Shown piece by piece: positions 1 to 64,000 of a stretch of DNA of 64,000 nucleotides (the stretch's first letter is position 1; each line of letters starts with the position of its first letter). Both the position numbers and the translations under genes were made by a program. A model generated the notes under the pieces. That model searched no databases and had not been told where the DNA came from. It saw only the letters and a list, made by a program, of their open reading frames with translations. This stretch comes from Halalkalicoccus sp. CG83 (GTDB lineage: Archaea; Halobacteriota; Halobacteria; Halobacteriales; Halalkalicoccaceae). The stretch lies in assembly GCF_037081715.1 (NCBI RefSeq), contig NZ_JAZDDH010000001.1:930001-994000 (forward strand), read 5' to 3'.

Positions 1-1
1 C

Positions 2-691
2 ATGACCGATCGATCGGACCCGTCCCGGTGGTGGTATCTGACCGCGAGCGCGCTGGCGGTCGGCATCCTCGTCCTGCCGTTTGCCCGGATCTGGTGGACG
101 CTCGGATCGTCCGTATCGAGCGTGAGTACACCGATCGCCGGAGCGATCGTGTTCGTGTCGGCGTGTCTCTCGGGCTCGCTCTCCCTCGACGCACGACGGA
201 CCGGGAACGACGACTGGGATCCGGATCCGCGGCTCTACGCCGTCGGTGGGGTGCTGTATCCGCTGTCGCTCGTGGTCGGTACCTGGTATCTGTTGATGCG
301 CTACTGGAACGCCGGCCTCGCCGGCGTGAACGCGGTCGAGCCGCCGTCGGACGAGTGGCTCGCCGCCTCGCGCTGGCACTACTGGATCGCGCTCGGTCCG
401 GTCTGGTGTCTCGTCGGCGGCGTCGCCGCACTGGCGTTCGGTCTCTCGGGACTGCTGGTCGGCGCTCTCTGTTGGGTCATCGGGTTTGGGCTGTTCGTCC
501 TTGCGATCAACGTCGACGTCCGCCACGTCCGCGCCGCGGAACTCGAGTGGAAGCCCGGCGTGGGTCGCTACACCTACCCGCCGCTGTTCGCCGTGTTCTC
601 GCTGGTGCTCGCCCCCCTGATCATGCTCCTGGTCGGCGGAGTCTACCTGTTTCAGCGGCGGCGCTACGTGGGACCGACGGTGGGGCGGTAG
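2..691 (+). CDS. Polytopic membrane protein of unknown function
   Basis: A 229-residue hydrophobic protein with about five or six predicted membrane segments (roughly residues 12-33, 42-62, 78-98, 125-150, 150-172 and 195-217), and a charged Asp/Arg stretch between segments 2 and 3. The ATG lies at the very edge of the window, so an upstream start cannot be excluded. Short basic and acidic loops alternate as expected for an integral membrane protein. I do not recognise the family and see no catalytic motif. It converges on the Rieske gene, 37 bp away. Confidence 0.7.
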   Translation: MTDRSDPSRWWYLTASALAVGILVLPFARIWWTLGSSVSSVSTPIAGAIVFVSACLSGSLSLDARRTGNDDWDPDPRLYAVGGVLYPLSLVVGTWYLLMRYWNAGLAGVNAVEPPSDEWLAASRWHYWIALGPVWCLVGGVAALAFGLSGLLVGALCWVIGFGLFVLAINVDVRHVRAAELEWKPGVGRYTYPPLFAVFSLVLAPLIMLLVGGVYLFQRRRYVGPTVGR

Positions 692-728
692 AGCCGGCCT
701 TATCCGTTCGGACGGGGTCGGTCGCTGC

Positions 729-1160
729 TCAGAACCGGAGGTGCGAGGTCGAGCTCGGGCCGCCGTCCTCCTCGTCGTCGCTGCTCGCGCCTTCCCGGAG
801 GAACCGGACGTCGTCGTCGGTCAGATAGACCTGTCCGTTCTCGACCGAGACGTCGACGTCCGGGAGCGTCGTCTCCGCCGCGGGACCGTTGTCACAGTGG
901 CCCGAACAGGCGTCGAACGTCGAGCCGTGCTTCGGACAGACCACCTCTCCCTCGCGAACTACCGTGCCCACGCCCTCGCGATACAGGGGCTGGGCCTCGT
1001 GGGTACAGCTGTTGACCCACGCCTCGACCGTGCTCTCGTCGTCCTCGCAGGGAACGAGGAACACCTCCCGCTCCTCGCCGTGGCCGTCACGTACCGTGAA
1101 CAACCAGGCTCCCTCCTCGCTGACGGTGTCGACGCTCGTCAACCGGTAGCGACCGCTCAT
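729..1160 (-). CDS. Rieske [2Fe-2S] domain protein
   Basis: A small soluble Rieske-type iron-sulfur protein of 143 residues. The two cluster-binding boxes are visible: C52-T-H54 and C75-P-K-H78, which supply the Cys2His2 ligands of a Rieske centre. There is no signal peptide or membrane anchor, so it is probably a cytoplasmic electron carrier or assimilatory-type ferredoxin rather than a bc-complex subunit. A second cysteine pair (C85, C89) follows box 2. The start was placed at the ATG at 1160, because residues upstream of it do not resemble coding sequence. The acidic Ser-rich C-terminal tail is typical of halophiles. Confidence 0.85.
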   Translation of the reverse strand: MSGRYRLTSVDTVSEEGAWLFTVRDGHGEEREVFLVPCEDDESTVEAWVNSCTHEAQPLYREGVGTVVREGEVVCPKHGSTFDACSGHCDNGPAAETTLPDVDVSVENGQVYLTDDDVRFLREGASSDDEEDGGPSSTSHLRF

Positions 1161-1396
1161 GATCCCGCCTCGGGGAAGCGGAAAGTTAGCTCCTGTGATA
1201 GTCAGTCTCCGTGTCCGTCGCGTCGTTAGCATCCCCGTCGAGAAATCTCGCCCTATCACGGAGTGCCGATATCCGTTTCAGTAGGGCCGCCTGCGGTCTC
1301 GAACGGTCCATGACCTTCACGGCGGATACTCGGCTGTACATTGCCGCCCCCGGAGTACTTCTACTGAATCCGTTGACGATCACCGTTCACGGGTAG

Positions 1397-1591
1397 TCCA
1401 CTGGTTCACCTGATGACTTCAACGAGGCCTCGAAACCGACCACGAATAGAGACACGGTCGCGTCGTTTCTGCGGGGACTGGCCGACGAGATCGGCGAACG
1501 CGAGCTCCGGGTGCACGAACTCGCCGAGGAGTACGATCCCGCTAGATCCCAGTCGAAGCGCTATCGGAGGGGAGGACGAGAGTGGATGTGA
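1397..1591 (+). pseudogene. Gene-like 3' fragment without a start codon
   Basis: This frame reads as a typical haloarchaeal acidic helical segment, including VASFLRGLADEIGERELRV and HELAEEYDPARSQSKRYRRG, ending at a TGA at 1589-1591. It has no plausible start: a TAG at 1394-1396 closes the frame upstream and no early ATG or GTG follows. The overlapping frame is low-complexity Arg/Ser sequence, as expected for a shadow. I read it as the 3' remnant of a lost gene. The family is not recognised. Confidence 0.35.
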
Positions 1592-1924
1592 CGGAGCCGA
1601 CAGACCATTGATCGTGCGAACGAAGAGACGCCCATACGATCAGAAACCGCTCAACAGGCATACGACGTCCCCCGAACAACTCACATTACATCCGGCCGTA
1701 CAGTTTTCTAATGGAGTTCTTCGACGAGAGAGCTAGCAGAAATATCTATAAATAAATATCTAGCACGAATCATCTCGGCTTCTAAACTCAGTACGGTAAT
1801 CGATCGGGAAACGCGGAGTGATCCGTTTACTGCACCATGAGATCGCTCTATCGACATACGACTCTCGTATCCCCTTGCTGAGACGAGACGTGATCGGAGT
1901 TTACCCTATAATTTTATAATAAAC

Positions 1925-1959
1925 ATATTTATAATAGTATATTTAATCTTACTTAGGAT
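1925..1959 (+). promoter_or_regulatory. AT-rich promoter region of the poly-gamma-glutamate hydrolase gene
   Basis: The 35 bp before the ATG are almost pure A/T, with overlapping TATA-like hexamers (TTTATAATAG, TATATTTAAT). The last of these lies roughly 20-28 bp before the start codon, compatible with a leaderless transcript. No Shine-Dalgarno sequence is visible. Confidence 0.45.
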
Positions 1960-2913
1960 ATGAATACAACTACTCGTAGAAAAGTGATGAAGGCAGTCGG
2001 CTCGAGTCTCGGGCTGAGCGTCGGTGCCAAAACGCTCGTTCGGAACGGGAAGGCAACGGATTCGATCACGATACGCCGATACAACGGTGACGCCACGCTC
2101 AGGCGGGAGCACTGTACGGTCGGCGAGGATCGTTTGGAGGAGGGAGGTATCGAGATCGGTGAGCAGATACGGGTCGGAAGCGACGATTTCCACAGCACGT
2201 ACGACTCCGGACTCTATACGGTCGTCGGGACCGCTTCTTCCCCTGGGACGGTCGAGATGAACAAGGAAGGGCTCGCTAGATTGGGGTTGAAGAACAACAC
2301 TTCGGGATTCGTTCGAGCGAATGCGCCGCATCCGGAGTACGAAACGAGGGGGGAGGCGGACGAACACGACGAGTACGGAGAGATCCTCGTCGATGACGGC
2401 GAGCAATCCGATCTGGTCGCCTGTGCGGTTCATGGTGGTTGGATCGAATACCGGACTGACGAACAGGCGGCTTACGTTGCCGAGGCACTGGACGTGACGG
2501 AATGGTCGTGCGTCGGCTACAACGACGGTGGTGGCGCGTATGACCGATGGCATATCACCTCGACCGATATCGACAGGCGAGCCTTTCCGAAACTGGATCG
2601 AATCGGAGATCGAGGATTCACGCACGCAGTGAGCTTCCACGGGTTTTCCGAACCGGGAATCGCTATCGGCGGTACCGCCTCCAGATCGTTGAGGATGAAG
2701 TTCCGCGACGAGATCGACGGGATGGCCGAGGGGAAGTATGACGTCTACCTCGCCGATGACGGACCCTACGCGGGGGACTCGCCCGAGAACTTCGCCAACT
2801 GGATCGCCGGCGGCGACGGCGGTGTTCAGATCGAACAGAGCTGGGACGCCCGGACCGACGACTGGGAGGCCATCGCCGCTGCCGTCGTCGAGGTGTACTC
2901 GGATACGCTCTGA
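1960..2913 (+). CDS. Tat-exported poly-gamma-glutamate hydrolase family protein
   Basis: A 317-residue protein related to phage poly-gamma-glutamate hydrolase (PghP), a zinc carboxypeptidase-like enzyme that cuts gamma-linked polyglutamate. Visible motifs: AVHGGWIE with H158 and E163 (the His-x4-Glu zinc pair of the family), WHITSTDID around residue 198, and SFHGF with the likely third zinc ligand H227. Residues 5-11 (TRRKVMK) match a twin-arginine signal, followed by a short apolar stretch, so export by Tat is likely. It stands alone in an AT-rich patch. The substrate could be a polyglutamate capsule, its own or a competitor's. Family assignment is firm from motifs; substrate is inference. 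Confidence 0.8.
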   Translation: MNTTTRRKVMKAVGSSLGLSVGAKTLVRNGKATDSITIRRYNGDATLRREHCTVGEDRLEEGGIEIGEQIRVGSDDFHSTYDSGLYTVVGTASSPGTVEMNKEGLARLGLKNNTSGFVRANAPHPEYETRGEADEHDEYGEILVDDGEQSDLVACAVHGGWIEYRTDEQAAYVAEALDVTEWSCVGYNDGGGAYDRWHITSTDIDRRAFPKLDRIGDRGFTHAVSFHGFSEPGIAIGGTASRSLRMKFRDEIDGMAEGKYDVYLADDGPYAGDSPENFANWIAGGDGGVQIEQSWDARTDDWEAIAAAVVEVYSDTL

Positions 2914-3315
2914 GGATCCCGACTTCCAGGCCGGAGACGAACTGACGATTCGTCTTACACCGGACACCTCGATGAGCCTCGACCTGTAGAGATGCTCGAT
3001 ACGTCCCGCGTCACATTACTCGAGATCTCGACCGAACGGGAGGCTGCCTATCTCGAGGTTCGCATTACGTAGCCGTCGAACAGTCGGTGAAGCGTCACTC
3101 TTCACGAGAGTCACCCGCACTGACGACAGCAGAACGTCCGAGAATAGTGGTGGATCGGTAACCGAAGAACGAAGCTGTAGACCTCCCAACCCGTCAAGCC
3201 GGTCGTGCGGAAACGGAACGGCACACTCGCGAGTGGAAGGGAAGCCGTGGTGCATCCCCGAGAGGACGGGGATTCCAAGAGAGCAGCGTTGTGCTTCGGC
3301 GAGTAACGGTATACG
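2914..3315. other. Gap with a possible gene fragment and a hairpin
   Basis: About 400 bp with no complete gene. Just after the hydrolase stop, one plus-strand frame (about 2914-2989) reads DPDFQAGDELTIRLTPD and stops at 2987-2989, which looks like the C-terminus of a lost protein; it has no start. A perfect hairpin lies at 3254-3273 (separate entry). The rest, 2990-3250, shows no coding pattern on either strand. Confidence 0.4.
3254..3273 (-). terminator. 7-bp stem hairpin downstream of secY
   Basis: ATCCCCG and CGGGGAT form a perfect 7-bp stem around a 6-nt loop, 42 bp beyond the secY stop codon. It could end the long ribosomal transcript, but no U-tract follows on the minus strand. A second possibility is an insertion-sequence remnant: similar G+C hairpins end haloarchaeal IS200/IS605-type elements. 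Neither reading is proven. Confidence 0.3.
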
Positions 3316-4782
3316 TTACCGTCCGCCGAACATCTCGCGCATCATCGGGTGCATCTCCATCATCTGCTCCTCCGCGATCTCCTCGTAGAGCTTGTAGGTG
3401 ATCGACACCGCCAGCAGCAGTCCCGTGCCGGAGACCGCACCGATGGTGCCGAGCATGTTCGCCATCACGGCGAGCAGCCCTACGAGCGCGCCGCCGATGA
3501 CCGTCACCTGCGGGATGTACCGCTCTAGGACCTTCTCGTAGACGCCGACGTTCTGCCGGAACCCGGGGATCTGCATCCCGGAGTTCTGGATTTGTCGCGC
3601 CGTCGCCTCGGGGCCCATGTCGGTCGTCTCGACCCAGAAGATCGCGAAGACCGCCCCGCCGACGACCATCACGGTGAGGTCGATCCCTACCCGAAGCATG
3701 ATCTGCCAGGGGGCCTGGGCGGCCTGCCCGAGCCACCACATCCACTCGCCCGGCTGCTGGATCGGGTTGAGGTAGTAGAACAGCCCCGACTGGGGCTGGC
3801 CGTTCGAGTAGACACCGAGCCAGGCGGGCATCGTCCCGAGCTGCGAGTCGAGGATCCGCCCGAGGAACTGGATGTTCATCTGCACCGCGCGAACGAGGAT
3901 CATCGGCAGGACGCTCGCGTAGATCAGCTTCACGGGGAACCGACCGCGGGCGCCCTTCACGCGGGCGTGCGAGAGCGGGATCTCGACGCGGACGGACTCG
4001 GCGTAGACCACGACCGCGAAGATGAAGATCGTGGTGATGATCGCGAGCAGCGCCCCCTGCCCGAGGAAGAGCTCCTGGAGTCCCTCGCTCGTCAGCAACG
4101 AGGGGAAGGAGGTCTGGCCGAACAGGATCGAGAACCACGTCGGGATGATGCCGACGTCGCCGGGCAGCCCGCCCCAGGCGAACAGCCCGCCCAGGAGTCG
4201 CTGGCTCACGCCGGCGATGATGAACAGTCCGATCCCGCTGCCGACGCCCCACTTCGAGACGATCTCGTCGAGAAACAGGATGAAGACCCCGCCGACGAAC
4301 ACCTGTGCGAAGATCAGCGTCTGGACCGTCGTCTGGCCGTACGCCGCCGCGAGTTCGGGGCTCGGGGGAAGGAAACCGCCGAGAAACACCATCGGGAACG
4401 CGGTCAGGGCGGTCATCACGACCACCAGCAGCTTCTGGAGGCCCTGGTACAGCACCTGATCGCGCGGGTCGTTCGTGTCCAGTCCCAGCAGCCCTGCGCC
4501 GCCCAGCAGCTGGAGGACGATACTCGCGGTGACGATCGGTCCGATCCCCACCTGGAGGATCGTCCCCTGTTCGCCGGCGAGGATCGACCGGAAGTTCCCG
4601 AAGATGTCCTGACCGGCCTGTGCCTCGGGCAGCCCCCAGAGGTAGACGTTCGTCAGGAAGAAGTAGACGAGCAGGACGCCGAGCGTCCACGTCAGCTTGC
4701 GTTTGAAGGGGATGTGCCCCTCCGGACGCGTCACCCCCGGCATTCGTGTGAGAATCGGTTCGGCGGCTTCCTTCCAGGTCAT
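3316..4782 (-). CDS. secY: Preprotein translocase subunit SecY
   Basis: The channel-forming subunit of the Sec translocon, 488 residues with about ten membrane segments. The N-terminal start MTWKEAAEPILTRMPGV and the first membrane segment after FKRKLTWTLGVLLVYFF match archaeal SecY, as do the conserved cytoplasmic loop near VYAESVRVEIPLSHAR and the C-terminal segment EIAEEQMMEMHPMMREMF. It is the last gene of the ribosomal operon, 3 bp after rpl15, its usual archaeal position. SecE and SecG are not in the window. Confidence 0.97.
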   Translation of the reverse strand: MTWKEAAEPILTRMPGVTRPEGHIPFKRKLTWTLGVLLVYFFLTNVYLWGLPEAQAGQDIFGNFRSILAGEQGTILQVGIGPIVTASIVLQLLGGAGLLGLDTNDPRDQVLYQGLQKLLVVVMTALTAFPMVFLGGFLPPSPELAAAYGQTTVQTLIFAQVFVGGVFILFLDEIVSKWGVGSGIGLFIIAGVSQRLLGGLFAWGGLPGDVGIIPTWFSILFGQTSFPSLLTSEGLQELFLGQGALLAIITTIFIFAVVVYAESVRVEIPLSHARVKGARGRFPVKLIYASVLPMILVRAVQMNIQFLGRILDSQLGTMPAWLGVYSNGQPQSGLFYYLNPIQQPGEWMWWLGQAAQAPWQIMLRVGIDLTVMVVGGAVFAIFWVETTDMGPEATARQIQNSGMQIPGFRQNVGVYEKVLERYIPQVTVIGGALVGLLAVMANMLGTIGAVSGTGLLLAVSITYKLYEEIAEEQMMEMHPMMREMFGGR

Positions 4783-4785
4783 TGA

Positions 4786-5304
4786 TTACGCTTCGTCAGC
4801 CGTTGGTTCAATACTTTGTGGTTCTGATTCGCCGTCCTCCTCGTCGGACTCCTCCTCGACCTGTCCGCGCTCGGAGACGATCGCCTCGCCGCCGGCCTCC
4901 TCGACGAGCTCGACCGCGCTCGCGGAGAAGGCGTCCGCGGTGATCGAGAGCGCGTTGCGGACCTGGCCGCCGCCGAGCACCTTCACCGCGTCGGCCTCGT
5001 GGCCGTCCTCGACGATGTCCCGGGCGTCGAGGTGGTAGCTCCCGTCCTCCTCGCTCGCGAGGTCGTCCGCGACGTAGAGCGGGGCGTCCTCGTCGAGCTT
5101 CTGGACGTCGATCGTGAGGACAGTCTCCTTGACCTTCTCCGGTCGAGTGAAGCCGTGTTTGCCGAGCGGCCCGTAGTTGTGGAACTCGTGTTTGCTGCGT
5201 CCGGCAGCCCCGCGTCCGCCCCGGTGGCCGGCGCCGCGCCGGTTCTTGTGCGTGCCGCCGCCGTGCGTGCGCGAACCGCGCTGGCGTCGTTTCTTGTTCG
5301 TCAT
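4786..5304 (-). CDS. rpl15: 50S ribosomal protein uL15
   Basis: Large-subunit protein uL15, 172 residues. The basic N-terminus (MTNKKRRQRGSRTHGGG) and GAGHRGGRG loop are diagnostic. The start at 5304 was chosen because sequence upstream of it in the same frame is the antisense of rpl30. It lies 2 bp after rpl30 and 3 bp before secY. The last 20 residues form an acidic tail. Confidence 0.96.
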   Translation of the reverse strand: MTNKKRRQRGSRTHGGGTHKNRRGAGHRGGRGAAGRSKHEFHNYGPLGKHGFTRPEKVKETVLTIDVQKLDEDAPLYVADDLASEEDGSYHLDARDIVEDGHEADAVKVLGGGQVRNALSITADAFSASAVELVEEAGGEAIVSERGQVEEESDEEDGESEPQSIEPTADEA

Positions 5305-5306
5305 TG

Positions 5307-5771
5307 TTATCGCATCGCCTCGAGGAGGTCGTCGATCTCCTCGGTCGTGTGTTTGCCCAGCTGTCCGCCCTGGCTCGCGGGATGCTTGATCCCCTTGTGA
5401 CCGCCACGCGGCGGGTGGAGCCGGAGGACGGGCGTGAGCCCCTGTTCTCCCAGCGTCGTCTCCTCGTCGAGAAGCGCCTCCGCGAGCGCCTCCACCGAGT
5501 CGTACTCGGTGTTCTCCGCGAGCCACTCGTCGTCGATCTCGCCGCTGCCCTCGGCGGGCTCCGCTCGCTTGCGGATCAGCGTCTCGACGACCTCGCTGCT
5601 CGGCTCGCCGTAGGCGACGTAGTCGTTCACCTTCGCGATCATCCCGCGGAACGTCTCGTGTTCGGGGACGAGCGCACAGTGGTTCACTCGGTGGAGGTTC
5701 AGCATCGAGAGGGTGTCCTCCACGTCGTAGTCCATGTTGACGTCGCCGCGGATCTGGACGACCGCCTGCAT
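5307..5771 (-). CDS. rpl30: 50S ribosomal protein uL30
   Basis: Large-subunit protein uL30 in the long archaeal form, 154 residues. The uL30 core occupies the N-terminal 60 residues (QAVVQIRGDVNMD, LNLHRVNHC). The C-terminal archaeal extension ends in GKHTTEEIDDLLEAMR. Two adjacent ATG codons occur at 5774 and 5771; the second gives the usual MQA start and a TGATG overlap with the rps5 stop. Confidence 0.95.
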   Translation of the reverse strand: MQAVVQIRGDVNMDYDVEDTLSMLNLHRVNHCALVPEHETFRGMIAKVNDYVAYGEPSSEVVETLIRKRAEPAEGSGEIDDEWLAENTEYDSVEALAEALLDEETTLGEQGLTPVLRLHPPRGGHKGIKHPASQGGQLGKHTTEEIDDLLEAMR

Positions 5772-6418
5772 CATTCGACGACCTCCTGCTGTCGCTGCTC
5801 CTGGACGTGGTCGGGCACCCGCGACTGCGAGGCGTTCTCGAGCGCGTTGAACGTCGCCTTCGCGAGGTTGACCGTCGTCCGGGTGTTGCCGTGGCTCTTC
5901 GTCCAGGCGTCCTCGATGCCGGCGAGCTCGAGCACGCTGCGGACGGTCTCGGCGGCCGCGAGCCCGAGGCCCTTCGGTGCCGGGATGACCTCGACGGTGA
6001 CGCTGCCGGCCTTGCCGGTCGACTTTCGCTGCAGCGAGTGGGTGCCGCCCGCGCGGTCCTCCCAGGAGCCGCTGCCGCGGTCGACCTTGATGATGTTCAG
6101 CTTCGCGATGCCGATCGCCTTCTGGATGGCGCCGCCGACCTGGTCGTCACGGCCCTCCGCGTAGCCGACGTAGCCGTCGCGGTTGCCGACGACGCAGACA
6201 CACCGGAACTTCACCCGGCGGCCCGAGTCGGTCATCCGCTGGACCATGTTGATGTCCAGTACGTCGTCCTCGAGGCCGGGAAGGAGCTGGTCGACGATCT
6301 CCGTCTCCTTCAGCGGCAGTCCCGAGTTGAGCGCCTCCTCCATCGTCTCGATCTCGCCGTCGCGGACGAGTCGGCCGAGCCGTGTGACGGGCTCCCACCC
6401 GTCGTTTCGTTGTGACAT
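5771..6418 (-). CDS. rps5: 30S ribosomal protein uS5
   Basis: Small-subunit protein uS5, 215 residues, involved in decoding fidelity. The double-stranded RNA-binding region is seen in [19 protein letters not shown], and the second domain in [19 protein letters not shown]. The archaeal N-terminal extension ([17 protein letters not shown]) is present. It lies 2 bp downstream of rpl18 and its stop overlaps the rpl30 start by one base. Confidence 0.96.
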
Positions 6419-6420
6419 GC

Positions 6421-6972
6421 TTACTCCTCCATGATGGTCTCCCGAACCTCATCGAAGTGCTCGGGAAGGGTCGTTGCGTCGAACTCGCCGCTGTACAGCG
6501 GCTCGTCGAGCTGCTCTGCGTACTCCGCGATGTGCTCGCCGCGGGTTCGGCTCCAGTCCGCCAGCACCGAATCGCTGTGCGGGATCTCGAGGCCCGCGTC
6601 GATCGCGCCCTCCTGGACCGCGAACAGCGTGCTGCCGGGCGTCGCCGTGTAGAGGCCGATGTCGAGGACCGCCTCCTCGACGTCCGCCTCGAGCGCGCGT
6701 TTTCCCGCGAGCAGCCCCGTCAGATACGCCGAGGGGAGGTTCCCCGTCGGGGCCTCCCAGCCGTAGTCGGCGAGGTCCGAGGAGTGTGCGCTCGCGAGCG
6801 TCTCGTCGCCCTGTGGACTGGTCGTGATCAGCTGCGCCCTGACGTGTTTGTTGCTCTGGCGAGCAACCAGACGAGGTTTGCCGGATTTCAGCAGGCGCAA
6901 CCTCTGGTGGTAGTCTGTTCGGACTTCGCGGCGCCGACGCATCGGCACCTTATAGCGTGGTCCTGTTGCCAT
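6421..6972 (-). CDS. rpl18: 50S ribosomal protein uL18
   Basis: Large-subunit 5S rRNA-binding protein uL18, 183 residues. The basic N-terminus [19 protein letters not shown] and the segment [19 protein letters not shown] are typical of archaeal uL18. Its ATG shares one base with the rpl19e stop codon (TAATG), a sign of translational coupling. Confidence 0.96.
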
Positions 6973-7421
6973 TATTCGTCACCGTATTCGTTGTCGATGT
7001 AGTTGGTCATGTAGCGGACGCTGCGGAACTCCCCGCCGCGGGCCTTGTTGTAGAGCTCGCGGTACTCGCCGGGCGAGAGCTCGCCCTCGTCGCGGAGCTC
7101 GCGCAGTCGTCGACGTTGTGCTCTGATCTGATTCTGCCACTGTTCCTTCTCGTCCTGGCGCGCGCCGGCCTTCCCCTTTCGCTTGCCCGCGCCCTTCTGG
7201 TGGCCGTAGGCTCGCTTCTTCTGGCGCTCTCGCGCCCGTCCGCGGGAGTTGCCGCGCTTGTCCTTCGCCTGGATGATCCCCTGGTCGACGAGCTCGCGGA
7301 TCTCCTCGCGGGTGATCGCGTCGACGATCTCGCCCTGCGCCTCGGGATCGAACCAGACGCGGTTCTTGCCGACGTCCAGAACGTCCGCCGCCAGTCGCTT
7401 CTGTGCCGAGAGATCGCTCAT
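6972..7421 (-). CDS. rpl19e: 50S ribosomal protein eL19
   Basis: Archaeal/eukaryotic large-subunit protein eL19, 149 residues. It begins [20 protein letters not shown] and carries the family's basic [19 protein letters not shown] region and the long C-terminal helix. The start at 7421 overlaps the rpl32e stop by 4 bases. Longer upstream reading in this frame is the antisense of rpl32e and was left out. Confidence 0.96.
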
Positions 7422-8227
7422 TCCTCGTTCACCTCGACTTCGACGTACGTGGGGTTGAGAACGCGGACGCCCGCGTTCTCTGCCTCCTCCTCGATGCGTT
7501 CGCGCTTGCGTGCGCCGACCGACGAGGCGATGCGCACTGCCTCTCGGTCCCCGTCGACGCCCTCGAGGTCGTCGACGTTGTGGACGCGGACCTCCTCGAA
7601 GCCGCTCGGGTGACGACCGCGGACCTCGGTCGGCGTGCGGAAGCCGGCCTTGACGACCTGACCCTTCCCCTTGATGCGACGGCGCTGCTTCGAGAGCCCG
7701 CCGCGGGGGCGGCGCCACGAGGTCGGCGTTCGCTTCTTCATGTGGTAGTCCTGGCGGTTGAACTGCGGCTTGCTGACGCGGGCTCGCTCGCCGAGGAGGC
7801 GGACCTCCTCGTCGTCGAGCTGGGGCGTCTTCTCCGTGAGCCCGCGCGCCTGCAGTTCGGTCTCGGCCGCCTCGGTCTCCTCGACCTCGGTTTCGGGCTC
7901 GGTGTCCTCGACGTCGGCCTCGGTCTCCTCCTCGACCTCGAGTCCGCCGACGTCGGCCTTGATTCGTGCGGCCAGTGCGTTACCGATCCCCTCGACGTCC
8001 GCGAGTTCGCCCTGGCTCGCCGCCTTGACGTCCTCGACGGTCTCGAAGCCGGCCTCGCGCAGCGCGTCGGCCTTCGCGTCGCCGACGCCGCTGATGTCGC
8101 TCAGCTCGACCGGGTCGTCGGGGGCTGCCTGCTCGTCCTCCGAGGGGGTCGCCTCCTCGGTGTCCTCGGTCTCCTGTTCGACTTCGGTCTCGGTCTCGGT
8201 CTCCTCGTGCTCTTCTTCTTCGGCCAT
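7418..8227 (-). CDS. rpl32e: 50S ribosomal protein eL32 with N-terminal helix-hairpin-helix extension
   Basis: Large-subunit protein eL32, 269 residues, roughly twice the core length. The eL32 core is C-terminal (about residues 135-269, with [20 protein letters not shown]). Before it come a very acidic Glu/Thr leader (1-40), a helix-hairpin-helix module ([20 protein letters not shown] to [18 protein letters not shown], about 42-95) and a second acidic linker. Such extensions occur in haloarchaeal eL32. Immediately follows rpl6 with no gap. Confidence 0.95.
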
Positions 8228-8812
8228 TTAGACGCCTCCTTTGGGTTTCTCGACGATGTAGACGCCGTCCTGAAACACGCGGTTGTCCTTGCCGCTGACC
8301 CGCGTGAGCTGTTCGATGTCCGCGGCGGTCTGGCCGACGTCCTCCTTGTTCGGACCGCGGAGGACGAGCTCCTCGCCGTCGATCTCGACCTCGGTGTCGC
8401 CGTGGATCGACGACCGTCGCGCCGCTCGCTCGCCGAGGAAGTTCTCGATGACGATCTCGTCGTTCTCGACCGACACCTGCATCGGGAAGTGCGAGTACAG
8501 GACCTCCATCCGGTACTCCCACCCCTCGCTCACGCCGCGGATCATGTTGCGGACGTGGCTCTCGAACGTGCCGAGCGTCGCCTTCGTCTTCGCGTCCTCC
8601 TCGTCGCTCTCGATGAGGACCGCGTCGACCTCGCGCTGCTCGGTCTCGCCATCGTCGGTCTCCTCCTCGACGGTGGTCGTCCCCGTCGAGACGGAGACGT
8701 CCGGGTACCACAGCCGGCGAGTGACCTCGCCGTCCGGCCCCGAGACCGTCAGTTCGAGGTGGTCGACCTCGGCCGAAACCTCCTCCGGTAGTGTGATTTC
8801 TGTTCGTGGCAT
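8228..8812 (-). CDS. rpl6: 50S ribosomal protein uL6
   Basis: Large-subunit protein uL6, 194 residues, close to the sarcin-ricin loop in the assembled ribosome. It has the two-domain uL6 pattern with FESHVRNMIRGVSEGWEY in the first half and the conserved GPNKEDVGQTAADIEQLTRV near the C-terminus. The acidic insert around residues 45-60 is halophile-typical. It starts 2 bp after rps8. Confidence 0.96.
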   Translation of the reverse strand: MPRTEITLPEEVSAEVDHLELTVSGPDGEVTRRLWYPDVSVSTGTTTVEEETDDGETEQREVDAVLIESDEEDAKTKATLGTFESHVRNMIRGVSEGWEYRMEVLYSHFPMQVSVENDEIVIENFLGERAARRSSIHGDTEVEIDGEELVLRGPNKEDVGQTAADIEQLTRVSGKDNRVFQDGVYIVEKPKGGV

Positions 8813-8814
8813 GG

Positions 8815-9207
8815 TCAGTAGACGTACGCGATCACCTGGCCACCGATGCCCTGTTCGCGGGCCTCGTAGTGGCTCATGATGCCGTGGCTCGTCGTGACGA
8901 TGAGCGTCCCGTAGTCACGGGCGGGGAGGAACCGCTTCTCCCACTTCTCGAACTCGTCGGCGCCCGCCGAGTAGCGGGGCTTGACGGCACCGCATCTGTT
9001 GATCGCACCCTTCAGTTCGATCTCGAACCGACCCGACTTCCCGTCGTCGACGAACTCGAAGCCGTCGACGTACCCGCGGTCGTAGAGGACCTCGAGTACG
9101 GAGCCGATCTGGTTCGAGGCGGGCGATACCGTGTGCGTCAGATGCCCGACGCTCTCCGCGTTGTTCAGCCCCGAAAGCGCGTTGCTGAACGGATCGTTCG
9201 CTGTCAT
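8815..9207 (-). CDS. rps8: 30S ribosomal protein uS8
   Basis: Small-subunit protein uS8, 130 residues. It begins [18 protein letters not shown] and ends with the family's [20 protein letters not shown]. The start at 9207 overlaps the rps14 stop by 4 bases (ATGA). Confidence 0.96.
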
Positions 9208-9377
9208 TTGTACTTCTTGAACCCCATGTTGCGGGCGATCTCCCGGAAGCACTGTCGACACAGCCAGATGTCGTACTTGCCGACGAGGCCCTGCTTGCGG
9301 CCACATCGCTGGCACTTCTCTCGCTGTGCGGTGCGCTTCGCGGCGTGCTCGCCCGTCTCGCTTTCGCTTTCACTCAT
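9204..9377 (-). CDS. rps14: 30S ribosomal protein uS14, zinc-binding form
   Basis: A 57-residue small-subunit protein with the zinc ribbon intact: C22-Q-R-C25 and C40-R-Q-C43, followed by the [15 protein letters not shown]-terminus. It is short and easily missed inside a longer open frame that is otherwise antisense to rpl5. Four-base ATGA overlaps join it to both rpl5 and rps8. Confidence 0.95.
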
Positions 9378-9925
9378 TCGTCGTCCTCCTGGTCGCCGAT
9401 GCCGGCGTCGAACCGCTCGTTCAGGTAGGCGATCGCGGCCCGCGCGTCGAGCCGGTGGTTCGACGGGATCTGTCGCGAGGCGATGTCGCGTTTCTTCACC
9501 CGGTAGCCCGGCCGCACGAGGTTGATCGTCACGTCCATTCCGAAGATCCCGATGTCGGGGTTGTACTCCTGACTGGGGAACTCGGTGTGCTCCTCGATGC
9601 CGAAGCTGACGTTGCCGGTTCGGTCGAACTGGTTGCCCGACAGCGTCGCCAGCGGCAGCGCGGTCTCGAGGAACTCCTCGGCGTTCTCGCCGCGAAGGGT
9701 GACCTTCGCGCCGATCGGGTCGCCCTCGCGGATGCCGAACTCGGGTTTGGTCCGTTTGGCCTGCGTGCGGACGCTCTCCTGGCCGGTGATCTCCTCGAGG
9801 ATGTCCTCGGCGTTCGCGAGCTCGCGCCCGCCGGTGCCGACGCCCATGTGGACGACGACCTTCTCGACGACGGGCTCGCGCATCTCGTGGAACTCGCCCT
9901 CGCCCTCGGCTTCGGACTCGCTCAT
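9374..9925 (-). CDS. rpl5: 50S ribosomal protein uL5
   Basis: Large-subunit protein uL5, 183 residues, binding 5S rRNA. Family segments: [39 protein letters not shown] and [20 protein letters not shown]. The start overlaps the rps4e stop by 4 bases. Confidence 0.96.
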
Positions 9926-10683
9926 TCGTCCTCACCTCCGGCGGCGTCCTCGTCGGTCGCGGCGGCGTCCCCATCGGACGCAGCGGCGTCCCCGCCGACG
10001 AAGTTCTCGTCGATCACGACGATGTACTCCTCGACGGTCTCGAACGTGCCGTCGTCGGTCTCGACGGTGACGGTGTTGGGCGCGCTCGAGGGGATCACCT
10101 CGATCGCCTCGATCGTCCCGATCTCGCCGGCGTGCTGGCCCCGAACCGCAGTGACCAGCGCGCCCTCCTCGTAGACGAAGTGCGCGAGGATCTCGCCGTC
10201 CTCGAAGCCGATGACGATCGAGTCCTTGCCCGAGTACTCGCTGCCGTCCTCGACGCGGAGGTTCCGGCCGTCGTGCAGCTGGAGCTGCGTCTGGCCGCCG
10301 GGGACCTGGCGCTTGTCGACGATCTTGCCGAGCTTGCCGTCGGCGTCCTCGGCGTCGATCGGCGTCAGCGCGAGGCGTCCGCCCTCGTCGGGGAACACGC
10401 GGTAGTACTCCTCGCGCTCCGCGAACCCGAGGATGTCGAACATCCCGATCGGACGCCGCACGTCACGAACGGGCTCGCCGTTGACGAGGACGTTGCCCTC
10501 GTTGGCGGCGTACTTCGCCTCCTTGGTCGAGTCGACGTAGCCGAGTACGTCCCGCAGCACGATCACGAGCGGGACGCCGTTCTCGCCGTGGGGGCCCGCG
10601 CGGGCCTTCACGGTGTACTTCGCCGTCTTTCGTTCGACCGGCCAGGAGTTCGGTACTGACAGTCGTTTCTGGTGTTTGCTCAT
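9922..10683 (-). CDS. rps4e: 30S ribosomal protein eS4
   Basis: Archaeal/eukaryotic eS4, 253 residues, with an S4-type RNA-binding fold followed by a KOW motif. Visible: [19 protein letters not shown] at the N-terminus, [20 protein letters not shown] in the S4 domain and [17 protein letters not shown] in the KOW part. The last 25 residues are a low-complexity Ala/Asp/Gly tail, longer than usual for the family. Overlaps rpl24 and rpl5 by 4 bases each. Confidence 0.95.
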
Positions 10684-11036
10684 TCGTCATCACCCTCCAG
10701 ACGCGCCTCGCGTACCTCGTCGGAGAGGTCGAGCCCCGTGATGCGGAGGTTGCTCGCGTCGAGTGGACGCGCCACCTCCTCGCCGTCGGCCTTCTCGACG
10801 GTGACGTCCTCGACGTGGACGACGGCGTTTCTGAGGTCGACCGAGACGACCTCGCCGGTCTCGCCGGCGAAGTCCCCGCGCATCACCTCGACCGTGTCGC
10901 CCGCGTTCACGCGGGTGCGCCGGACGCCGTACTCCTCGCGGAGGTCGCCGTCCAGCGCCGCGTTGACCTGCGAGTGACGCTCGTGTAGCGGCGCGTCTGC
11001 GGTCTGGTTTCGCTGTTTGCGTGGTTGTCTGCTCAT
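10680..11036 (-). CDS. rpl24: 50S ribosomal protein uL24
   Basis: Large-subunit protein uL24, 118 residues, with the KOW motif in [20 protein letters not shown]. The N-terminus [20 protein letters not shown] matches archaeal uL24. It follows rpl14 by 4 bp. Confidence 0.95.
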
Positions 11037-11040
11037 GGTT

Positions 11041-11439
11041 CTATACGATCATCGTCGCGGTGCTCGCGACGCTTCCGAAGCGCTCTGCGACCTCGCGCGC
11101 GATCGGACCCTTGATCTCGGTCCCGCGCGGCTCCTCTGCGTCGTCGATGACCACGGCGGCGTTGTCCTCGAACTTCACGCGCGTGCCGTCGGGTCGTCGG
11201 ATCGACTGGCGCTGGCGGATGACGACCGCCTCGAGGATCTGTCGGCGCATCTCGGGGGTGCCCTTCGTCACCGACACCGTGATCTTGTCGCCGACCCCGG
11301 CCTGGGGCTGGCGGTTCTTCACGCCCGAATAGCCCGAGACGCTGATCAGCTTCAGCTCGCGGGCACCGGTGTTGTCGGCGCAGTTGATGAGCGCGCCCTT
11401 CGAGAGTCCCTTCGTGACGTCGGCCTTCAGCGCCTCCAT
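11041..11439 (-). CDS. rpl14: 50S ribosomal protein uL14
   Basis: Large-subunit protein uL14, 132 residues. Diagnostic segments are [16 protein letters not shown] and [20 protein letters not shown]. An in-frame GTG sits directly before the ATG; the ATG at 11439 gives the normal MEALKADVT start and a TGATG overlap with the rps17 stop. Confidence 0.96.
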
Positions 11440-11873
11440 CACTCCTCACCTCCGGCGGCCTCGGTCTCCACATCGCTCGAGGTCTCCTCCTCGTCGGGAG
11501 AGGCCTCTACCGTCGGGTCGATCGGGCCGACTTCGGGTTCGGCCTGGGTGACCTCGACGACGACGTGGCTCTTGGTCTTCGAGAGCGGTCGTGTCTCTGC
11601 TATCTTTACCTGATCGCCGACCGAGACGTGGTCGAGCACGCCCGGCACGTGTGCCGGGACGCGCGACCGACGCTTCATGTACCGATCGTACTTCGGCACG
11701 AAGACGTCGTACTCTCGCTCGACGATCACGGTCTTGTCCATGTCCGCGCTCGCGACGACTCCCTCGAGGACCTGGCCTCGAACGGGGAGATCGCCGTAGA
11801 ACGGACACTTCTCGTAGTCGTAGTCCGGATCGTCCGGTTCTGGTGGTGTTTTTACGTCTAATCCTATCGCCAT
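11439..11873 (-). CDS. rps17: 30S ribosomal protein uS17
   Basis: Small-subunit protein uS17, 144 residues. The OB-fold core is in the middle ([38 protein letters not shown]). An archaeal N-terminal extension precedes it and an acidic Glu/Asp tail follows. Its first 10 bases overlap the end of the Rpp29 gene. Confidence 0.95.
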
Positions 11874-12226
11874 TTCGAATCACCTGTTGTTTCCGTGCGT
11901 CGGGCGGGTCGTGAGAGCAGTCTGTCGCCATCCACCGTAACGTGGGTCGCGCCGTCGCCGTCGTGCCGGTCGGCACGCGGTTCGGACGCGATCCCGACCC
12001 CCTCTCGGGCGGTCGCGGCTTCATCTGTGGGGAGTTCGAACTCGAAGACGGTGCCCGACTTCGGCACCTGACACACCCGCGATCCCTCGCGGATCGAGAG
12101 CGTCTTGGTCGTCTCGCGGACGACGCGCCCGCCGATCCCGACGAGGTCGGGGTTGTCGGCGGCGACGGCCCGTACGCACAGGCCGTTGAGCTCGTGTCGC
12201 GCGAGGGTCTCGGGTGTGAGTGCCAT
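11864..12226 (-). CDS. rnp1: Ribonuclease P protein component 1 (Rpp29/Pop4)
   Basis: Protein subunit of archaeal RNase P, 120 residues, which helps the catalytic RNA remove tRNA 5' leaders. The Sm-like barrel signature is seen in NPDLVGIGGRVVRETTKTL and VCQVPKSGTVFEFELP. Its place between rpl29 and rps17 is the standard archaeal position. The C-terminal 25 residues (after DGDRLLSRPARR) look variable. It abuts rpl29 directly and overlaps rps17 by 10 bases. Confidence 0.93.
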   Translation of the reverse strand: MALTPETLARHELNGLCVRAVAADNPDLVGIGGRVVRETTKTLSIREGSRVCQVPKSGTVFEFELPTDEAATAREGVGIASEPRADRHDGDGATHVTVDGDRLLSRPARRTETTGDSKWR

Positions 12227-12433
12227 CTACTCTAGATCTCCTTCTTCGCGCTGGACGGTCTTCACGCGGGCGATCGTCCGCTTGAGCTCCCGGATCCGAC
12301 CGGGGTTCTCCGGCGCGCCGCCCGCCGCCTTCACCGCCTTCATGTTGAGCAGCTCGGTCTCGAGCTCCTCGAGCTCGACGTCGCGTTCGGCGGGCGTCAT
12401 GTCACGAACCTCGTCGACGTGGAGGATCGCCAT
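12227..12433 (-). CDS. rpl29: 50S ribosomal protein uL29
   Basis: A 68-residue helical large-subunit protein located at the exit tunnel. It starts [20 protein letters not shown] and contains [20 protein letters not shown], the archaeal uL29 pattern. The start shares one base with the rps3 stop. Confidence 0.94.
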
Positions 12434-13395
12434 CAGCTATCGCCCTCCTCCTCGCTCTCCATCTCGGCCACCAGCTCCGCTGCCTCGGCCTCGATGTCCT
12501 CGTCGAGCTCTTCGGGCTCCTCGTCGACTTCCTCGGTGACCTCCTCGGTCACCTCGTCGTCGGCCGCGCCGGCCTCGTCGACGAACTCCTCCTCGGCGAC
12601 CTCTTCGGGCTCCTCGACGAACTCCTCGTCGACGCCGGTCTCCTCGGCCTGGTCGATCGCCTCGACGGCGCCCTCCTCGGCGGCGTCGCCGCTCTCGGCG
12701 ACGCCCTCGCCCTCGACGACCTCCTCGTCGACGTCCTCGAGCAGTTCCTCGACGCCCTCGTCGGTCTCGGCGGCGTCGGCGACCAGATCCTCGACGTCCG
12801 CGTCCTCGTGGATCTGGAAGTCGTCGGGCAGTCGCGCGCCCGGCGGGATGATCTTCACGTTGACGCCGATCGTGCCGAGCTTCATCACCGCGGTACCCTG
12901 GCCCGCGTCGACGATCTCCTCTGCGGGCTCGCCATTGTGCTTGATGTAGCCGCGGTTGAACTTCTCGACGCGCGATCGCGCGCCGGTGACCTTCCCGGCC
13001 AGCACGATCTCCGCGCCCAACGCGCCGGCGTCCATGATCCGGTCGATCGTGGTGTGGCCGGCCTTCCGGAAGTACCAGCCCCGCTCCAGGGCGTTCGCCA
13101 GTCGGTCGGCGACGATCTGTGCGTTCAGGTCGGGCTCGTCGACCTCCTGAACGTCGATCTGGGGGTCGTCGAGGTCGAAGCGCTCCTCGAGCTCCCGGGT
13201 GACCTTCCGGATGTTCTTCCCGCCCTTGCCGATCACCATGCCGGGCTTCTCGGCCTTGAGCACGATCTGGGTGCCCATCGGGGTCTTCGCGACCTCCATG
13301 CCGCCGTAGCCGGCGCGCTCGAGCTCGGTCGCGAAGAACTCGTCGATCTGCGAGCGCTGGAGGCCGTTCTCGATGAACTGGTGTTCGTCGGCCAT
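12433..13395 (-). CDS. rps3: 30S ribosomal protein uS3 with long acidic tail
   Basis: Small-subunit protein uS3, 320 residues. The KH domain includes [20 protein letters not shown] and the C-terminal uS3 fold ends near [17 protein letters not shown] (about residue 212). The remaining ~105 residues are almost entirely Glu, Asp, Ala and Val, a low-complexity acidic extension that makes it about half again as long as a minimal archaeal uS3. Confidence 0.95.
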
Positions 13396-13862
13396 CAGTT
13401 ATCCTCCTCCTCGTCCTCGAGGATCAGTTCGACGTCGACCTGGGGGGTGTTCCACGCGGTGGCCCGCCCCATCGCGCGGGGCTTGCGCCCCGGCGACTCG
13501 CCGACCTTGTGGGCGGCGACGTGGCTGATCGTCATCGACTCGCCGTCGAACCCCTGGTGGTCGGCGTTGCCGACCGCGTTCTCGAGCAGGTCGAGAAACG
13601 CCTTCGAGACCTTCTCGGGGTAACGACCGGCGTCCCAGCCGTCGATGTCGCTTCGGTGGCCGACGTCCGAGTTGTGGGACTTGAACGGGACCGACCGCTC
13701 CTCGTTCACGACCGCCTCGAGGTACTCCGCGGCCTCGCCGGCGGTCATCCCCTTGATCGCGCGAGCGACCTCCTTGCTGTGCTTGTGGCTCATGGGACGC
13801 TCCCGAAGCATCGCTTTCGCCGTCGTCTCCGGATCCGCGTCCACGCTGTAGCTGATTCCCAT
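13395..13862 (-). CDS. rpl22: 50S ribosomal protein uL22
   Basis: Large-subunit protein uL22, 155 residues, lining the exit tunnel. Family segments: GISYSVDADPETTAKAMLRE at the start, AYLEAVVNEERSVPFKSHN-type core, and HKVGESPGRKPRAMGRATAW near the tunnel hairpin. An in-frame GTG lies three codons upstream; the ATG at 13862 is preferred. The 13-bp gap to rps19 is the longest inside the operon. Confidence 0.95.
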   Translation of the reverse strand: MGISYSVDADPETTAKAMLRERPMSHKHSKEVARAIKGMTAGEAAEYLEAVVNEERSVPFKSHNSDVGHRSDIDGWDAGRYPEKVSKAFLDLLENAVGNADHQGFDGESMTISHVAAHKVGESPGRKPRAMGRATAWNTPQVDVELILEDEEEDN

Positions 13863-13875
13863 GCTTGTCACCTCG

Positions 13876-14301
13876 TCATTTCAGTGGCACGAACTTCGAG
13901 GAACGGGTCGCGCCGATCCCGGCCTGGCCGTGTTCGACCGACTGGCGGGTGAGCTGGAACTCGCCGAGGTAGTGCCCGAGCATCTCGGGTCTGACCTGGA
14001 CGCGCTCGAAGCTCTGGCCGTTGTGGACCGAGAACGTCTTGTTCACGAACGCCGGCAGGACGGGCATGTCCCGCAGGTGCGTTCGGATCGGATCGTTCGC
14101 GGTCTCCTCCTCGCCGCGCTCGCGGGCCTCCTCGAGCAGCTTCTGCTTCTCCTCGGTGAGGCCGCGATCGATGCTTCGCCGCTGTCGAGCGGGCAGCAGT
14201 TCCGCGACCTCCTCGAGCGACATCTCCTGTAGCTCGTCGAGCGTGTGGCCGCGATAGGTGAACTCACCTTCACGGCCGGTTCTGAAGTCTGATGAACTCA
14301 T
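13876..14301 (-). CDS. rps19: 30S ribosomal protein uS19
   Basis: Small-subunit protein uS19, 141 residues. The N-terminal archaeal extension ([20 protein letters not shown]) leads into the core with [19 protein letters not shown] and GEFQLTR. It overlaps rpl2 by 4 bases. Confidence 0.96.
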
Positions 14302-15017
14302 TTGTTACCACCTCTGCCCGTGCGTCGCGACGAGATGTCGCCGACCTTCCGTCCCGGCGGCGCGTCGCGCGAGACGCTCTTGGGCCGACCGGGGTGCTGG
14401 CGGCCACCACCGCCGAACGGGTGATCGACGGCGTTCATCGCCACGCCGCGGACCTTCGGCCACTTCGTACCGCGGCTCTTCATCTTGTGGTACTTGTTAC
14501 CGGCCTTCACGAACGGCTTCTCCGTCCGTCCGCCGCCGGCGACGACGCCGATCGTCGCGCGACACTGCGGCGAGAGCCGTTTGACCTCCCCGCTAGGGAG
14601 CTGGACGACCGCGGCCTTGCGGTCGTGGGTGATCAGCGTCGCGTTGACGCCGCTCGAACGGGCGAACTTCCCGCCGTCGCCCGGCTTCGACTCGACGTTA
14701 CAGACCGGCACGCCCTCGGGGATCTCCGCCAGCGGCAGCGTGTTGCCGGGCTTGATCTCCGCGCTGATGCCGATCTGGATCTCGTCGCCGGTGCCGACGC
14801 CCTCGGTGACGAGGATCAGCCGGCGGTCGCCGTCCTCGAACTCGACGTCGGCGATCGGCGCCGACCGTGCGGGGTCGTGCTCGATGCCGACGACGGTGCC
14901 GGTGAGCACGTCGCCCTCCGCGCGTCGGTGCGAGAGGTTCGCCTTGTAGCGGTGCGAGGGCGCACGGAACGTCGAGCCGCCTCGACCGCGCCGTTGGCCC
15001 TGGATTCGTCGCCCCAT
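14298..15017 (-). CDS. rpl2: 50S ribosomal protein uL2
   Basis: Large-subunit protein uL2, 239 residues, near the peptidyl-transferase centre. The highly conserved C-terminal loop [17 protein letters not shown], which holds the functionally important histidine, is intact, as are the start [19 protein letters not shown] and the OB-fold half. It directly follows rpl23 with no gap. Confidence 0.97.
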
Positions 15018-15266
15018 CTAAAACACCCCGATTCGCGAGGCGACGTCCTGTGCGTCGTCGTCCTCCGACAGCCGCACGGTCGCCTTCTTGGTTCCGTTCA
15101 TGGTGATCTGTGTGTTGACCTTCGTTACGGTCACGTCGTAGCGCTCCGAGATGTCCTCGCGGATCTCCGGCTTGGTGGCGTCGAGGTCGACGATGAACTG
15201 GAGCTTGTTCTCGAAGTCCATGTCGTTCATCGCCTTCTCCGTGATGAGGGGGTGCTGGACCGTCAT
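15018..15266 (-). CDS. rpl23: 50S ribosomal protein uL23
   Basis: An 82-residue large-subunit protein of the tunnel exit. It starts [20 protein letters not shown] and ends [20 protein letters not shown], the normal archaeal form. The start at 15266 overlaps the rpl4 stop by 4 bases; further upstream sequence in frame is rpl4 antisense-like noise. Confidence 0.95.
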
Positions 15267-16015
15267 CGGTCGGCCACCTCCTCGATCGCGCTCTCGGTCC
15301 ATACGGTCAGCCGACCCGGGTGGGTCCCCGGCGCGAGGTCCTCGGCGCCGACCTCGCGGGCCGTCGCCACGTCGACCCCGGCGAGGTTGCGTGCGGCCTT
15401 CGAGGGGCCGGCCTCGCTCGAGGTGACGAAGAGGATCGACGAGGGCTCCTTGTACTTGCGTCCGCGGGTCTTGCCCTGGCCCGCGCGGACCTTCCGGCCC
15501 TCGTCGGCGCGCTCGACGTCGGCGTGGAGGCCGACGCTCTCGAGGAACGCGACGACCTCCTTGGTCTTCAGGAGCTCCTCGAACTCGTCGCTGACGACCA
15601 GCGGCAGCTCGACGTCCTCCTCGAAGCGGTGGCCGCGCTCGGCCACCAGCTCGGCGTCCGCGGTGGCGGCGATCGCCGAGCGGACGGCGAGCTGTCGCTC
15701 CTTCTTGTTCACCTTCTGCGTGCGGTCCTTCTCGGCCTTCGGCGGGTGGGCCCGCCGGCCGCCGACGGCCTGCGGAACGCGTCGGCCCTGTCCGTTCGAG
15801 CGGGGGACGCGGGCCATCCCGCGGCCGGTGCCGAGCGACTCCGCCGACGTCCGCTTGCCGGCGAACGGGTCGCTACCGTAGTCCTGTGTTCTGTTGGCCT
15901 GGGCGGCGAGCACGGCGCGTTTGATCAGATCCGGCCGGTAGGTCGTCTCGAAGACCTCCGGGAGATCGATCTCGCCCGCCTCGTTTCCGTCCAGGTCGAT
16001 CGTTTTCGCTTGCAT
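15263..16015 (-). CDS. rpl4: 50S ribosomal protein uL4
   Basis: Large-subunit protein uL4 (archaeal L4/L1e type), 250 residues. The extended internal loop is seen in [20 protein letters not shown] and the C-terminal half in [19 protein letters not shown] and [20 protein letters not shown]. It lies 3 bp after rpl3. Confidence 0.96.
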
Positions 16016-16018
16016 TGG

Positions 16019-17032
16019 TTATCCCTGGTTCGAGCTGGTCGATACGTACCGGACCTCGGGGTCCAGTCGTGGCTGGTCGTTGGGCCGGACCGCCGGCCGG
16101 AACCGGAGCAGGCGTCTGTCCGGTCCGGGCAGCGAGCCCTTGATCAGTGCGTACGGGCCGCTGACCTCGCCGTAGTTGACGAACCCGCCGTCCGGGTTGA
16201 CGTCGTCCTCCTCGCCGACGGCGAGGAGGCGTTTGTTCAGTTCGGTGCGCTGGTGGTAGCCGGTCTGACCCTGCTGGGGGACGGTCGAGCGAACCCGCGA
16301 GGGGTTCCACGGGCCGAGGTTGCCGATCCGACGGCGCCAGCCCTGGCGGGCGTGTTTGCCCTTTCGCTTCTGGACACCCCATCGCTTGACGGGACCCTGC
16401 GTACCCTTACCCTTCGTGACGCCGCTCGCGTCGAGGTACTCGCCGGCGCGGAACACGTCGGTCATCTCGTGTGTCCCGTCGGCGTCGAGCAGCTCGAGCG
16501 CGAACTCGGCGCGCTCGTCGATCGAGCCGCCGCCGACGCGTGTCTCCATCACGTCGGGCTTCTTCTTGGGCACGCTCTTGATCCCTGCAGGCGAGGTATG
16601 GGTGATGAGGCGGACGTCGTCGATCCGCCCCTCCTCGAGGGCCTCCTCGAGCTCCCCGCGGGCCGAACCGTCGGCCTCCTCGGGGAGATCGAGGACGCGG
16701 TGGAGCTCGTCGTCGAACTCCTCGGCCCACACCTCGACGCTGGGCTGCATCCCGTATGGCGTGTCTTCGTACGCGCGCAGGGCGACCGCCCGCATGGGCG
16801 GGGTCTCCACGATGGTGACGGGGACCGTCTGCTCGGTCCCTTCCAACGGCGAGTTGGCCTCGTCGTTGACCATCACCACGTGGCTCATACCGGCCTTGTA
16901 GCCGGCGAATCCCTGAAGCGCTGGCTGTCCGTCATCGTCCGGCCACGAGTTGAAGCGCGGGACTTCGCCCGTCGCGCGCTTTCGTGGACCGAACCCCAAC
17001 GAGCCTTTGCGTGGTCTGCTTGGTTGTGGCAT
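16019..17032 (-). CDS. rpl3: 50S ribosomal protein uL3
   Basis: Large-subunit protein uL3, 337 residues in the archaeal/eukaryotic form. It starts PQPSRPRKGSLGFGPRKRA. The segment GVTKGKGTQGPVKRWGVQKR is the universally conserved core, and VPQQGQTGYHQRTELNKRLL lies in the C-terminal third. It is the first ribosomal protein gene of the operon, 4 bp downstream of a SPOUT methyltransferase gene. Confidence 0.97.
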   Translation of the reverse strand: MPQPSRPRKGSLGFGPRKRATGEVPRFNSWPDDDGQPALQGFAGYKAGMSHVVMVNDEANSPLEGTEQTVPVTIVETPPMRAVALRAYEDTPYGMQPSVEVWAEEFDDELHRVLDLPEEADGSARGELEEALEEGRIDDVRLITHTSPAGIKSVPKKKPDVMETRVGGGSIDERAEFALELLDADGTHEMTDVFRAGEYLDASGVTKGKGTQGPVKRWGVQKRKGKHARQGWRRRIGNLGPWNPSRVRSTVPQQGQTGYHQRTELNKRLLAVGEEDDVNPDGGFVNYGEVSGPYALIKGSLPGPDRRLLRFRPAVRPNDQPRLDPEVRYVSTSSNQG

Positions 17033-17036
17033 TGTC

Positions 17037-17903
17037 TCACTCCGTGAGCGTCAGGCAGGCGAGCGACGCGAACATCGCCTCCTCCGTTCGCACCGTCTCG
17101 CTGCCCTGGTTTGGGATCGTGTTGAGCCAAAGGTCGAACCGATCGGGTGCGTCCGATCCGAGTTCGACGGCCTCCGCCGACCCGTCGCCGGCGGCAACAC
17201 GTTCGGCCTCCACTCCGAGCATCTCCGGCAGCCCGCGGCCCGGCGCGCCGAACGCGACGGTCGTTCCGTCGCGTTGGATGCGCGCCGAGAGCGTCCCCAG
17301 TCGCTCGATCGTCAGCCTCTCGCCGAGGCGAGAGGTGGCGATGCGGACGCCCGCGTCCGGACGGCCGAGCGCTGCCGGAAGGTCCGTGCGCTCGACGGCC
17401 AGCCCCGGGAGGGGCCGGTCCTCGAGCTTCGCACGGACCGGTCGTCGCGAAGATATCCTGACGGTCACGCGTTCCCCCTCCTCGACCTCCATTCCGGAAG
17501 GCGTGAGGAGCGAGAGTGGGTGTTGCAGTCCGCAATTGACCCGTACGCGCCCTTCAGGTCCGACCTCGGTCACGATTCCCTGTCTTAACGACCCCGAATC
17601 GTCCGATCCGGAGCCGGTCCGTGGCGTGGCGCGAAGCGGGGGCAGGACGCCCGCATACTCCAGTTCGTCCCGCGTATCCCATACCTCCTTTCGGAGATAG
17701 GGGGGCGTTGCGGCGTACGCGAGTACGGTTTCGACGAACCCGCCACCCCACCTGCGTTCCCCATCGCGATCGGGGAAGACACACAGGCGGTCCGCCCGGA
17801 AGACGGTCGCCGCGCGGGCGACGTAGCCGAGTTTGCGAGTCGCCTCGCGTTTGTCCTCGGCCTCCCGGACCAGCGATGACGGCACGAGTATGCTGACGGT
17901 CAT
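17037..17903 (-). CDS. SPOUT-class putative RNA methyltransferase (DUF171/COG2106)
   Basis: A 288-residue protein of the DUF171/COG2106 family, predicted SPOUT-fold RNA methyltransferases with an internal OB-fold. The N-terminal part (TVSILVPSSLVREAEDKREA, YVARAATVFRADRLCVFPD) and the C-terminal knot region (VAFGAPGRGLPEMLG, FDLWLNTIPNQGSETVRTE) are recognisable. It heads the ribosomal operon, 4 bp before rpl3, as in other haloarchaea, which suggests an rRNA target. A GTG lies three codons upstream of the chosen ATG at 17903. Confidence 0.85.
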   Translation of the reverse strand: MTVSILVPSSLVREAEDKREATRKLGYVARAATVFRADRLCVFPDRDGERRWGGGFVETVLAYAATPPYLRKEVWDTRDELEYAGVLPPLRATPRTGSGSDDSGSLRQGIVTEVGPEGRVRVNCGLQHPLSLLTPSGMEVEEGERVTVRISSRRPVRAKLEDRPLPGLAVERTDLPAALGRPDAGVRIATSRLGERLTIERLGTLSARIQRDGTTVAFGAPGRGLPEMLGVEAERVAAGDGSAEAVELGSDAPDRFDLWLNTIPNQGSETVRTEEAMFASLACLTLTE

Positions 17904-17957
17904 GCCAGCCACTTTCGCGCCTCGCCACTAGACTGTGACGAAGATATCGTACGGGAC

Positions 17958-17967
17958 CCTAAAAGGA
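17958..17967 (-). promoter_or_regulatory. Candidate TATA box of the ribosomal protein operon
   Basis: On the minus strand this reads CCTTTTAGGG, a haloarchaeal-type TATA element about 55-60 bp before the ATG of the methyltransferase gene. It would give a leader of some 30 nt. It is the best candidate in the 198-bp gap between that gene and the tRNA gene, and would drive the whole operon down to secY. Confidence 0.4.
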
Positions 17968-18061
17968 TGGCGTTTTCGCGTACGGCTGCGTGCGTTTCAC
18001 ACGCCCGAACACGCTGGAAACCGAGCGACGACGCCCCCGCATCGGCATCCGGGATTCGCAA

Positions 18062-18071
18062 GCCTTATACT
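18062..18071 (+). promoter_or_regulatory. Candidate TATA box of tRNA-Gly
   Basis: CCTTATAC lies about 35-40 bp before the first base of the mature tRNA, which allows a short 5' leader to be removed by RNase P. Confidence 0.4.
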
Positions 18072-18101
18072 CGCCTCCGGACTACCGAAGCGTGCAACAG
18101 G

Positions 18102-18172
18102 GCGCTGGTAGTGTAGTGGTATCACGTGACCTTGCCATGGTCACAACCTGGGTTCAAATCCCAGCCAGCGCA
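18102..18172 (+). tRNA. tRNA-Gly, anticodon GCC
   Basis: A complete cloverleaf of 71 nt. The acceptor stem pairs GCGCTGG with CCAGCGC, the anticodon stem TGACC/GGTCA encloses the loop TTGCCAT with anticodon GCC, and the T arm CTGGG-TTCAAAT-CCCAG is perfect. The discriminator base is A, and the CCA end is not encoded. No intron is seen. Confidence 0.95.
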
Positions 18173-18191
18173 CTTCTACGGCGAGCAACTC

Positions 18192-18227
18192 GGTGAGCAC
18201 CGCGAGCAAAGCGAGCGTGTGCTCACC
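18192..18227 (+). repeat. 9-bp inverted repeat just downstream of tRNA-Gly
   Basis: GGTGAGCAC and GTGCTCACC form a perfect 9-bp stem around an 18-nt loop rich in GCGAG repeats, starting 20 bp after the tRNA. It could stop the tRNA transcript or be part of a mobile-element scar. The rest of the gap to the protease gene (18228-18365) holds no gene, but repeats 11 bases of the tRNA T arm at 18312-18322. Confidence 0.45.
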
Positions 18228-18365
18228 ACCCCCGCGAGCCGTGAAGTCGTTACGCGGGATTTGAGCAGGCGAGCCGCAGCGGCCGAGCGGAGCGAGGCCG
18301 ACCGTCTCGCGGGGTTCAAATCATCTCGACGGTAGTCTAAGAACAGAAGACGGGTCGATCGGACC

Positions 18366-19673
18366 TCACTCTAGTGCGTCGTGAGCGTTCAGCCGTCCGG
18401 CGCCGAGTTCCGAATCGCCGCGTCCTCTAACGAGGTCTGCTCCTTGCTTGATCGCGTTTTCGACCTGTTTGGCGTTCAGGTCGGGATGTGCGTCCTTCAC
18501 CAATGCGACAGCGCCGACCACCTGTGGGGCTGCCATCGACGTCCCACCGAGATATCCGTACCGGCCCGGAACTCGCGGATCCCCCTCCGCAGTCGGTAAC
18601 GACGACAGCACGAGATTCGTCGGGTACGGCCAGTCGACGTCTGCCTCCGGATCGAGCGTTCTCTCCAGGGTTTCGTATCCGCCACCGGGGGCGCCGACGT
18701 CGATCTCGTTGGTTCCCCAGTTCGAGTAGAAGACGAGTTCGTCGTTCGGACCGGTCGCACTGACGCTCATGACGCCGGAGAGGCTGTTGGGGATCGTGAA
18801 GGTGCCTCCCTGCTGGAGGCTTTCACCGTGGTTGCCGGCGCTTGCGACGACCACCGTCCCTTGCCGGGTGGCATGGTGCATTACCGGCTGCATGACGCCT
18901 CGAACACCGCCGGCGTTCACCTGTGGCGGAAGCGTCTCAAGCGTCCCGATACTCATGTTCGCAGCATCGGCTCCCTGGTCCGCTGCGTATTCGAGCGCGA
19001 GCAGAAGGTCGCTCCAGAAATCGGGCTGTTCCTCCTCCCCAAACGTGAAGACACGGAGCGAGATGAGTTCGGCATCCGGTGCCGTTCCGAGGATACCTTC
19101 CTCGCCGGTCCCGGCTGCGATACCGGCAACGTGTGTACCGTGGTAATGTGGGTCTCCGGTATGTTGACGGAGTTCGCCGCCGTAGACGGAGCGGCTTTTC
19201 TCGACGTTGACGTTCCCAAGGTCGGGATGGGTATGGTCGATTCCCGTATCGAGGATGGCGATGGTCGTTCCGTCGCCGGTTGCGATGTCGTGGGCTTGTT
19301 CGACGTCGGTGACGTGCTTGTCCCACTGGAGGTCCCAGTACTCCGGCCGGTCTCGAGTGACCCCGGCTTCCTGCTCTCCGATGGGGTCCTCGAGCCGGAC
19401 TTCGAAGTCGGGTATGGCGATTTGCACGCCGCGGACGTTCCGCAGGTCGTCCTGACTATCCTCAGGACCCTCTACGAGTAGCACCTCACCCGCCGCCAGT
19501 TCGTTTCGGATCTCGTATCCTGCTCGTTCTATACGGTCAGCGGCACGATCCCGTCCGACCCGCACCAGATATCGAGTCCGTTCGTTAGCCGACGCGATCC
19601 CGCTGACGGTCAGTGTAAGTCCGGTCCCTGCAACCCCCTTCAGTACCGTTCGCCGACCGATGTGATATGTCAT
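18366..19673 (-). CDS. Tat-exported subtilisin-like serine protease (halolysin-type)
   Basis: A 435-residue secreted subtilase (S8 family). A Tat signal is visible: GRRTVLKG at residues 6-13 followed by a short apolar stretch ending near ASA. The propeptide-like region runs to about residue 110. Catalytic residues are D142 (AILDTGIDHTHPDL), H178 (HGTHVAGIAAG) and S379 (GGTSMAAPQVVG), with the oxyanion asparagine N281 (ASAGNHGE). Unlike classical halolysins it ends shortly after the catalytic domain and lacks a C-terminal extension. The start at 19673 was chosen because it places the Tat motif at the N-terminus. Confidence 0.93.
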   Translation of the reverse strand: MTYHIGRRTVLKGVAGTGLTLTVSGIASANERTRYLVRVGRDRAADRIERAGYEIRNELAAGEVLLVEGPEDSQDDLRNVRGVQIAIPDFEVRLEDPIGEQEAGVTRDRPEYWDLQWDKHVTDVEQAHDIATGDGTTIAILDTGIDHTHPDLGNVNVEKSRSVYGGELRQHTGDPHYHGTHVAGIAAGTGEEGILGTAPDAELISLRVFTFGEEEQPDFWSDLLLALEYAADQGADAANMSIGTLETLPPQVNAGGVRGVMQPVMHHATRQGTVVVASAGNHGESLQQGGTFTIPNSLSGVMSVSATGPNDELVFYSNWGTNEIDVGAPGGGYETLERTLDPEADVDWPYPTNLVLSSLPTAEGDPRVPGRYGYLGGTSMAAPQVVGAVALVKDAHPDLNAKQVENAIKQGADLVRGRGDSELGAGRLNAHDALE

Positions 19674-19999
19674 TGCACTACGTATCAGACGGTAGCGCCG
19701 TCCCATACTTGGTATTTTTGTTAGAAGGATATCAATAATATTGTAAAACATCGTCTGTAATATAATACCGATTCCGGAGACGTATAGTGGGCTACCACGG
19801 TAGGTCCGCGAGCAACCGCACCGCGTGTCGCGAGTACGGCTCATCATCCGTGCGGCGGATCTCCCGTCGACGGCCTGAGACCGCCCCCCACGGCACTCTC
19901 GAGCGAGGTGTCCGAGAGCCACCGTCGCGTGACCCCGCGAGACGGGGGAGGAGTTCCATCAGAGGACACGTTTAACCATCCGCTCCGCGAAGACGGCAC
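19674..19999. other. Divergent intergenic region of protease and small-protein genes
   Basis: About 325 bp with no gene. The half next to the protease (19700-19775) is AT-rich with TATA-like stretches on the minus strand, probably its promoter and leader. On the right, CGTTTAACC near 19969 lies about 29 bp before the ATG at 20000 and looks like the TATA box of a leaderless transcript. Confidence 0.45.
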
Positions 20000-20272
20000 A
20001 TGATGGATCGTCTCAGGCGGCGGCTGAACCGTGCGAAGTACGCAGCCATTGGTGCGGCAATCGGCGCGGCGGTCGGCGGCTTGGTGAGTCGGGAGGCCGC
20101 GGGTACGGTCGCGGGTATCGGGGCATTGGCGGGCGCCAACGTCGGCGAGAGCCGGGCGCTGTTGACGTACGAGGAGTTCAAGAGGAAGAGAGGCGACGAG
20201 GACTCGTTCTCGGGTACGGAACGGTGGTTCGCCGACGCGTTCGCTGATCTGTTCGGCGGTGGTGAGAAGTAG
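20000..20272 (+). CDS. Small glycine-zipper protein of unknown function
   Basis: A 90-residue protein. A basic N-terminus (DRLRRRLNRAKYA) is followed by an Ala/Gly-rich apolar segment (about residues 14-52, AAIGAAIGAAVGGLVS and AGIGALAGANVG) with glycine-zipper spacing, then a charged C-terminal half ending FADLFGGGEK. Such segments insert in or associate with membranes. Two ATGs overlap at the start; the first lies 29 bp from a TATA-like box. Family not recognised. Confidence 0.65.
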   Translation: MMDRLRRRLNRAKYAAIGAAIGAAVGGLVSREAAGTVAGIGALAGANVGESRALLTYEEFKRKRGDEDSFSGTERWFADAFADLFGGGEK

Positions 20273-20552
20273 GTCCGACCGTCAGGATCGCCCGGATCGA
20301 TTCCTGATGGAACCGAGGACATCGTACTGAGCTCTCGAACGACGACGGGCCAGAACCGATCGGCGAATGAGGCGGCAAGCCGGTAGCTTCAACACGTGTT
20401 CGGGATCGTTCCCGGGATCGCTGGTTCGCGAACCGAATCGATTCGAGACCGATCGAAAACCGATCCGGGATCGAGAGCGGCCGCTATCCGCTGAAGTATA
20501 AGAAGAACGGTGTGTCGTCCCGGTCGAGGGAGCGAAGCTCGCGCGTGTCGGA

Positions 20553-21572
20553 TTAGGCCTGGGACTGCGCGCTGGTGATCCACTCGCCCGCGCGCTCCTC
20601 GGAGATCTCGGCGGCGTCGGCGACCGTCTCGCCGTCGGCCTGCGCCAGGTGCTCGACCGACTGGATGCCGTACTGGCGGAGTCGGTCGGCGTACGTCGGG
20701 CCGAGGCCCTCGATGGACTCGAGCTCCTGACCGTCGTCCTCGTCTTCGACGTCGATGTCGACGTCCGCGCTCTCGCTTGCGACGTCCTCGGCGGCGTCGA
20801 CCTGGACCTCTGTCTGCTGTTCGGCCGCTTCGGCGCTCTCCTCGGCGATCTCCTCTGCACCCTCGGCCGCACTCTCGGCGACCTGCTGGGTCTGCTGCTG
20901 GACCGTCTGGGCGACCTGCTCGCCCTGCTGCTGAGCGGTCTCGGCGACCTGCTGCGTCTGCTGCTGGGCGGTCTGGGCGGCGTTCTGAGCCTGCTGGACG
21001 CCCTGGATCGTCTGCTGCTCGGCGTCCTGCTGGGCGTCGAGGAACGTGTCGACCGACTGGGCGACTACGCGCTGCTGCTGAGCGCCCAGTTCCTTGAAGG
21101 CCGCGACGAACTCGGACTCGAACTCGTCCCAGGCCTCCTCCTGGGCGGCCTCGAAGTCGTAGAGCTGGCTGTTCATCGCCGAGCGGAACTGCTCGTCGTC
21201 GACGGCCGACTCGACGGCGTCGTACTGCGCGTTGAACAGCTGCTGGATGAGTTCGGCGCCCTGCTCGAACTGGGCGTTCAGGAGCTGCTGGGTGAGTCGA
21301 GCGTTCTGCTCGAACTGCTCGTCCACCGCCGAGCGGATCTCGTCCTCGTCGACGGCCGACTCGATGGCGTCGTACTGGGCGTTGGCGAGCTGCTGGAAGA
21401 GCTCGGTACCCTGTTTCTGGGCGGATCGCTGGGCGCTGATGCCGTTGTGCATGAACGCCTCGAGGGCGTTCTGCTGGAGTTCGAGGCTCTGCTCGAAGAG
21501 CTGCTGGGTCTGCTTGATCGATTCTCGCTGCATCTCGAAGGCGGCCTGGATCGGTGTGGTTGCGTTCGTCAT
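20553..21572 (-). CDS. Phasin-like coiled-coil protein with C-terminal helix-hairpin-helix domain
   Basis: A 339-residue, Gln/Ala/Glu-rich, almost wholly helical protein. The N-terminal 180 residues resemble phasin-type granule coat proteins (MQRESIKQTQQLFEQSLELQ). They contain an internal duplication about 50 residues apart: GTELFQQLANAQYDAIESAV (55-74) and GAELIQQLFNAQYDAVESAV (105-124). Residues 201-233 are three 11-residue repeats of the TAQQQTQQVAE type. After an acidic linker comes a helix-hairpin-helix domain (IEGLGPTYADRLRQYGIQSV, 287-306). No polyhydroxyalkanoate synthase gene is in the window, so a granule role is only a suggestion. The start MTNATTPIQ at 21572 avoids a non-coding-like leader. 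Confidence 0.75.
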   Translation of the reverse strand: MTNATTPIQAAFEMQRESIKQTQQLFEQSLELQQNALEAFMHNGISAQRSAQKQGTELFQQLANAQYDAIESAVDEDEIRSAVDEQFEQNARLTQQLLNAQFEQGAELIQQLFNAQYDAVESAVDDEQFRSAMNSQLYDFEAAQEEAWDEFESEFVAAFKELGAQQQRVVAQSVDTFLDAQQDAEQQTIQGVQQAQNAAQTAQQQTQQVAETAQQQGEQVAQTVQQQTQQVAESAAEGAEEIAEESAEAAEQQTEVQVDAAEDVASESADVDIDVEDEDDGQELESIEGLGPTYADRLRQYGIQSVEHLAQADGETVADAAEISEERAGEWITSAQSQA

Positions 21573-21940
21573 GGTTAGTGTGTTGTAGCGTTTCGGTCGG
21601 GCGTCGATGGTTCGCTCGTGGGTGCGACGCCCGGTTCGCATTCAGAGGGAGGGTCCTGAGACGGATAAGTGTTGCCCCAAAATGGCAATGAAATCCTTTC
21701 GTTACCATTAGATGGTAGAAGAGTGTCGCTCGGCCGGAGAGTGGCGTCCCCGGGAAGCCCTCACCCGGCGTTCCGGCCGCTGGTGGTCGACTCCCCTCGA
21801 ACGCGATGGACGGCTACGCCTCGAGCGGAGTCACTGGCCGATCCCGACGGGGAAGGCGGGGCCCGTCCAACCGTCTCGAGTGAAGAACCTCTTTTCCCGG
21901 AAAACCGAACGGCTAATAGTGATATACTCGTACGTCCATC
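21573..21940. other. Divergent intergenic region
   Basis: About 370 bp between two divergent genes, with no convincing gene. The right end carries GTGATATACTC near 21916-21926, about 20-25 bp before the regulator ATG, a likely TATA box. The left third may hold the promoter and leader of the phasin-like gene. Confidence 0.4.
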
Positions 21941-22750
21941 ATGACACCAAGTACCAGAGAGTCACCGCTCGACGAGATCGAGTTCCTGGCGAGATCCGAA
22001 CACCGCGTTACATCGCTCGATGCGCTGACTGAACGACCTCGAACCAGAGGAGAACTCCGCTCGATGACCGGAGCGTCACGGTCCACGATCGGGCGCATGC
22101 TGCGTGAGTTCGAGAGGCGCCGGTGGATACGGAGGGAGGGGCACCGGTACGAGGCGACGCAACTGGGTGGATTCGTGGCTGCGGGAATGAGGGAACTGAT
22201 CGACCGAATCGAGACCGAACAGGAGCTACGCGACGTCTGGCATCTGCTCCCGATCGAGGGGATCGGTCTCAGCATCGAGACGACCTCCGACGCGGTCGTG
22301 ACGGTCGCCGAGGTCGACGACCCGTACTGCCCGGTGAACCGATTCGTGTCGCTGCTCCAGGAGTCGGAGCGGTTTCGCTTCGTCGGGTTCGACGTCGCCC
22401 TGCTGGAACCGTGTCGTGACGAACTCCGCCAACGGATCGTCGACGGTATGCGGACGGAGATCATCGATCCACCCAGCGTCGCCCGCCGCGTCCTCTCGAG
22501 CTATCCCGAGCACTGTTCCGACCCCCTCGACGGCGGCAACCTCACCGTTCTGTTGCACGACGACGTGCCGGCCTACGGGATCAGCATCTTCGAGCACCGA
22601 GTCGGGATCAGCGGATACGATCCCGACAGCGGGATCGTACGAGTGCTGTTCGATACCGACGCACCGGAGGTACGCGAGTGGGCCGAGTCAACCTATGAGT
22701 CCCATCGACGCGAGGCGCGACCGCTCGCTCGCGAGATGGTCGCGGAGTGA
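21941..22750 (+). CDS. Winged-helix transcriptional regulator with FilR1-type sensor domain
   Basis: A 269-residue regulator. Residues 10-75 form a winged helix-turn-helix (TSLDALTERPRTRGELRSMT, GASRSTIGRMLREFERRRWI). The rest matches the archaeal FilR1 domain architecture (DUF1724), a presumed ligand or signal-binding region, with GDV-type core strands (LTVLLHDDVPAYGISIFEHR, VGISGYDPDSGIVRVLFDTD). A TATA-like element sits about 20-25 bp before the ATG. Many haloarchaea carry dozens of such regulators, and its target is unknown. Confidence 0.8.
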   Translation: MTPSTRESPLDEIEFLARSEHRVTSLDALTERPRTRGELRSMTGASRSTIGRMLREFERRRWIRREGHRYEATQLGGFVAAGMRELIDRIETEQELRDVWHLLPIEGIGLSIETTSDAVVTVAEVDDPYCPVNRFVSLLQESERFRFVGFDVALLEPCRDELRQRIVDGMRTEIIDPPSVARRVLSSYPEHCSDPLDGGNLTVLLHDDVPAYGISIFEHRVGISGYDPDSGIVRVLFDTDAPEVREWAESTYESHRREARPLAREMVAE

Positions 22751-23069
22751 CCGAGTCGGTACGGATGACCGCGGTCAAGGGGCACGTTCCGTCCACGGCT
22801 CGTCGCCGCATCGCCGCCTCCAGTGCCCGTACCTCGGACCCGGTCGACGTACCGACCGACACGCGAACCGCCCGTCCGTTCGGCCGGGGATCTCAGTTGC
22901 AGCCGATGCCCGCCGTTCGTCGGCTGCACGGATCCCAGGGGATGCCTACATCCTCCTCCCGCTCGTGGTGATCTAGCGGGAGATCCGGAGATCGGGCTCC
23001 CGTACGGCGACCGCACGGATCGGACGATCGACCCGGGTCCGGCCGGCGTTCGCGGAGGGACGAGGGACC
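22751..23069. other. Gap with no recognisable gene
   Basis: About 320 bp between the regulator and the OsmC gene. Open frames here are Arg/Ser/Pro-rich and unlike the acidic proteins of the neighbours. The last 20 bp carry GGAGGGACGAGGG just before the OsmC ATG, a possible Shine-Dalgarno region. Confidence 0.45.
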
Positions 23070-23630
23070 ATGTCAATTAAGAACGGAGTAGACGTAGCGC
23101 AGCTCGGCCGAGCGGTCGAAACGATAACCGAGGAACCGGCGGCCGGTCGGTTCAGGTTCCGTGCGGAGACCGAGTGGACCGACGGCCTGCAGTGTGTGAC
23201 GTCGATCGACGACTTCGATCAGGCCGGAGAACGAATCCACACCCGGGAGTTCAGAATCGAGGGGGACGAACCGGAACAGATCCTCGGGAAACGAACGGCG
23301 CCAAACGCAGTAGAGCTCCTGCTCGCCGCCATCGGCTCGTGTCTGAGCGTCGGTTACGCGGCGAACGCCGCGGCCATGGACATCGAACTCGACGAACTGA
23401 GGTTCGAGCTCGAAGGCGACGTCGACCTTCGGGGATTCCTCGGCATCGACGAGGAGGTCCGCGCGGGGTACGACTCCGTGAGCTGTACCGTCCACGTGGA
23501 CGCGGACGCATCGGAGGAGGAACTCGCCGAACTCCGGCAGCGAGTCGAGGCCACCTCGCCGTTGATGGACAACGTCACCAACGCCGTCCGGCTCGAAACC
23601 GAACTGGTCGCTGCCCGAGGAGGGGAGTGA
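23070..23630 (+). CDS. OsmC family protein
   Basis: A 186-residue OsmC/Ohr-fold protein. This family reduces organic hydroperoxides or protects against oxidative stress using two cysteines. The central helix carries C111 within LLLAAIGSCLSVGYAANAAA, the expected position of one active-site cysteine. The other candidate cysteine (around residue 137, YDSVSCTVHVD) lies in a strand, as in other OsmC-like proteins. The exact substrate cannot be read from the sequence. Confidence 0.82.
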   Translation: MSIKNGVDVAQLGRAVETITEEPAAGRFRFRAETEWTDGLQCVTSIDDFDQAGERIHTREFRIEGDEPEQILGKRTAPNAVELLLAAIGSCLSVGYAANAAAMDIELDELRFELEGDVDLRGFLGIDEEVRAGYDSVSCTVHVDADASEEELAELRQRVEATSPLMDNVTNAVRLETELVAARGGE

Positions 23631-23820
23631 GGAGGGCGAGTTCGCTCGACGTCGAGAGACTGGAACGAGGACGAGGGCGAGGGCGTCCGCCGGGAAGTCG
23701 CGGGGTGGGTATCGGGTCCTCGAGCGGCTCCGGTCCGTCCGTCGCTTCCGTTCTTGACGGGGAGCAACGAGTCTCCGTTCTCGTCGCCGTCCGTCGTCCT
23801 CGGTCGGGATGATCGGACGC

Positions 23821-23987
23821 TCAGACGTCCTGAATGGCGGATCTGGTCGTCTCCGTCGTCTCCTCGTCGAGGTCGAGTTCGGGGTGCGCCTCCTCGGCGT
23901 CTGCTCCGGCTCGTGCCATGACCGTCTCCTCGTTCTCACCCCGATGATCGCATGGCACCCCTCGATCACGCAGTCGAGCCGCTTCGT
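23821..23987 (-). pseudogene. Frameshifted DUF1059 family gene
   Basis: Two adjoining minus-strand frames together spell a small haloarchaeal DUF1059 protein. The first half reads KRLDCVIEGCHAII, and the second, one frame away, reads ENEETVMARAGADAEEAHPE and continues to AIQDV before a TGA at 23821-23823. Adding one nucleotide at the run GGGG (about 23938-23944) restores a continuous product of normal length. The expected ATG before KRLDC is ACG at 23985-23987. Both lesions suggest a dead gene. Sequencing error could explain the frameshift but less easily the start. The second half alone could still yield a 32-residue peptide from an ATG at 23919. Confidence 0.75.
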
Positions 23988-24140
23988 GATGGTACGACCT
24001 CGTGTAGGACGTTATCTGGGATGACACGATCGCGCATCCTGGGTGGACGGTCCACGGAACCGGCGGCCGTTCGGGACGGTTTCCCCCGCGGTGTGCGCGC
24101 CGTCGAGCATCCGAACGGACTCGGCGACCGACTGGATCCG

Positions 24141-25478
24141 CTAACCGGACGAATCCGACTCCTCGGCCCCCGCGGACTCCTCCTGGACCACGACCGAGGA
24201 GATCCGTGCCCCGTCGACGCCCTCGACCGTCAGCCGGTAGCCGTTCACCGAGACGGCGTCGTCGACCTCGGGCGCACGACCCAGTCGATCGAACACCAGC
24301 CCTCCGATGGTCTCGAACTCCGTCCGCTCGAACTCGGCGTCCAGCGCCTCGTTGACCGTCGTGATCGAGACGCCTCCGTCGATGAGGTACGCGCCGTCGA
24401 GACGCTCGATCGAGGGTTCGTGGTCGTCGACGTCGAACTGGTCCTGGAGGTCGCCGACGAGCTCCTCGACGACGTCCTCGATCGTCACGATCCCCTCGAA
24501 GGCACCCCACTCGTCGATCACCGCGGCCATCTGGCTCCGGTCGCGTTGGAACCCCTCGAGCAGGTCGTCGATTCGGCCCGTCTCCGGAATGATGATCAGA
24601 TCGCGGGCGAGGTCGCGGGCCGTGGACCCGTCCCTGCCGGCCTCGGTCGCCCCCAGTACGTCCTTCACGTCGACGAACCCGACGATCTCGTCGTCGTTCT
24701 CGGGGTCCAGAACGGGATAACGGGTGTGACCCGACTCGACGATGGTCGAGCGGAGCTCCGAGAGGGTGAGATCGGCGGGGACGCTCACTACGTCAGGACG
24801 CGGGATCATGACCTGTCTGACGGCGGTGTCGTCCAGATCGAAGACGCGCTCGATCATCTCGACCTCCTCCTTGTCGACGGCGCCTTGCTGGCCCGACCGC
24901 CCGAGCACCAGCAGGATCTCCTCCTCGCTGAGCGTCTCGTCGGTCTCCGAGGCGGGCGAGACGCCCACCATCCGGGTGAAGAAGTTGGCGGTGCCGTTGA
25001 ACACGATGATCCCCGGGAGGAACAGGTAGTAGAAGAACTTCATCGGCGGGGCGACCAGCAGCGAGATCCGCTCGGCCTTCTGGATGGCGATCGTCTTCGG
25101 CGCCAGCTCCCCGAAGACGACGTGGAGGAAGGTGATGAACCCGAATCCGACCGCGAACGCGACGAGGGAGATCGCGCTTTCGGGGAGGAACGACTCGAGA
25201 ACCGGCTCGATGAGCGCCGCCATGGCCGGCTCCCCGACCCAGCCCAGTCCGAGCGAGGCGATCGTGATCCCGAGCTGCGTGGTCGCGAGGTAGTCGTCGA
25301 GGTTGTCGACGGCCTCCTCCAGCACGGCGGCGCCCGTCCTTCCCTCCTCGACGAGCGTCTCGACGGTGGTCGAGCGGATCCGCACGAAGGCGAACTCGGA
25401 GGCGACGAAGAAGCCGTTCAGGATCACCAGAAAGAGCGCGAGGAGGATCCCCCCAACCGAGAACGCGACGTCTACCAT
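24141..25478 (-). CDS. CNNM/CorC-type membrane protein with CBS pair
   Basis: A 445-residue protein of the hemolysin/CorC (CNNM) family, implicated in magnesium and cobalt efflux or its regulation. Order: an N-terminal DUF21 membrane domain with about four segments (residues 5-150, including FVASEFAFVRIRSTTVE and FGELAPKTIAIQKAERIS), a CBS pair (about 200-330, VMIPRPDVVSVPADLTLSEL, DEWGAFEGIVTIEDVVEELV), and a C-terminal CorC/HlyC domain (about 350-425, GVSITTVNEALDAEF). It stands alone with the DUF1059 remnant downstream. Confidence 0.93.
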   Translation of the reverse strand: MVDVAFSVGGILLALFLVILNGFFVASEFAFVRIRSTTVETLVEEGRTGAAVLEEAVDNLDDYLATTQLGITIASLGLGWVGEPAMAALIEPVLESFLPESAISLVAFAVGFGFITFLHVVFGELAPKTIAIQKAERISLLVAPPMKFFYYLFLPGIIVFNGTANFFTRMVGVSPASETDETLSEEEILLVLGRSGQQGAVDKEEVEMIERVFDLDDTAVRQVMIPRPDVVSVPADLTLSELRSTIVESGHTRYPVLDPENDDEIVGFVDVKDVLGATEAGRDGSTARDLARDLIIIPETGRIDDLLEGFQRDRSQMAAVIDEWGAFEGIVTIEDVVEELVGDLQDQFDVDDHEPSIERLDGAYLIDGGVSITTVNEALDAEFERTEFETIGGLVFDRLGRAPEVDDAVSVNGYRLTVEGVDGARISSVVVQEESAGAEESDSSG

Positions 25479-25740
25479 TCGATTCCTCCGACGTCCGTCG
25501 GTCGGCGTGGGAGGACGACCGTCCTTCGGCCGGATCGAGATGCCGGCCAGCCGGACGCAGCACTCCGGAGTCCGACGGAGCGAGACGGGTTACCGCCCTG
25601 CGCGCGTGAGTCGACCATGTCGAGACCTATCCGACGGACTCACAAAACGGTGGTGTACGGAGATCTGTCACGATCGGATCTCCCCTTCGGCGAATCGGGC
25701 GACGGATGGACGTCGGGTTCCGGACCGGCTGCGTCGAGGC

Positions 25741-26022
25741 TCAGGGCCCGCTCGTCTCGTCCGCATCTACGAGGTGAACGCTGACGCCGCCGGCGCCGTC
25801 GACGGTCACCTGGTAGCCTCGGTAATCGAACTCGATCCATCCCGATCGCTCGCCAAGCGACTCGACGAACGCGTCAAGCGCCTCGGGGTCGACGACCGAG
25901 TAGAGCGGCGGGGTGAGTTCGATCGGGTCCATTCCCTCCACGCCGGCGATGGTCCGTAGGATCCTCTCGCTCGCGTTGACGTCTTCGGTCAGGGTGGTCT
26001 CGACCGACCGACTGCGTTTCAT
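25741..26022 (-). CDS. Stand-alone HalOD1 domain protein
   Basis: A 93-residue protein that is essentially one HalOD1 (haloarchaeal output) domain: VDPEALDAFVES and FDYRGYQVTVDGAGGVSVHL are its hallmarks. In larger proteins the domain follows sensor or receiver modules, and its own function is unknown. Upstream ATG and TTG codons exist at 26037 and 26040, but the ATG at 26022 (MKRSRSVETT) lies about 25 bp from the TATA-like TTTTTATAATTA, so a leaderless start there fits best. Confidence 0.8.
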   Translation of the reverse strand: MKRSRSVETTLTEDVNASERILRTIAGVEGMDPIELTPPLYSVVDPEALDAFVESLGERSGWIEFDYRGYQVTVDGAGGVSVHLVDADETSGP

Positions 26023-26040
26023 CACCTCCCATAGCATCAA

Positions 26041-26055
26041 TAATTATAAAAACTT
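26041..26055 (-). promoter_or_regulatory. TATA box of the HalOD1 gene
   Basis: On the minus strand GTTTTTATAATTA, centred near 26047, lies 25 bp before the ATG at 26022. This is the spacing expected for a leaderless haloarchaeal transcript and it decides the start codon of the gene. Confidence 0.5.
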
Positions 26056-26093
26056 ATCCTTCAGTATAAGAGGACTGCGTTTCTCGAAGTCTG

Positions 26094-26564
26094 CTACTGG
26101 TTCTCCTGTCGACGGAAGCCGTCGAGGGGCTGGTGGGTCTGGGATCGGATGAGGTCCTCCTCTTCGATCCCCAGCCCCAACTGGTCGAGCGCCATCGCGA
26201 TCCGGGTGATGTCGTCGTTGTCGGAGCCCGCGGCCGTGACGTAGACGTTCCGCGTCCCGGTCATGAGCGTACGGACCTCGATCACGCCAGGAACCTCGAG
26301 GGCCTCGTCGGCCAGGGCCTCGCGCTCGCTCACGCTCGCCGTGCAGACGAACTGGTAGTGGTGCTGCACGCCGATCCGGTTGTAGTCGACGTCGACGCGG
26401 TAGCCCCGGATGACTCCCCGTTCCTCGAGCCGTCGGATCCGGTTGCGGACCGTGTTGTCGGAGACGTTCACCGCCTCCGCGACGTCCGTGATCGTGGTTC
26501 GGGCGTTCTGCTGGAGCCGGTGGACGATGGCCCTGTCGACGGCGTCCCAGGCGGTGTCCGTCAT
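26094..26564 (-). CDS. Lrp/AsnC family transcriptional regulator
   Basis: A 156-residue Lrp-type regulator. The helix-turn-helix is N-terminal (DRAIVHRLQQNARTTITDVA, EAVNVSDNTVRNRIRRLEER), followed by the effector-binding RAM-like domain (VVRTLMTGTRN-type strand, YVTAAGSDNDDITRIAMALD). The start at 26564 gives the canonical AWDAVDRAIVH beginning. It is followed by the HalOD1 gene, which has its own promoter. Confidence 0.87.
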   Translation of the reverse strand: MTDTAWDAVDRAIVHRLQQNARTTITDVAEAVNVSDNTVRNRIRRLEERGVIRGYRVDVDYNRIGVQHHYQFVCTASVSEREALADEALEVPGVIEVRTLMTGTRNVYVTAAGSDNDDITRIAMALDQLGLGIEEEDLIRSQTHQPLDGFRRQENQ

Positions 26565-26720
26565 ACGGCGCCGTTCGGTGCTGGCGTAGAAGAGTGTTCT
26601 TCCGAACCGGCGGGGCGGTGAAAGCGACCAGGCGGTCGTTCGACTTCGAGGGGGCGCTGCTCGTTCTCCTCTTCGGGGTCGATCCCCCATCTATAGGGAC
26701 GCGCGGATCGATCCCCCGGT

Positions 26721-26978
26721 ATGGCCGACTCACTCGACGAGATCGAGGCGACGCTGGGTGACGCGATCGACACTACCGACGACGAGCGGGCCCACGAGCA
26801 GCTCGAACGCGCCCGCGAGGAGCTACGGGAACTGCGCGAGGCCGGCGAGGTCGACGAGGAGCGCGCCGACGACCTCGAGACGCGGATCGACCAGCGCCTC
26901 CGGGGGATCGACGAACGCGAGAACTACGACGTCGACACGATGGGCGCGGCCAGAAGCCCCGACGACGAGAACGCGTAA
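26721..26978 (+). CDS. Small acidic coiled-coil protein, haloarchaeal hypothetical
   Basis: An 85-residue, highly charged helical protein (DERAHEQLERAREELRELRE, heptad-like Leu spacing, residues 8-65). A TATA-like CTATAG lies about 27 bp before the ATG, which supports a real leaderless gene. No motif beyond the coiled coil is seen. Confidence 0.65.
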   Translation: MADSLDEIEATLGDAIDTTDDERAHEQLERAREELRELREAGEVDEERADDLETRIDQRLRGIDERENYDVDTMGAARSPDDENA

Positions 26979-27015
26979 GCACAACCCCCTTACTCGCGGA
27001 TCCCCTCCCTCCGAC

Positions 27016-27516
27016 GTGACCCACGCAGACGACATGGAGCGAGCGTTCGACGGCCACGAGGCGTTCGAGGCCGAGGCGGAGGGGTACGCGGTGACGACCA
27101 CGCCCCTCGGTTCGCGCGTTCGGACCCAGACCACGGCGGACGGAGAGGGCGTCAGCTACCGGGTGATCGTCACCCCGCCGACCCTCGACGCCGTCGTGGA
27201 GGGCGAGACGGTCGCCGAGGTGGTCGAGGAGGGCTGGTTCGAGACGTTCGAGCGCCGTCTGGAGGAACCCCACCAGGCCGGCCGGGGGCTGGAGCCGATC
27301 GTCCCCGAGGTGCGCCGCGAGGGCGAGTCGGTACGCGTCGAGATGACGTTCACCAGCGACCGTCCCGATCGCGCGGCCGAGAACGCGAAGGCGCTGGTCG
27401 AGTACGTCGAGGGGACGTGGATGCAGGGGCTGATTCCGGGCTACGACTACCGGGAACCGGCCGCGTCGCTGCTGGATCGGGCGACGCAGAACTACGACGA
27501 GGGCGGGCCGGTTTAG
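27016..27516 (+). CDS. Haloarchaeal conserved protein (DUF5813-like)
   Basis: A 166-residue soluble protein that I tentatively place in the haloarchaeal DUF5813 family from its opening (AFDGHEAFEAEAEGYAVTTT). It is acidic, with alternating strands and helices (VSYRVIVTPPTLDAVVEGE). The GTG at 27016 lies about 26 bp after a TATA-like CCTTACTCG and is preferred over the ATG at 27034. It converges on the RAM-domain gene with a 4-base overlap of stop regions. Function unknown. Confidence 0.6.
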   Translation: MTHADDMERAFDGHEAFEAEAEGYAVTTTPLGSRVRTQTTADGEGVSYRVIVTPPTLDAVVEGETVAEVVEEGWFETFERRLEEPHQAGRGLEPIVPEVRREGESVRVEMTFTSDRPDRAAENAKALVEYVEGTWMQGLIPGYDYREPAASLLDRATQNYDEGGPV

Positions 27517-27743
27517 TCCATCGCGATGTACGTCTGGGTGTCCTCGACGCCGGAGATCCCCTGAATCCCGTCGGCAGCGATCTCCTTCACCCGTGCCGGC
27601 GAGTCGACGTCGAGTTTCGCGATGATGTCGACGTCACCGGCGACGATGTGGGCGCTCTCGACGCCCTCGATCTCCTCGACCGAGTCCCGGAGTCGGTCGG
27701 CCTCTCCCGTGTTCGCCTTGATCATGACGTATGCAGTAACCAT
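27513..27743 (-). CDS. Stand-alone Lrp/AsnC ligand-binding (RAM) domain protein
   Basis: A 76-residue protein equal to the effector-binding half of Lrp/AsnC regulators, with no DNA-binding domain. The beta-alpha-beta-beta-alpha-beta pattern and the motif VESAHIVAGDVDIIAKLDVD are typical. Such small RAM proteins bind amino acids and may pair with full-length Lrp proteins or act as sensors. It lies 3 bp downstream of the RCK gene in the same direction, so the two are probably co-transcribed. A paralogue lies at 28522. Confidence 0.85.
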   Translation of the reverse strand: MVTAYVMIKANTGEADRLRDSVEEIEGVESAHIVAGDVDIIAKLDVDSPARVKEIAADGIQGISGVEDTQTYIAMD

Positions 27744-27746
27744 GGT

Positions 27747-28430
27747 TCAGACACCTCCTGCGGCCGCGCGGTTGCCGTCGCCGACGATCAGCTGTCGGAC
27801 GTCGTCGAGCACGCTGAAGTCCGCGAGTACCGCGAGGCGGTCGCCGGCCTCGAGCGACTGACCGGGCGACGGGATCTCCATCGGCCGGTCCTTCTTGCCG
27901 AACGCGAGGAACGTCGCGTCGGCGGGCAGTTCGATCTCGCTGAGCGTGTAGCCCCGCATCGGCGAGTCGGGCTGGACGGTGAGTTCGACCACCTGTAGGT
28001 GCTGGGCGATGTCGGCGATCGCCCGGACGTTCCCCCCGAGCAGGGCGTTCTTCGCGCTGATCGCGCCCAGGCGTTCGGGATAGATGACCTCGTTCACCTC
28101 GTCGGCGTACTCGCGGTAGATCTCCTCGCGGTAGTCCTCGTCGATCCGCATCACCGTCCGACAGCCGTGGTGGTTCGCGATCATACACGCGGCGAAGTTG
28201 GTGTTGAGGTCGCTCGTGAGCGCGCCGAACGCGTCGGCCTCGGCGATCCCCGCGTCCTCGAGCACCGTCTCGCGCGAACCGTCCCCTTCGACGACCTCGT
28301 ACCCCTCGTTTTTCGCGCGGTCGGCCACGTCCGGATCACGCTCGACGATGGTGACCTCGTGGCCCTCCGAGGAGAGCACGCGCGCCGTGCGCAGCCCCAC
28401 TCGGCCTCCGCCGCCGATGATGAATCGCAT
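27747..28430 (-). CDS. RCK (TrkA-type) NAD-binding potassium regulator
   Basis: A 227-residue TrkA/RCK protein, the cytoplasmic gating subunit of potassium uptake systems. The N-terminal Rossmann domain has GGGGRVGLRTARVL and the acidic nucleotide-binding turn VTIVERD. The C-terminal RCK_C domain covers about residues 140-220 (VELTVQPDSPMRGYTLSEIE). The start at 28430 places the Rossmann strand at the N-terminus (MRFIIGGGGRVG). No Trk membrane subunit lies nearby. Flanked by two small RAM-domain genes. Confidence 0.88.
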   Translation of the reverse strand: MRFIIGGGGRVGLRTARVLSSEGHEVTIVERDPDVADRAKNEGYEVVEGDGSRETVLEDAGIAEADAFGALTSDLNTNFAACMIANHHGCRTVMRIDEDYREEIYREYADEVNEVIYPERLGAISAKNALLGGNVRAIADIAQHLQVVELTVQPDSPMRGYTLSEIELPADATFLAFGKKDRPMEIPSPGQSLEAGDRLAVLADFSVLDDVRQLIVGDGNRAAAGGV

Positions 28431-28521
28431 GGCCCACCCTACGCCGGGGTGTGTGAATAATGTTACCCTGTCCCTCCGCCGGGCAAAGGTTTTTGATCCA
28501 TGGTAGAGTATCACACAGTCG
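28431..28521. promoter_or_regulatory. Divergent promoter region between the RCK and second RAM genes
   Basis: The 91-bp divergent gap contains AGGTTTTTGATC near 28487-28498, about 28 bp before the plus-strand ATG at 28522, and AT-rich ATTATTCACA near 28453-28462 that could serve the minus-strand gene. Shared control of the two genes is possible. Confidence 0.4.
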
Positions 28522-28752
28522 ATGGTTCACGCATTCGTCATGGTGAAGACCGGCGCCGGCAGGTCGGAGGAGATGGTCGAGGCCACCCGCGAACTGGAGG
28601 CGATCACCGAGGCCCACATCGTCGCCGGCAACTACGACATCATCGCCGAGGTCGAGACCGACGAGGTGTACGAGGTGCTTCAGGCCGCCTCCTCCGGGAT
28701 CCAGGGGCTCGACGGGATCGCCGACACGAAGACGTACATCTCGCTCGACTAG
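28522..28752 (+). CDS. Second stand-alone Lrp/AsnC RAM domain protein
   Basis: A 76-residue paralogue of the protein at 27513, same length, with the matching motif TEAHIVAGNYDIIAEVETDE and GIQGLDGIADTKTYISLD at the C-terminus. It is transcribed away from the RCK gene and ends in overlap with the convergent dehydrogenase gene. Like its sister it has no helix-turn-helix. Confidence 0.85.
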   Translation: MVHAFVMVKTGAGRSEEMVEATRELEAITEAHIVAGNYDIIAEVETDEVYEVLQAASSGIQGLDGIADTKTYISLD

Positions 28753-29789
28753 CGCGGGCGCCGCGAGTCGTGCTCGGCGAGGAACTCGAGCAGGCGGTCG
28801 CGCTGCTTCTCGAGCCGCGGGTCTCCGGACTCGTAGACGTGGTCGAACACGTCCTCGGGTCGGGCCGCCGGGCCCGACTCGGCCCGCTCGATGGCCTCGG
28901 CGAGTTCCTCCTCGGTCTCCTCGGCGATCGTCTCGATGATAGCGTCGTCGATCACACCCTCCTCGCGGAGGTAGGTCTCGTAGCGTTCGAGCGGGTCGGC
29001 CGTCCGCCAGTCGGGGAGGTCCTCCTCGTCGCGATAGCGCGAGGGGTCGTCGCTGGTGGTGTGGGCCCCCTGTCGGTAGGTGAGGCTCTCGACCAGTACG
29101 GGTTCGCCCGCACGCGCCGCGGAGAGCGCCTCGCGCACGACGCCGTACACCGCGAGCGGATCGTTGCCATCGACCTGGACGCCCTCGAAGCCGTAGGCGT
29201 CGGCCTTGATCGCGATCGACTCGCTCGCGGTCTGGCGTTCCCGGGGCATGGAGATCGCCCAGCCGTTGTTCTCACAGAAGAAGACCGTCGGCGTCGAGAA
29301 GACGCCCGCGAAGTTGAGCGCCTCGTGGAAGTCGCCCTCGCTGGTCGCGCCGTCGCCGAAACAGCAGAGCACCGCCGCGTCGTCGTCGGCGTAGTTCATC
29401 GCCATCCCCAGCCCCGTCGCGTGGGGGAGCTGGCTCGCGATCGGTACCGACTGCGGGAGGATCGGCAGCTCGTGACCGGAGGCGTACTCGGGGTGGCCCC
29501 GCCGGAACCGGAGGACGTCGCTCATCGGCACGCCGCGGGCGATCTGGGCGGCGTTCGACCGGTAGGTGGGGACGAGCCAGTCCGACTCGCGCATGGCGTG
29601 GGCGGCGCCGACCTGCGAGGCCTCCTGGCCCTCGAACGGCGGATAGCCGCTCATCCAGCCGCGGCGCTGGAGGGCGACCGCACGCTCGTCGAACCGTCGG
29701 GTTCGGACCAGGTCGCGATAGAGCGACCGCGCCGTCGCCTCGTCGATGCCGGCCTTCGAGAGGGGGTGTTCGTCGATGACGCGGTACAT
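28749..29789 (-). CDS. Thiamine-diphosphate-dependent dehydrogenase E1 alpha subunit
   Basis: A 346-residue E1-alpha subunit of a pyruvate or branched-chain 2-oxoacid dehydrogenase complex. The thiamine diphosphate motif is clear (CFGDGATSEGDFHEALNFAG followed by VFFCENNGWAIS), as is YPPFEGQEASQVGAAHAM near the N-terminus. No E1-beta, E2 or E3 gene is adjacent, so the partner must be elsewhere and the substrate is uncertain. The start at 29789 (MYRVIDEHPL) is preferred to a longer apolar leader. Confidence 0.88.
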   Translation of the reverse strand: MYRVIDEHPLSKAGIDEATARSLYRDLVRTRRFDERAVALQRRGWMSGYPPFEGQEASQVGAAHAMRESDWLVPTYRSNAAQIARGVPMSDVLRFRRGHPEYASGHELPILPQSVPIASQLPHATGLGMAMNYADDDAAVLCCFGDGATSEGDFHEALNFAGVFSTPTVFFCENNGWAISMPRERQTASESIAIKADAYGFEGVQVDGNDPLAVYGVVREALSAARAGEPVLVESLTYRQGAHTTSDDPSRYRDEEDLPDWRTADPLERYETYLREEGVIDDAIIETIAEETEEELAEAIERAESGPAARPEDVFDHVYESGDPRLEKQRDRLLEFLAEHDSRRPR

Positions 29790-29860
29790 GCCCGCTCCGA
29801 GTCGCGGGGACGCCAAAGCGATTCCGATACCCCAAAGGACGGGCGTCACCTACCCGCTCC

Positions 29861-30178
29861 ATGGTCAGTCTCGGAGCCGTGATCGGGCTCGGCGTCGTCG
29901 TCGGTCTGCACACGGTGATCGCGTCGGTGCTCATCCGGTTCTTCCGCCTGCGCCTCGACACGCGCATGGGGGTGGTCCTCTTCTCGCTGTTTCTCGTTCC
30001 CCTGGTGCTCACGATCTCGCTCCTGATCGTCGGCCAGCTGCCGGTCTTCGGCCGGATCGACCGCAACACCGTGGCGATGGTGACGGTACTGCTCCCCCTC
30101 CTGTTGGGCTACGCGATCGATCTGTTCTGGATGCCCACGCCCGAGGAGGTCGACCTGGCCCGCCGCCAGGGTCGCTAA
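29861..30178 (+). CDS. Small three-segment membrane protein
   Basis: A 105-residue protein with three predicted membrane segments (about 5-27, 36-60, 70-90) and a short charged C-terminus ([12 protein letters not shown]). It overlaps the convergent thymidylate kinase gene by 4 bases. Family not recognised with certainty; similar small membrane proteins are common in haloarchaea. Confidence 0.65.
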
Positions 30179-30744
30179 CCGAGGACGTCCTCGACGCGTT
30201 CGAACACCGCCCCGGGCGGTCGGGTCGCGTCGATCCGCACGAACCGCTCGGGCTCGGCCTCGAGCAGGCGTTCGTAGTTCTCCCGGACGGACTCGAGATA
30301 CGACGCCTGCTCGAACTTGTTGGTCGCGCCGCTGCGCTCGGCCCCGGTCTCGGGGTCGACGTCGAGGTAGATCGTCAGGTCCGGCGGCCGGGTGAAGGGC
30401 GCGTGGACCTCCCGGACGTACTCCATCGGCCGATCGACGACGCCCTCTAAGGCGGCCCCCTGGTAGGCGTAGCGCGAGTCGGAGTAGCGATCCGAGATCA
30501 CGAGCCGGTCCTCGTCGAGCGCGGGCCGCACGACCCGCGAGAGGTGATCGGCGTGATCCGCGGTGTAGAGGAACAGTTCGGCGAGCGGGTCGGCGTCGGG
30601 GTCCGCGATCGACCGGGAGACCGCCTCGCCGTACCACGAGTCGGTCGGCTCGCGAGTGAAGACGGCGTCGGAACGTGCGTCCCGGAGCGCCTCCCAGACC
30701 GTGGTCTTGCCGCTGCCGTCGAGGCCCTCGAGAGTGACGAGCAT
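30175..30744 (-). CDS. tmk: Thymidylate kinase
   Basis: A 189-residue dTMP kinase, which phosphorylates dTMP for DNA synthesis. The P-loop is GLDGSGKTT (residues 7-15). The substrate-binding [12 protein letters not shown] and the [18 protein letters not shown] region with the lid follow in family order. Length is slightly short but normal for haloarchaea. Confidence 0.93.
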
Positions 30745-30839
30745 ACCGGGCGTTCGCGGAAGGCACAGTATAGTGTGTCGGAGTCGCCGACCCCGGTGAA
30801 GTGAGTAGCTTTAGGGCGAATCGGGCATAAGATCCCGCC

Positions 30840-31745
30840 ATGAAGGTGCTCGTAGCCGGCGGGACGGGATTCATCGGACGACGCCTCTGCACCGAGCTTC
30901 ACGACCGGGGCCACGACGTAACCGCGCTCGCGCGCTCGCCCGACGCGAGCGTCGTCCCCGAGGGAGTGACGGTCGTCGAGGGCGACGTCACCGACCCCGA
31001 TTCGCTCCGTACGCCGCTCGAGGGCCAGGACGCCGTCGTCAACCTCGTCGCGCTCTCGCCGCTGTGGGAACCCGAGGGCGGCAACGAGATGCACGATCGC
31101 GTCCACCGTGGGGGAACCGAAAACCTCCTCAACGCGGCCGAGGATGCCGACATCAGGCGATTCGTCCAGATGAGCGGCCTCATAACGGGCGACGAGGATC
31201 TGACGTCCTACCACCGTGCGAAAGCCCGCGCCGAGGAGATCGTCCGCGGGGCCGACCTCGAGTACGTCATCTATCGTCCCTCGATCGTCTTCGGCGACGG
31301 CGACGAGATCGTCGGGTACACGACGAAGCTGAAGCAGATGTTCGCCCCGGTCGGCCCCCTCTATCCGCTGCCCGGCGGCGGCGAGCGGACGTTCTTCCAG
31401 CTCATTCACGTCGAGGACCTCGCGCCGATGCTCGCCGACGGCGTCGAGGACGACGACCGTGCGAACGAGACGTACGAACTCGGCGGCCCGAAGGTGTACA
31501 GCCTGCGCGAGATGACCGAACTCGTCTTCGAATCGAAGGGACGGAGCGTTACGATCGTCCCGCTCCCCATGTCGCTGTCGAAGGTCGGCATGAGCGTGAT
31601 GGGGGTCGTCCCGGGCCTGCGACTTGGCCCCGACCAGTTCAGGGGACTCAAGGCGGACAACCGGGTCTCCGACAACGACGTCGACGCGTTCGGCGTCTCG
31701 GAGAGCGAGATGACGACGTTCGAGGAGTACCTCGGCGTTCGATAG
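30840..31745 (+). CDS. NAD(P)-binding atypical SDR, NDUFA9-like
   Basis: A 301-residue extended/atypical short-chain dehydrogenase, similar to the NDUFA9 subgroup associated with complex I. The nucleotide motif is VAGGTGFIGRRLC (residues 5-17). The active-site region reads SYHRAKARAEEIVR, where the usual YxxxK Tyr is replaced by His (HRAK) in this alignment, so it may bind nucleotide without classical SDR catalysis. A TATA-like GCTTTAGGG lies about 30 bp before the ATG. Confidence 0.83.
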   Translation: MKVLVAGGTGFIGRRLCTELHDRGHDVTALARSPDASVVPEGVTVVEGDVTDPDSLRTPLEGQDAVVNLVALSPLWEPEGGNEMHDRVHRGGTENLLNAAEDADIRRFVQMSGLITGDEDLTSYHRAKARAEEIVRGADLEYVIYRPSIVFGDGDEIVGYTTKLKQMFAPVGPLYPLPGGGERTFFQLIHVEDLAPMLADGVEDDDRANETYELGGPKVYSLREMTELVFESKGRSVTIVPLPMSLSKVGMSVMGVVPGLRLGPDQFRGLKADNRVSDNDVDAFGVSESEMTTFEEYLGVR

Positions 31746-31781
31746 CGGGGCGCTTTTACTCCCCTGCTTCGAGAACCCGGT

Positions 31782-32462
31782 ATGGGTACGATCGCGGAGC
31801 TCAACATCCCCGCCGACGAGTTCGCGTTGGGGCCGACGTTCCGGGAGCTCTCGGATCTGGAGGTGGAGATCGAACGGCTCGTCGCCCACGATCACGGTCG
31901 GGTGATGCCCTTTGCCTGGCTGACGGCCGACGACCCCGACGCGCTCGAGGAGACGCTCTCGACCGACGAGACCGTCGAGGAGTACGAGCTGATCTCGAGG
32001 GTCGACGGCGATCAGCTCTACCGAATGGAGTGGGTCGACTCGATCGAGATGGTCATCCACATCCTTCTGGAGGAGGAGGGGACGATCCTCCACGCCCGCG
32101 GCAAGTACGACGGCTGGCACGTCCGGGTGCTCTTTCCCGACCGGGACTCGCTCTCGCGGACCTACGACTTCGCCGACGACCACGGACTCCGGTTCGACGT
32201 CGTTCGAATCTACGAGCTCGACGACGAACGAAAGGGTCGGTTCGGGCTCTCGGACGAACAGCAGGAGACGCTCGCCGCGGCGACGAAGCTCGGCTATTAC
32301 GACGTTCCCCGCGGGATCACCCAGGCGGAGCTGGCCGAGAAGCTCGGCGTCTCCCACCAGGCACTCTCCGAGCGGCTCCGGCGGGCACAGAAGACGCTCA
32401 ACGAGAACACGGTCATCATCGGCGACGCCGAGGGCGACGAGCCGAACCTCGAGACCGAGTAG
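31782..32462 (+). CDS. Bacterio-opsin activator-type HTH regulator
   Basis: A 226-residue regulator of the haloarchaeal Bat family. The C-terminal HTH_10 domain is clear (LSDEQQETLAAATKLGYYDV, ITQAELAEKLGVSHQALSER). The N-terminal 150 residues form the usual GAF-like/HTH-associated sensor region. CTTTTACTCC about 29 bp before the ATG points to a leaderless transcript. It lies just upstream of cetZ, but cetZ has its own promoter-like region. Confidence 0.87.
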   Translation: MGTIAELNIPADEFALGPTFRELSDLEVEIERLVAHDHGRVMPFAWLTADDPDALEETLSTDETVEEYELISRVDGDQLYRMEWVDSIEMVIHILLEEEGTILHARGKYDGWHVRVLFPDRDSLSRTYDFADDHGLRFDVVRIYELDDERKGRFGLSDEQQETLAAATKLGYYDVPRGITQAELAEKLGVSHQALSERLRRAQKTLNENTVIIGDAEGDEPNLETE

Positions 32463-32501
32463 CCCGCGTCGGCCGCCCCTCGATCACGCGGAGTTCGTTT
32501 C

Positions 32502-32532
32502 GACCCTATATATCACAAAACTTATATCATAC
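32502..32532 (+). promoter_or_regulatory. AT-rich promoter region of cetZ
   Basis: CTATATATCACAAAAC and CTTATATCATAC in the gap before cetZ provide two overlapping TATA-like boxes, 40-65 bp before the ATG at 32571. This would give a leader of about 15-40 nt. GGAG at 32552-32555 could be a Shine-Dalgarno remnant. Confidence 0.45.
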
Positions 32533-32570
32533 ATGCTACCTGTTAGTGTAACGGAGAACACGTCCATACT

Positions 32571-33749
32571 ATGAAACTCGCGATGATCGGATTCGGACAG
32601 GCCGGCGGAAAGATCGTCGACCGTTTTCTGGCCCACGACGACCGGCACGGAAGCGACGTCGTCCGCGCGGCGATCGCGGTCAACACCGCGCGGGCCGACC
32701 TGCTCGGGCTCGAGCACGTCCCCGACGGGAACTGCGTACTCATCGGCCAGTCGCGCGTGAAGGGCCACGGCGTCGGCGCCGACAACGAGTTGGGCGCGCG
32801 GGTCGCCGAGGAGGACGTCGACGAGATCCAGGGTGCGATCGACGCGATTCCGACCCACGAGATCGACGCGTTCCTGATCGTCGCCGGGATGGGCGGCGGC
32901 ACCGGAAGCGGCGGCGCGCCCGTTCTGGCGAAGCACCTGAAGCGGATCTACACCGAGCCGGTCTACGGGCTGGGCGTGCTCCCCGGCGAGGAGGAGGGGG
33001 GCATCTACACGCTGAACGCCGCTCGGTCGCTACAGACGTTCGTCCGCGAGGTCGACAACCTGCTCGTCTTCGACAACGACGCCTGGCGACAGACGGGCGA
33101 GTCGGTCGAGAGCGGCTACCGGGAGATCAACGAGGAGATCGTCACCCGGTTCGGCATCCTCTTCGGCGCCGGCGAGATAAGCGCGGGCGACGAGGTCGCC
33201 GAGAGCGTCGTCGACTCGAGCGAGATCATCAACACCCTCGCGGGCGGGGGCGTCTCCACCGTCGGCTACGCATCAGAACCTCTCTCGGACGAGGAGGCCG
33301 GCGGCGGACTGCTCTCGCGTTTCACCCGCGGGAACGACGACGGGATCGACAGTGCCCACACGACCAACCGGATCACCAGCCTCGTCCGGAAGGCGGCACT
33401 CGGCCGGCTGACGCTGCCCTGCGAGGTCGAGGGGACCGAACGCGCCCTGCTGGTGATGGCCGGCCCACCCCGCCATCTCAACCGGAAGGGAATCGAGCGC
33501 GGGCGGAGGTGGATCGAGGAGCAGACCGGCAGCATGGAGGTCCGCGGGGGCGACTACCCCGTCTCCGGGGCCCGCGAGGTCTCCGCCGTGCTGTTGCTCT
33601 CGGGGGTCAACGACGTCCCGCGGATCCGCGAGCTTCAACGCGTCGCCATCGAGGCCCAGGAGAACATCGAGGAGATCCGTGCGGGGAGCGCTCGCAACCT
33701 CGAACGCCTGGTCAACGACGAGAGCGACGAACTCGATCCCCTCTTCTGA
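32571..33749 (+). CDS. cetZ1: CetZ tubulin-like cell shape protein, CetZ1-type
   Basis: A 392-residue FtsZ/tubulin superfamily GTPase of the archaeal CetZ group, which controls cell shape and swimming-cell form in Haloferax. The tubulin signature GGGTGSGG (residues ~108-115, GMGGGTGSGGAP), the N-terminal FGQAGGKIVDRF and the loop NTARADLLGL are present. The whole sequence strongly resembles CetZ1, including RITSLVRKAALGRLTLPCE and the C-terminus DELDPLF, so I use that symbol. Confidence 0.93.
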   Translation: MKLAMIGFGQAGGKIVDRFLAHDDRHGSDVVRAAIAVNTARADLLGLEHVPDGNCVLIGQSRVKGHGVGADNELGARVAEEDVDEIQGAIDAIPTHEIDAFLIVAGMGGGTGSGGAPVLAKHLKRIYTEPVYGLGVLPGEEEGGIYTLNAARSLQTFVREVDNLLVFDNDAWRQTGESVESGYREINEEIVTRFGILFGAGEISAGDEVAESVVDSSEIINTLAGGGVSTVGYASEPLSDEEAGGGLLSRFTRGNDDGIDSAHTTNRITSLVRKAALGRLTLPCEVEGTERALLVMAGPPRHLNRKGIERGRRWIEEQTGSMEVRGGDYPVSGAREVSAVLLLSGVNDVPRIRELQRVAIEAQENIEEIRAGSARNLERLVNDESDELDPLF

Positions 33750-33790
33750 ACCCGGCCGTTTAATACCGGCGCCGGTCGATCCCGCCTCGA

Positions 33791-34390
33791 ATGCGCGTCG
33801 TCGTTCCCGTCGCCGCCGAGCGGCCGAAGACCCGCCTCGCTGACGTCCTCACCGGCGAGGAACGCCTCGAGTTCGCGCTCGCGATGCTCGCGGACGTCCT
33901 CAGGGCGGTTCGCGGCGCCGGCGGCGATCCGGAGGTGCTCGCGACCGCCCCCCTCGAGGCCGACGCGCCGGTCACCGTCGACGACCGGCCGCTGACGCCC
34001 GCGGTGAACGCGGCGCTCGACGACCTCCCGACGAGCGTGGTGATGGCGGATCTGCCGCTCGCGACGCCCGCCTCGCTCGAGCGGCTGTTCGCGACCGCCG
34101 GCGACGTCGTCATCGCGCCGGGCCGCGGCGGCGGCACCAACGCGCTCGTCGTCCGCCACTCCGAGTTCCGGGCGGACTACCACGGCGGTTCGTTCCTGAA
34201 ACACCGGGCTGCCGCCGCGAAACTCGGCTCGCTGGGCGTCGTCGACTCCCACCGACTCGCGACCGACGTCGACGAACGCTCGGATCTGGTGGAGCTGCTC
34301 GTCCACGGTGACGGCGCGGCCGCCGACTGGTTGCGCGACGCGGGATTCGAACTCGTCGAGCGGGAGAGTCGCCTCGCCGTCACTAGGTGA
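33791..34390 (+). CDS. cofC: 2-phospho-L-lactate guanylyltransferase
   Basis: A 199-residue nucleotidyltransferase-fold enzyme that activates 2-phospholactate (or phosphoenolpyruvate) with GTP for coenzyme F420 side-chain assembly. Family signs: MRVVVPVAAERPKTRLADVL at the N-terminus, VVMADLPLATPASLERLF in the middle and PGRGGGTNALVVRHSEFRAD. It belongs with cofG and cofH 2-6 kb away. Confidence 0.87.
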   Translation: MRVVVPVAAERPKTRLADVLTGEERLEFALAMLADVLRAVRGAGGDPEVLATAPLEADAPVTVDDRPLTPAVNAALDDLPTSVVMADLPLATPASLERLFATAGDVVIAPGRGGGTNALVVRHSEFRADYHGGSFLKHRAAAAKLGSLGVVDSHRLATDVDERSDLVELLVHGDGAAADWLRDAGFELVERESRLAVTR

Positions 34391-34464
34391 GCCGAGGAGA
34401 GACGAGACCGGCTCGGAGACACCTCACTTCCGTCAGCCGTGGGACCTCTCGGTGAACTCCCTCG

Positions 34465-34854
34465 TTACGACGCGTTCGTGTCAGCCGTCCCCGGCACGGG
34501 CTCGACACGGAACACGTACTCCGGGTAGGCGCCGTCGAGGTTCGTGGGGCTCTCCTCGGCGGTGTGCGTCCGGCACAGGACGGCCTCCGCCTCGACGGCA
34601 CCGTGACCGGTCTCTTCCTGGTAGCGTTCGAGGACGAGAAACGCCGCCGGCTCGGTACAGCCGCGACGGTGACACTCACGGGACGAGTCAGGACCCTCGT
34701 CCTCCTCGCGAGGGACCTCGTTCGCCTCGTCCCGGTCGTCGCCCGGGGGCTCCGCCTCGTCGGCTCGGTCACGCGCCTGTTGGAGCTCCCGTTCCCGTTG
34801 ACGGTTCTCCGCGTCACGAGCTTGCTTCTCTCGCCCCCTCTTGGTGTCCGGCAT
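34465..34854 (-). CDS. Haloarchaeal hypothetical protein with a Cys-rich motif
   Basis: A 129-residue protein. The N-terminal 60 residues are a charged helix-rich leader (KRGREKQARDAENRQREREL). The C-terminal part holds a possible metal site: ECHRRGCTEPAAFLVLE and AVLCRTH, that is two Cys five residues apart, then Cys and His about 34 residues later. Function unknown. It lies alone between cofC and the creatininase-family gene. Confidence 0.65.
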   Translation of the reverse strand: MPDTKRGREKQARDAENRQRERELQQARDRADEAEPPGDDRDEANEVPREEDEGPDSSRECHRRGCTEPAAFLVLERYQEETGHGAVEAEAVLCRTHTAEESPTNLDGAYPEYVFRVEPVPGTADTNAS

Positions 34855-35005
34855 GCTCCGAGAGAGGACGATAGGGGAGATAACGCTATGGTCGTCGCGG
34901 GGTGCCTCGTCGAACGGGTAGCTGACGCCTCACGAGCCGGTATCGATCAGAACTGAAGGACACGTCGTCCGTCACGGCCGAAGACGAGTTCACGGAGCCG
35001 AGCGC

Positions 35006-35761
35006 TCAGACGGCGTCGCGCTCGGCCTCGATTCGCTCGGCGTACGCGTCCGTCATCCGTTCGAGGATGGCCTCGCCGGCCTCGGAGGTCGCCTCGCGGG
35101 GGTCGCCGAGGACGCCGCTCTCGCTGATCGCGTCGAACCCCTCGTTCAGCAGCCGTGGAACCGAGACCTCGCCCTCGTGACCGGCGCGGAGCTCGTCGAT
35201 TCGGACGAGTCCCTCCGCGACCGCGAGGACGATCGCCGTCTCGGCCGCCCCTGCGTGGATCACCGGCTCCTGGTACTCCACGCCGGCCTCGCGCAGCCCC
35301 TCGTTCATCAGCCGCATGTTCTCCTCGAGGTCCGCGAGCGTGATCACGCTCGCGTCGATCTCCCGGGCGATCTCGGGCGCGACCGTCTCGACCGGCGCGA
35401 AGTTCCCGCCGTGAGTGGGGAGGAGGACGACGTGTTCGAAACCGTGTGCGTCGAGCGACCGACAGTACGAGCGGACGAGATCCATCAGCGTTTCGGGGGG
35501 TATCGTGATCGTTCCCGGGAACGCCATGTGGTGGCCCGAGCAGCCGGGTCGGATCGTGGGGGCCGCGATCGCGTCGCCCAGCCGTTCGGCGATGCGCCGC
35601 GAGAGTTCGTCGCCCGCGAGCGCGTCCATGACCAGGGGCAGGTGTGGTCCGTGCTGTTCGATCGAGCCCACGGCGATCACCGCCGTCCGGGTTCCCGCCT
35701 CGAGCGCCGCCTCGACCTCCGGCCACGTGTGCTCCTCGAGGAGCACCGAACTGGACGACAT
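35006..35761 (-). CDS. Creatininase-family amidohydrolase (ArfB candidate)
   Basis: A 251-residue metal-dependent amidohydrolase of the creatininase superfamily. The metal-binding series is visible: GSIEQHGPHLPLVMDA (Glu, His, Asp), LPTHGGNFAP (His) and IHAGAAETAIVLA (Glu). In archaea one branch of this family is ArfB, which deformylates the pyrimidine intermediate leading to riboflavin and the F420 chromophore. Its divergent pairing with cofG makes that role plausible, but motif evidence alone cannot separate it from creatinine amidohydrolase or MftE-like enzymes. Confidence 0.8.
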   Translation of the reverse strand: MSSSSVLLEEHTWPEVEAALEAGTRTAVIAVGSIEQHGPHLPLVMDALAGDELSRRIAERLGDAIAAPTIRPGCSGHHMAFPGTITIPPETLMDLVRSYCRSLDAHGFEHVVLLPTHGGNFAPVETVAPEIAREIDASVITLADLEENMRLMNEGLREAGVEYQEPVIHAGAAETAIVLAVAEGLVRIDELRAGHEGEVSVPRLLNEGFDAISESGVLGDPREATSEAGEAILERMTDAYAERIEAERDAV

Positions 35762-35857
35762 GCACGGTCCGACGCGTGGTCCGCGTATAAATCCGGGCGT
35801 CCGGTCCGCCGCGTCCGACGGCGGGGTTTTTACCGCTGGGCGGTCGACCGAGGAACG
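35762..35857. promoter_or_regulatory. Divergent promoter region of creatininase-family gene and cofG
   Basis: GATTTATACG on the minus strand (near 35785-35794) lies about 27 bp before the ATG at 35761. GTTTTTACC on the plus strand (35825-35833) lies about 29 bp before the cofG ATG. Both spacings fit leaderless transcripts, and the shared 96-bp region suggests joint control. Confidence 0.5.
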
Positions 35858-36955
35858 ATGATTCCGGGGACGGCGGAGTACGGCATCGATCTCTCGATCG
35901 ACGAGGAGGCGATCGAGCGTGCGCTGTCGGTCACGCCCGCGGACGTCTCGGCCGCCGGGGCGCTCACCTTCGCGCGGAACGTCTTCGTCCCCCTGACGAC
36001 GGCGTGTCGCTACACCTGTACCTACTGCACGTACTTCGACCCTCCCGGCGAGGCGAGCCTGCTGAGCCGCGAGGAGGTACGGGAGATCCTCGAGACCGGC
36101 GTCGAGGCCGGCTGTACGGAGGCGCTGTTCACCTTCGGTGACGATCCCGACGGCCGCTACACCGAAATCCACGATCAGCTCGAGAGGTGGGGCCACGACT
36201 CGATCCACTCGTACCTGCGCGAGATGTGCGAACTCGCCCTCGACGTGGGTCTGCTCCCGCACTCGAACCCCGGCGACCAGACCGCAGCGCAGATGGCCGA
36301 GGTCGCGGACGTCAACGCGAGCATGGGCGTGATGCTCGAGACGACCGCCGACGTCACGGCCCACGGCGGTCCCCGGGCGAAGTCGCCGGGCCAGCGCCTC
36401 GATACGATCCGGACCGCGGGCGAACTCGGGGTCCCGTTCACGACGGGAATCCTCGTCGGGATCGGCGAGGGGTGGCGCCACCGGGCCGAGAGCCTCCTCG
36501 CGATCCGCGAGCTTCACGAGCGCCACGGACACGTCCAGGAGGTGATCGTCCAGCCGGTCTCGAACAACCAGCGCTGGCGCGAGGGCTCCCCGACCCTCGA
36601 GACGCTGCGCCGAACGACCGCGATGGCCCGCGCGATCCTCCCGGAGGAGGTGTCGATCCAGACGCCGCCGAACCTCGCGCCGGCCCGGGATCTGTTGGAC
36701 TGCGGGATCGACGATTTAGGGGGTGTGTCGCCGGTGACGGACGACCACGTCAACCCCGACTACGCGTGGCCCGCGCTCCGCGAACTCGAGGAGATCGCCG
36801 AGGCGGGCGGCGTTCCCCTCCGGGAACGCCTGCCCGTCTACGAGCGTCACGTCGAGGCGGACTGGCTCTCCGATCGGATCCGCGAGGCGATCGAGGCCGA
36901 GAACGAGGCGGGACGTCGCTATCGGTCGGTGCTCACTTCAGCCACTCGGGCGTGA
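35858..36955 (+). CDS. cofG: FO synthase subunit 1 (CofG), radical SAM
   Basis: A 365-residue radical SAM enzyme. With CofH it joins tyrosine and the ribityl-diaminouracil to make FO, the deazaflavin chromophore of F420. The [4Fe-4S] motif is C50-RYT-C54-TY-C57. Conserved downstream segments include FGDDPDGRYTEI, LLPHSNPGDQTAAQ and VQPVSNNQRW. Its last 23 bases overlap the convergent YdjM-like gene. Confidence 0.95.
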   Translation: MIPGTAEYGIDLSIDEEAIERALSVTPADVSAAGALTFARNVFVPLTTACRYTCTYCTYFDPPGEASLLSREEVREILETGVEAGCTEALFTFGDDPDGRYTEIHDQLERWGHDSIHSYLREMCELALDVGLLPHSNPGDQTAAQMAEVADVNASMGVMLETTADVTAHGGPRAKSPGQRLDTIRTAGELGVPFTTGILVGIGEGWRHRAESLLAIRELHERHGHVQEVIVQPVSNNQRWREGSPTLETLRRTTAMARAILPEEVSIQTPPNLAPARDLLDCGIDDLGGVSPVTDDHVNPDYAWPALRELEEIAEAGGVPLRERLPVYERHVEADWLSDRIREAIEAENEAGRRYRSVLTSATRA

Positions 36956-37490
36956 GCTCGGGCATTCGCTTTCGGATGAGCGTGTAGACGGCCGAGATCC
37001 CGAGCGCGGCGAGCATGATCGCCCGCACGGGGCCGGTGTAGAGGAGCAGCGTCGGCACCGTTGCCAGGCTCATCAGTCCCAGGTCCTCGGGGGCACCGTC
37101 GTACCGGATCCAGCGCCGGGGGGCGATCCACCGGCCGGGGACGTGCGCGTAGACCGCCTGCTCGGAGGTCCGATCCCAGGGCCGAAGCTCGTGGCCCGCG
37201 CCGGCGGCGTCCATCGCGGCGTGGGCGGCCGCTCCGAGCGAGAAGAAGGCGACGCTGACGCTCGCCGCAGAGGGCGAGAGCGCCGCCCAGGCCGTCGCGG
37301 GCAGGGCGACGACCCAGCCGAGGACGGGAAAGTGAAGCGTCCGCCGGTGGACGCCGGCGAACAGGTCGAGGTCGGGGAAGACGCTCCCCAGCAGCGCGGC
37401 GACCGCGGCGACGACGGCGAACTCCGGGAGGAGGACCACGGTGACGGAGGCCAACGCGACGCCGACCGCCCCGTGGGTGGTGTTCATCAT
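36933..37490 (-). CDS. YdjM-family membrane-bound metal-dependent hydrolase
   Basis: A 185-residue membrane protein of the YdjM (DUF457) family of putative metal-dependent hydrolases. Typical marks: MNTTHGAVGVALA with an early His, SVFPDLDLFAGVHRRTLHFP with the Pro-Asp-x-Asp and His-Arg motifs, and AHAAMDAAGAG. About four membrane segments. Activity in this family is poorly known. Two ATG codons sit at 37490 and 37487. Confidence 0.82.
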   Translation of the reverse strand: MMNTTHGAVGVALASVTVVLLPEFAVVAAVAALLGSVFPDLDLFAGVHRRTLHFPVLGWVVALPATAWAALSPSAASVSVAFFSLGAAAHAAMDAAGAGHELRPWDRTSEQAVYAHVPGRWIAPRRWIRYDGAPEDLGLMSLATVPTLLLYTGPVRAIMLAALGISAVYTLIRKRMPELTPEWLK

Positions 37491-37815
37491 CGAGAGTCAC
37501 CAGGGACCGGGTGAGAATAGGCGTTGTGTCTTCCGTACGACGTGATCAGGAAACGACGAGACGGGCGTTCGGGTCGCAAAGGTCGTCATGGACGTCCCGA
37601 CGACCGTTCGTTCACGCCTGCCGCCGATCCGACGGAGGCATCGAGTGCCGCCGAACGGATCGTGAGTGTTGTGAACAATGGACTATGTTTACTATCCTAC
37701 TGGAGGTTATTTGAAGCAGGAAAATTCATGACAGTAGACTTCATCAGGGACCTGCTTTTAGTACAGAGCGGCCATGGGGTCGAGTACGCGCTGTGACCCA
37801 GCGCGGAGGCAAACC
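37491..37815. other. Gap before the Tat-exported protein gene
   Basis: About 325 bp with no convincing gene. From 37670 the A+T content rises (TGTTTACTATCCTAC, GGAAAATTCATG). CTTTTAGTAC at about 37753 is a candidate TATA box for the following gene, and GGAGG at 37804-37808 is a well-spaced Shine-Dalgarno sequence. Confidence 0.45.
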
Positions 37816-38256
37816 ATGACAGACCAAAACCCATCCGAGCGAACCCGTCGAACGTTCATGAAAGGAGCCGCCGCGACTGGCGTCGCGGCTACAGGTATTA
37901 CGGCATTCAGCGGGAGTGCTGCTGCGCAGGACCCCGGGGACTTCGACGTCGATACTAGCCGACTCAACGTCAATGAACAGACCGGCAATGTGCGCGGTCT
38001 GATCGTTCTCAACAACGTCAACGTCGACGTCATTGACGACGTCACACTTCAGGACATTAACGTGGAGATCATCACCACTGACGGCGGAGATATCAACATC
38101 CTCCAAGACATCGAAGTCTCCCGTTTGATCCAGACGAACGGCGGCGATGTCCTTCGTCTGGTCATCCAGGACAACATTCGAGACATCCTGCAGAACTTCG
38201 ACGATCTCATCGTGCAGGTCACCGTTCTCGGCGAGTCGAGCGTCAGCGAGCTCTAA
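37816..38256 (+). CDS. Small Tat-exported protein with repetitive beta-strand pattern
   Basis: A 146-residue secreted protein. A Tat signal (TRRTFMKG, residues 10-17) and an Ala/Gly-rich apolar stretch end near SAAAQDPG. The mature part (about 105 residues) has no cysteines and consists of alternating Val/Ile-Asn/Asp runs (LIVLNNVNVDVIDDVTLQDI, LVIQDNIRDILQNFDDLIVQ) that suggest a beta-solenoid or fibre-like fold. GGAGG lies 7 nt before the ATG, an unusual clear ribosome-binding site for this genome. Function not recognised. Confidence 0.75.
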   Translation: MTDQNPSERTRRTFMKGAAATGVAATGITAFSGSAAAQDPGDFDVDTSRLNVNEQTGNVRGLIVLNNVNVDVIDDVTLQDINVEIITTDGGDINILQDIEVSRLIQTNGGDVLRLVIQDNIRDILQNFDDLIVQVTVLGESSVSEL

Positions 38257-38287
38257 GAGCTGACGACACCAGTCGACTGTTATTTTT
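38250..38287 (+). terminator. Candidate terminator after the Tat-exported protein gene
   Basis: AGCTC-TAA-GAGCT, spanning the stop codon, forms a short hairpin, and TTATTTTT follows at 38280-38287. T-rich stretches like this end archaeal transcripts. Confidence 0.4.
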
Positions 38288-38333
38288 CAGCAGTGTAGCA
38301 CGGGTTACCGTAGGCATCCGTTCGTTAATCACT

Positions 38334-38417
38334 CGTCATCGACGTTCCGTCTACCTTCGGCTCCAGCCGTGGCCCTACAGACCGCCGTCAAACCCTACCC
38401 ACCGCTTCTCGCGATAG
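38334..38417 (-). pseudogene. Decayed copy of the cofH 3' end
   Basis: About 84 bp match the last 85 bp of cofH (39111-39195) at some 61 positions with one single-base gap, in the same orientation. Reading on the minus strand gives VYREKRWVGFDGGL-stop-G, aligned to DYRTKRRVELHGGPYG of CofH, with three stop codons in the equivalent frame. No similarity is visible beyond about 38420. It seems to be a remnant of a partial duplication or of a second, lost cofH copy. The rest of the gap (38418-38600) shows no gene. Confidence 0.65.
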
Positions 38418-38600
38418 ACCTTGTCCGATGGTTGTCAAAATCAGGCGTATTGCCGGCCGTAGAAGCGTTGCTATGCGAGCCGGTACGTTATCTCGATCGT
38501 AATTCGTCGTTCTAGACAGGTCGATGGCCATGTCGGCGAAAGAATGATGCTGCGTCATAGGTTAGCATTACTCAGTTGGTACCCAATACACCGATCGACT

Positions 38601-39011
38601 ATGGAACGACCAGAGCGGATCCCACGGGAGGGAGAGGAGGAGTTCGACTGTATCCGGTGTTCCGCGACGTTCCTCTCCGAGGAGGCCCTGCAGCGCCACT
38701 ACGACTGGAACCCGGAGCACGCGGAGCCGGTCACGCTCGACGCCCGTGGGCTGGAGGAGGAAGGAACGAAACTCGAGGACTCGGCGTGGGTCGAGTTCGA
38801 CGACCGGATCGAGACGTTCCTGACCGTCGCCGAGGACGCCAACGAGAACGCGCTGGAGATGACGTACCGACCGGAGGAGGGGTCGGTGCTGGTCGACGGT
38901 CCGCGCGAACAGACGATCGACGTGAGCGAGGTTCAGGAGCGGGCGTCCGATCGGATCCGGTGGTCGTTCAACGGCACGTACTACAAACTCGCCTTTCTCA
39001 AAGGCGAGTGA
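38601..39011 (+). CDS. C2H2-type zinc finger-like small protein
   Basis: A 136-residue acidic protein. Residues 14-39 carry a C2H2-like motif (FDCIRCSATF, then EEALQRHYDWNPEH): Cys-x2-Cys, 12 residues, His-x6-His. The remainder is acidic, ending in a YYKLAFLKGE strand. Single zinc fingers of this type are common in haloarchaeal small proteins of unknown function. It lies between cofH and the cofH remnant. Confidence 0.7.
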   Translation: MERPERIPREGEEEFDCIRCSATFLSEEALQRHYDWNPEHAEPVTLDARGLEEEGTKLEDSAWVEFDDRIETFLTVAEDANENALEMTYRPEEGSVLVDGPREQTIDVSEVQERASDRIRWSFNGTYYKLAFLKGE

Positions 39012-39104
39012 GCGATTGCGGCGGCTGGGGATAGTGGATCTCTTGACCGTCCGAGCCACCGATCAGTGGTAATCGCCTACCGGAACCATATCGTACTCCA
39101 ACGG

Positions 39105-40448
39105 TCATCGCGTCATCGGCGTCCCGTCCGCCTCCGGACCCAACATCGGCCCGTACGGACCGCCGTGGAGCTCCACCCGTCGCTTCGTTCGATAATCCGT
39201 CGAGCGCTCGACGGGCACTCTTCCTACCGAGGCGATCATCTCCACCAGGTCTGAGACGTCGCGGAACTCGCCGTACTCGCCGCCCGCGCGCTTGGTGATC
39301 TCCTCCGAGAGGATCGTCCCCATGAAGTCGTTCGCGCCACACGAGAGCATCTTCAGGCCCTGCTGGTCGCCGTACTTCACCCAGCTCGACTGGACGTTCT
39401 CGACGTTGTCGAGGAACAGTCGGGAGACGGCGATCATCAGTTCGTCCTCGTCGGTGCTCGCGCCGCCCGAGACGACCCCGCGCTCGTAGAGCGGCGTGTC
39501 GTGGTGAACGAACGAGAGGGGGACGAACTCGGTGATCGCGCCGGTACGGTCCTGCAGGTCGCGGATCCGCTTCAGGTGCATCGCGCGGTGGGCCTCGTTC
39601 TCGACGTGGCCGTACATTATCGTCGCCGTCGTGTCGAGCCCGACGTTCGCGGCGGCCTCGATCGCCCGCTCCCACTCGTCGGTGCCGATCTTCCCCGGGC
39701 AGATCACCTCGCGAACCTCGTCGACGAGGATCTCCGCGGCCGTCCCGGGAACGCTGTCAAGTCCCGCTTCGGCCAGCTGGCTGTACACCTCCTCGTAGCT
39801 CCAGTCGGTCCCCCGGCGGGCGTGGTAGGCCTCCTCGGGCGTCATCGAGTGGAGGTGGACGCCGCCGACGCTCATCGCCTCCATCTGCTCGACGTACGTC
39901 CCGGGGTCCGTCTCGTAGCGCTCCGGCGGCTCGAAGTTCAGTTCGCGGTCGTCGGCCGCGCTACGTAGGATCTCGAGGTGTTCGCCGTCGAGCGCGAACG
40001 CCGGATGTAGCCCCGAGACCGAACAGACCTCGTAGATCCCTAGTTCGAGCGCGTCGGCGACGATCTCCCTCGATTCGGCTGGCGTCTTCGTAAAGCCGGG
40101 GTGCTCGACCTCCGAGGCGCGCTCGAAGTTGCTCGCGGTGTCCTTGAAGTTACAGAACAGACAGCCGGTGTTGCACGCCGTGGTGACGTTGTTGTTGAGG
40201 TTCGCGACGAAGGTGACCTCCTCGCCGACGACCTCGGCACGGCGGGCGTCGGCGGCCTCGAGCACCCGTTCCTTTCGTTCGGGGTCGATCCCTTCGTGGT
40301 CGGTGCCCGTCGCGAGGAGCTCCGTCCCGTCCGCAACCGAGAGCCGATCGCCCGCGCGTGCCTTCTCGAGCGCGTTCTCGAACGACTGGTCGGTCACCGC
40401 ACGGTGATCGAACGCGAACTCGCGGGCGGTTTCGGGCTCGACGGCCAT
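39105..40448 (-). CDS. cofH: FO synthase subunit 2 (CofH), radical SAM
   Basis: A 447-residue radical SAM enzyme that works with CofG to make FO. The cluster motif is C92-NTG-C96-LF-C99. Family segments include VCSVSGLHPAFALDGEHLEI, VPGTAAEILVDEVREVICPG and FVPLSFVHHDTPLY. The start at 40448 (MAVEPETAREF) is preferred over an in-frame start at 40502, whose added residues look non-coding. It is divergent from a HAD-family gene. Confidence 0.95.
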   Translation of the reverse strand: MAVEPETAREFAFDHRAVTDQSFENALEKARAGDRLSVADGTELLATGTDHEGIDPERKERVLEAADARRAEVVGEEVTFVANLNNNVTTACNTGCLFCNFKDTASNFERASEVEHPGFTKTPAESREIVADALELGIYEVCSVSGLHPAFALDGEHLEILRSAADDRELNFEPPERYETDPGTYVEQMEAMSVGGVHLHSMTPEEAYHARRGTDWSYEEVYSQLAEAGLDSVPGTAAEILVDEVREVICPGKIGTDEWERAIEAAANVGLDTTATIMYGHVENEAHRAMHLKRIRDLQDRTGAITEFVPLSFVHHDTPLYERGVVSGGASTDEDELMIAVSRLFLDNVENVQSSWVKYGDQQGLKMLSCGANDFMGTILSEEITKRAGGEYGEFRDVSDLVEMIASVGRVPVERSTDYRTKRRVELHGGPYGPMLGPEADGTPMTR

Positions 40449-40600
40449 CACCCTATGGGGAACGGCCGACGGCAAAAAGGTGACCGGTCGTGCGGTCCTC
40501 ATCGTCCCGGCCGCGTTCGGTTCGTCTCGTCGGCGGCCTCGGCGGACGAGCCCGTCCACCGACAGGAATATGCAACGGCCGTCGGTAGCACCCCACGCGC

Positions 40601-41257
40601 ATGGACGCGACCTTCTGGGACATCGGCGGCGTGATCCTCGACAGCTCCTCCGTTCGGACGGCCCACGAACGGTTCGTCGCGGAGCTCTGTGAACGCCGGG
40701 AACTCGGGGATCCCGACGCGGTGCTCGAGACCTGGCGCGCGGAGCTCGGCGCCCACTTCCGCGAGCGCGAGGGAACCGAGTTCCGCTCGGCTCGCGAGGG
40801 CTACGAGCGGGCGATGGCCGCGGTCGGCGACGTCCCGGCCGATGAGTGGGAGCCGATATTCGAACGCGCCCTCCGGGAGTCGATCGAAGCCAACCCCGGC
40901 GCGGTCGAGACCATCGAGGCCCTCTCCGAGCGCGATCTCCACCTGGGCGTGATCAGCGACGTCGACACCGCGGAGGGGCGGCGAATCCTGGAGACGTTCG
41001 GCGTCCTCGACCGGTTCGACTCGATCACCACCTCCGAGATGGTCGGTCGGACCAAGCCCGACTCCGCGATGTTCGAGGCGGCGCTCGACGCCGCCGGGGT
41101 CGAACCCGAGCGCTCGCTGATGATCGGGGATCGCTACCCCCACGACATGGAAGGGGCGAAGCGCGCGGGCATGCGGACGGCGGCCTACGGCGCCGACGAC
41201 GGACCGGCCGTCGATCACCGCCTGACCGACCTGCGCGAGATCCTCGAGATCGTCTGA
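40601..41257 (+). CDS. HAD superfamily hydrolase
   Basis: A 218-residue HAD-fold phosphatase-like enzyme. Motif I is FWDIGGVILDSS (nucleophile Asp, with Gly in place of the common second Asp, as in several subgroups). Motif II is ISDVD, motif III lysine is in VGRTKPDSAMF and motif IV in IGDRYPHDMEGAKRAGM. A helical cap lies between motifs I and II. The substrate cannot be told. It sits between cofH and an F420-dependent oxidoreductase gene. Confidence 0.85.
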   Translation: MDATFWDIGGVILDSSSVRTAHERFVAELCERRELGDPDAVLETWRAELGAHFREREGTEFRSAREGYERAMAAVGDVPADEWEPIFERALRESIEANPGAVETIEALSERDLHLGVISDVDTAEGRRILETFGVLDRFDSITTSEMVGRTKPDSAMFEAALDAAGVEPERSLMIGDRYPHDMEGAKRAGMRTAAYGADDGPAVDHRLTDLREILEIV

Positions 41258-41267
41258 GGTCCGCGGT

Positions 41268-42236
41268 CTACGGGGCGAGCGCCTCGATCGTGCGCTCGAC
41301 CGTCGCGTCGTCCGCGTTCGACGGCACGACGACGATCGGCTCGTCGACCGTCTCGAGCCCCTCGATCGCCGAGAGCCGCGAGCGCGCCTCGTCGGGCGTT
41401 CCCGCCGCTCCCAACGCCGCGACCATCTCGTCGGTAACCTCCTCACGCGCCCGCCCGCGCTCGCCGGCGTGCCAGGCCTCGGCGATCCGGTCTACCTCCT
41501 CCGGGAACCGCTCGCCGACCGCCCGGCGATACCCCTCGCCGCTGCCGACGTAGTAGGCGAGGTGGCCGCGTACGACGCCGCGTGCCTCCTCGGTGTCCTC
41601 GGCGACCGCCGCCGGGACGTACGGGGCGACCTCGATCCCCTCGGGGTCGCGTCCGGCCTCGCGAGCCGCCGTCGAGACGGTCTCGAACGCCCCGGAGAGC
41701 CCCTCGAAGGGTATGTTGTGGGGGAGCCAGCCGTCGGCAACCCGACCCGTCGCCCGGCGTGCGGCCGGCCCGAGAGCGGCGGTGTAGACCGACACGTCGG
41801 CCTCGAGCGCCGGGAAGTCCCGGGTCGAGAAACACTCGCCGTCGTACTCGACGCGCCCGTCGCCCGCGGTGTAGGCCTTCACCAGCTCGACCGTCTCGTG
41901 CATTCGACGGATGGGCCGGTCGTACTCGAACCCGTGGAGGTCCTCGATCGCCTTCGGGGTGCTCGCTCCGACCCCGAGCCGGACGGGGCCCGACGAGCGC
42001 TCCTCGAGCGCCGCCGCGGCGCTCGCGAGGACGGCCGGCGAGCGCGAGAAGACGTTGGCGATGGCGGTCCCGAGCGCGATCCCCTCGGTGTGGGCCGCGA
42101 GCGTCGTCAGCTGGACGAACGCGTCGGTTCCCCACAGTTCGCCGGTCCAGATCGCATCGTAGCCCAGCGCCTCGATTCGCGTCGCGACCTCGGACGCCGA
42201 CTCGGAGACGTTCGGCAGCAGGACGCCGCGTGTCAT
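41268..42236 (-). CDS. LLM-class F420-dependent oxidoreductase
   Basis: A 322-residue luciferase-like monooxygenase fold protein of the F420-dependent group related to methylenetetrahydromethanopterin reductase. Marks: YDAIWTGELWGTDAFVQL, GIALGTAIANVFSRSPAVLA and VRLGVGASTPKAIEDL, the usual strand-loop pattern for F420 binding. The start at 42236 (MTRGVLLPNVSESASEVATR) is typical. It fits the nearby F420 biosynthesis genes. The substrate is unknown. Confidence 0.87.
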   Translation of the reverse strand: MTRGVLLPNVSESASEVATRIEALGYDAIWTGELWGTDAFVQLTTLAAHTEGIALGTAIANVFSRSPAVLASAAAALEERSSGPVRLGVGASTPKAIEDLHGFEYDRPIRRMHETVELVKAYTAGDGRVEYDGECFSTRDFPALEADVSVYTAALGPAARRATGRVADGWLPHNIPFEGLSGAFETVSTAAREAGRDPEGIEVAPYVPAAVAEDTEEARGVVRGHLAYYVGSGEGYRRAVGERFPEEVDRIAEAWHAGERGRAREEVTDEMVAALGAAGTPDEARSRLSAIEGLETVDEPIVVVPSNADDATVERTIEALAP

Positions 42237-42277
42237 ACCTGCCGTGTGTGGATCGTGACCATAAAACCAGGGGCGGC

Positions 42278-43024
42278 CTACGACAGGCGTTCGACCAGCG
42301 CGGGCAGCGCCTCGGTCACGTCCGCCCGCACCACGACAGCAGCCAGCGAGTCGTGCGGCGTCGGATCGAGGTTGAGTATCGCGAGCGTTCCCCGCCGGGA
42401 TGCGGCCCGCGGAAGCGACGCCGCCGGCTCGACGCTGAGCGAGGAGCCGATCGCGAGGAAGACGTCGCTTTCGCTCGCACGCCGCCGGGCGTCCGCGAGG
42501 ATCGCCTCGGGCAGCGACTCGCCGAACAGCACTACGTCGGGTTTGAGGAGTCCGCCACACTCACACCGCGGCGGCCGTTCGCCGTCGCGAACGCGCTCCC
42601 GGACGGGGGCGGCGTCCGATTTACGTTCACAGTCCATGCAGACGACTCGCCGAGCGTTGCCGTGGAGCTCCAGAACGCGCTCGGAGCCCGCTCGTTGGTG
42701 GAGCCCGTCGGTGTTCTGGGTGATCACGGCGTCGAGACGGCCCGCCGACTCCAGTTCCGCGAGCGCCTCGTGGGCGGGATTGGGCTCGACCTCGCCGGGG
42801 AACATCGCCTCGTGGAGGTCGAGTCGATCGGTCCAGAACCCCGCCGGATCCGAGCGGAACCGTCCGATGCGGAAGTCGGCGGGGTCGAACCGCGTCCCCC
42901 AGATCCCCGATTCGCCGCGGAAGTCGGGGATCCCCGACGCGGTGCTGACCCCCGCGCCCGTCAGCGCGACCGTCGAGTCGGCCCGGCGAATCGCGCTCGC
43001 CAGCCGGTCGAGCGTCTCGTCCAT
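42278..43024 (-). CDS. NAD-dependent protein deacylase, Sir2 family
   Basis: A 248-residue sirtuin. NAD-binding motifs are GAGVSTASGIPDFRG (residues 23-37) and QNTDGLHQRAG; the catalytic histidine is H121 in LHGN. The zinc site is C129-x2-C132 and C154-x-C156. Sirtuins remove acyl groups from lysine using NAD. The start at 43024 gives the standard MDETLDRLASAIRRA beginning. Confidence 0.93.
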   Translation of the reverse strand: MDETLDRLASAIRRADSTVALTGAGVSTASGIPDFRGESGIWGTRFDPADFRIGRFRSDPAGFWTDRLDLHEAMFPGEVEPNPAHEALAELESAGRLDAVITQNTDGLHQRAGSERVLELHGNARRVVCMDCERKSDAAPVRERVRDGERPPRCECGGLLKPDVVLFGESLPEAILADARRRASESDVFLAIGSSLSVEPAASLPRAASRRGTLAILNLDPTPHDSLAAVVVRADVTEALPALVERLS

Positions 43025-43099
43025 GACGGAGCCAGGCCGGCGAGGCCGAAAGCGGTGTTGGACGTCGTCACCGACCGCGAACGTGTAACCGACCCTCAC

Positions 43100-43291
43100 C
43101 TACCGTCGATCGGGCGCGAAGGCGGAAGTCAACGGGTCGAGAGGGCCGGTGTCGATCCACCAGCGCATCGCGGGTGACGGCGGGTCGGCCTCGGAGACGG
43201 AGTCGTGGGCGGAGCGGAGACACTCGCCGTCGATCATCAGCGGCATCTCGATTCCCTCGACGACGCAGTCGGGACACGGTACGGTACCCAT
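43100..43291 (-). CDS. Small Cys-containing protein of unknown function
   Basis: A 63-residue protein starting MGTVPCPDCVVEGIEMPLMI with a Cys-x2-Cys pair; a third Cys follows at residue ~23. The minus-strand box GTATAATAATG near 43308-43318 lies about 25 bp before this ATG, which supports a real leaderless gene with this start. No homologous family comes to mind. Confidence 0.55.
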   Translation of the reverse strand: MGTVPCPDCVVEGIEMPLMIDGECLRSAHDSVSEADPPSPAMRWWIDTGPLDPLTSAFAPDRR

Positions 43292-43419
43292 ACTCGTCGT
43301 TCGTATCAAACGGTCATTATTATACACGTGCTTACAGGAGGGCGGGCGGCCCGTGACGCGAACGGGAAACCTTCATGACGCGGCCCGAACGACGACCCGC
43401 ATGAACCGCGGGAGGGACG

Positions 43420-44442
43420 ATGACGAGCGTTAAACGGTTCCGAATCGACCGCGAGCCGACCGCCGACGCGCTGGGACGGGGTGCGTTCGTCTTCACCGAC
43501 GCCTACTCCGTCTTCGACTGGGGGCCGATGCCCGACGAGGTGCCACGGAAGGGAGCGAGCCTCTGTACGATGGGCGCGTTCAACTTCGAGCGCCTGGAGG
43601 GGGCGGGGGTCCCGACCCACTACCGCGGGGTGGGAGAGGGCGACGAACACGGCCCGTTGGCGGGGCGTTCAACCCCGCCGACGGCGATGGCTATCGACCT
43701 CACGCGGGTGCCGGACCTCCCCCACGACGGCCGCGAGTACGACTACGACGCCTACCACGAGGTCGGTGGAGGGAACTACCTGATCCCCCTGGAGATCGTC
43801 TTTCGAAACCGCGTGCCCGAGGGCTCGAGCCTGCGTCGACGGACCGACCCCGCCGACCACGGCCTCGCTCTCGAGGCGTGGCCCGACGAGGCCGTCGACC
43901 TCGAGGAGCCGATCGTCGAGTTCTCGACGAAGTACGAGGAATCGGACCGGTATCTCGATCGCGAGGAGGCAGACCGGATCGCCGGCCGTGCCGATCTCGC
44001 GGACCTCGAGTCGCTCGCCCGGAAGGTCAACCGCGTCGTCACCGAGCAGGCCGAGTCGAGCGGGTTCGTCCACGAGGACGGCAAGATCGAGTGTCTCTAC
44101 TTCGACGGCGAGATCCGCGTCGCGGACGTCGTCGGCACGTTCGACGAGAACCGCTTCTCCTACGGGGGCCAGGAGGTCTCGAAGGAGGTCCTCCGCCAGT
44201 ACCACAAACGTACCCAGTCCGAGTGGGTCGCCGCCGTCCGGGAGGCGAAGTCCGAGGCCGAACACCGCGACGTCGCGGACTGGCGCCCGCTCTGTACGAG
44301 GGAGCCGGAACCGCTCCCGGCGGAGGTGGTCGATCTCGCCTCGGAGCTGTACGCCGCCGGGACCAACGCCTACACCGGCGAGGACTGGTTCGCCGCGCCG
44401 CCGCTCGAGGGCGTCGTCGAACGGGTCAGGCGGCTCGACTAA
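43420..44442 (+). CDS. purC: Phosphoribosylaminoimidazole-succinocarboxamide synthase
   Basis: SAICAR synthetase, 340 residues, which joins aspartate to CAIR in purine synthesis. Although divergent from bacterial PurC, it shows the family order: [20 protein letters not shown] at the N-terminus, [20 protein letters not shown], and [20 protein letters not shown] near the metal-binding Asp. GGGAGG lies just before the ATG. Convergent with purU. Confidence 0.9.
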
Positions 44443-45386
44443 TCGGCTCCGTCGCTCGACGCCCGTCCGATACCGTCGATCGGACGGTCCGGGTTGATCG
44501 CGTCGATGGCGGGATCCATGCCGAGCCGGTAGTCGCCCTCGCCGCGGACCTCGACGCGGCCGCGGTGGACCGCTGCAGCCGTGTCCAGATGGATCCGAAC
44601 CGCCTCCAGCAGCGCCTCCGCCTCGAGGGGTTGGCCGCGTCGCTTGACCTCCTCGACGTCGGCGTCACTCGGCACGTTGAACGCCCGCTGAGTGATGATC
44701 GGTCCCTGATCCAGATCGGTCGTGACGTAGTGGGCGCTGGCGCCGGCGATCCGGACCCCCTCCTCGACGGCCTGGCGGTAGGCCTCCGCCCCCGGGAACG
44801 CCGGCAGCAGGCTCGGATGGACGTTGATGATCCGGTCCTCGTACCGGAAGACGACGTTCGGCCCGAGGATGCGCATATAGCGCGCGAGCACGATGAGGTC
44901 GGCGTCGTACTCCGAGAGCAACGCGAGCAGCTCCGCCTCGTCCGTCACGCCCTTTCCGTCGCCGACGTCGTGAAACGGCACGCCGTAGTGCTCCGCGAGC
45001 GGACGCAGGTCGTCGTGGTTGCCGATCACGACCGAGATGTCCGCGCCGAGTTCGCCGTTCGCCCACGCCTCGAACAGCGCCTCGAGACAGTGTGACTCCT
45101 TCGTGACCAGCACGGCGATGGCCTGCGTCTCGCGGTCGGCGGGGAAGCGGACCTGAACGTCGACGCCGAGCTCCTCGCCGAGCTCCGCGAGCGCGGCCCG
45201 CAGGTCGTCCTCGGTGACGCTCATCTCCGTCGCGTCGACGTGCATCGTCATCCTGAACAGGCCGTCGCGGACCGCCTGATCGAGGTCCTCGATGTTGACG
45301 TTCCGCTCGAACAGCAGCGTCGTGACCCGGGCGATCAGCCCGGTCTTGTCCTGGCCGACGACGGTGATCTCCGTCAGCCGGCTCAC
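44439..45386 (-). CDS. purU: Formyltetrahydrofolate deformylase
   Basis: A 315-residue PurU-type enzyme, releasing formate from 10-formyl-tetrahydrofolate. The N-terminal ACT domain (about 1-85, [20 protein letters not shown]) is followed by the formyltransferase-fold domain with [17 protein letters not shown] (His) and [13 protein letters not shown] (Asp), the active-site pair. The start is a GTG at 45386; no ATG lies close. A C-terminal 40-residue extension follows the core. It is placed among purine genes, which suggests formate or one-carbon supply to purine synthesis. Confidence 0.9.
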
Positions 45387-45550
45387 CGTATCGGCCTCAC
45401 AGCGCCATCCATCGTCCGTAGCTGGTGCCGGGCGCGAACAAAAGGATGTCCCTGCGCGCCGGCGCGAACGCCCGACCGCGGACGATACACGTTCGTGTAT
45501 CACCATCGAGAGTGGAAAGAGCTTTTGGGCACGGTCGCCCAATTCGACCG

Positions 45551-45805
45551 ATGACCGGATACACCGCGATCGTCACGGTCCGGCTGAAGGCGGGCGTGCT
45601 CGACCCGGAGGCCGAGACGACGAGGCGGGCGCTCGAACGCCTCGAGTTCGAACTCGAGGACCTCCGGGCGGCCGACCGCTTCGAGATCGACCTCGACGCC
45701 GACTCGCCGGAGGCCGCGAAACGGCGCGCGAGCGAGATGGCCGACCGTCTGCTGGCGAACCCGACGATCCACGACTACGCCGTCGAGGTCGAGCGCCGAG
45801 AATGA
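45551..45805 (+). CDS. purS: Phosphoribosylformylglycinamidine synthase subunit PurS
   Basis: An 84-residue small subunit that bridges PurL and PurQ in FGAM synthase. It reads MTGYTAIVTVRLKAGVLDPE and ends DYAVEVERRE, with the short beta-alpha-beta PurS pattern. A TATA-like GCTTTTGGG lies about 30 bp before the ATG. Overlaps purQ by ATGA. Confidence 0.93.
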   Translation: MTGYTAIVTVRLKAGVLDPEAETTRRALERLEFELEDLRAADRFEIDLDADSPEAAKRRASEMADRLLANPTIHDYAVEVERRE

Positions 45806-46476
45806 CGGTCGTCATCGTTCGTTTCGGCGGGAGCAACTGCGACCGGGACGCGAAGCGCGCGTTCGACGAGATCGACGTCGAGAGCGAGATCGTCTGGCAC
45901 GAGGACGGCCTCCCGGAGGGGACGACGGGCGTCCTGCTGCCCGGCGGCTTCTCCTACGGCGACTACCTCCGGGCGGGCGCGATGGCCGCCCGGTCGCCGA
46001 TCGTCCGGGAGATCCGAGCGGCCGCCGAAAGGGGGGTTCCGGTTCTCGGGGTCTGCAACGGCGCACAGATCGGCTCCGAGGGCGGGTTGGCGCCGGGGGC
46101 GTTCACGACCAACGAGAGCGCTCGCTTCCAATGTGAACGCGTCCACCTGCGCGTCGAGAACGCCGCGACGCCGTGGACGGACGCCTACGAGGAAGGGGAG
46201 GTGATCGAACTGCCGATCGCCCACGGCGAGGGCCGCTTCGAGATGAGCGACGACCGCCTGTCGGCGCTCGAGGCCGACGGACGGGTGCTGTTTCGCTACT
46301 GCGACGCCGAGGGACGCGTGACCGACGCGTCGAACCCCAACGGATCCGCGGCCAACGTCGCCGGCGTCCTCGGCGAGCGACGAAACGTGGCGGTGTTGAT
46401 GCCGCATCCGGAACGGGCGGCGCTTCCGGAGCTCGGCGGCACGGACGGCCAGGGGATCCTCGCCGGGTTCGCCTGA
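45802..46476 (+). CDS. purQ: Phosphoribosylformylglycinamidine synthase subunit PurQ
   Basis: A 224-residue class I glutamine amidotransferase that supplies ammonia for FGAM synthesis. The nucleophile elbow is LGVCNGAQIGSEGG and the His-Glu pair is in MPHPERA near the C-terminus. Translation is coupled to purS by a four-base overlap. PurL is not in the window. Confidence 0.95.
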   Translation: MTVVIVRFGGSNCDRDAKRAFDEIDVESEIVWHEDGLPEGTTGVLLPGGFSYGDYLRAGAMAARSPIVREIRAAAERGVPVLGVCNGAQIGSEGGLAPGAFTTNESARFQCERVHLRVENAATPWTDAYEEGEVIELPIAHGEGRFEMSDDRLSALEADGRVLFRYCDAEGRVTDASNPNGSAANVAGVLGERRNVAVLMPHPERAALPELGGTDGQGILAGFA

Positions 46477-46489
46477 GGACGGTCGCGCC

Positions 46490-46609
46490 CTACCGCCGGA
46501 CGTCGACCGACTCGTCGATGGCGAGCCACTGTTCGGGGTTCTCGGTGTTCCTGATGACGAACCAGCCGTCGCCGTGAACGACCGCCTCGTCGATCGGTCC
46601 TTCTGACAT
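46490..46609 (-). CDS. Very small conserved haloarchaeal protein (DUF7331-like)
   Basis: A 39-residue protein, MSEGPIDEAVVHGDGWFVIR followed by NTENPEQWLAID. It is very like a haloarchaeal small-protein family that I recall as DUF7331; the name is from memory. The start at 46609 excludes a longer in-frame leader. Function unknown. Confidence 0.65.
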   Translation of the reverse strand: MSEGPIDEAVVHGDGWFVIRNTENPEQWLAIDESVDVRR

Positions 46610-46700
46610 GGTGGGTACCGTCTGATCGACGGTGTCCCGCATTGGGCCGCCACCTACTTTCTTAATCACAGCCGTGTGGGCGCTTAGCACGCCATTAACG

Positions 46701-47771
46701 TCACCGATCGAGCGGCATGTTGAAGCTCGTCTCCCGGGCCATCACCGCCTCCCACGTCGCCTCACACTCACAGGATACCTGTTCGAACACCGAGGGGTCC
46801 TGTCTGAGGTCGAAGTCCTTGATCGCGCGCTGGACGCGGTCGTCGCACTCTCCGCAGTTGTGCGGGCCCCGTTCAGAGCCGTGGCCGACCGGATCGCTCA
46901 CGACGATCGCGTCGACGTCCGCGGTCGACTCGAGGATCTCCGCCACCGACCAGAGCCACGGCGGCCGGTAGCCGCCCCGGAAGTGGAGTTCGTCGACCAT
47001 CGTGTAGCGCTGAACGTTCGTGGGGTTCATCGAGACCGTATGGGCGTGTTCCGCACATCGGCGGATCGAGCGCTTCATGTCCTCGACGGCCTCGGGTTCG
47101 GCCAGGAACGGCGGCTTACAGAGCAGATACGCCTTGATCCCCGCGCCGGCGTCCGCCGCGGCCTCGCTGGCGGCGACGAACTCCTCGAAGTCGAAGTACT
47201 TGTTCACGCAGTCGTGGCGCACCCGGTCGGTCGCGGTCTCGAGGCCGACCGCGACGTCAGTCGCGAGCCCCTGATCGGTGAAGTCCGCGAGCTTCCCGCG
47301 CTCGACGAAGTCCGGCAGGCTCTCGACGACGATGCGCTCTCGGTCGCCGAACGTCTCCGCGATCGCTTCTCTCGAACTCGCCCCGACCTCCCGCTCGTCG
47401 AGGAAGCTCCCCGACGTGTAGATCTTGATCAGCGGGCTCTCCTCGTCGGCTTCCTCGCGTTCGTGGTCGAGACAGACCTCGATCTGGTCCATCAGCGCCT
47501 CGTGGCTCACGCTGCCGCCCTCGACCGATTCGGCGACGTAGCCACACATCGTACAGCCGCCGGCGCGCGCCCACCGACAGCCGCCGGTGTTGAGGATGAT
47601 CGTCAGCGACTGGCGGACGCCGTCGGGCGTGTTGTCCTCGTCGATCCAGACCCGCGTCGGCTCGTGAGGGTCGTACGTTCGGTCCTTCTGCGCACGAATC
47701 GAGCGCATCACCTCGTTGTGCGCGTCCATCCCGCGACCCTGTTCGTAGACCTCGGGGCTCGGCTGGCTCAT
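46701..47771 (-). CDS. Archaeosine biosynthesis radical SAM protein RaSEA
   Basis: A 356-residue radical SAM protein of the RaSEA (COG1244) group, which with ArcS converts preQ0-lysine to archaeosine at position 15 of tRNA. The cluster cysteines are C65, C73 and C76 (GCRWARAGGCTMCGY), the distinctive Cys-x7-Cys-x2-Cys spacing of this family. Other segments: VGLETATDRVRHDCVNKYFD and LLCKPPFLAEPEAVEDM. A C-terminal set of Cys (CGECDD, CECEATW) may bind metal. Confidence 0.9.
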   Translation of the reverse strand: MSQPSPEVYEQGRGMDAHNEVMRSIRAQKDRTYDPHEPTRVWIDEDNTPDGVRQSLTIILNTGGCRWARAGGCTMCGYVAESVEGGSVSHEALMDQIEVCLDHEREEADEESPLIKIYTSGSFLDEREVGASSREAIAETFGDRERIVVESLPDFVERGKLADFTDQGLATDVAVGLETATDRVRHDCVNKYFDFEEFVAASEAAADAGAGIKAYLLCKPPFLAEPEAVEDMKRSIRRCAEHAHTVSMNPTNVQRYTMVDELHFRGGYRPPWLWSVAEILESTADVDAIVVSDPVGHGSERGPHNCGECDDRVQRAIKDFDLRQDPSVFEQVSCECEATWEAVMARETSFNMPLDR

Positions 47772-47873
47772 TGGACGCGATAGCTGCCCGCAGCCTAAAG
47801 CGGCTTCGAACGTGACGGGTCGTCCGGAGACCGCGGGTTCGTCCGTCGCTCTCCGGTGGTCGCAGTCGGGTTG

Positions 47874-48302
47874 CTACGAGTCCTCGGACACCGAGGGCGA
47901 CGTCTTGCCCTCGGGCTCCTCGTCCGCGGGCTCCTCGTCCTGAGCCTCGACGAACACGGCGTTGTCGAGGAACTCCAGTCCGCCGCCCAGGCGTAGTTGG
48001 ATCGACTTCCCCGGAAGATCGGGATCGCTCTCGTCCTCGTCTTCGTCCTCCTCGTCGTGGAGATCCTGTGGTACCGACACCGCCGTGACTCCGCTGAGCG
48101 TCACGCTCCGGCGCTGGATCGGATCGCCCTCGTGCTCGACGGTCTCCCAGGTGTCGGCGTCGAACTGATCGATGTTCTCCCCGAAGTACTCCTCGGAGTC
48201 CTTGTCGACGGTGTCCTCCGTCTGGGACTCGCCGGTCGTTCTGTTGTCGTCGAACTGGACCTCCTCGTGTTTGTACTGATAGAGATGTACGAGCATCCTC
48301 AT
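47874..48302 (-). CDS. Acidic haloarchaeal protein of unknown function
   Basis: A 142-residue soluble protein starting MRMLVHLYQYKHEEVQFDDN. The middle has VTLSGVTAVSVPQDLHD and a poly-Glu/Asp linker; another strand region reads IQLRLGGGLEFLDNAVFVEA. The Asp/Glu-rich tail is typical. GTTTTAAC on the minus strand lies about 25 bp before the ATG at 48302, which supports that start. Family not recognised. Confidence 0.65.
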   Translation of the reverse strand: MRMLVHLYQYKHEEVQFDDNRTTGESQTEDTVDKDSEEYFGENIDQFDADTWETVEHEGDPIQRRSVTLSGVTAVSVPQDLHDEEDEDEDESDPDLPGKSIQLRLGGGLEFLDNAVFVEAQDEEPADEEPEGKTSPSVSEDS

Positions 48303-48474
48303 CTCATTCGAGGGGGCCCGAGTTAAAACATGTGCACGAATGATGATGCGGGAGGGACCGCTCATCCGTACACGCCGTCCCGCGATCGGCGGTTCGGTCG
48401 CTCGGCGACCGTCGAACCGGACGCCGGTCGATCCGTGCATACGTTTATCCGGACCGGAAAACGAGACGGTAGCA

Positions 48475-49755
48475 ATGCACACGCGCGAGTTCTGGGTCCT
48501 CGACGACGACGACCGGGAGCTCGTCGAGCGACTGGCGGTGGGGCTCGGCGAGACGGCGGCTCGCGTCCTCGCCTACCTGATTCTGCGTCGCGAACGGGAG
48601 GAGATCACGAACGCGCCGGCGACGCAGCTCGCCGTGCGGATCGGGACGGAGACGAACCGCACGGCCGTCGCCGACGCGCTCTCGCGGCTCGAGGGGCGCT
48701 CGCTCGTCTCGACGACGACGGCCCGAGGTGGCGGCCGTGGACGGCCGCCGAAGGCGTGGCACGTCCCCGACGGACCGGAGGCGACCGTCGAACGCGTCTA
48801 CGAACGACACGCCGAGGAGCTCCTGGAACGGGCGTCGACCCTCCTCGCGGACGGCACCGGAGAACTGGATCCGACCGGCGACCCCGACGGGTCCGCCGCC
48901 ACGGTCGGGCTCAACTGGCGACCGAACGGCCTCCACGTTCCGTTCCACGCCGCGGCCGACCTCGAGGGCGATCGGTGGGAGAGGCTTTCCATGGAGTTGG
49001 CACACTATCGCGGATCGCGCCGGGCGCTCGATGCCGTTCTCTCCGACGACGTCGACGCCGGCGTCGTCGGCGCCGCGACCGTCGTCCGCGCGCGGGCGGC
49101 CGACAAGCCAGTCGTTCCGATCGCGGTCCTCTACCAGCGGGCGATGACCGCCCTCTACACCACCCGAGAGGCGTTCGGCGAGCCGCTGTCGAGCGTCGAC
49201 CAGCTTCGCGGCCGTCGGATCGGGACGCCGGCGGGATCCGAGACGGACGTGCTCTGTCGGCTGTTCGTCTCGCAGACGGCCATCGCCGAGACGATCGAGT
49301 TCGTCGACACGGGCGGCGAGGAGCGCAAGGCGCTTCGCTCCGGGACGGTGGACGTCGTCACGGGCTCGTTCTCGGATCCACGACGGCTGGAACTCGAGGG
49401 ATCGACGGTGGACTCGATCCTGGTCGCCGATCACTTCCCCATCTACGGGCCGACGCTGGTCGTCCACGAGGAGACGCTGTTCGATCGAACCGCGTTGCTC
49501 GGGCGACTTCTCGAGCGGACGATACACGGCTGGGCGGACGCGTGCTATCGGCCCGACGACGCCGTTCGAGCGATCGCGGCGGGGAGCGACGAGACGCCGG
49601 AGGAGGTACGTCGAACGTTCGAACGGGCGGTCGAGGAGTTCGCCACGGCCGACGCCGTCCGTGACCACGGCTGGGGCTGGCAGCGTGCCGAGACCTGGGA
49701 ACGAATCGAGACGGCGCTCCGACAGGGAGAGCTCCTTCACGACACCGCCAGATAG
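48475..49755 (+). CDS. Winged-helix regulator fused to an NMT1/THI5-like substrate-binding domain
   Basis: A 426-residue one-component regulator candidate. Residues 1-95 form a winged helix (REFWVLDDDDRELVERLAVG, GTETNRTAVADALSRLEGRS) with a basic wing (TTARGGGRGRPPKAWHVP). Residues about 145-400 resemble the NMT1/THI5-type periplasmic-binding fold (PNGLHVPFHAAADLEGDRWE, VGAATVVRARAADKPVVPIA, GRRIGTPAGSETDVLCRLFV). There is no signal peptide, so the binding domain is probably cytoplasmic and senses a metabolite. Homologous binding proteins bind thiamine-pathway pyrimidines or nitrate/sulfonates; the ligand here is unknown. Confidence 0.75.
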   Translation: MHTREFWVLDDDDRELVERLAVGLGETAARVLAYLILRREREEITNAPATQLAVRIGTETNRTAVADALSRLEGRSLVSTTTARGGGRGRPPKAWHVPDGPEATVERVYERHAEELLERASTLLADGTGELDPTGDPDGSAATVGLNWRPNGLHVPFHAAADLEGDRWERLSMELAHYRGSRRALDAVLSDDVDAGVVGAATVVRARAADKPVVPIAVLYQRAMTALYTTREAFGEPLSSVDQLRGRRIGTPAGSETDVLCRLFVSQTAIAETIEFVDTGGEERKALRSGTVDVVTGSFSDPRRLELEGSTVDSILVADHFPIYGPTLVVHEETLFDRTALLGRLLERTIHGWADACYRPDDAVRAIAAGSDETPEEVRRTFERAVEEFATADAVRDHGWGWQRAETWERIETALRQGELLHDTAR

Positions 49756-49812
49756 TCCTCGAACACGATCGGACGCGTTCGAGTCACGGCGATGGAGGGT
49801 GTCGAACCCGGA

Positions 49813-51990
49813 TCAGTCGAGGCGATCGCGGTTGGTTCGGCTCAGCTCGATCTCCTCGAATGCGCGTTCGAAGTGGTCGCCCGTCAGCTCGATCGATCCG
49901 ACGTCGACACCGGTCGGACCCTCCCTCGTCGTCCGGACGTACCCCCTGACCGCCGCGGCCGCCGCCTCTCGGCAGAGCGCCTCGAGGTCGGCTCCGACGA
50001 AGCCGTCGGTCCGCTCGACGAGCGTCTCGATCGAGACCTCGTCGGCGAGCGGCTTCTCACGCGTGTGGATCCGGAGGATCTCGCGGCGGGCGTCGGCGTC
50101 GGGGACGGTGATGGGGACGTGTCGGTCGAGGCGACCCGGACGCAGGAGCGCGGAGTCGATCAGATCCGGCCGGTTGGTCGTCGCGATCACGACGACGTCC
50201 TCGAGCGCCTCGAGCCCGTCGAGCTCGGTCAACAGCTGGGAGACGACGCGCTCGCCGACGTTCGCGCCGCCCTCCTCACGGCCGCGTTCGCCCGCGAGCG
50301 CATCGATCTCGTCGAAGAAGATCACCGTCGGGGCGTTCTCGCGAGCCTTGCTGAACACCTCGCGGACCCCCTTCTCCGATTCGCCGACGAACTTATCGAA
50401 CAGTTCGGGGCCCTTGATCGAGATGAAGTTCGACTCGGCCTCGTTGGCGACGGCCTTCGCGAGCAGGGTCTTGCCCGTGCCCGGCGGGCCGTAGAGCAAC
50501 ACACCCTTCGCGGGTCGGAGGTCGACCCGCTCGAAGGCGTCCGCATGCTCCAGAGGCCACTGGACGGTCTCCCTGAGCCGTTCCTTGACGTCCTCGAACC
50601 CGCCGACGTCGTCCCACGAGACGTCGGGGACGTCGACGAACAGCTCCCGGAGCGCCGACGGCTCCGTCCCCCGAAGCGCCGCCTCGAAGTCGTCGACGGT
50701 CAGGCGGATCGGTTCGACGGCGCTCGCCTCGGCGTCCTCGTCGGACTCGAACGCCGGACGGACCCGTCTCGCCGCGTGCATCGCGGCCTCGCGCACGAGA
50801 TCCTCCAGGTCCGCGCCGACGAAGCCGTGGGTGTGGTCGGCGTAGCGGTCGAGATCGACCTCCTCGGCTAGCGTCGTTCCGCGCGTGTGGAGCCCGAGGA
50901 TCTCCCGGCGCTCCTCGGCGTTCGGGACGCCGATCTCGATCTCCCGGTCGAACCGTCCCGGGCGCCTGAGTGCGGGATCGAGATCGTCCACCCGGTTGGT
51001 CGTACCGAGCACGGTGATCCGTTCGCGCGTCTCGTCCATGAGCGAGAGCAGCCGGGCGGTGATCCGCCGTTCCGGCTCGCCGGCGCCCTCGCGATCGGAC
51101 GCGATCGCGTCGATCTCGTCGAGGAGGACGAGCGCCGGCTCCTCGCCCCGGACCGCCTCGAACGCGGCTCCGAGCGGATCCTCCTCGCCGTAGCTCCTCG
51201 AGACGATCTCGGGACCCGACAGCGTCTCGACGCGAACGTCGAGTTCGCCGGCGACGGCCCTCGCGAGCAGCGTCTTGCCGGTCCCGGACGGGCCGTGCAG
51301 CAACACTCCCCGCGGAGGTTCGACGCCCAGGCGCTCGAACAGCCCGGCGTGGCGCATCGGCAGTTCGATCAGCTCCCGCAGTCGCTCGAGTTCGTCGTCG
51401 AGACCGCCGACGTCCTCGTAGGTGACGGCCGACGTCCGCGGATCGGGCGCGTCGTCGGCCGAGAGCCCCTCCGCGGGTGACTCCGAGACTACGATGTCGG
51501 TCCAGTCCTCGACGACGACCAGCCCGTCCGGCTCCGTCTCCACGATTTCGACCGGGAGACGCCACTGCGATCGTCTCGAGACGGAGCCGTAGCCGGGGCG
51601 AACGGAGACCGTCCGCCCGCTCGTCACGACCCGATCGACGAGCCCCTCCCGCACCGAGAGACCGACCTCCGGCCGGGGGTCGAGATCCGACGGCAGAGCG
51701 ATCGTGATCCGTTCGGCCGCCCTCGCCTCCGCCGGTTCGACGGCCACCCGATCCCCGACGTCGACGCCGGCCTCGCGACGCAGCCGCTCGCCGATCCGGA
51801 CGACCGGTCCGCCGCCGTCCGTGATGTCGACGGGGTCGGCCGTGGCCCGCGCTACCGTCCCAGGGCCGTCCCCGTCGTCGATGCGGACGAACCCGCCGTT
51901 CTCGAGCCCCAGTTCCGCCAGCGTTCCGCGGTCGAGCGCCACCACGCCGTCGTCGGCCTCCACGGACGCCGGTTTGACCGTGGCCCTCAT
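49813..51990 (-). CDS. CDC48-family AAA+ ATPase with two ATPase modules
   Basis: A 725-residue CDC48/p97-type unfoldase. Order: N-terminal double-psi barrel region (1-~95), linker, D1 with Walker A GPSGTGKT (233-240) and Walker B LVLLDEIDAI (~287-296), and D2 with Walker A GPPGTGKT and Walker B VIFFDEIDAL. The ARPGRFD-type arginine finger motif is present in both (RRPGRFD, LRPGRLD). In D1 the usual second Pro of GPPGTGKT is Ser. It probably extracts or unfolds proteins for degradation. It follows a zinc-ribbon membrane protein gene by 52 bp, same strand. Confidence 0.92.
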   Translation of the reverse strand: MRATVKPASVEADDGVVALDRGTLAELGLENGGFVRIDDGDGPGTVARATADPVDITDGGGPVVRIGERLRREAGVDVGDRVAVEPAEARAAERITIALPSDLDPRPEVGLSVREGLVDRVVTSGRTVSVRPGYGSVSRRSQWRLPVEIVETEPDGLVVVEDWTDIVVSESPAEGLSADDAPDPRTSAVTYEDVGGLDDELERLRELIELPMRHAGLFERLGVEPPRGVLLHGPSGTGKTLLARAVAGELDVRVETLSGPEIVSRSYGEEDPLGAAFEAVRGEEPALVLLDEIDAIASDREGAGEPERRITARLLSLMDETRERITVLGTTNRVDDLDPALRRPGRFDREIEIGVPNAEERREILGLHTRGTTLAEEVDLDRYADHTHGFVGADLEDLVREAAMHAARRVRPAFESDEDAEASAVEPIRLTVDDFEAALRGTEPSALRELFVDVPDVSWDDVGGFEDVKERLRETVQWPLEHADAFERVDLRPAKGVLLYGPPGTGKTLLAKAVANEAESNFISIKGPELFDKFVGESEKGVREVFSKARENAPTVIFFDEIDALAGERGREEGGANVGERVVSQLLTELDGLEALEDVVVIATTNRPDLIDSALLRPGRLDRHVPITVPDADARREILRIHTREKPLADEVSIETLVERTDGFVGADLEALCREAAAAAVRGYVRTTREGPTGVDVGSIELTGDHFERAFEEIELSRTNRDRLD

Positions 51991-52042
51991 GGATGAGACG
52001 ACGGAACCGCTCTTCGGCGCGACGCCGGTCCGTTCGGCGCCA

Positions 52043-52879
52043 TCACGTCCCCTTCTCGAGAACGCCCAGTTCCTCCCACGGTTCCGCGCGCGTGTCCGGT
52101 ACGTCCATCGCCGTGAGCAGTTCGTCGCAGTCCCGGCAGAAGGACTCCACGGCGGTGTACGACCGTTGACAGCACGGGTCGACGTGGTGACGGGCGGTCT
52201 CGATCGAACCGTCACAGCGCGGACACCGATCGAGCAGGAGGCGAAGCCTCCGGAGTACGTCCTCTCGCGTCGTCGCGTCGATCGACTCCCAGTCGTCGAA
52301 CGCAGACCGAAGCAGTTCGCCCGCGGCGACGTCCGCGACGAGCGCGCCCTTCGAGTCCCACCGGAGGGATTTGGAGGAGTCGAGCACGAACGACGTCTCG
52401 CCGTGTCGATCCAGACTATCGGCGTCGAACAGCGTCGCGACGTCCTCCCTGGAGGGATCCCGGTTCCGAACGCTTCGGATCCGTTCGTTCCACTTCTCGC
52501 GGAACTCCGGCGCCAGCCGGTAGGCGTCGTCCGGGCCGGGGACGACGATCGCGGCGGCCGCAAGCGCCCCGTTCACGTCGCCGTTCTCCGGGACCGTGAC
52601 GCCGGAGGTGTACGACGACTTGCCGAACAACCGGAGCAGGGGTTCGGGGAAGTAGCGCCTCGTGATCGTCGGCGTCCCGGGAACGAGGTACCCCCGGAGG
52701 TAGATGGCGAGTACGGCGAGGGCGAACGACAGCGCCGCGAACGCGACGGAGACGGTGGCGAGGGCGAGCGCGAGCGATGCGGCGATGAGGAGGTTCAACA
52801 ACGTACACGGACCACATCGGTTCTCACCCGTGTATTCCGGTCGCCGGAGCCTCACCGCCGTGTTAGCGATCGGATTCAT
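52043..52879 (-). CDS. Membrane-anchored protein with C-terminal zinc ribbon
   Basis: A 278-residue haloarchaeal protein. It starts MNPIANTAVRLRRPEYTGEN, with a CGPC motif (residues ~22-25), then two hydrophobic segments (about 28-62). The long soluble domain ends in paired cysteines (DRCPRCDGS and CCQRSY, ESFCRDCDELL), which look like a zinc ribbon. Function unknown. It lies immediately upstream of the CDC48-type ATPase gene and may be its membrane partner or adaptor; that is context only. Confidence 0.72.
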   Translation of the reverse strand: MNPIANTAVRLRRPEYTGENRCGPCTLLNLLIAASLALALATVSVAFAALSFALAVLAIYLRGYLVPGTPTITRRYFPEPLLRLFGKSSYTSGVTVPENGDVNGALAAAAIVVPGPDDAYRLAPEFREKWNERIRSVRNRDPSREDVATLFDADSLDRHGETSFVLDSSKSLRWDSKGALVADVAAGELLRSAFDDWESIDATTREDVLRRLRLLLDRCPRCDGSIETARHHVDPCCQRSYTAVESFCRDCDELLTAMDVPDTRAEPWEELGVLEKGT

Positions 52880-53075
52880 GTGCTGGTGGTTGTCACTCGG
52901 CAACCGACCCACATAAAAACACGCCTCGATTCGGGCATTCCGCTCGATCGAGGAACCGTTCACATCCGATCGTCGACACCTCCGTGCTCGCCGTTCGGAC
53001 GTCGATCCGTTGGGAACCGCAGCCCTCGTATCGGGCGACTGCTGCCGGTTCGTGGGCTCCTCTGCCGGAACGTGA

Positions 53076-53155
53076 CGGTATAGTTACTATTCAAAACCAT
53101 ATTTAATCAATGGGTAAGCATACGATATAAACAATGAAGGATTAATAGGGTTGAA
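53076..53155 (+). promoter_or_regulatory. AT-rich promoter region of the quinoprotein operon
   Basis: An 80-bp AT-rich stretch in a G+C-rich neighbourhood. It contains CCATATTTAATC (53097-53108) and CGATATAAAC (53123-53132), both TATA-like. The second would put transcription start near 53155, leaving a ~20-nt leader. No Shine-Dalgarno is clear. The whole gap 52880-53175 has no other gene. Confidence 0.5.
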
Positions 53156-53175
53156 TTCGTTGGCCCCAACGGTCC

Positions 53176-54087
53176 ATGTCAAACGCAACCAGGCCACAGA
53201 CGACGGCCGAGGATCACGCCAGGCTGGCGGAGAACCTGGGGATCAGCGAGCCGTCGACCGGGGACCGGCTGACGCTCGATGAGCTCCGGAGGACGATCGA
53301 CGCCGAGACGGATCCGGAGTTCGCCTCGATGGGGGAGGCGATCCGGAGCGATCTCACGGCGAGACTCGACGGCGACCTCCTCGAGGAGGAGCTGGCGAAC
53401 CTCGCTGCTCAGATCGATCGCCTCTCGGAGGTACGGGAGGCGGGGATCCCCGAGGGAGACGGCGAGCCCGAGGAGCTCTATCGGGAGCTCGTCGAGCCCG
53501 GCTGGCGGGTCTACGACCACCTCGAGGAGGTGGGGTTCTTCGAGAGCGTGGAGGCGAACCTGCCGGCGTTCACGCCCGAGCACGTCGAACACACCGCCCA
53601 CGAACTCGTCCAGGCCGAGCCGCTGACCGCGGCGCTCGACGACTGCGGGTTCGACGACCACGAACAGACGGTGTTGGTGATGAACGTGGTGAACAACAAC
53701 ACGCGGCTCTCGCGGTGGACGCCCACCAAGGAGATTCCCGACGGCGTCGAATTCAACACCGAGTTCGTCCCGCCGCTGCACCAGCGTGCGATGGGCGGGG
53801 TGCTGCTGTGGGTCAAGAACCTGGACGTCCACCTCTGGCAGAAGCGGATCCTGATCACCGACGAGATCCTCGATGACGGCTACTGGGACGTGAAGGCGAT
53901 GCTCGGCGGGCTGTATCTGATGGTGCAGGCCGCTCGGGACATCGCGACCGACGGATCACTCACGGACGCCCAACTGACCGCGGCACTGACCGCCGGCGCC
54001 GCGATCATGATCACCAACCAGGAGGAGATCGTGAAGGACGTCTTCTGGATCACCGAGGAGATGCGATCGCCGAGCACACTGAGGTAA
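53176..54087 (+). CDS. Unknown protein co-transcribed with the quinoprotein dehydrogenase
   Basis: A 303-residue acidic, mostly helical protein I cannot assign. The N-terminal 130 residues are charged helices (ELANLAAQIDRLSEVREAGI). The C-terminal half is more conserved-looking, with VLVMNVVNNNTRLSRWTPTK, WVKNLDVHLWQKRILITDEI and AALTAGAAIMITNQEEIVKD. It has one cysteine, no signal peptide and no clear membrane span, though residues 255-285 are Ala/Gly-rich. It is 6 bp upstream of the dehydrogenase gene with a shared promoter, so it is likely a partner, chaperone or electron-acceptor subunit. Confidence 0.72.
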   Translation: MSNATRPQTTAEDHARLAENLGISEPSTGDRLTLDELRRTIDAETDPEFASMGEAIRSDLTARLDGDLLEEELANLAAQIDRLSEVREAGIPEGDGEPEELYRELVEPGWRVYDHLEEVGFFESVEANLPAFTPEHVEHTAHELVQAEPLTAALDDCGFDDHEQTVLVMNVVNNNTRLSRWTPTKEIPDGVEFNTEFVPPLHQRAMGGVLLWVKNLDVHLWQKRILITDEILDDGYWDVKAMLGGLYLMVQAARDIATDGSLTDAQLTAALTAGAAIMITNQEEIVKDVFWITEEMRSPSTLR

Positions 54088-54093
54088 CACATC

Positions 54094-55800
54094 ATGTCAA
54101 TAGACGACGACAGAGCCGTGAAAGCGGCACAGGATACGGTTGTACGGGAGACGGACAACGGCTACCGAGTTCTCGGCGCGCCCGAGAAGTCGGTCACTCA
54201 CCAGCACGACATCGACCGCATCCCCGAGGTGGACGTCACCCAGGAGATGCTGAACGAGACCGCGGAGAACCCCGAGAGCTGGCTGCTCTACGGCGGTGGC
54301 TACGAACACCACCGCTACACGACGTGTGAGGTCATCACGAAGGACAACGTCTCGGACCTCGAACTCGAACACGACATGTCGGTCGGCGCCGGCTCGAGCA
54401 TGGAGGGGACCCCGCTGATCGTGCCGGGAGACCCGCCGATCATGTACCAGTCGAACGGCCCGAACCACATCAAGGCGATCGACCCCCGTGAGGGCGACGT
54501 CCTCTGGAGCTACACGTACGCGGTGCCCAACGACGTGGTACTCTGCTGTGACGACAACAACCGCGGCCCCGGCGTCTTCGGCGATAAGGTGTTCATGACG
54601 ACGCTCGACTCGGGCGTCGTCGCGCTGGATCGCTACACCGGCGAGGAGGAGTGGTACCACGGCACCGCCGACCACGAGCGTGGCTACTCCGCGACGTGGG
54701 CGCCGATGATCTACGACGGGACGCTCTACACGGGAAGCGCCGGTGGCGAGTACGGGGTCCGGGGCTTCCACACCGCCATCGACACCGAGAGCGGCGACGA
54801 GGTCTGGTCGATCAACGTCTCGCCGGAGACCGAGTGGGTCGGCGACAGCATCGAGCAGTCCTCCTGTACCAACTGGATGACCGCGACGATCGACCACGAG
54901 AACGGGCGGATCTACATGCCGATCGGCAACCCCGGGCCGGACTTCGACGGCTCGGTGCGTCCGGGCCCGAACCGCAACAGCGCCGGGACGCTCTGTCTCG
55001 ACCTCGAGACGGGTGAGGAGCTGTGGTTCCACCAGGAGTCCGCCCACGACATCTGGGACTACGACTCGGCGATGCCCCGCATCCTGATCCGCGACGTCGA
55101 GGTCCGGGGCAAGACCCGCGACGTCGTCGTCTCGGTCGGCAAGACGGCGTGGCTCTACACGATGGACGCCGAGACCGGCGAACTGCTCGTCCGGAGCGAA
55201 CCGGGCGCCCAGCAGCTCAACATGTTCCGGATGATCCCCCACATCGACGAGGGGCGACGCGTTCCGTTCATGCCCGGCGGCATGGGCGGCAACGACTGGC
55301 AGCCCGGCTGCTACAACCCCGAGCTCGGCATCACCTACCACAAGCTCCACAACTCCTTCCAGGAGGCGTGGTGGCGCTTCGAGGAGTTCGAAGCAGGCAA
55401 GAAGTACTGGGGCGGCATCCTCGAGGACGAGACCGAGGCGGTCCCCGACGACTACAACGGCCACATCAGCGTCATCACGGCGTTCGATCCGCTGACGGGT
55501 GAGACCGCCTGGCAGGACTGGATCGACAGCGACGTCTATCTCTGGGGCGGCACGATGGCGACCAAGACGGGACTGATGTTCGCGGGCACGCAGAACGGCA
55601 ACCTCGTGGGCTACGACGGCGAGTCGGGCGAGCGCCTCTGGGAGTTCGACGCGGGCGACGCGCCGATCTCCGGCGACCCGGTGAGCTGGTACGACCCCGG
55701 CACCGAGAAGCAGTATCTCGCGATCCAGGTCGGCGGCAGCGGCTGGCTGCGCCGCGGCGAGCGCGACGACCGGCTGCTCGTCTTCTCGATGGAGGAGTAA
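54094..55800 (+). CDS. PQQ-dependent alcohol dehydrogenase, quinoprotein with lanthanide-type motif
   Basis: A 568-residue eight-bladed quinoprotein of the methanol/ethanol dehydrogenase type. Visible features: vicinal C151-C152 (the disulfide ring over PQQ), E219 in AGGEYGVRG and N279 in GNPGP as metal ligands, and D322-Y323-D324 in IWDYDSA. In this family D322 aligns with the catalytic Asp; the extra Asp two residues on (D324) is the residue seen in lanthanide-dependent XoxF and ExaF, and is Ala or Ser in calcium enzymes. Several tryptophan-docking repeats (GEEEWYH, GDEVWSI, GEELWFH, GERLWEF) mark the blades. There is no signal peptide, unlike bacterial relatives. The alcohol oxidised is unknown. 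Confidence 0.88.
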   Translation: MSIDDDRAVKAAQDTVVRETDNGYRVLGAPEKSVTHQHDIDRIPEVDVTQEMLNETAENPESWLLYGGGYEHHRYTTCEVITKDNVSDLELEHDMSVGAGSSMEGTPLIVPGDPPIMYQSNGPNHIKAIDPREGDVLWSYTYAVPNDVVLCCDDNNRGPGVFGDKVFMTTLDSGVVALDRYTGEEEWYHGTADHERGYSATWAPMIYDGTLYTGSAGGEYGVRGFHTAIDTESGDEVWSINVSPETEWVGDSIEQSSCTNWMTATIDHENGRIYMPIGNPGPDFDGSVRPGPNRNSAGTLCLDLETGEELWFHQESAHDIWDYDSAMPRILIRDVEVRGKTRDVVVSVGKTAWLYTMDAETGELLVRSEPGAQQLNMFRMIPHIDEGRRVPFMPGGMGGNDWQPGCYNPELGITYHKLHNSFQEAWWRFEEFEAGKKYWGGILEDETEAVPDDYNGHISVITAFDPLTGETAWQDWIDSDVYLWGGTMATKTGLMFAGTQNGNLVGYDGESGERLWEFDAGDAPISGDPVSWYDPGTEKQYLAIQVGGSGWLRRGERDDRLLVFSMEE

Positions 55801-55819
55801 GCCGAACACGACGGAGCGA

Positions 55820-55826
55820 TTTTTTT
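55820..55826 (+). terminator. T7 terminator after the quinoprotein operon
   Basis: Seven consecutive T residues lie 20 bp after the TAA stop, following G+C-rich sequence. Oligo-T tracts are the known archaeal termination signal. Confidence 0.5.
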
Positions 55827-56068
55827 AGCTACCCGCCGCAGAGACGGACGTGTCGAGTTCGTCCGGTAGCGAGCGAATCGACCGGCGTTCGCGGACGCGT
55901 ATGGGTCACCGTGAGTTCCATCGGCTACGGGTGCCGTCCGCCACGTCGTACCGAACGCCGAGGACGTCTTCGGCACCGAGGATCCACGCTCTTCTCGACC
56001 CGATGGATGCGACTAGAACGTTCGGTGTAGAGCCGAACGAGGGCCGTTCGAGCGGCGTCTCGAGACGC

Positions 56069-56776
56069 TCATTCGTCTCGTTTCCACTCCCCGGGCTCCA
56101 CGGCATGATACTCCCCTTTGGCCTGCCGTGAGGTCGGCCAGAGGGTCACTGCGAGGGAGACGAGGTAGTACGAGAGGACGATAACGACGACGACGGCGCC
56201 CGGAACTCCCGGTACGGCCGCGGTCTCGAACCACCGTTCGCCCGGAACGAAGAGGCTGATTCGAAACAGCCACGTCACGAGCAGGACGCTTAGCAGCGGC
56301 AGATAGACCCGTCGCAGCCGTCGGGTGATCGCCTCCCGAACCGAGACCTTCAGGGTCGGCTTTCGGAGGTCGTCGGCGAGTTCGCTTCGCCACTCCCGGT
56401 GAACCGAGCCTTCGGGATTGAACGCGTTGGCGAACACGTTCTCCTCGATCATACGCACTCGAGACCGCGTCGCGTCGAACGATCGATACCGTCTGACGTC
56501 GAACACGAGGAAGATCGTCAACGCGAGCATACCGATCAACAGGAAGTACGGCGGGCTATCGACCGAGGCGAACGAGAGCGCGAGCACGGCGGCGATGACG
56601 CCGATGGCCCAATCGATCGTGAGATCGAGGCGGCTGATCGCCGTCGACATCTGACCCACCTCTCCTCGGTAGTAGTGAGGAAGCAGGGAGAGGAAGTCCG
56701 TCGGCTCCTGTCCCGCTTTCGCAGCCACTTCGCGGGCGTCCTGCGTTTCGGGGTCGAACGTCTCGTTTTCGTCCAT
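56069..56776 (-). CDS. DUF2270 membrane protein
   Basis: A 235-residue protein of the DUF2270 family. After a polar N-terminus come LLPHYYRGEVGQMSTAISRL, two close membrane segments (about 55-95), the family block FDVRRYRSFDATRSRVRMIE, and two more segments near the C-terminus (about 155-175 and 192-215). Function in the family is unknown. No gene is seen in the gap on its downstream side (55827-56068). Confidence 0.87.
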   Translation of the reverse strand: MDENETFDPETQDAREVAAKAGQEPTDFLSLLPHYYRGEVGQMSTAISRLDLTIDWAIGVIAAVLALSFASVDSPPYFLLIGMLALTIFLVFDVRRYRSFDATRSRVRMIEENVFANAFNPEGSVHREWRSELADDLRKPTLKVSVREAITRRLRRVYLPLLSVLLVTWLFRISLFVPGERWFETAAVPGVPGAVVVVIVLSYYLVSLAVTLWPTSRQAKGEYHAVEPGEWKRDE

Positions 56777-57007
56777 ACACCCCCTACGTCGCCAGCGATC
56801 AAGTCAACTAGCGGAGATACTACCGAACGGGTCGAGCGGAACCCCTCGAACCGAACCGGACCATTGCCTGCATGACACACCTCCGTTCAGCACGCCGTTC
56901 CTGGTACGTAGTGGTAGTTCCCGAACGGCGTCTCACATCGTCATCCGCCCGTACCGTTGCGCTCGGCCGGTGTACAGATACGCGAACGGCCCGTCCGCAC
57001 CGCCGAC

Positions 57008-57757
57008 TCACCATCCCGACGGCGACGGCTCCGCGACGACGAGGACGTAGGGTTCGTCGCCACCGGGTCGTTCGACTTCTTTCGTCCGTTCGACCGAGAA
57101 CCCCGCCTCGGCGACGCGGGAGCGCCAGTACGCCTCCGGATCGTCGACGCCGTCGGGGACGATGGGCAGTTCGAGCACGCCGAGGGTTCCCCCGGGCGCA
57201 CAGACGCGGTGGGCCTCCCGAAGCGCCGGTCCGACGTCCTCGGCGGGCAGGTCGTGGAGAACCCGACAGGCCGTCACGACGTCCTGCGTGTCGGTCGCCA
57301 CCGGCATCCGGGCGGCGTCTCCCTTGACGGGCGTTACGTCGACTCCCGCCTCGCGGGCGTTTCGCCGCGCGAGCAGCGGTGCGTTGCCCAGGATGACGCG
57401 ATCGTCGAAGACGTCGAGGCCGACGACCGTACAGCCATCGGGGATCCGCGGTGCGAGCCCGACGAGCGACCGTCCAGTCCCGCAACCGACGTCGAGGACG
57501 GTACTCGCCCCTTCGAGAGGGAGTTCGGCGACGAGCGCGTCGTACTTGTAGCGTTCGAGCGTCCACGGCGCCGGCCGGAGCAGCTTCGAGAGCGGGCGAC
57601 TCGCACGATCGACCGAGCCGAGCGCCACGAACAGCCCGAGGAAGCGAGCGCCGCGAACCGGACTGCGCCGGAGGACCGCGGCGAGCGCCAGCCCACAGAG
57701 CGCGAGCAGCAACGAGCGTGACCGTTCGCGCCAGTGATACAGGCCGAAGTAGTACAC
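57008..57757 (-). CDS. Class I SAM-dependent methyltransferase with N-terminal membrane segments
   Basis: A 249-residue methyltransferase. Residues 10-50 are hydrophobic (LLLALCGLALAAVLR, FLGLFVALGSV) and could anchor it to the membrane. The Rossmann methyltransferase core follows with motif I VLDVGCGTGRSLVGLA, motif II VVGLDVFDD and motif III region VVTACRVLHDLPAEDV. The start is a GTG at 57757, 2 bp after the amphi-Trp gene, so the pair is co-transcribed. Target unknown. Confidence 0.8.
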   Translation of the reverse strand: MYYFGLYHWRERSRSLLLALCGLALAAVLRRSPVRGARFLGLFVALGSVDRASRPLSKLLRPAPWTLERYKYDALVAELPLEGASTVLDVGCGTGRSLVGLAPRIPDGCTVVGLDVFDDRVILGNAPLLARRNAREAGVDVTPVKGDAARMPVATDTQDVVTACRVLHDLPAEDVGPALREAHRVCAPGGTLGVLELPIVPDGVDDPEAYWRSRVAEAGFSVERTKEVERPGGDEPYVLVVAEPSPSGW

Positions 57758-57759
57758 GA

Positions 57760-58068
57760 TCAGCTCACGTCGAGGCCGCTCGCGCCGCCGTCGTGCGCCT
57801 CGGTGAACTCGACTTCGATCTCCAACTCGCCCTCGCGCTGTTTCGAGAACTCGACCTCGACCTCGATGGGCTCGCGGTAGGCGAACGGGATCTCCCAGTC
57901 CTCTCCCGAGACCGTGATCCGTGTGTCGTCCTCGATCCCGTCCGCGAGATGACGGAGGAACGCCGCCGTCTCCTCTCGCGAGAGGTGGACCTCGCGCTCG
58001 AAGAAGCCGCTGGTGATCGTCTTTCGGTGCTCGGTCCCCTTGTCCGGGAAGTCGATGTCCTCCGCCAT
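57760..58068 (-). CDS. Amphi-Trp domain protein
   Basis: A 102-residue protein of the amphi-Trp domain family: the first part reads RKTITSGFFEREVHLSREET, and the conserved amphipathic strand pair follows with a Trp in VSGEDWEIPFAYREPIEVEV. These small domains occur widely in archaea and bacteria, function unknown. Upstream of, and coupled to, the methyltransferase gene. Confidence 0.82.
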   Translation of the reverse strand: MAEDIDFPDKGTEHRKTITSGFFEREVHLSREETAAFLRHLADGIEDDTRITVSGEDWEIPFAYREPIEVEVEFSKQREGELEIEVEFTEAHDGGASGLDVS

Positions 58069-58138
58069 GGTCCTCGGTACCATCCACGCTACCATTAATC
58101 CCGGTCCCCGTCGCGGGCGTGGGAGAGTAGTAACGTCT

Positions 58139-58459
58139 ATGACTAACCGACACGATGGCTCGTTCGTGTCCCTGATCGACGTGCTGGGGAGTACGCCTCG
58201 ACTGAAGATCGTCCGGGAGCTCTCCCACGGACCGAAGTACGTCTCCGAACTCACCGAGGCCGTGGGAATGGACGGAAAGACGGCCGTCCACCACCTCTCG
58301 ACGCTAGAGGAGGCCGACCTGGTCGAACACTACCATCAGGGCAACCGCAAGTACTACCGGCTCGTCCGTACGGTGGAACTGCGCATCGTCCCGCCGCCGG
58401 AGCGGACGTTCATCCTCCAGGCGAACGAACGGGCCGATACGCCCTCGGCCAACGACTGA
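58139..58459 (+). CDS. ArsR-type winged helix-turn-helix regulator
   Basis: A 106-residue small DNA-binding protein: LGSTPRLKIVRELSHGPKYV, SELTEAVGMDGKTAVHHLST and the wing NRKYYRLVRTVELRIVPPP. It lacks the metal-binding cysteines of classical ArsR. It is divergent from the amphi-Trp gene with a 70-bp gap and might control it. Confidence 0.82.
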   Translation: MTNRHDGSFVSLIDVLGSTPRLKIVRELSHGPKYVSELTEAVGMDGKTAVHHLSTLEEADLVEHYHQGNRKYYRLVRTVELRIVPPPERTFILQANERADTPSAND

Positions 58460-58542
58460 CCCGCCCTCCTGCGCCGTCGAACGCGAACGAAGCGACGAGG
58501 GGCGGCCAAAGCTATATGACGAATCGTGGTAATTGTGCTCGT

Positions 58543-58989
58543 ATGTCTTCCAAGGACGGGCTGACGGTCGAGACGGGCGAGGAGGGCGAATCGACGGTCG
58601 ACTACCAGATCGAGGAACTGATCGCGCGCCGAACGGGGGAGCTCGAGGACCGCGTCGAGGAGTTGGAGGACGAGCTGACGGAGGTGGAGAACTTCGCGCG
58701 AATAAGCCTGGGCGAGCGACGGCTCAAACAGAACGAGGCGAACATCTCGGAGTTCTCGGAGTCGCTCACCGCGTTCGCGGAACGGACGTTCACCAAGATG
58801 AACGCGCTCGAGAACCGCCTCGAGGTACAGACGCTGCTCCTGACGTCGCTCATCGACGCGGTCTCGGAGTCCGACGACGTCGAGATCGACGTCTCCGAGG
58901 TGAAGCAATATCAGAACGATCAGCTGGTGATGAGCGCGTCGGCCGATCAGCGCCTCCAGGAGGCGATCGAGGAGCTGTCGAACGACTGA
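58543..58989 (+). CDS. Coiled-coil protein of unknown function
   Basis: A 148-residue acidic protein with a long predicted coiled coil from about residue 18 to 100 (IEELIARRTGELEDRVEELE, RLKQNEANISEFSESLTAFA). GCTATATGAC lies about 28 bp upstream of the ATG at 58543, supporting a leaderless start. No recognised domain. Confidence 0.68.
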   Translation: MSSKDGLTVETGEEGESTVDYQIEELIARRTGELEDRVEELEDELTEVENFARISLGERRLKQNEANISEFSESLTAFAERTFTKMNALENRLEVQTLLLTSLIDAVSESDDVEIDVSEVKQYQNDQLVMSASADQRLQEAIEELSND

Positions 58990-59016
58990 ACGGTTGGACT
59001 CGACGGGCGATCGGCG

Positions 59017-59493
59017 CTACACTTCTCGCACGCCGATGACGCGGTCCTGGAGGTAGTCGAGATACATGGCGTTGTAGACGATCTTGACCTCGTCGCTGAC
59101 CGGGATGCTCTGGCAGGTCAGGTAGATGTTCCGTTCCTCGACCTCCTCGTCCGTGAGGATCAGATCCATGTCCATCTCCAGCTCTCCCTCCTTGAGGATG
59201 GCCGTACAGTTCGCACACGAGGCCGCGCGACACTCGAAGGGCCATTCGTGGCCCTCGTCCTCCGCGGCGTCGAGGAGGTAGCGCGTCCCGTTGATCTCGA
59301 AACGTCCGTGGTCGGTCTCCTCCAGGTCGGCCTCGGCAGCCTTCTCGAAGAGGTCGTCGTCGTCGATCTCCCACTCGCGTTCGGCGATCGCCTGGTAGTT
59401 GAGGTACTCCACCGTGTACGTCGGCAGCTCCTCGGGGTCCATGTCCGCCTCCGCGTCCCGCCCGACCTTGATGTTAGGAAGGCTCGATGACAT
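59017..59493 (-). CDS. Halobacterial [2Fe-2S] ferredoxin
   Basis: A 158-residue plant-type ferredoxin of the halobacterial kind, with the acidic N-terminal insert (YLNYQAIAEREWEIDDDDLF) typical of these proteins. Cluster ligands are C88, C93, C96 (CRAASCANC) and C127. The C-terminal helix VKIVYNAMYLDYLQDRVIGV matches. The N-terminus is about 25 residues longer than that of Halobacterium ferredoxin; an internal Met at residue 18 is an alternative start. A TATA-like AGTTAAGTAG lies about 29 bp before the first ATG. Confidence 0.93.
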   Translation of the reverse strand: MSSSLPNIKVGRDAEADMDPEELPTYTVEYLNYQAIAEREWEIDDDDLFEKAAEADLEETDHGRFEINGTRYLLDAAEDEGHEWPFECRAASCANCTAILKEGELEMDMDLILTDEEVEERNIYLTCQSIPVSDEVKIVYNAMYLDYLQDRVIGVREV

Positions 59494-59656
59494 ACACCGA
59501 CTATCGTGATACTCCTACTTAACTGCCCTGCTGAGTGGTATCACCCGCCGCTTTCGATCGTCCCTCGTCCGTCGGCGCGCGGTGGCGCTCGCCGTCCCGA
59601 GAGTTCGAGACGCCGAATGGGTGGTCTTTTTACCGATCGTGGGTCATTCGTCACGG

Positions 59657-60649
59657 GTGGACGTATCCACCGTCGTCGCCGTGGCGCTGTTTCTCGCCGG
59701 GATAGCACTGGTCGTCTGGAGCGTCGAACGGTTCGTCGAGGCGGTGGCTCGGAGCGCGGTGTCGCTCGGCGTATCGGGCTTCCTCCTGGCCGTGGTGCTC
59801 GCGGGCGTGGACCTCGAGAACGCGATCCTCGGGATCACGGCGGCGTACGGCGACCTCTCCGATCTCGCGCTCGGAACCGTGTTCGGCGAGGCCGTCTTCG
59901 TTCTCACGGTCGCCGTCGGCGTCGCCGGCGTTCTCGTGCCCTTCGAGACGAGGGTGCCGCGGTCGTACCTCCTGCTCTCGCTCTCGGTACCGGTTCCGAT
60001 GGCGGTGCTATCCCTGACCGGGACGCTAACGTGGACCGACGGTCTCCTGCTCTCGCTCTCGTTTCTCCCGTTGCTGTTCCTGATCTACGCGCTCGAACGG
60101 CGGACGGAGACGCGATACATGGTCGCCGAGGAGGTCGAGGAGGTGATCGGCCTCGACGAGGAGTCCGGGGAGGAGGTCGACGAGAGCGAGGCCGCGACCG
60201 GGACGCGCGCCGGCTGGTATCACCTCGGCGTGGCGCTCGGCGCGACCGTCCTCATGACCGTCGGTTCCGCCATCGCGGTCGCGGGCGCCGAGGGAGTGTT
60301 GAACGCGTTCGACCTGTCGGGGCTCGCCTTCGGCGCGACGGTAATGAGCTTCATCGCCTCGCTCGAGGAGCTGCTCCTGACGGTCGAACCGGTCCGGAAG
60401 GGCCGCCCGGAGATCGCGGTCGGCAACGTCGTCGGTAGCACGCTGTTCTACGTCACCGCCAACGCCGGTCTGATCGCGCTGATCCGTCCCATCGACACCG
60501 GCGGAGCCGTCATGACCGTTCACTGGCCGTTCTTCGCGCTCTCGCTCGTGCTGGTCGTGGCGATGTTCTATCGAGGACGCGTCGGACGCCTCGGCGGGAC
60601 GGCGCTCCTCGCGCTCTACGTCGGTTACTGGCTCGCGAACTACCTCTGA
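59657..60649 (+). CDS. Divergent cation/Ca2+ exchanger-like membrane protein
   Basis: A 330-residue protein related to sodium/calcium exchangers (CaCA superfamily), with about ten membrane segments and a central acidic loop (EEVEEVIGLDEESGEEVDES). The second alpha-repeat is recognisable (SLEELLLTVEPVRKGRPEIA, VGNVVGSTLFYVTANAG), but the first lacks the usual GTSxPE motif (here VLAGVDLENAILG). Start: a GTG at 59657 lies about 29 bp after CTTTTTACC and is preferred to the GTG at 59582. Ion specificity cannot be assigned. Confidence 0.78.
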   Translation: MDVSTVVAVALFLAGIALVVWSVERFVEAVARSAVSLGVSGFLLAVVLAGVDLENAILGITAAYGDLSDLALGTVFGEAVFVLTVAVGVAGVLVPFETRVPRSYLLLSLSVPVPMAVLSLTGTLTWTDGLLLSLSFLPLLFLIYALERRTETRYMVAEEVEEVIGLDEESGEEVDESEAATGTRAGWYHLGVALGATVLMTVGSAIAVAGAEGVLNAFDLSGLAFGATVMSFIASLEELLLTVEPVRKGRPEIAVGNVVGSTLFYVTANAGLIALIRPIDTGGAVMTVHWPFFALSLVLVVAMFYRGRVGRLGGTALLALYVGYWLANYL

Positions 60650-60737
60650 TCGTACCCGTCCGCGAGACCCCATCAGGGCGCGTCGATCGGGTCGTCCGTG
60701 CGACGGAGGGGAACGACGGTACGATGCGTCGAACCGG

Positions 60738-61841
60738 TCAGCCGGCGATCGGAACGCCGCCGAGGACGAACACGGCGACGAGCCAGTAGACGACGTACAG
60801 TCCCCCCAGGAGGACGCCGTGCCGTCGGCGTAACCGTCGCGTTCCCACGAAGTACGCTCCGAGGGCGGTGAGGACCAACAGTGCCGGGAGATGGAAGTAG
60901 AGCACGCTCGTGCCGATCTCCAGATCGGCCAACAGCAGGACGAATCCGATGTTTCCCGTCACCGAGAACACGACGCTGCCGATCACGTGGCCGATGCCGA
61001 TCTCGGGGAACCCGCGTCGGACCGGCTCCAGGGTGAGGAGGACGTTCTCGAAGGTCAGCAGCAGCGTGATGACGGTGGCGCCGAAGACGGTCTCCTCCAT
61101 GCCGGTCTCCTCGACGACGACCTCCGAACCGACCTCGATCAGGATCGAACCGAGGACGACGCCGGCGAGCGCGACGACGGCCAGACCGATCCAGACGTAG
61201 CCGGCGTACGTTCGGTGGGCGACGAACTCGTCCTCGAGGATCGGCTCGATCCGGTCGTGGGCCGCGATGCCGCCGTCGGCTTCGATCACCTCGTCGGTTT
61301 CGACGCCGCCGTCGGTCTCGACGCGTTCGATGACGTCGGTGTCACGGAACACCGGCACGTTTCGGCGGTGCTCCATGTAGACGACGTAGGCGAGAAACGC
61401 GAAGAACAGGACGAGCAGCCCGATCCCGTGGATCACGGTGAGGGTTCCCAGCAGGACGAGCGGCAGGAGCACCAGCGGCGAGACGACGAGCAATACGAGG
61501 TAGTCACGGGGAACGTCGACGGAGAACGGCTGGACGATCGCCGCGAGCGCCAGCGTGATCCCGACGATCGCCAGCGCGGTACCCAGCGCCGTGCCGAGGG
61601 CGACGTCCTCCAGTCCGCCGGAGGCGAACACCAGCGCTAGGATCGTGTCGTCGAACTCGAACCCGGTGAAAAGTATCGCCAGCGAGAAGACCGAGACGCC
61701 GAGTCCCAACGCCGCCCTCGTCAGATAGCTGATCAGTTTCTCGATGAACGCCAGGAGCATCACCCCGCCCGTCGCCAGCACCAGAAACGCGAACCACAGC
61801 CCCTGTGACTCGACGAACGACTCGATCGCTTCCTCGACCAT
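60738..61841 (-). CDS. Second divergent cation exchanger-like membrane protein
   Basis: A 367-residue paralogue of the neighbouring protein. The second alpha-repeat reads TFENVLLTLEPVRRGFPEIG and GHVIGSVVFSVTGNIGFVLL, where GH replaces the usual GN. An extended acidic and His-containing loop lies in the middle (DVIERVETDGGVETDEVIEA, IAAHDRIEPILEDEFVAH). A minus-strand TATA-like AATTATTAG lies about 29 bp before the ATG at 61841; an in-frame GTG at 61856 is the alternative start. The two paralogues converge, 88 bp apart. Confidence 0.77.
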   Translation of the reverse strand: MVEEAIESFVESQGLWFAFLVLATGGVMLLAFIEKLISYLTRAALGLGVSVFSLAILFTGFEFDDTILALVFASGGLEDVALGTALGTALAIVGITLALAAIVQPFSVDVPRDYLVLLVVSPLVLLPLVLLGTLTVIHGIGLLVLFFAFLAYVVYMEHRRNVPVFRDTDVIERVETDGGVETDEVIEADGGIAAHDRIEPILEDEFVAHRTYAGYVWIGLAVVALAGVVLGSILIEVGSEVVVEETGMEETVFGATVITLLLTFENVLLTLEPVRRGFPEIGIGHVIGSVVFSVTGNIGFVLLLADLEIGTSVLYFHLPALLVLTALGAYFVGTRRLRRRHGVLLGGLYVVYWLVAVFVLGGVPIAG

Positions 61842-62039
61842 CGACTGTTCACCCACCCCGATAACTAATAATTGTTATCGTTCGGGTAGTCGGGTTCATG
61901 GGAATTTTATACACGCGTTCGGTCCCGCTCGTCCGACGACGGCCCTCACCGTCGAACGCGCGACGCGGCGACGGGCGTCGGCGTCGCTCGTGTAGTGGAG
62001 CGATTCCAGCGACGGGTCGTTCGTCCTTCCGTTCGTACC

Positions 62040-62255
62040 TCACTCCGTGAGGGTGTTCAGGTACTCCTCGCCGGAGTCGGTGAGGACGTAGACCCCTGCC
62101 GACGTCTGACGGATGTACCCCTCCTGCTGGAGTTCGTAACAGCGCTGGTCGGTCGTGATCGGATGTGCCTCGATCGCCTCCGCGAGCGAGGAGACCGACG
62201 TGTCCTCGCGTTCGTCGAGAGCTCTCAACAGCGTTCGTTTCAGGTCTCGATCCAT
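62040..62255 (-). CDS. Small winged-helix regulator
   Basis: A 71-residue DNA-binding protein of the kind found as PhiH1-repressor-like regulators in haloarchaea: LKRTLLRALDEREDTSVSSL, AHPITTDQRCYELQQEGYIR, and the wing TSAGVYVLTDSGEEYL. It is divergent from the second ferredoxin gene, with AT-rich TATGTTAACATG about 35 bp upstream of its ATG. Confidence 0.75.
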   Translation of the reverse strand: MDRDLKRTLLRALDEREDTSVSSLAEAIEAHPITTDQRCYELQQEGYIRQTSAGVYVLTDSGEEYLNTLTE

Positions 62256-62535
62256 GAACGGTACTGTCCCATCCACGTCGCATGTTAACATAGATGTTCC
62301 GATGCCCGCATCGGCGGGCTCGGCGTTCGAGACGAGCGTTACCGGCGCCTGCGAGCTGTCGGTCACCGCCCCGTTCGATCCCACCAGGGGGTCCGATCCG
62401 GTGATCGTGACGCGGGCCGGCCGCAGGACGCCGATCCCGTGTCGGCGCCGGACGCTCGCTGCCGGCCGAGCACCATCCGCGTATCGTACATCATCGTCCC
62501 TCAGGTATATGTGTGTTAGCGTCGTTCACGGATGC
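62256..62535. promoter_or_regulatory. Divergent region between small regulator and second ferredoxin
   Basis: About 280 bp without a gene. TATGTTAACATG (about 62283-62294), a near-palindrome, serves the minus-strand regulator. GGTATATGTG (62502-62511) lies about 28 bp before the ferredoxin ATG at 62536. The near-palindrome could also be an operator for the regulator. Confidence 0.4.
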
Positions 62536-62994
62536 ATGGACATCGAGCTCCCGGCGGTCCGATCGCACGCCGAATCGGAGGCCGAGGACCGGCCGCCGTC
62601 GACCGTCGAGTACCTCGACTACCGGACGATCGAGGAGAACGGCTGGGACCTCGAGGACGACGACCTCTTCGAGAAGGCCGCTGCCGCCGACCTCGAGAAG
62701 AGCGAGTACGGCGTCATCGAGGCCGACCGCAACGAGTCCCTGCTCCGGACCGCCGAGGAGAACGACCTGAAGTGGCCGTTTCAGTGCCGGTCGGGATCGT
62801 GTGCGATGTGCACCGCCGTCCTCAAGGAGGGCGAGGCGGAGATGGACGTGAACCTGTTTCTGGAGGACGAGGAGGTCGAGGAACGCGGAATGCGCCTGAC
62901 GTGCACCTGCCGGCCGAGGAGCGACGAGGTCCGAATCGTCTGTGGCGCGATCAGGATGGAGTACGTGCGGGACGTCGCCCAGAACCGGGGGTGA
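62536..62994 (+). CDS. Second halobacterial-type [2Fe-2S] ferredoxin
   Basis: A 152-residue paralogue of the ferredoxin at 59017. Cluster ligands C84, C89, C92 (CRSGSCAMC) and C123 are intact. It differs by two further cysteines (C125 in LTCTCRP and C136 in RIVCGAIR) and by the loss of the normal NAxxLDYLQ C-terminal helix sequence (IRMEYVRDV). It may use a different partner or be redox-tuned differently. A TATA-like GGTATATG lies 28 bp before the start. Confidence 0.88.
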   Translation: MDIELPAVRSHAESEAEDRPPSTVEYLDYRTIEENGWDLEDDDLFEKAAAADLEKSEYGVIEADRNESLLRTAEENDLKWPFQCRSGSCAMCTAVLKEGEAEMDVNLFLEDEEVEERGMRLTCTCRPRSDEVRIVCGAIRMEYVRDVAQNRG

Positions 62995-63019
62995 ACCGGG
63001 GGTTCCGACCGACTCGAGT

Positions 63020-63760
63020 CTACGTGTCGTCCTCGACCACCGAACGGAGCGTCCGTGCGGCCTTCGTCGTCTTCCCGTCGTGGTTCCAGGGTTGGGCGTC
63101 GGTCCGCCGTTCGATCCGCTCGATCCGTTCGAGCGTCCGTTCGGGTGATTCAAGCGCCGTCGGATCGACTCTCGCGACCGACGCGACCGCCGAGGCGGCA
63201 CACCGGCGGACCCGAGGGTCGTCGTCGTCGAGCGCGCGCTCGTAGGCCCCGACCGTCTCGGGGAACCGGGCGGGATCGGCGAGGACCGCGGCGGCGAACA
63301 CCGAGAGGACGGCGGTTCTGATCCGCGGGCTGGCCGCCGAAGAGAGCGCCGCGGCGGGTTCGTCGGCGACCGAGACGGCCCCGGGAAACCGCTCGCCGAT
63401 CCGGGCCAGCCCGCGGATCGCGGCCATCCGAACCGCCGGTGCGTCGTCCGCGAGCAGCGCGGTCAGCTCCGGTACCGCCCTCACGACCGACGTAGGGGTC
63501 GCCTCGGCCAGTTCGGCGAGGCCGACGGCGCCCGACAGGCGAAGCGAGCCGTGCGGGTCGGCGAGCAGCGCGATCAGCGCGTCCGAATGCGGCTCGACGA
63601 GCCGGGGATCGTGTCGGGCCGCCGTCCGAAGCGCCCTGCCGGCGTCGACCCGATCGTGGGTGTCGGTCGCGTCCAGACGTCGGTACAGCCGCTCGGCGTG
63701 GTCGGCGATCACGTCGGGGTCGTCGCTCACCAGCCGTTCGAGCGATTCGTGATCGCTCAT
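63020..63760 (-). CDS. HEAT-repeat protein
   Basis: A 246-residue alpha-solenoid protein with about five HEAT/PBS-type repeats of ~40 residues (SGAVGLAELAEATPTSVVRA, RMAAIRGLARIGERFPGAVS, RIRTAVLSVFAAAVLADPAR, RRCAASAVASVARVDPTALE). No catalytic residues are visible, so it is probably a scaffold. It lies 73 bp downstream of a partial quinoprotein gene on the same strand and may be co-transcribed. Confidence 0.82.
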   Translation of the reverse strand: MSDHESLERLVSDDPDVIADHAERLYRRLDATDTHDRVDAGRALRTAARHDPRLVEPHSDALIALLADPHGSLRLSGAVGLAELAEATPTSVVRAVPELTALLADDAPAVRMAAIRGLARIGERFPGAVSVADEPAAALSSAASPRIRTAVLSVFAAAVLADPARFPETVGAYERALDDDDPRVRRCAASAVASVARVDPTALESPERTLERIERIERRTDAQPWNHDGKTTKAARTLRSVVEDDT

Positions 63761-63833
63761 CCCTCGACTCCGCCGACCGGCTCCGAGGACGTGAGACGAA
63801 CGTTCGCGCGGACCGACGGGGCCGGCTGGATCG

Positions 63834-64000
63834 TCACTCGCCGAGCGAGAACACCACGAGCCGGTCCCCGCGAGGCCCGCGGCCGACGAACCCGCTGCCG
63901 CCGACCTGGATCGCGACGTACTGCTTCTCGGTGCCGGGATCGTACCAGCTCACCGGGTCGCCGCTGACGGCCTTGTCGCTGACGTCGAACTCCCAGAGAC
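63834..64000 (-). CDS. PQQ-dependent dehydrogenase, 3' end of a paralogue (partial)
   Basis: The last 54 codons of a gene running off the right edge. The peptide ends with GDPVSWYDPGTEKQYVAIQV and GDRLVVFSLGE and is identical to the C-terminus of the quinoprotein at 54094-55800 at about 40 of 54 positions. The paralogue is on the opposite strand. The active-site region and any export signal lie outside the window. Confidence 0.88.
   Translation of the reverse strand, partial: LWEFDVSDKAVSGDPVSWYDPGTEKQYVAIQVGGSGFVGRGPRGDRLVVFSLGE

Follow-up and report, generated by a model that had tools for sequence, protein, structure and literature searches.

To our knowledge, the lanthanide enzymes described so far are PQQ dehydrogenases of bacteria and act outside the cytoplasm, and those closest to the locus analysed here are the ethanol dehydrogenase PedH/ExaF and the methanol dehydrogenase XoxF. 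An extra aspartate in such quinoproteins is treated as a lanthanide marker (PMC11996626), and Good et al. 2020, as cited by that paper, concluded that this residue is essential. Quinoproteins with a DYD motif have been reported from marine Thaumarchaeota (PMC7300363), and in the open-access literature that we searched we found no report of a lanthanide-type alcohol dehydrogenase from haloarchaea. The window analysed here, a 64,000-nucleotide stretch of the Halalkalicoccus sp. CG83 genome, encodes an alcohol dehydrogenase (ADH) for which lanthanide use is a good prediction from sequence. The broader result is a family of haloarchaeal enzymes with a partner protein of no recognised Pfam family or PDB fold, and with signs of a move from outside the cell to inside. 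Beyond the original prediction, which had proposed such an enzyme, there are an obligate partner gene, an absent export signal, a changed electron-carrier neighbour and a second copy past the window's end (Table 1).

From sequence and predicted fold, the ADH reading frame is confirmed as real and as a PQQ-family quinoprotein. It opens with ATG, its 568 residues match Pfam PQQ at E=1e-51, and an AlphaFold2 model built on the haloarchaeal alignment (pLDDT 82, pTM 0.88, with low-confidence loops near the active site at 282-292 and 318-320) has the quinoprotein propeller fold. Foldseek against the PDB ranks this model closest to PedH 6zcv (E=2.6e-40) and 6zcw, then XoxF 6dam and 4mae, then the calcium enzymes, and phmmer likewise puts PedH first and XoxF next. 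The score against NCBIfam TIGR03075 (PQQ_enz_alc_DH) is 353 bits, under the curated cut-off of 480 bits. In a maximum-likelihood tree of 56 sequences, some of whose bacterial rows are long-branched, all 39 haloarchaeal proteins fall on a single branch (support 100/100) outside the XoxF, PedH and quinohemoprotein clades. By sequence, then, the ADH is neither a XoxF nor a PedH orthologue, and belongs to a deep haloarchaeal branch of its own, in which 20 rows form the window's clade, nested and with full support.

Table 1. The ADH, its ligand residues and linked genes in the window, with positions counted from the window's first nucleotide.
Feature	Position	Strand	Remarks
NMT1-type substrate-binding protein	48478..49755	+	N-terminal extension; no apparent signal peptide
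Module CDC48-type AAA ATPase	49813..51990	-	Upstream start uncertain
Obligate partner P0002	53176..54087	+	303 aa, all-helical, no Pfam/PDB match; N-terminus aligns with deep-subfamily Tat signal, degenerate here
Quinoprotein alcohol dehydrogenase (ADH, P0001), lanthanide-type ligand set	54094..55800	+	568 aa; no signal peptide apparent
Vicinal cysteines C151-C152	54544..54549	+	Conserved in CC clade, missing in deep clade
Metal ligand E219, GGEYG motif	54748..54750	+	Gly preceding Glu as in XoxF and PedH; from alignment
Metal ligand N279	54928..54930	+	From alignment
Catalytic D322, Y323, D324 (lanthanide column)	55057..55065	+	From alignment
Class I methyltransferase	57008..57754	-	Often linked
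Amphi-Trp domain protein	57760..58254	-	Linked; N-terminal extent uncertain
ArsR-type helix-turn-helix regulator	58100..58459	+	Linked
Small protein	58516..58989	+	Adjoins ADH in window's clade
[2Fe-2S] ferredoxin	59017..59493	-	ADH-linked in nearly all window-clade loci, none outside
Na/Ca-exchanger-family membrane protein 1	59582..60649	+	Divergent alpha-repeat motifs
Na/Ca-exchanger-family membrane protein 2	60738..61856	-	Divergent alpha-repeat motifs
3' end of second lanthanide-type ADH	63834..64000	-	65% identical; remainder and own P0002-type partner just beyond window, C1:993834-996496

The original prediction rested on the Asp-Tyr-Asp of this quinoprotein, on the second aspartate falling in the lanthanide column, and on the vicinal cysteines and the Glu and Asn metal ligands, and alignments to solved structures found each of these in place. 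D322 and D324 are in register with the Asp-x-Asp of PedH (6zcv, DFD) and XoxF (6dam and 4mae, DYD), E219 aligns to the Glu of GGEFG, and N279 to the Asn ligand; the D324 column in calcium enzymes holds Ala (MxaF-type), Ser (1flg) or Thr (the quinohemoproteins 1yiq, 1kb0 and 8gy2). The residue before E219 is Gly in the ADH, XoxF and PedH, and Ala in 1yiq. Lys350 replaces the PQQ-contacting Arg of XoxF and PedH, as in quinohemoproteins. The four metal ligands and Y323 are invariant in 27/27 aligned haloarchaeal sequences at identities down to 39%, and all five residues are kept in the 39 homologues (39/39) of a wider haloarchaeal set. A deep subfamily (L031, L033, L096-L100) retains E-N-D-D but has lost the vicinal Cys pair. 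Because the ligand set is invariant across these homologues, the D-Y-D is not a product of chance.

A PQQ alcohol or sugar dehydrogenase dependent on Ca2+ or Mg2+, in which the extra aspartate is tolerated and a lanthanide is not the physiological metal, seems to us a rather doubtful alternative. A glucose-dehydrogenase-like quinoprotein from Pantoea (L080) also has DYD, the motif is found too in the characterised membrane glucose dehydrogenase mGDH, which is regarded as using Ca or Mg and for which only facultative lanthanide use is predicted (PMC11996626), and genes of the Na/Ca-exchanger family lie close to the ADH. However, Asp and Ser take the place of the Glu and Asn ligands in the Pantoea sequence, whereas the ADH matches XoxF/PedH at every ligand, as well as at the Gly preceding the Glu, and the four ligands hold across the divergence of its family. 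DxD by itself thus over-predicts lanthanide use, and the full E-N-D-D set is therefore the better predictor. The original interpretation is thus partly supported: a lanthanide-type metal site is upheld by this set, the preceding Gly and the PedH-best fold, and lanthanide use itself stays a prediction. PQQ synthesis (below) and orthology to XoxF or ExaF/PedH found no support, the latter given the separate deep clade and the score below the TIGR03075 cut-off.

The ADH and P0002, whose genes are separated by 6 nt, are an obligate pair. Among 116 Halobacteria, a profile search found P0002 in nine genomes, precisely those that have the ADH, with every copy (14/14) adjacent to an ADH gene (Fisher p 1e-13, uncorrected for relatedness). 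The AlphaFold2 model of P0002 is helical (pLDDT 88.5) and finds no PDB fold match at E<0.2. We considered whether P0002 might be a known subunit and rejected this, as Pfam at E up to 1 gives no family beyond scattered weak matches (one of them to the Tat-signal model), and no PDB fold is shared.

A Tat-type motif (such as DRREFLKALGVVAGGGVAGA) is borne by P0002 of the deep subfamily, which lacks the CC pair, and of the L026/L086 branch at the base of the CC group. The aligned stretch in the window's clade is polar, with the Tat motif gone; judged from sequence without a trained predictor, neither the ADH nor P0002 of this clade has an apparent export signal. Outside the window's clade, a gene for a blue-copper protein with a Tat signal adjoins the ADH in 19/19 loci; the three of these proteins that were scanned match PF00127. 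The window-clade loci, across 438 kb, contain no open reading frame with a Tat-cupredoxin signature. The [2Fe-2S] ferredoxin has the opposite distribution. This copper protein is sometimes fused to a GSDH domain; beside deep-clade ADHs, L097:8052-10109 and L096:12242-14347 encode Tat-exported fusions of plastocyanin-type copper and glucose/sorbosone dehydrogenase domains. An intermediate clade (L022, L024, L025, L030 and L032) has P0002 without the Tat motif and a cupredoxin with it, so that the cupredoxin may carry the ADH complex there.

These patterns suggest that the window-clade ADH was relocated from outside the cell into the cytoplasm. Since the window's clade is nested and fully supported, the simplest reading is a single change in which export and the blue-copper partner were lost; because the clade's members are related, the many genomes that share it would reflect a single event and should not be counted as 40 independent ones. 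It could instead be that the enzyme is exported after all, carried out by another Tat protein, with its electrons going to a copper protein whose gene lies elsewhere. Every close outgroup pairs with a Tat cupredoxin, and the intermediate clade, with its signal on the cupredoxin and not on P0002, makes a carrier in trans conceivable. We nonetheless consider export unlikely, as neither the ADH nor P0002 of the window's clade shows a Tat signal, the 438 kb around its loci hold no cupredoxin reading frame, and partners of intracellular type are linked instead.

Many ADH loci share a wider set of linked genes, which include the [2Fe-2S] ferredoxin, aldehyde ferredoxin oxidoreductases (AORs) and a cupin, NMT1-type substrate-binding proteins lacking an apparent signal, an ABC importer, and the CDC48-type ATPase, Na/Ca-exchanger-family pair, ArsR-type regulator and amphi-Trp protein. 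The whole module, two ADH copies included, sits on a 104 kb Halomarina plasmid (L068, NZ_CP100456.1 20373-46076), which suggests lateral movement of the module. AORs near ADH genes include L009:4588-6593 and L043:14736-16670, one of them with an adjoining ThiS/MoaD-type gene. NMT1-type proteins without an apparent signal peptide occur in the window (48478-49755) and at L009:2230-4183, and may therefore be intracellular ligand sensors. One such protein occurs in nine of the 116 genomes, and eight of these nine have the ADH; in a sampled genus of nine genomes it occurs in 4/4 with the ADH and 0/5 without, as do the exchangers. At E<1e-40 the exchangers are found in seven of the nine ADH genomes, 3.6-10.4 kb from the ADH, and in one ADH-less genome; their alpha-repeats read SLEE and DLEN where NCX_Mj has SLPE. 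The two exchanger genes at 59582-61856 face in opposite directions. The small protein at 58516..58989, followed by single-sequence search, is too divergent to trace beyond the genus, and the CDC48-type ATPase is a possible maturation factor. We saw no gene of any recognised lanthanide-handling type.

This gene content invites a bolder reading, which we put forward tentatively and would ourselves call somewhat improbable: a cytoplasmic archaeal module for rare-earth alcohol oxidation, in which a lanthanide PQQ enzyme shed Tat export along with its blue-copper acceptor, acquired neighbours in ferredoxin and a tungsten enzyme, and relies on a new helical partner and on exchanger-family proteins that would move Ln3+ across the membrane or expel competing Ca2+. 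Electron transfer from PQQH2 to ferredoxin is thermodynamically awkward, and on these general grounds we judged the ferredoxin unlikely to be the direct PQQH2 acceptor.

How the enzyme would obtain its cofactor is a separate matter. PQQ synthesis genes, which the original prediction proposed to look for in the genome, failed to appear: no PqqC scored above cut-off in the source genome or in any of the 116 Halobacteria, and as a positive control the same model gave 429 bits for PqqC on an S. meliloti plasmid. The search took in PqqC, PqqB and PqqE. PqqE gave weak matches only (~140 bits, where the cut-off is 381) and was set aside as a pathway member. Full-length PqqB-like proteins occur in five Halobacteria (L035-L039), 0/5 of which have the ADH, and were rejected as hidden PQQ synthesis, the two neighbourhoods that we read being those of solitary metallo-hydrolases. 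The PqqE and PqqB matches form no pathway. With PqqC absent, PQQ is therefore either scavenged or replaced.

A further alternative is that the enzyme uses another cofactor, or that it runs in the reductive direction, from aldehyde to alcohol, coupled to ferredoxin. The missing PqqC, the sub-threshold PqqE and the confinement of PqqB-like genes to ADH-less genomes all fit such a reading, as do the linkage to ferredoxin and AORs and the second-best NCBIfam match of the ADH, the 'acido-empty-quinoprotein' subfamily. We think it quite improbable all the same: the PQQ-pocket positions E104, C151-C152, R157, T259 and W261 are retained in the window's clade, and scavenging is plausible because many Gram-negative bacteria use PQQ without making it (PMC12124388).

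We therefore lean, with slightly better than even confidence, towards a PQQ-dependent lanthanide-type ADH in complex with P0002 that is probably cytoplasmic, may hand its aldehyde to AOR and ferredoxin, and scavenges its PQQ. By analogy with XoxF and PedH, a light Ln3+ ion would most likely hold PQQ in the ADH, and D322 would accept the alcohol proton as hydride passes to PQQ, yielding an aldehyde. The constant pairing of the genes is consistent with the enzyme acting in complex with the helical P0002, and this complex, having lost its Tat signal and blue-copper partner in the window's clade, would probably reside in the cytoplasm. The linked AOR and ferredoxin genes point to a possible onward route for the aldehyde, and the absent PqqC to PQQ taken up from outside.

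A family of haloarchaeal enzymes with all of these ligands would extend rare-earth biology, among organisms in culture, to a second domain of life, and archaeal lanthanide use could then be tested directly. If the enzyme is cytoplasmic, new questions follow about how Ln3+ and PQQ enter the cell and where the electrons go.

Among described systems, PedH/ExaF (6zcv/6zcw), a lanthanide-dependent ethanol dehydrogenase, is the best match in sequence and structure, and shares with the ADH the E-N-D-D ligands, the CC pair, the GGE motif, a Trp at 402 and the WGG motif. At ~26% identity it nevertheless lies in a separate clade, and unlike it the ADH has Lys350 for Arg, no apparent export signal and a helical partner in P0002. 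XoxF, the lanthanide-dependent methanol dehydrogenase (6dam, 4mae, 6oc5), has the same four ligands, DYD and CC pair, and again differs in clade, whereas the ADH has Lys350 and sits in an archaeal module; we saw no XoxG cytochrome or XoxJ-type partner for the ADH, and no c-type cytochrome among its identified linked genes. The membrane glucose dehydrogenase type, represented by the Pantoea homologue, shares DYD with the ADH, but its Glu and Asn ligands are replaced and it lies far off in the tree. The quinoproteins of heterotrophic marine Thaumarchaeota are, like the ADH, archaeal PQQ-dehydrogenase homologues, some with DYD; by their published description they are set apart in being without CC and mostly with signal peptides or TM segments, whereas the window's clade has the CC pair and no signal (PMC7300363).
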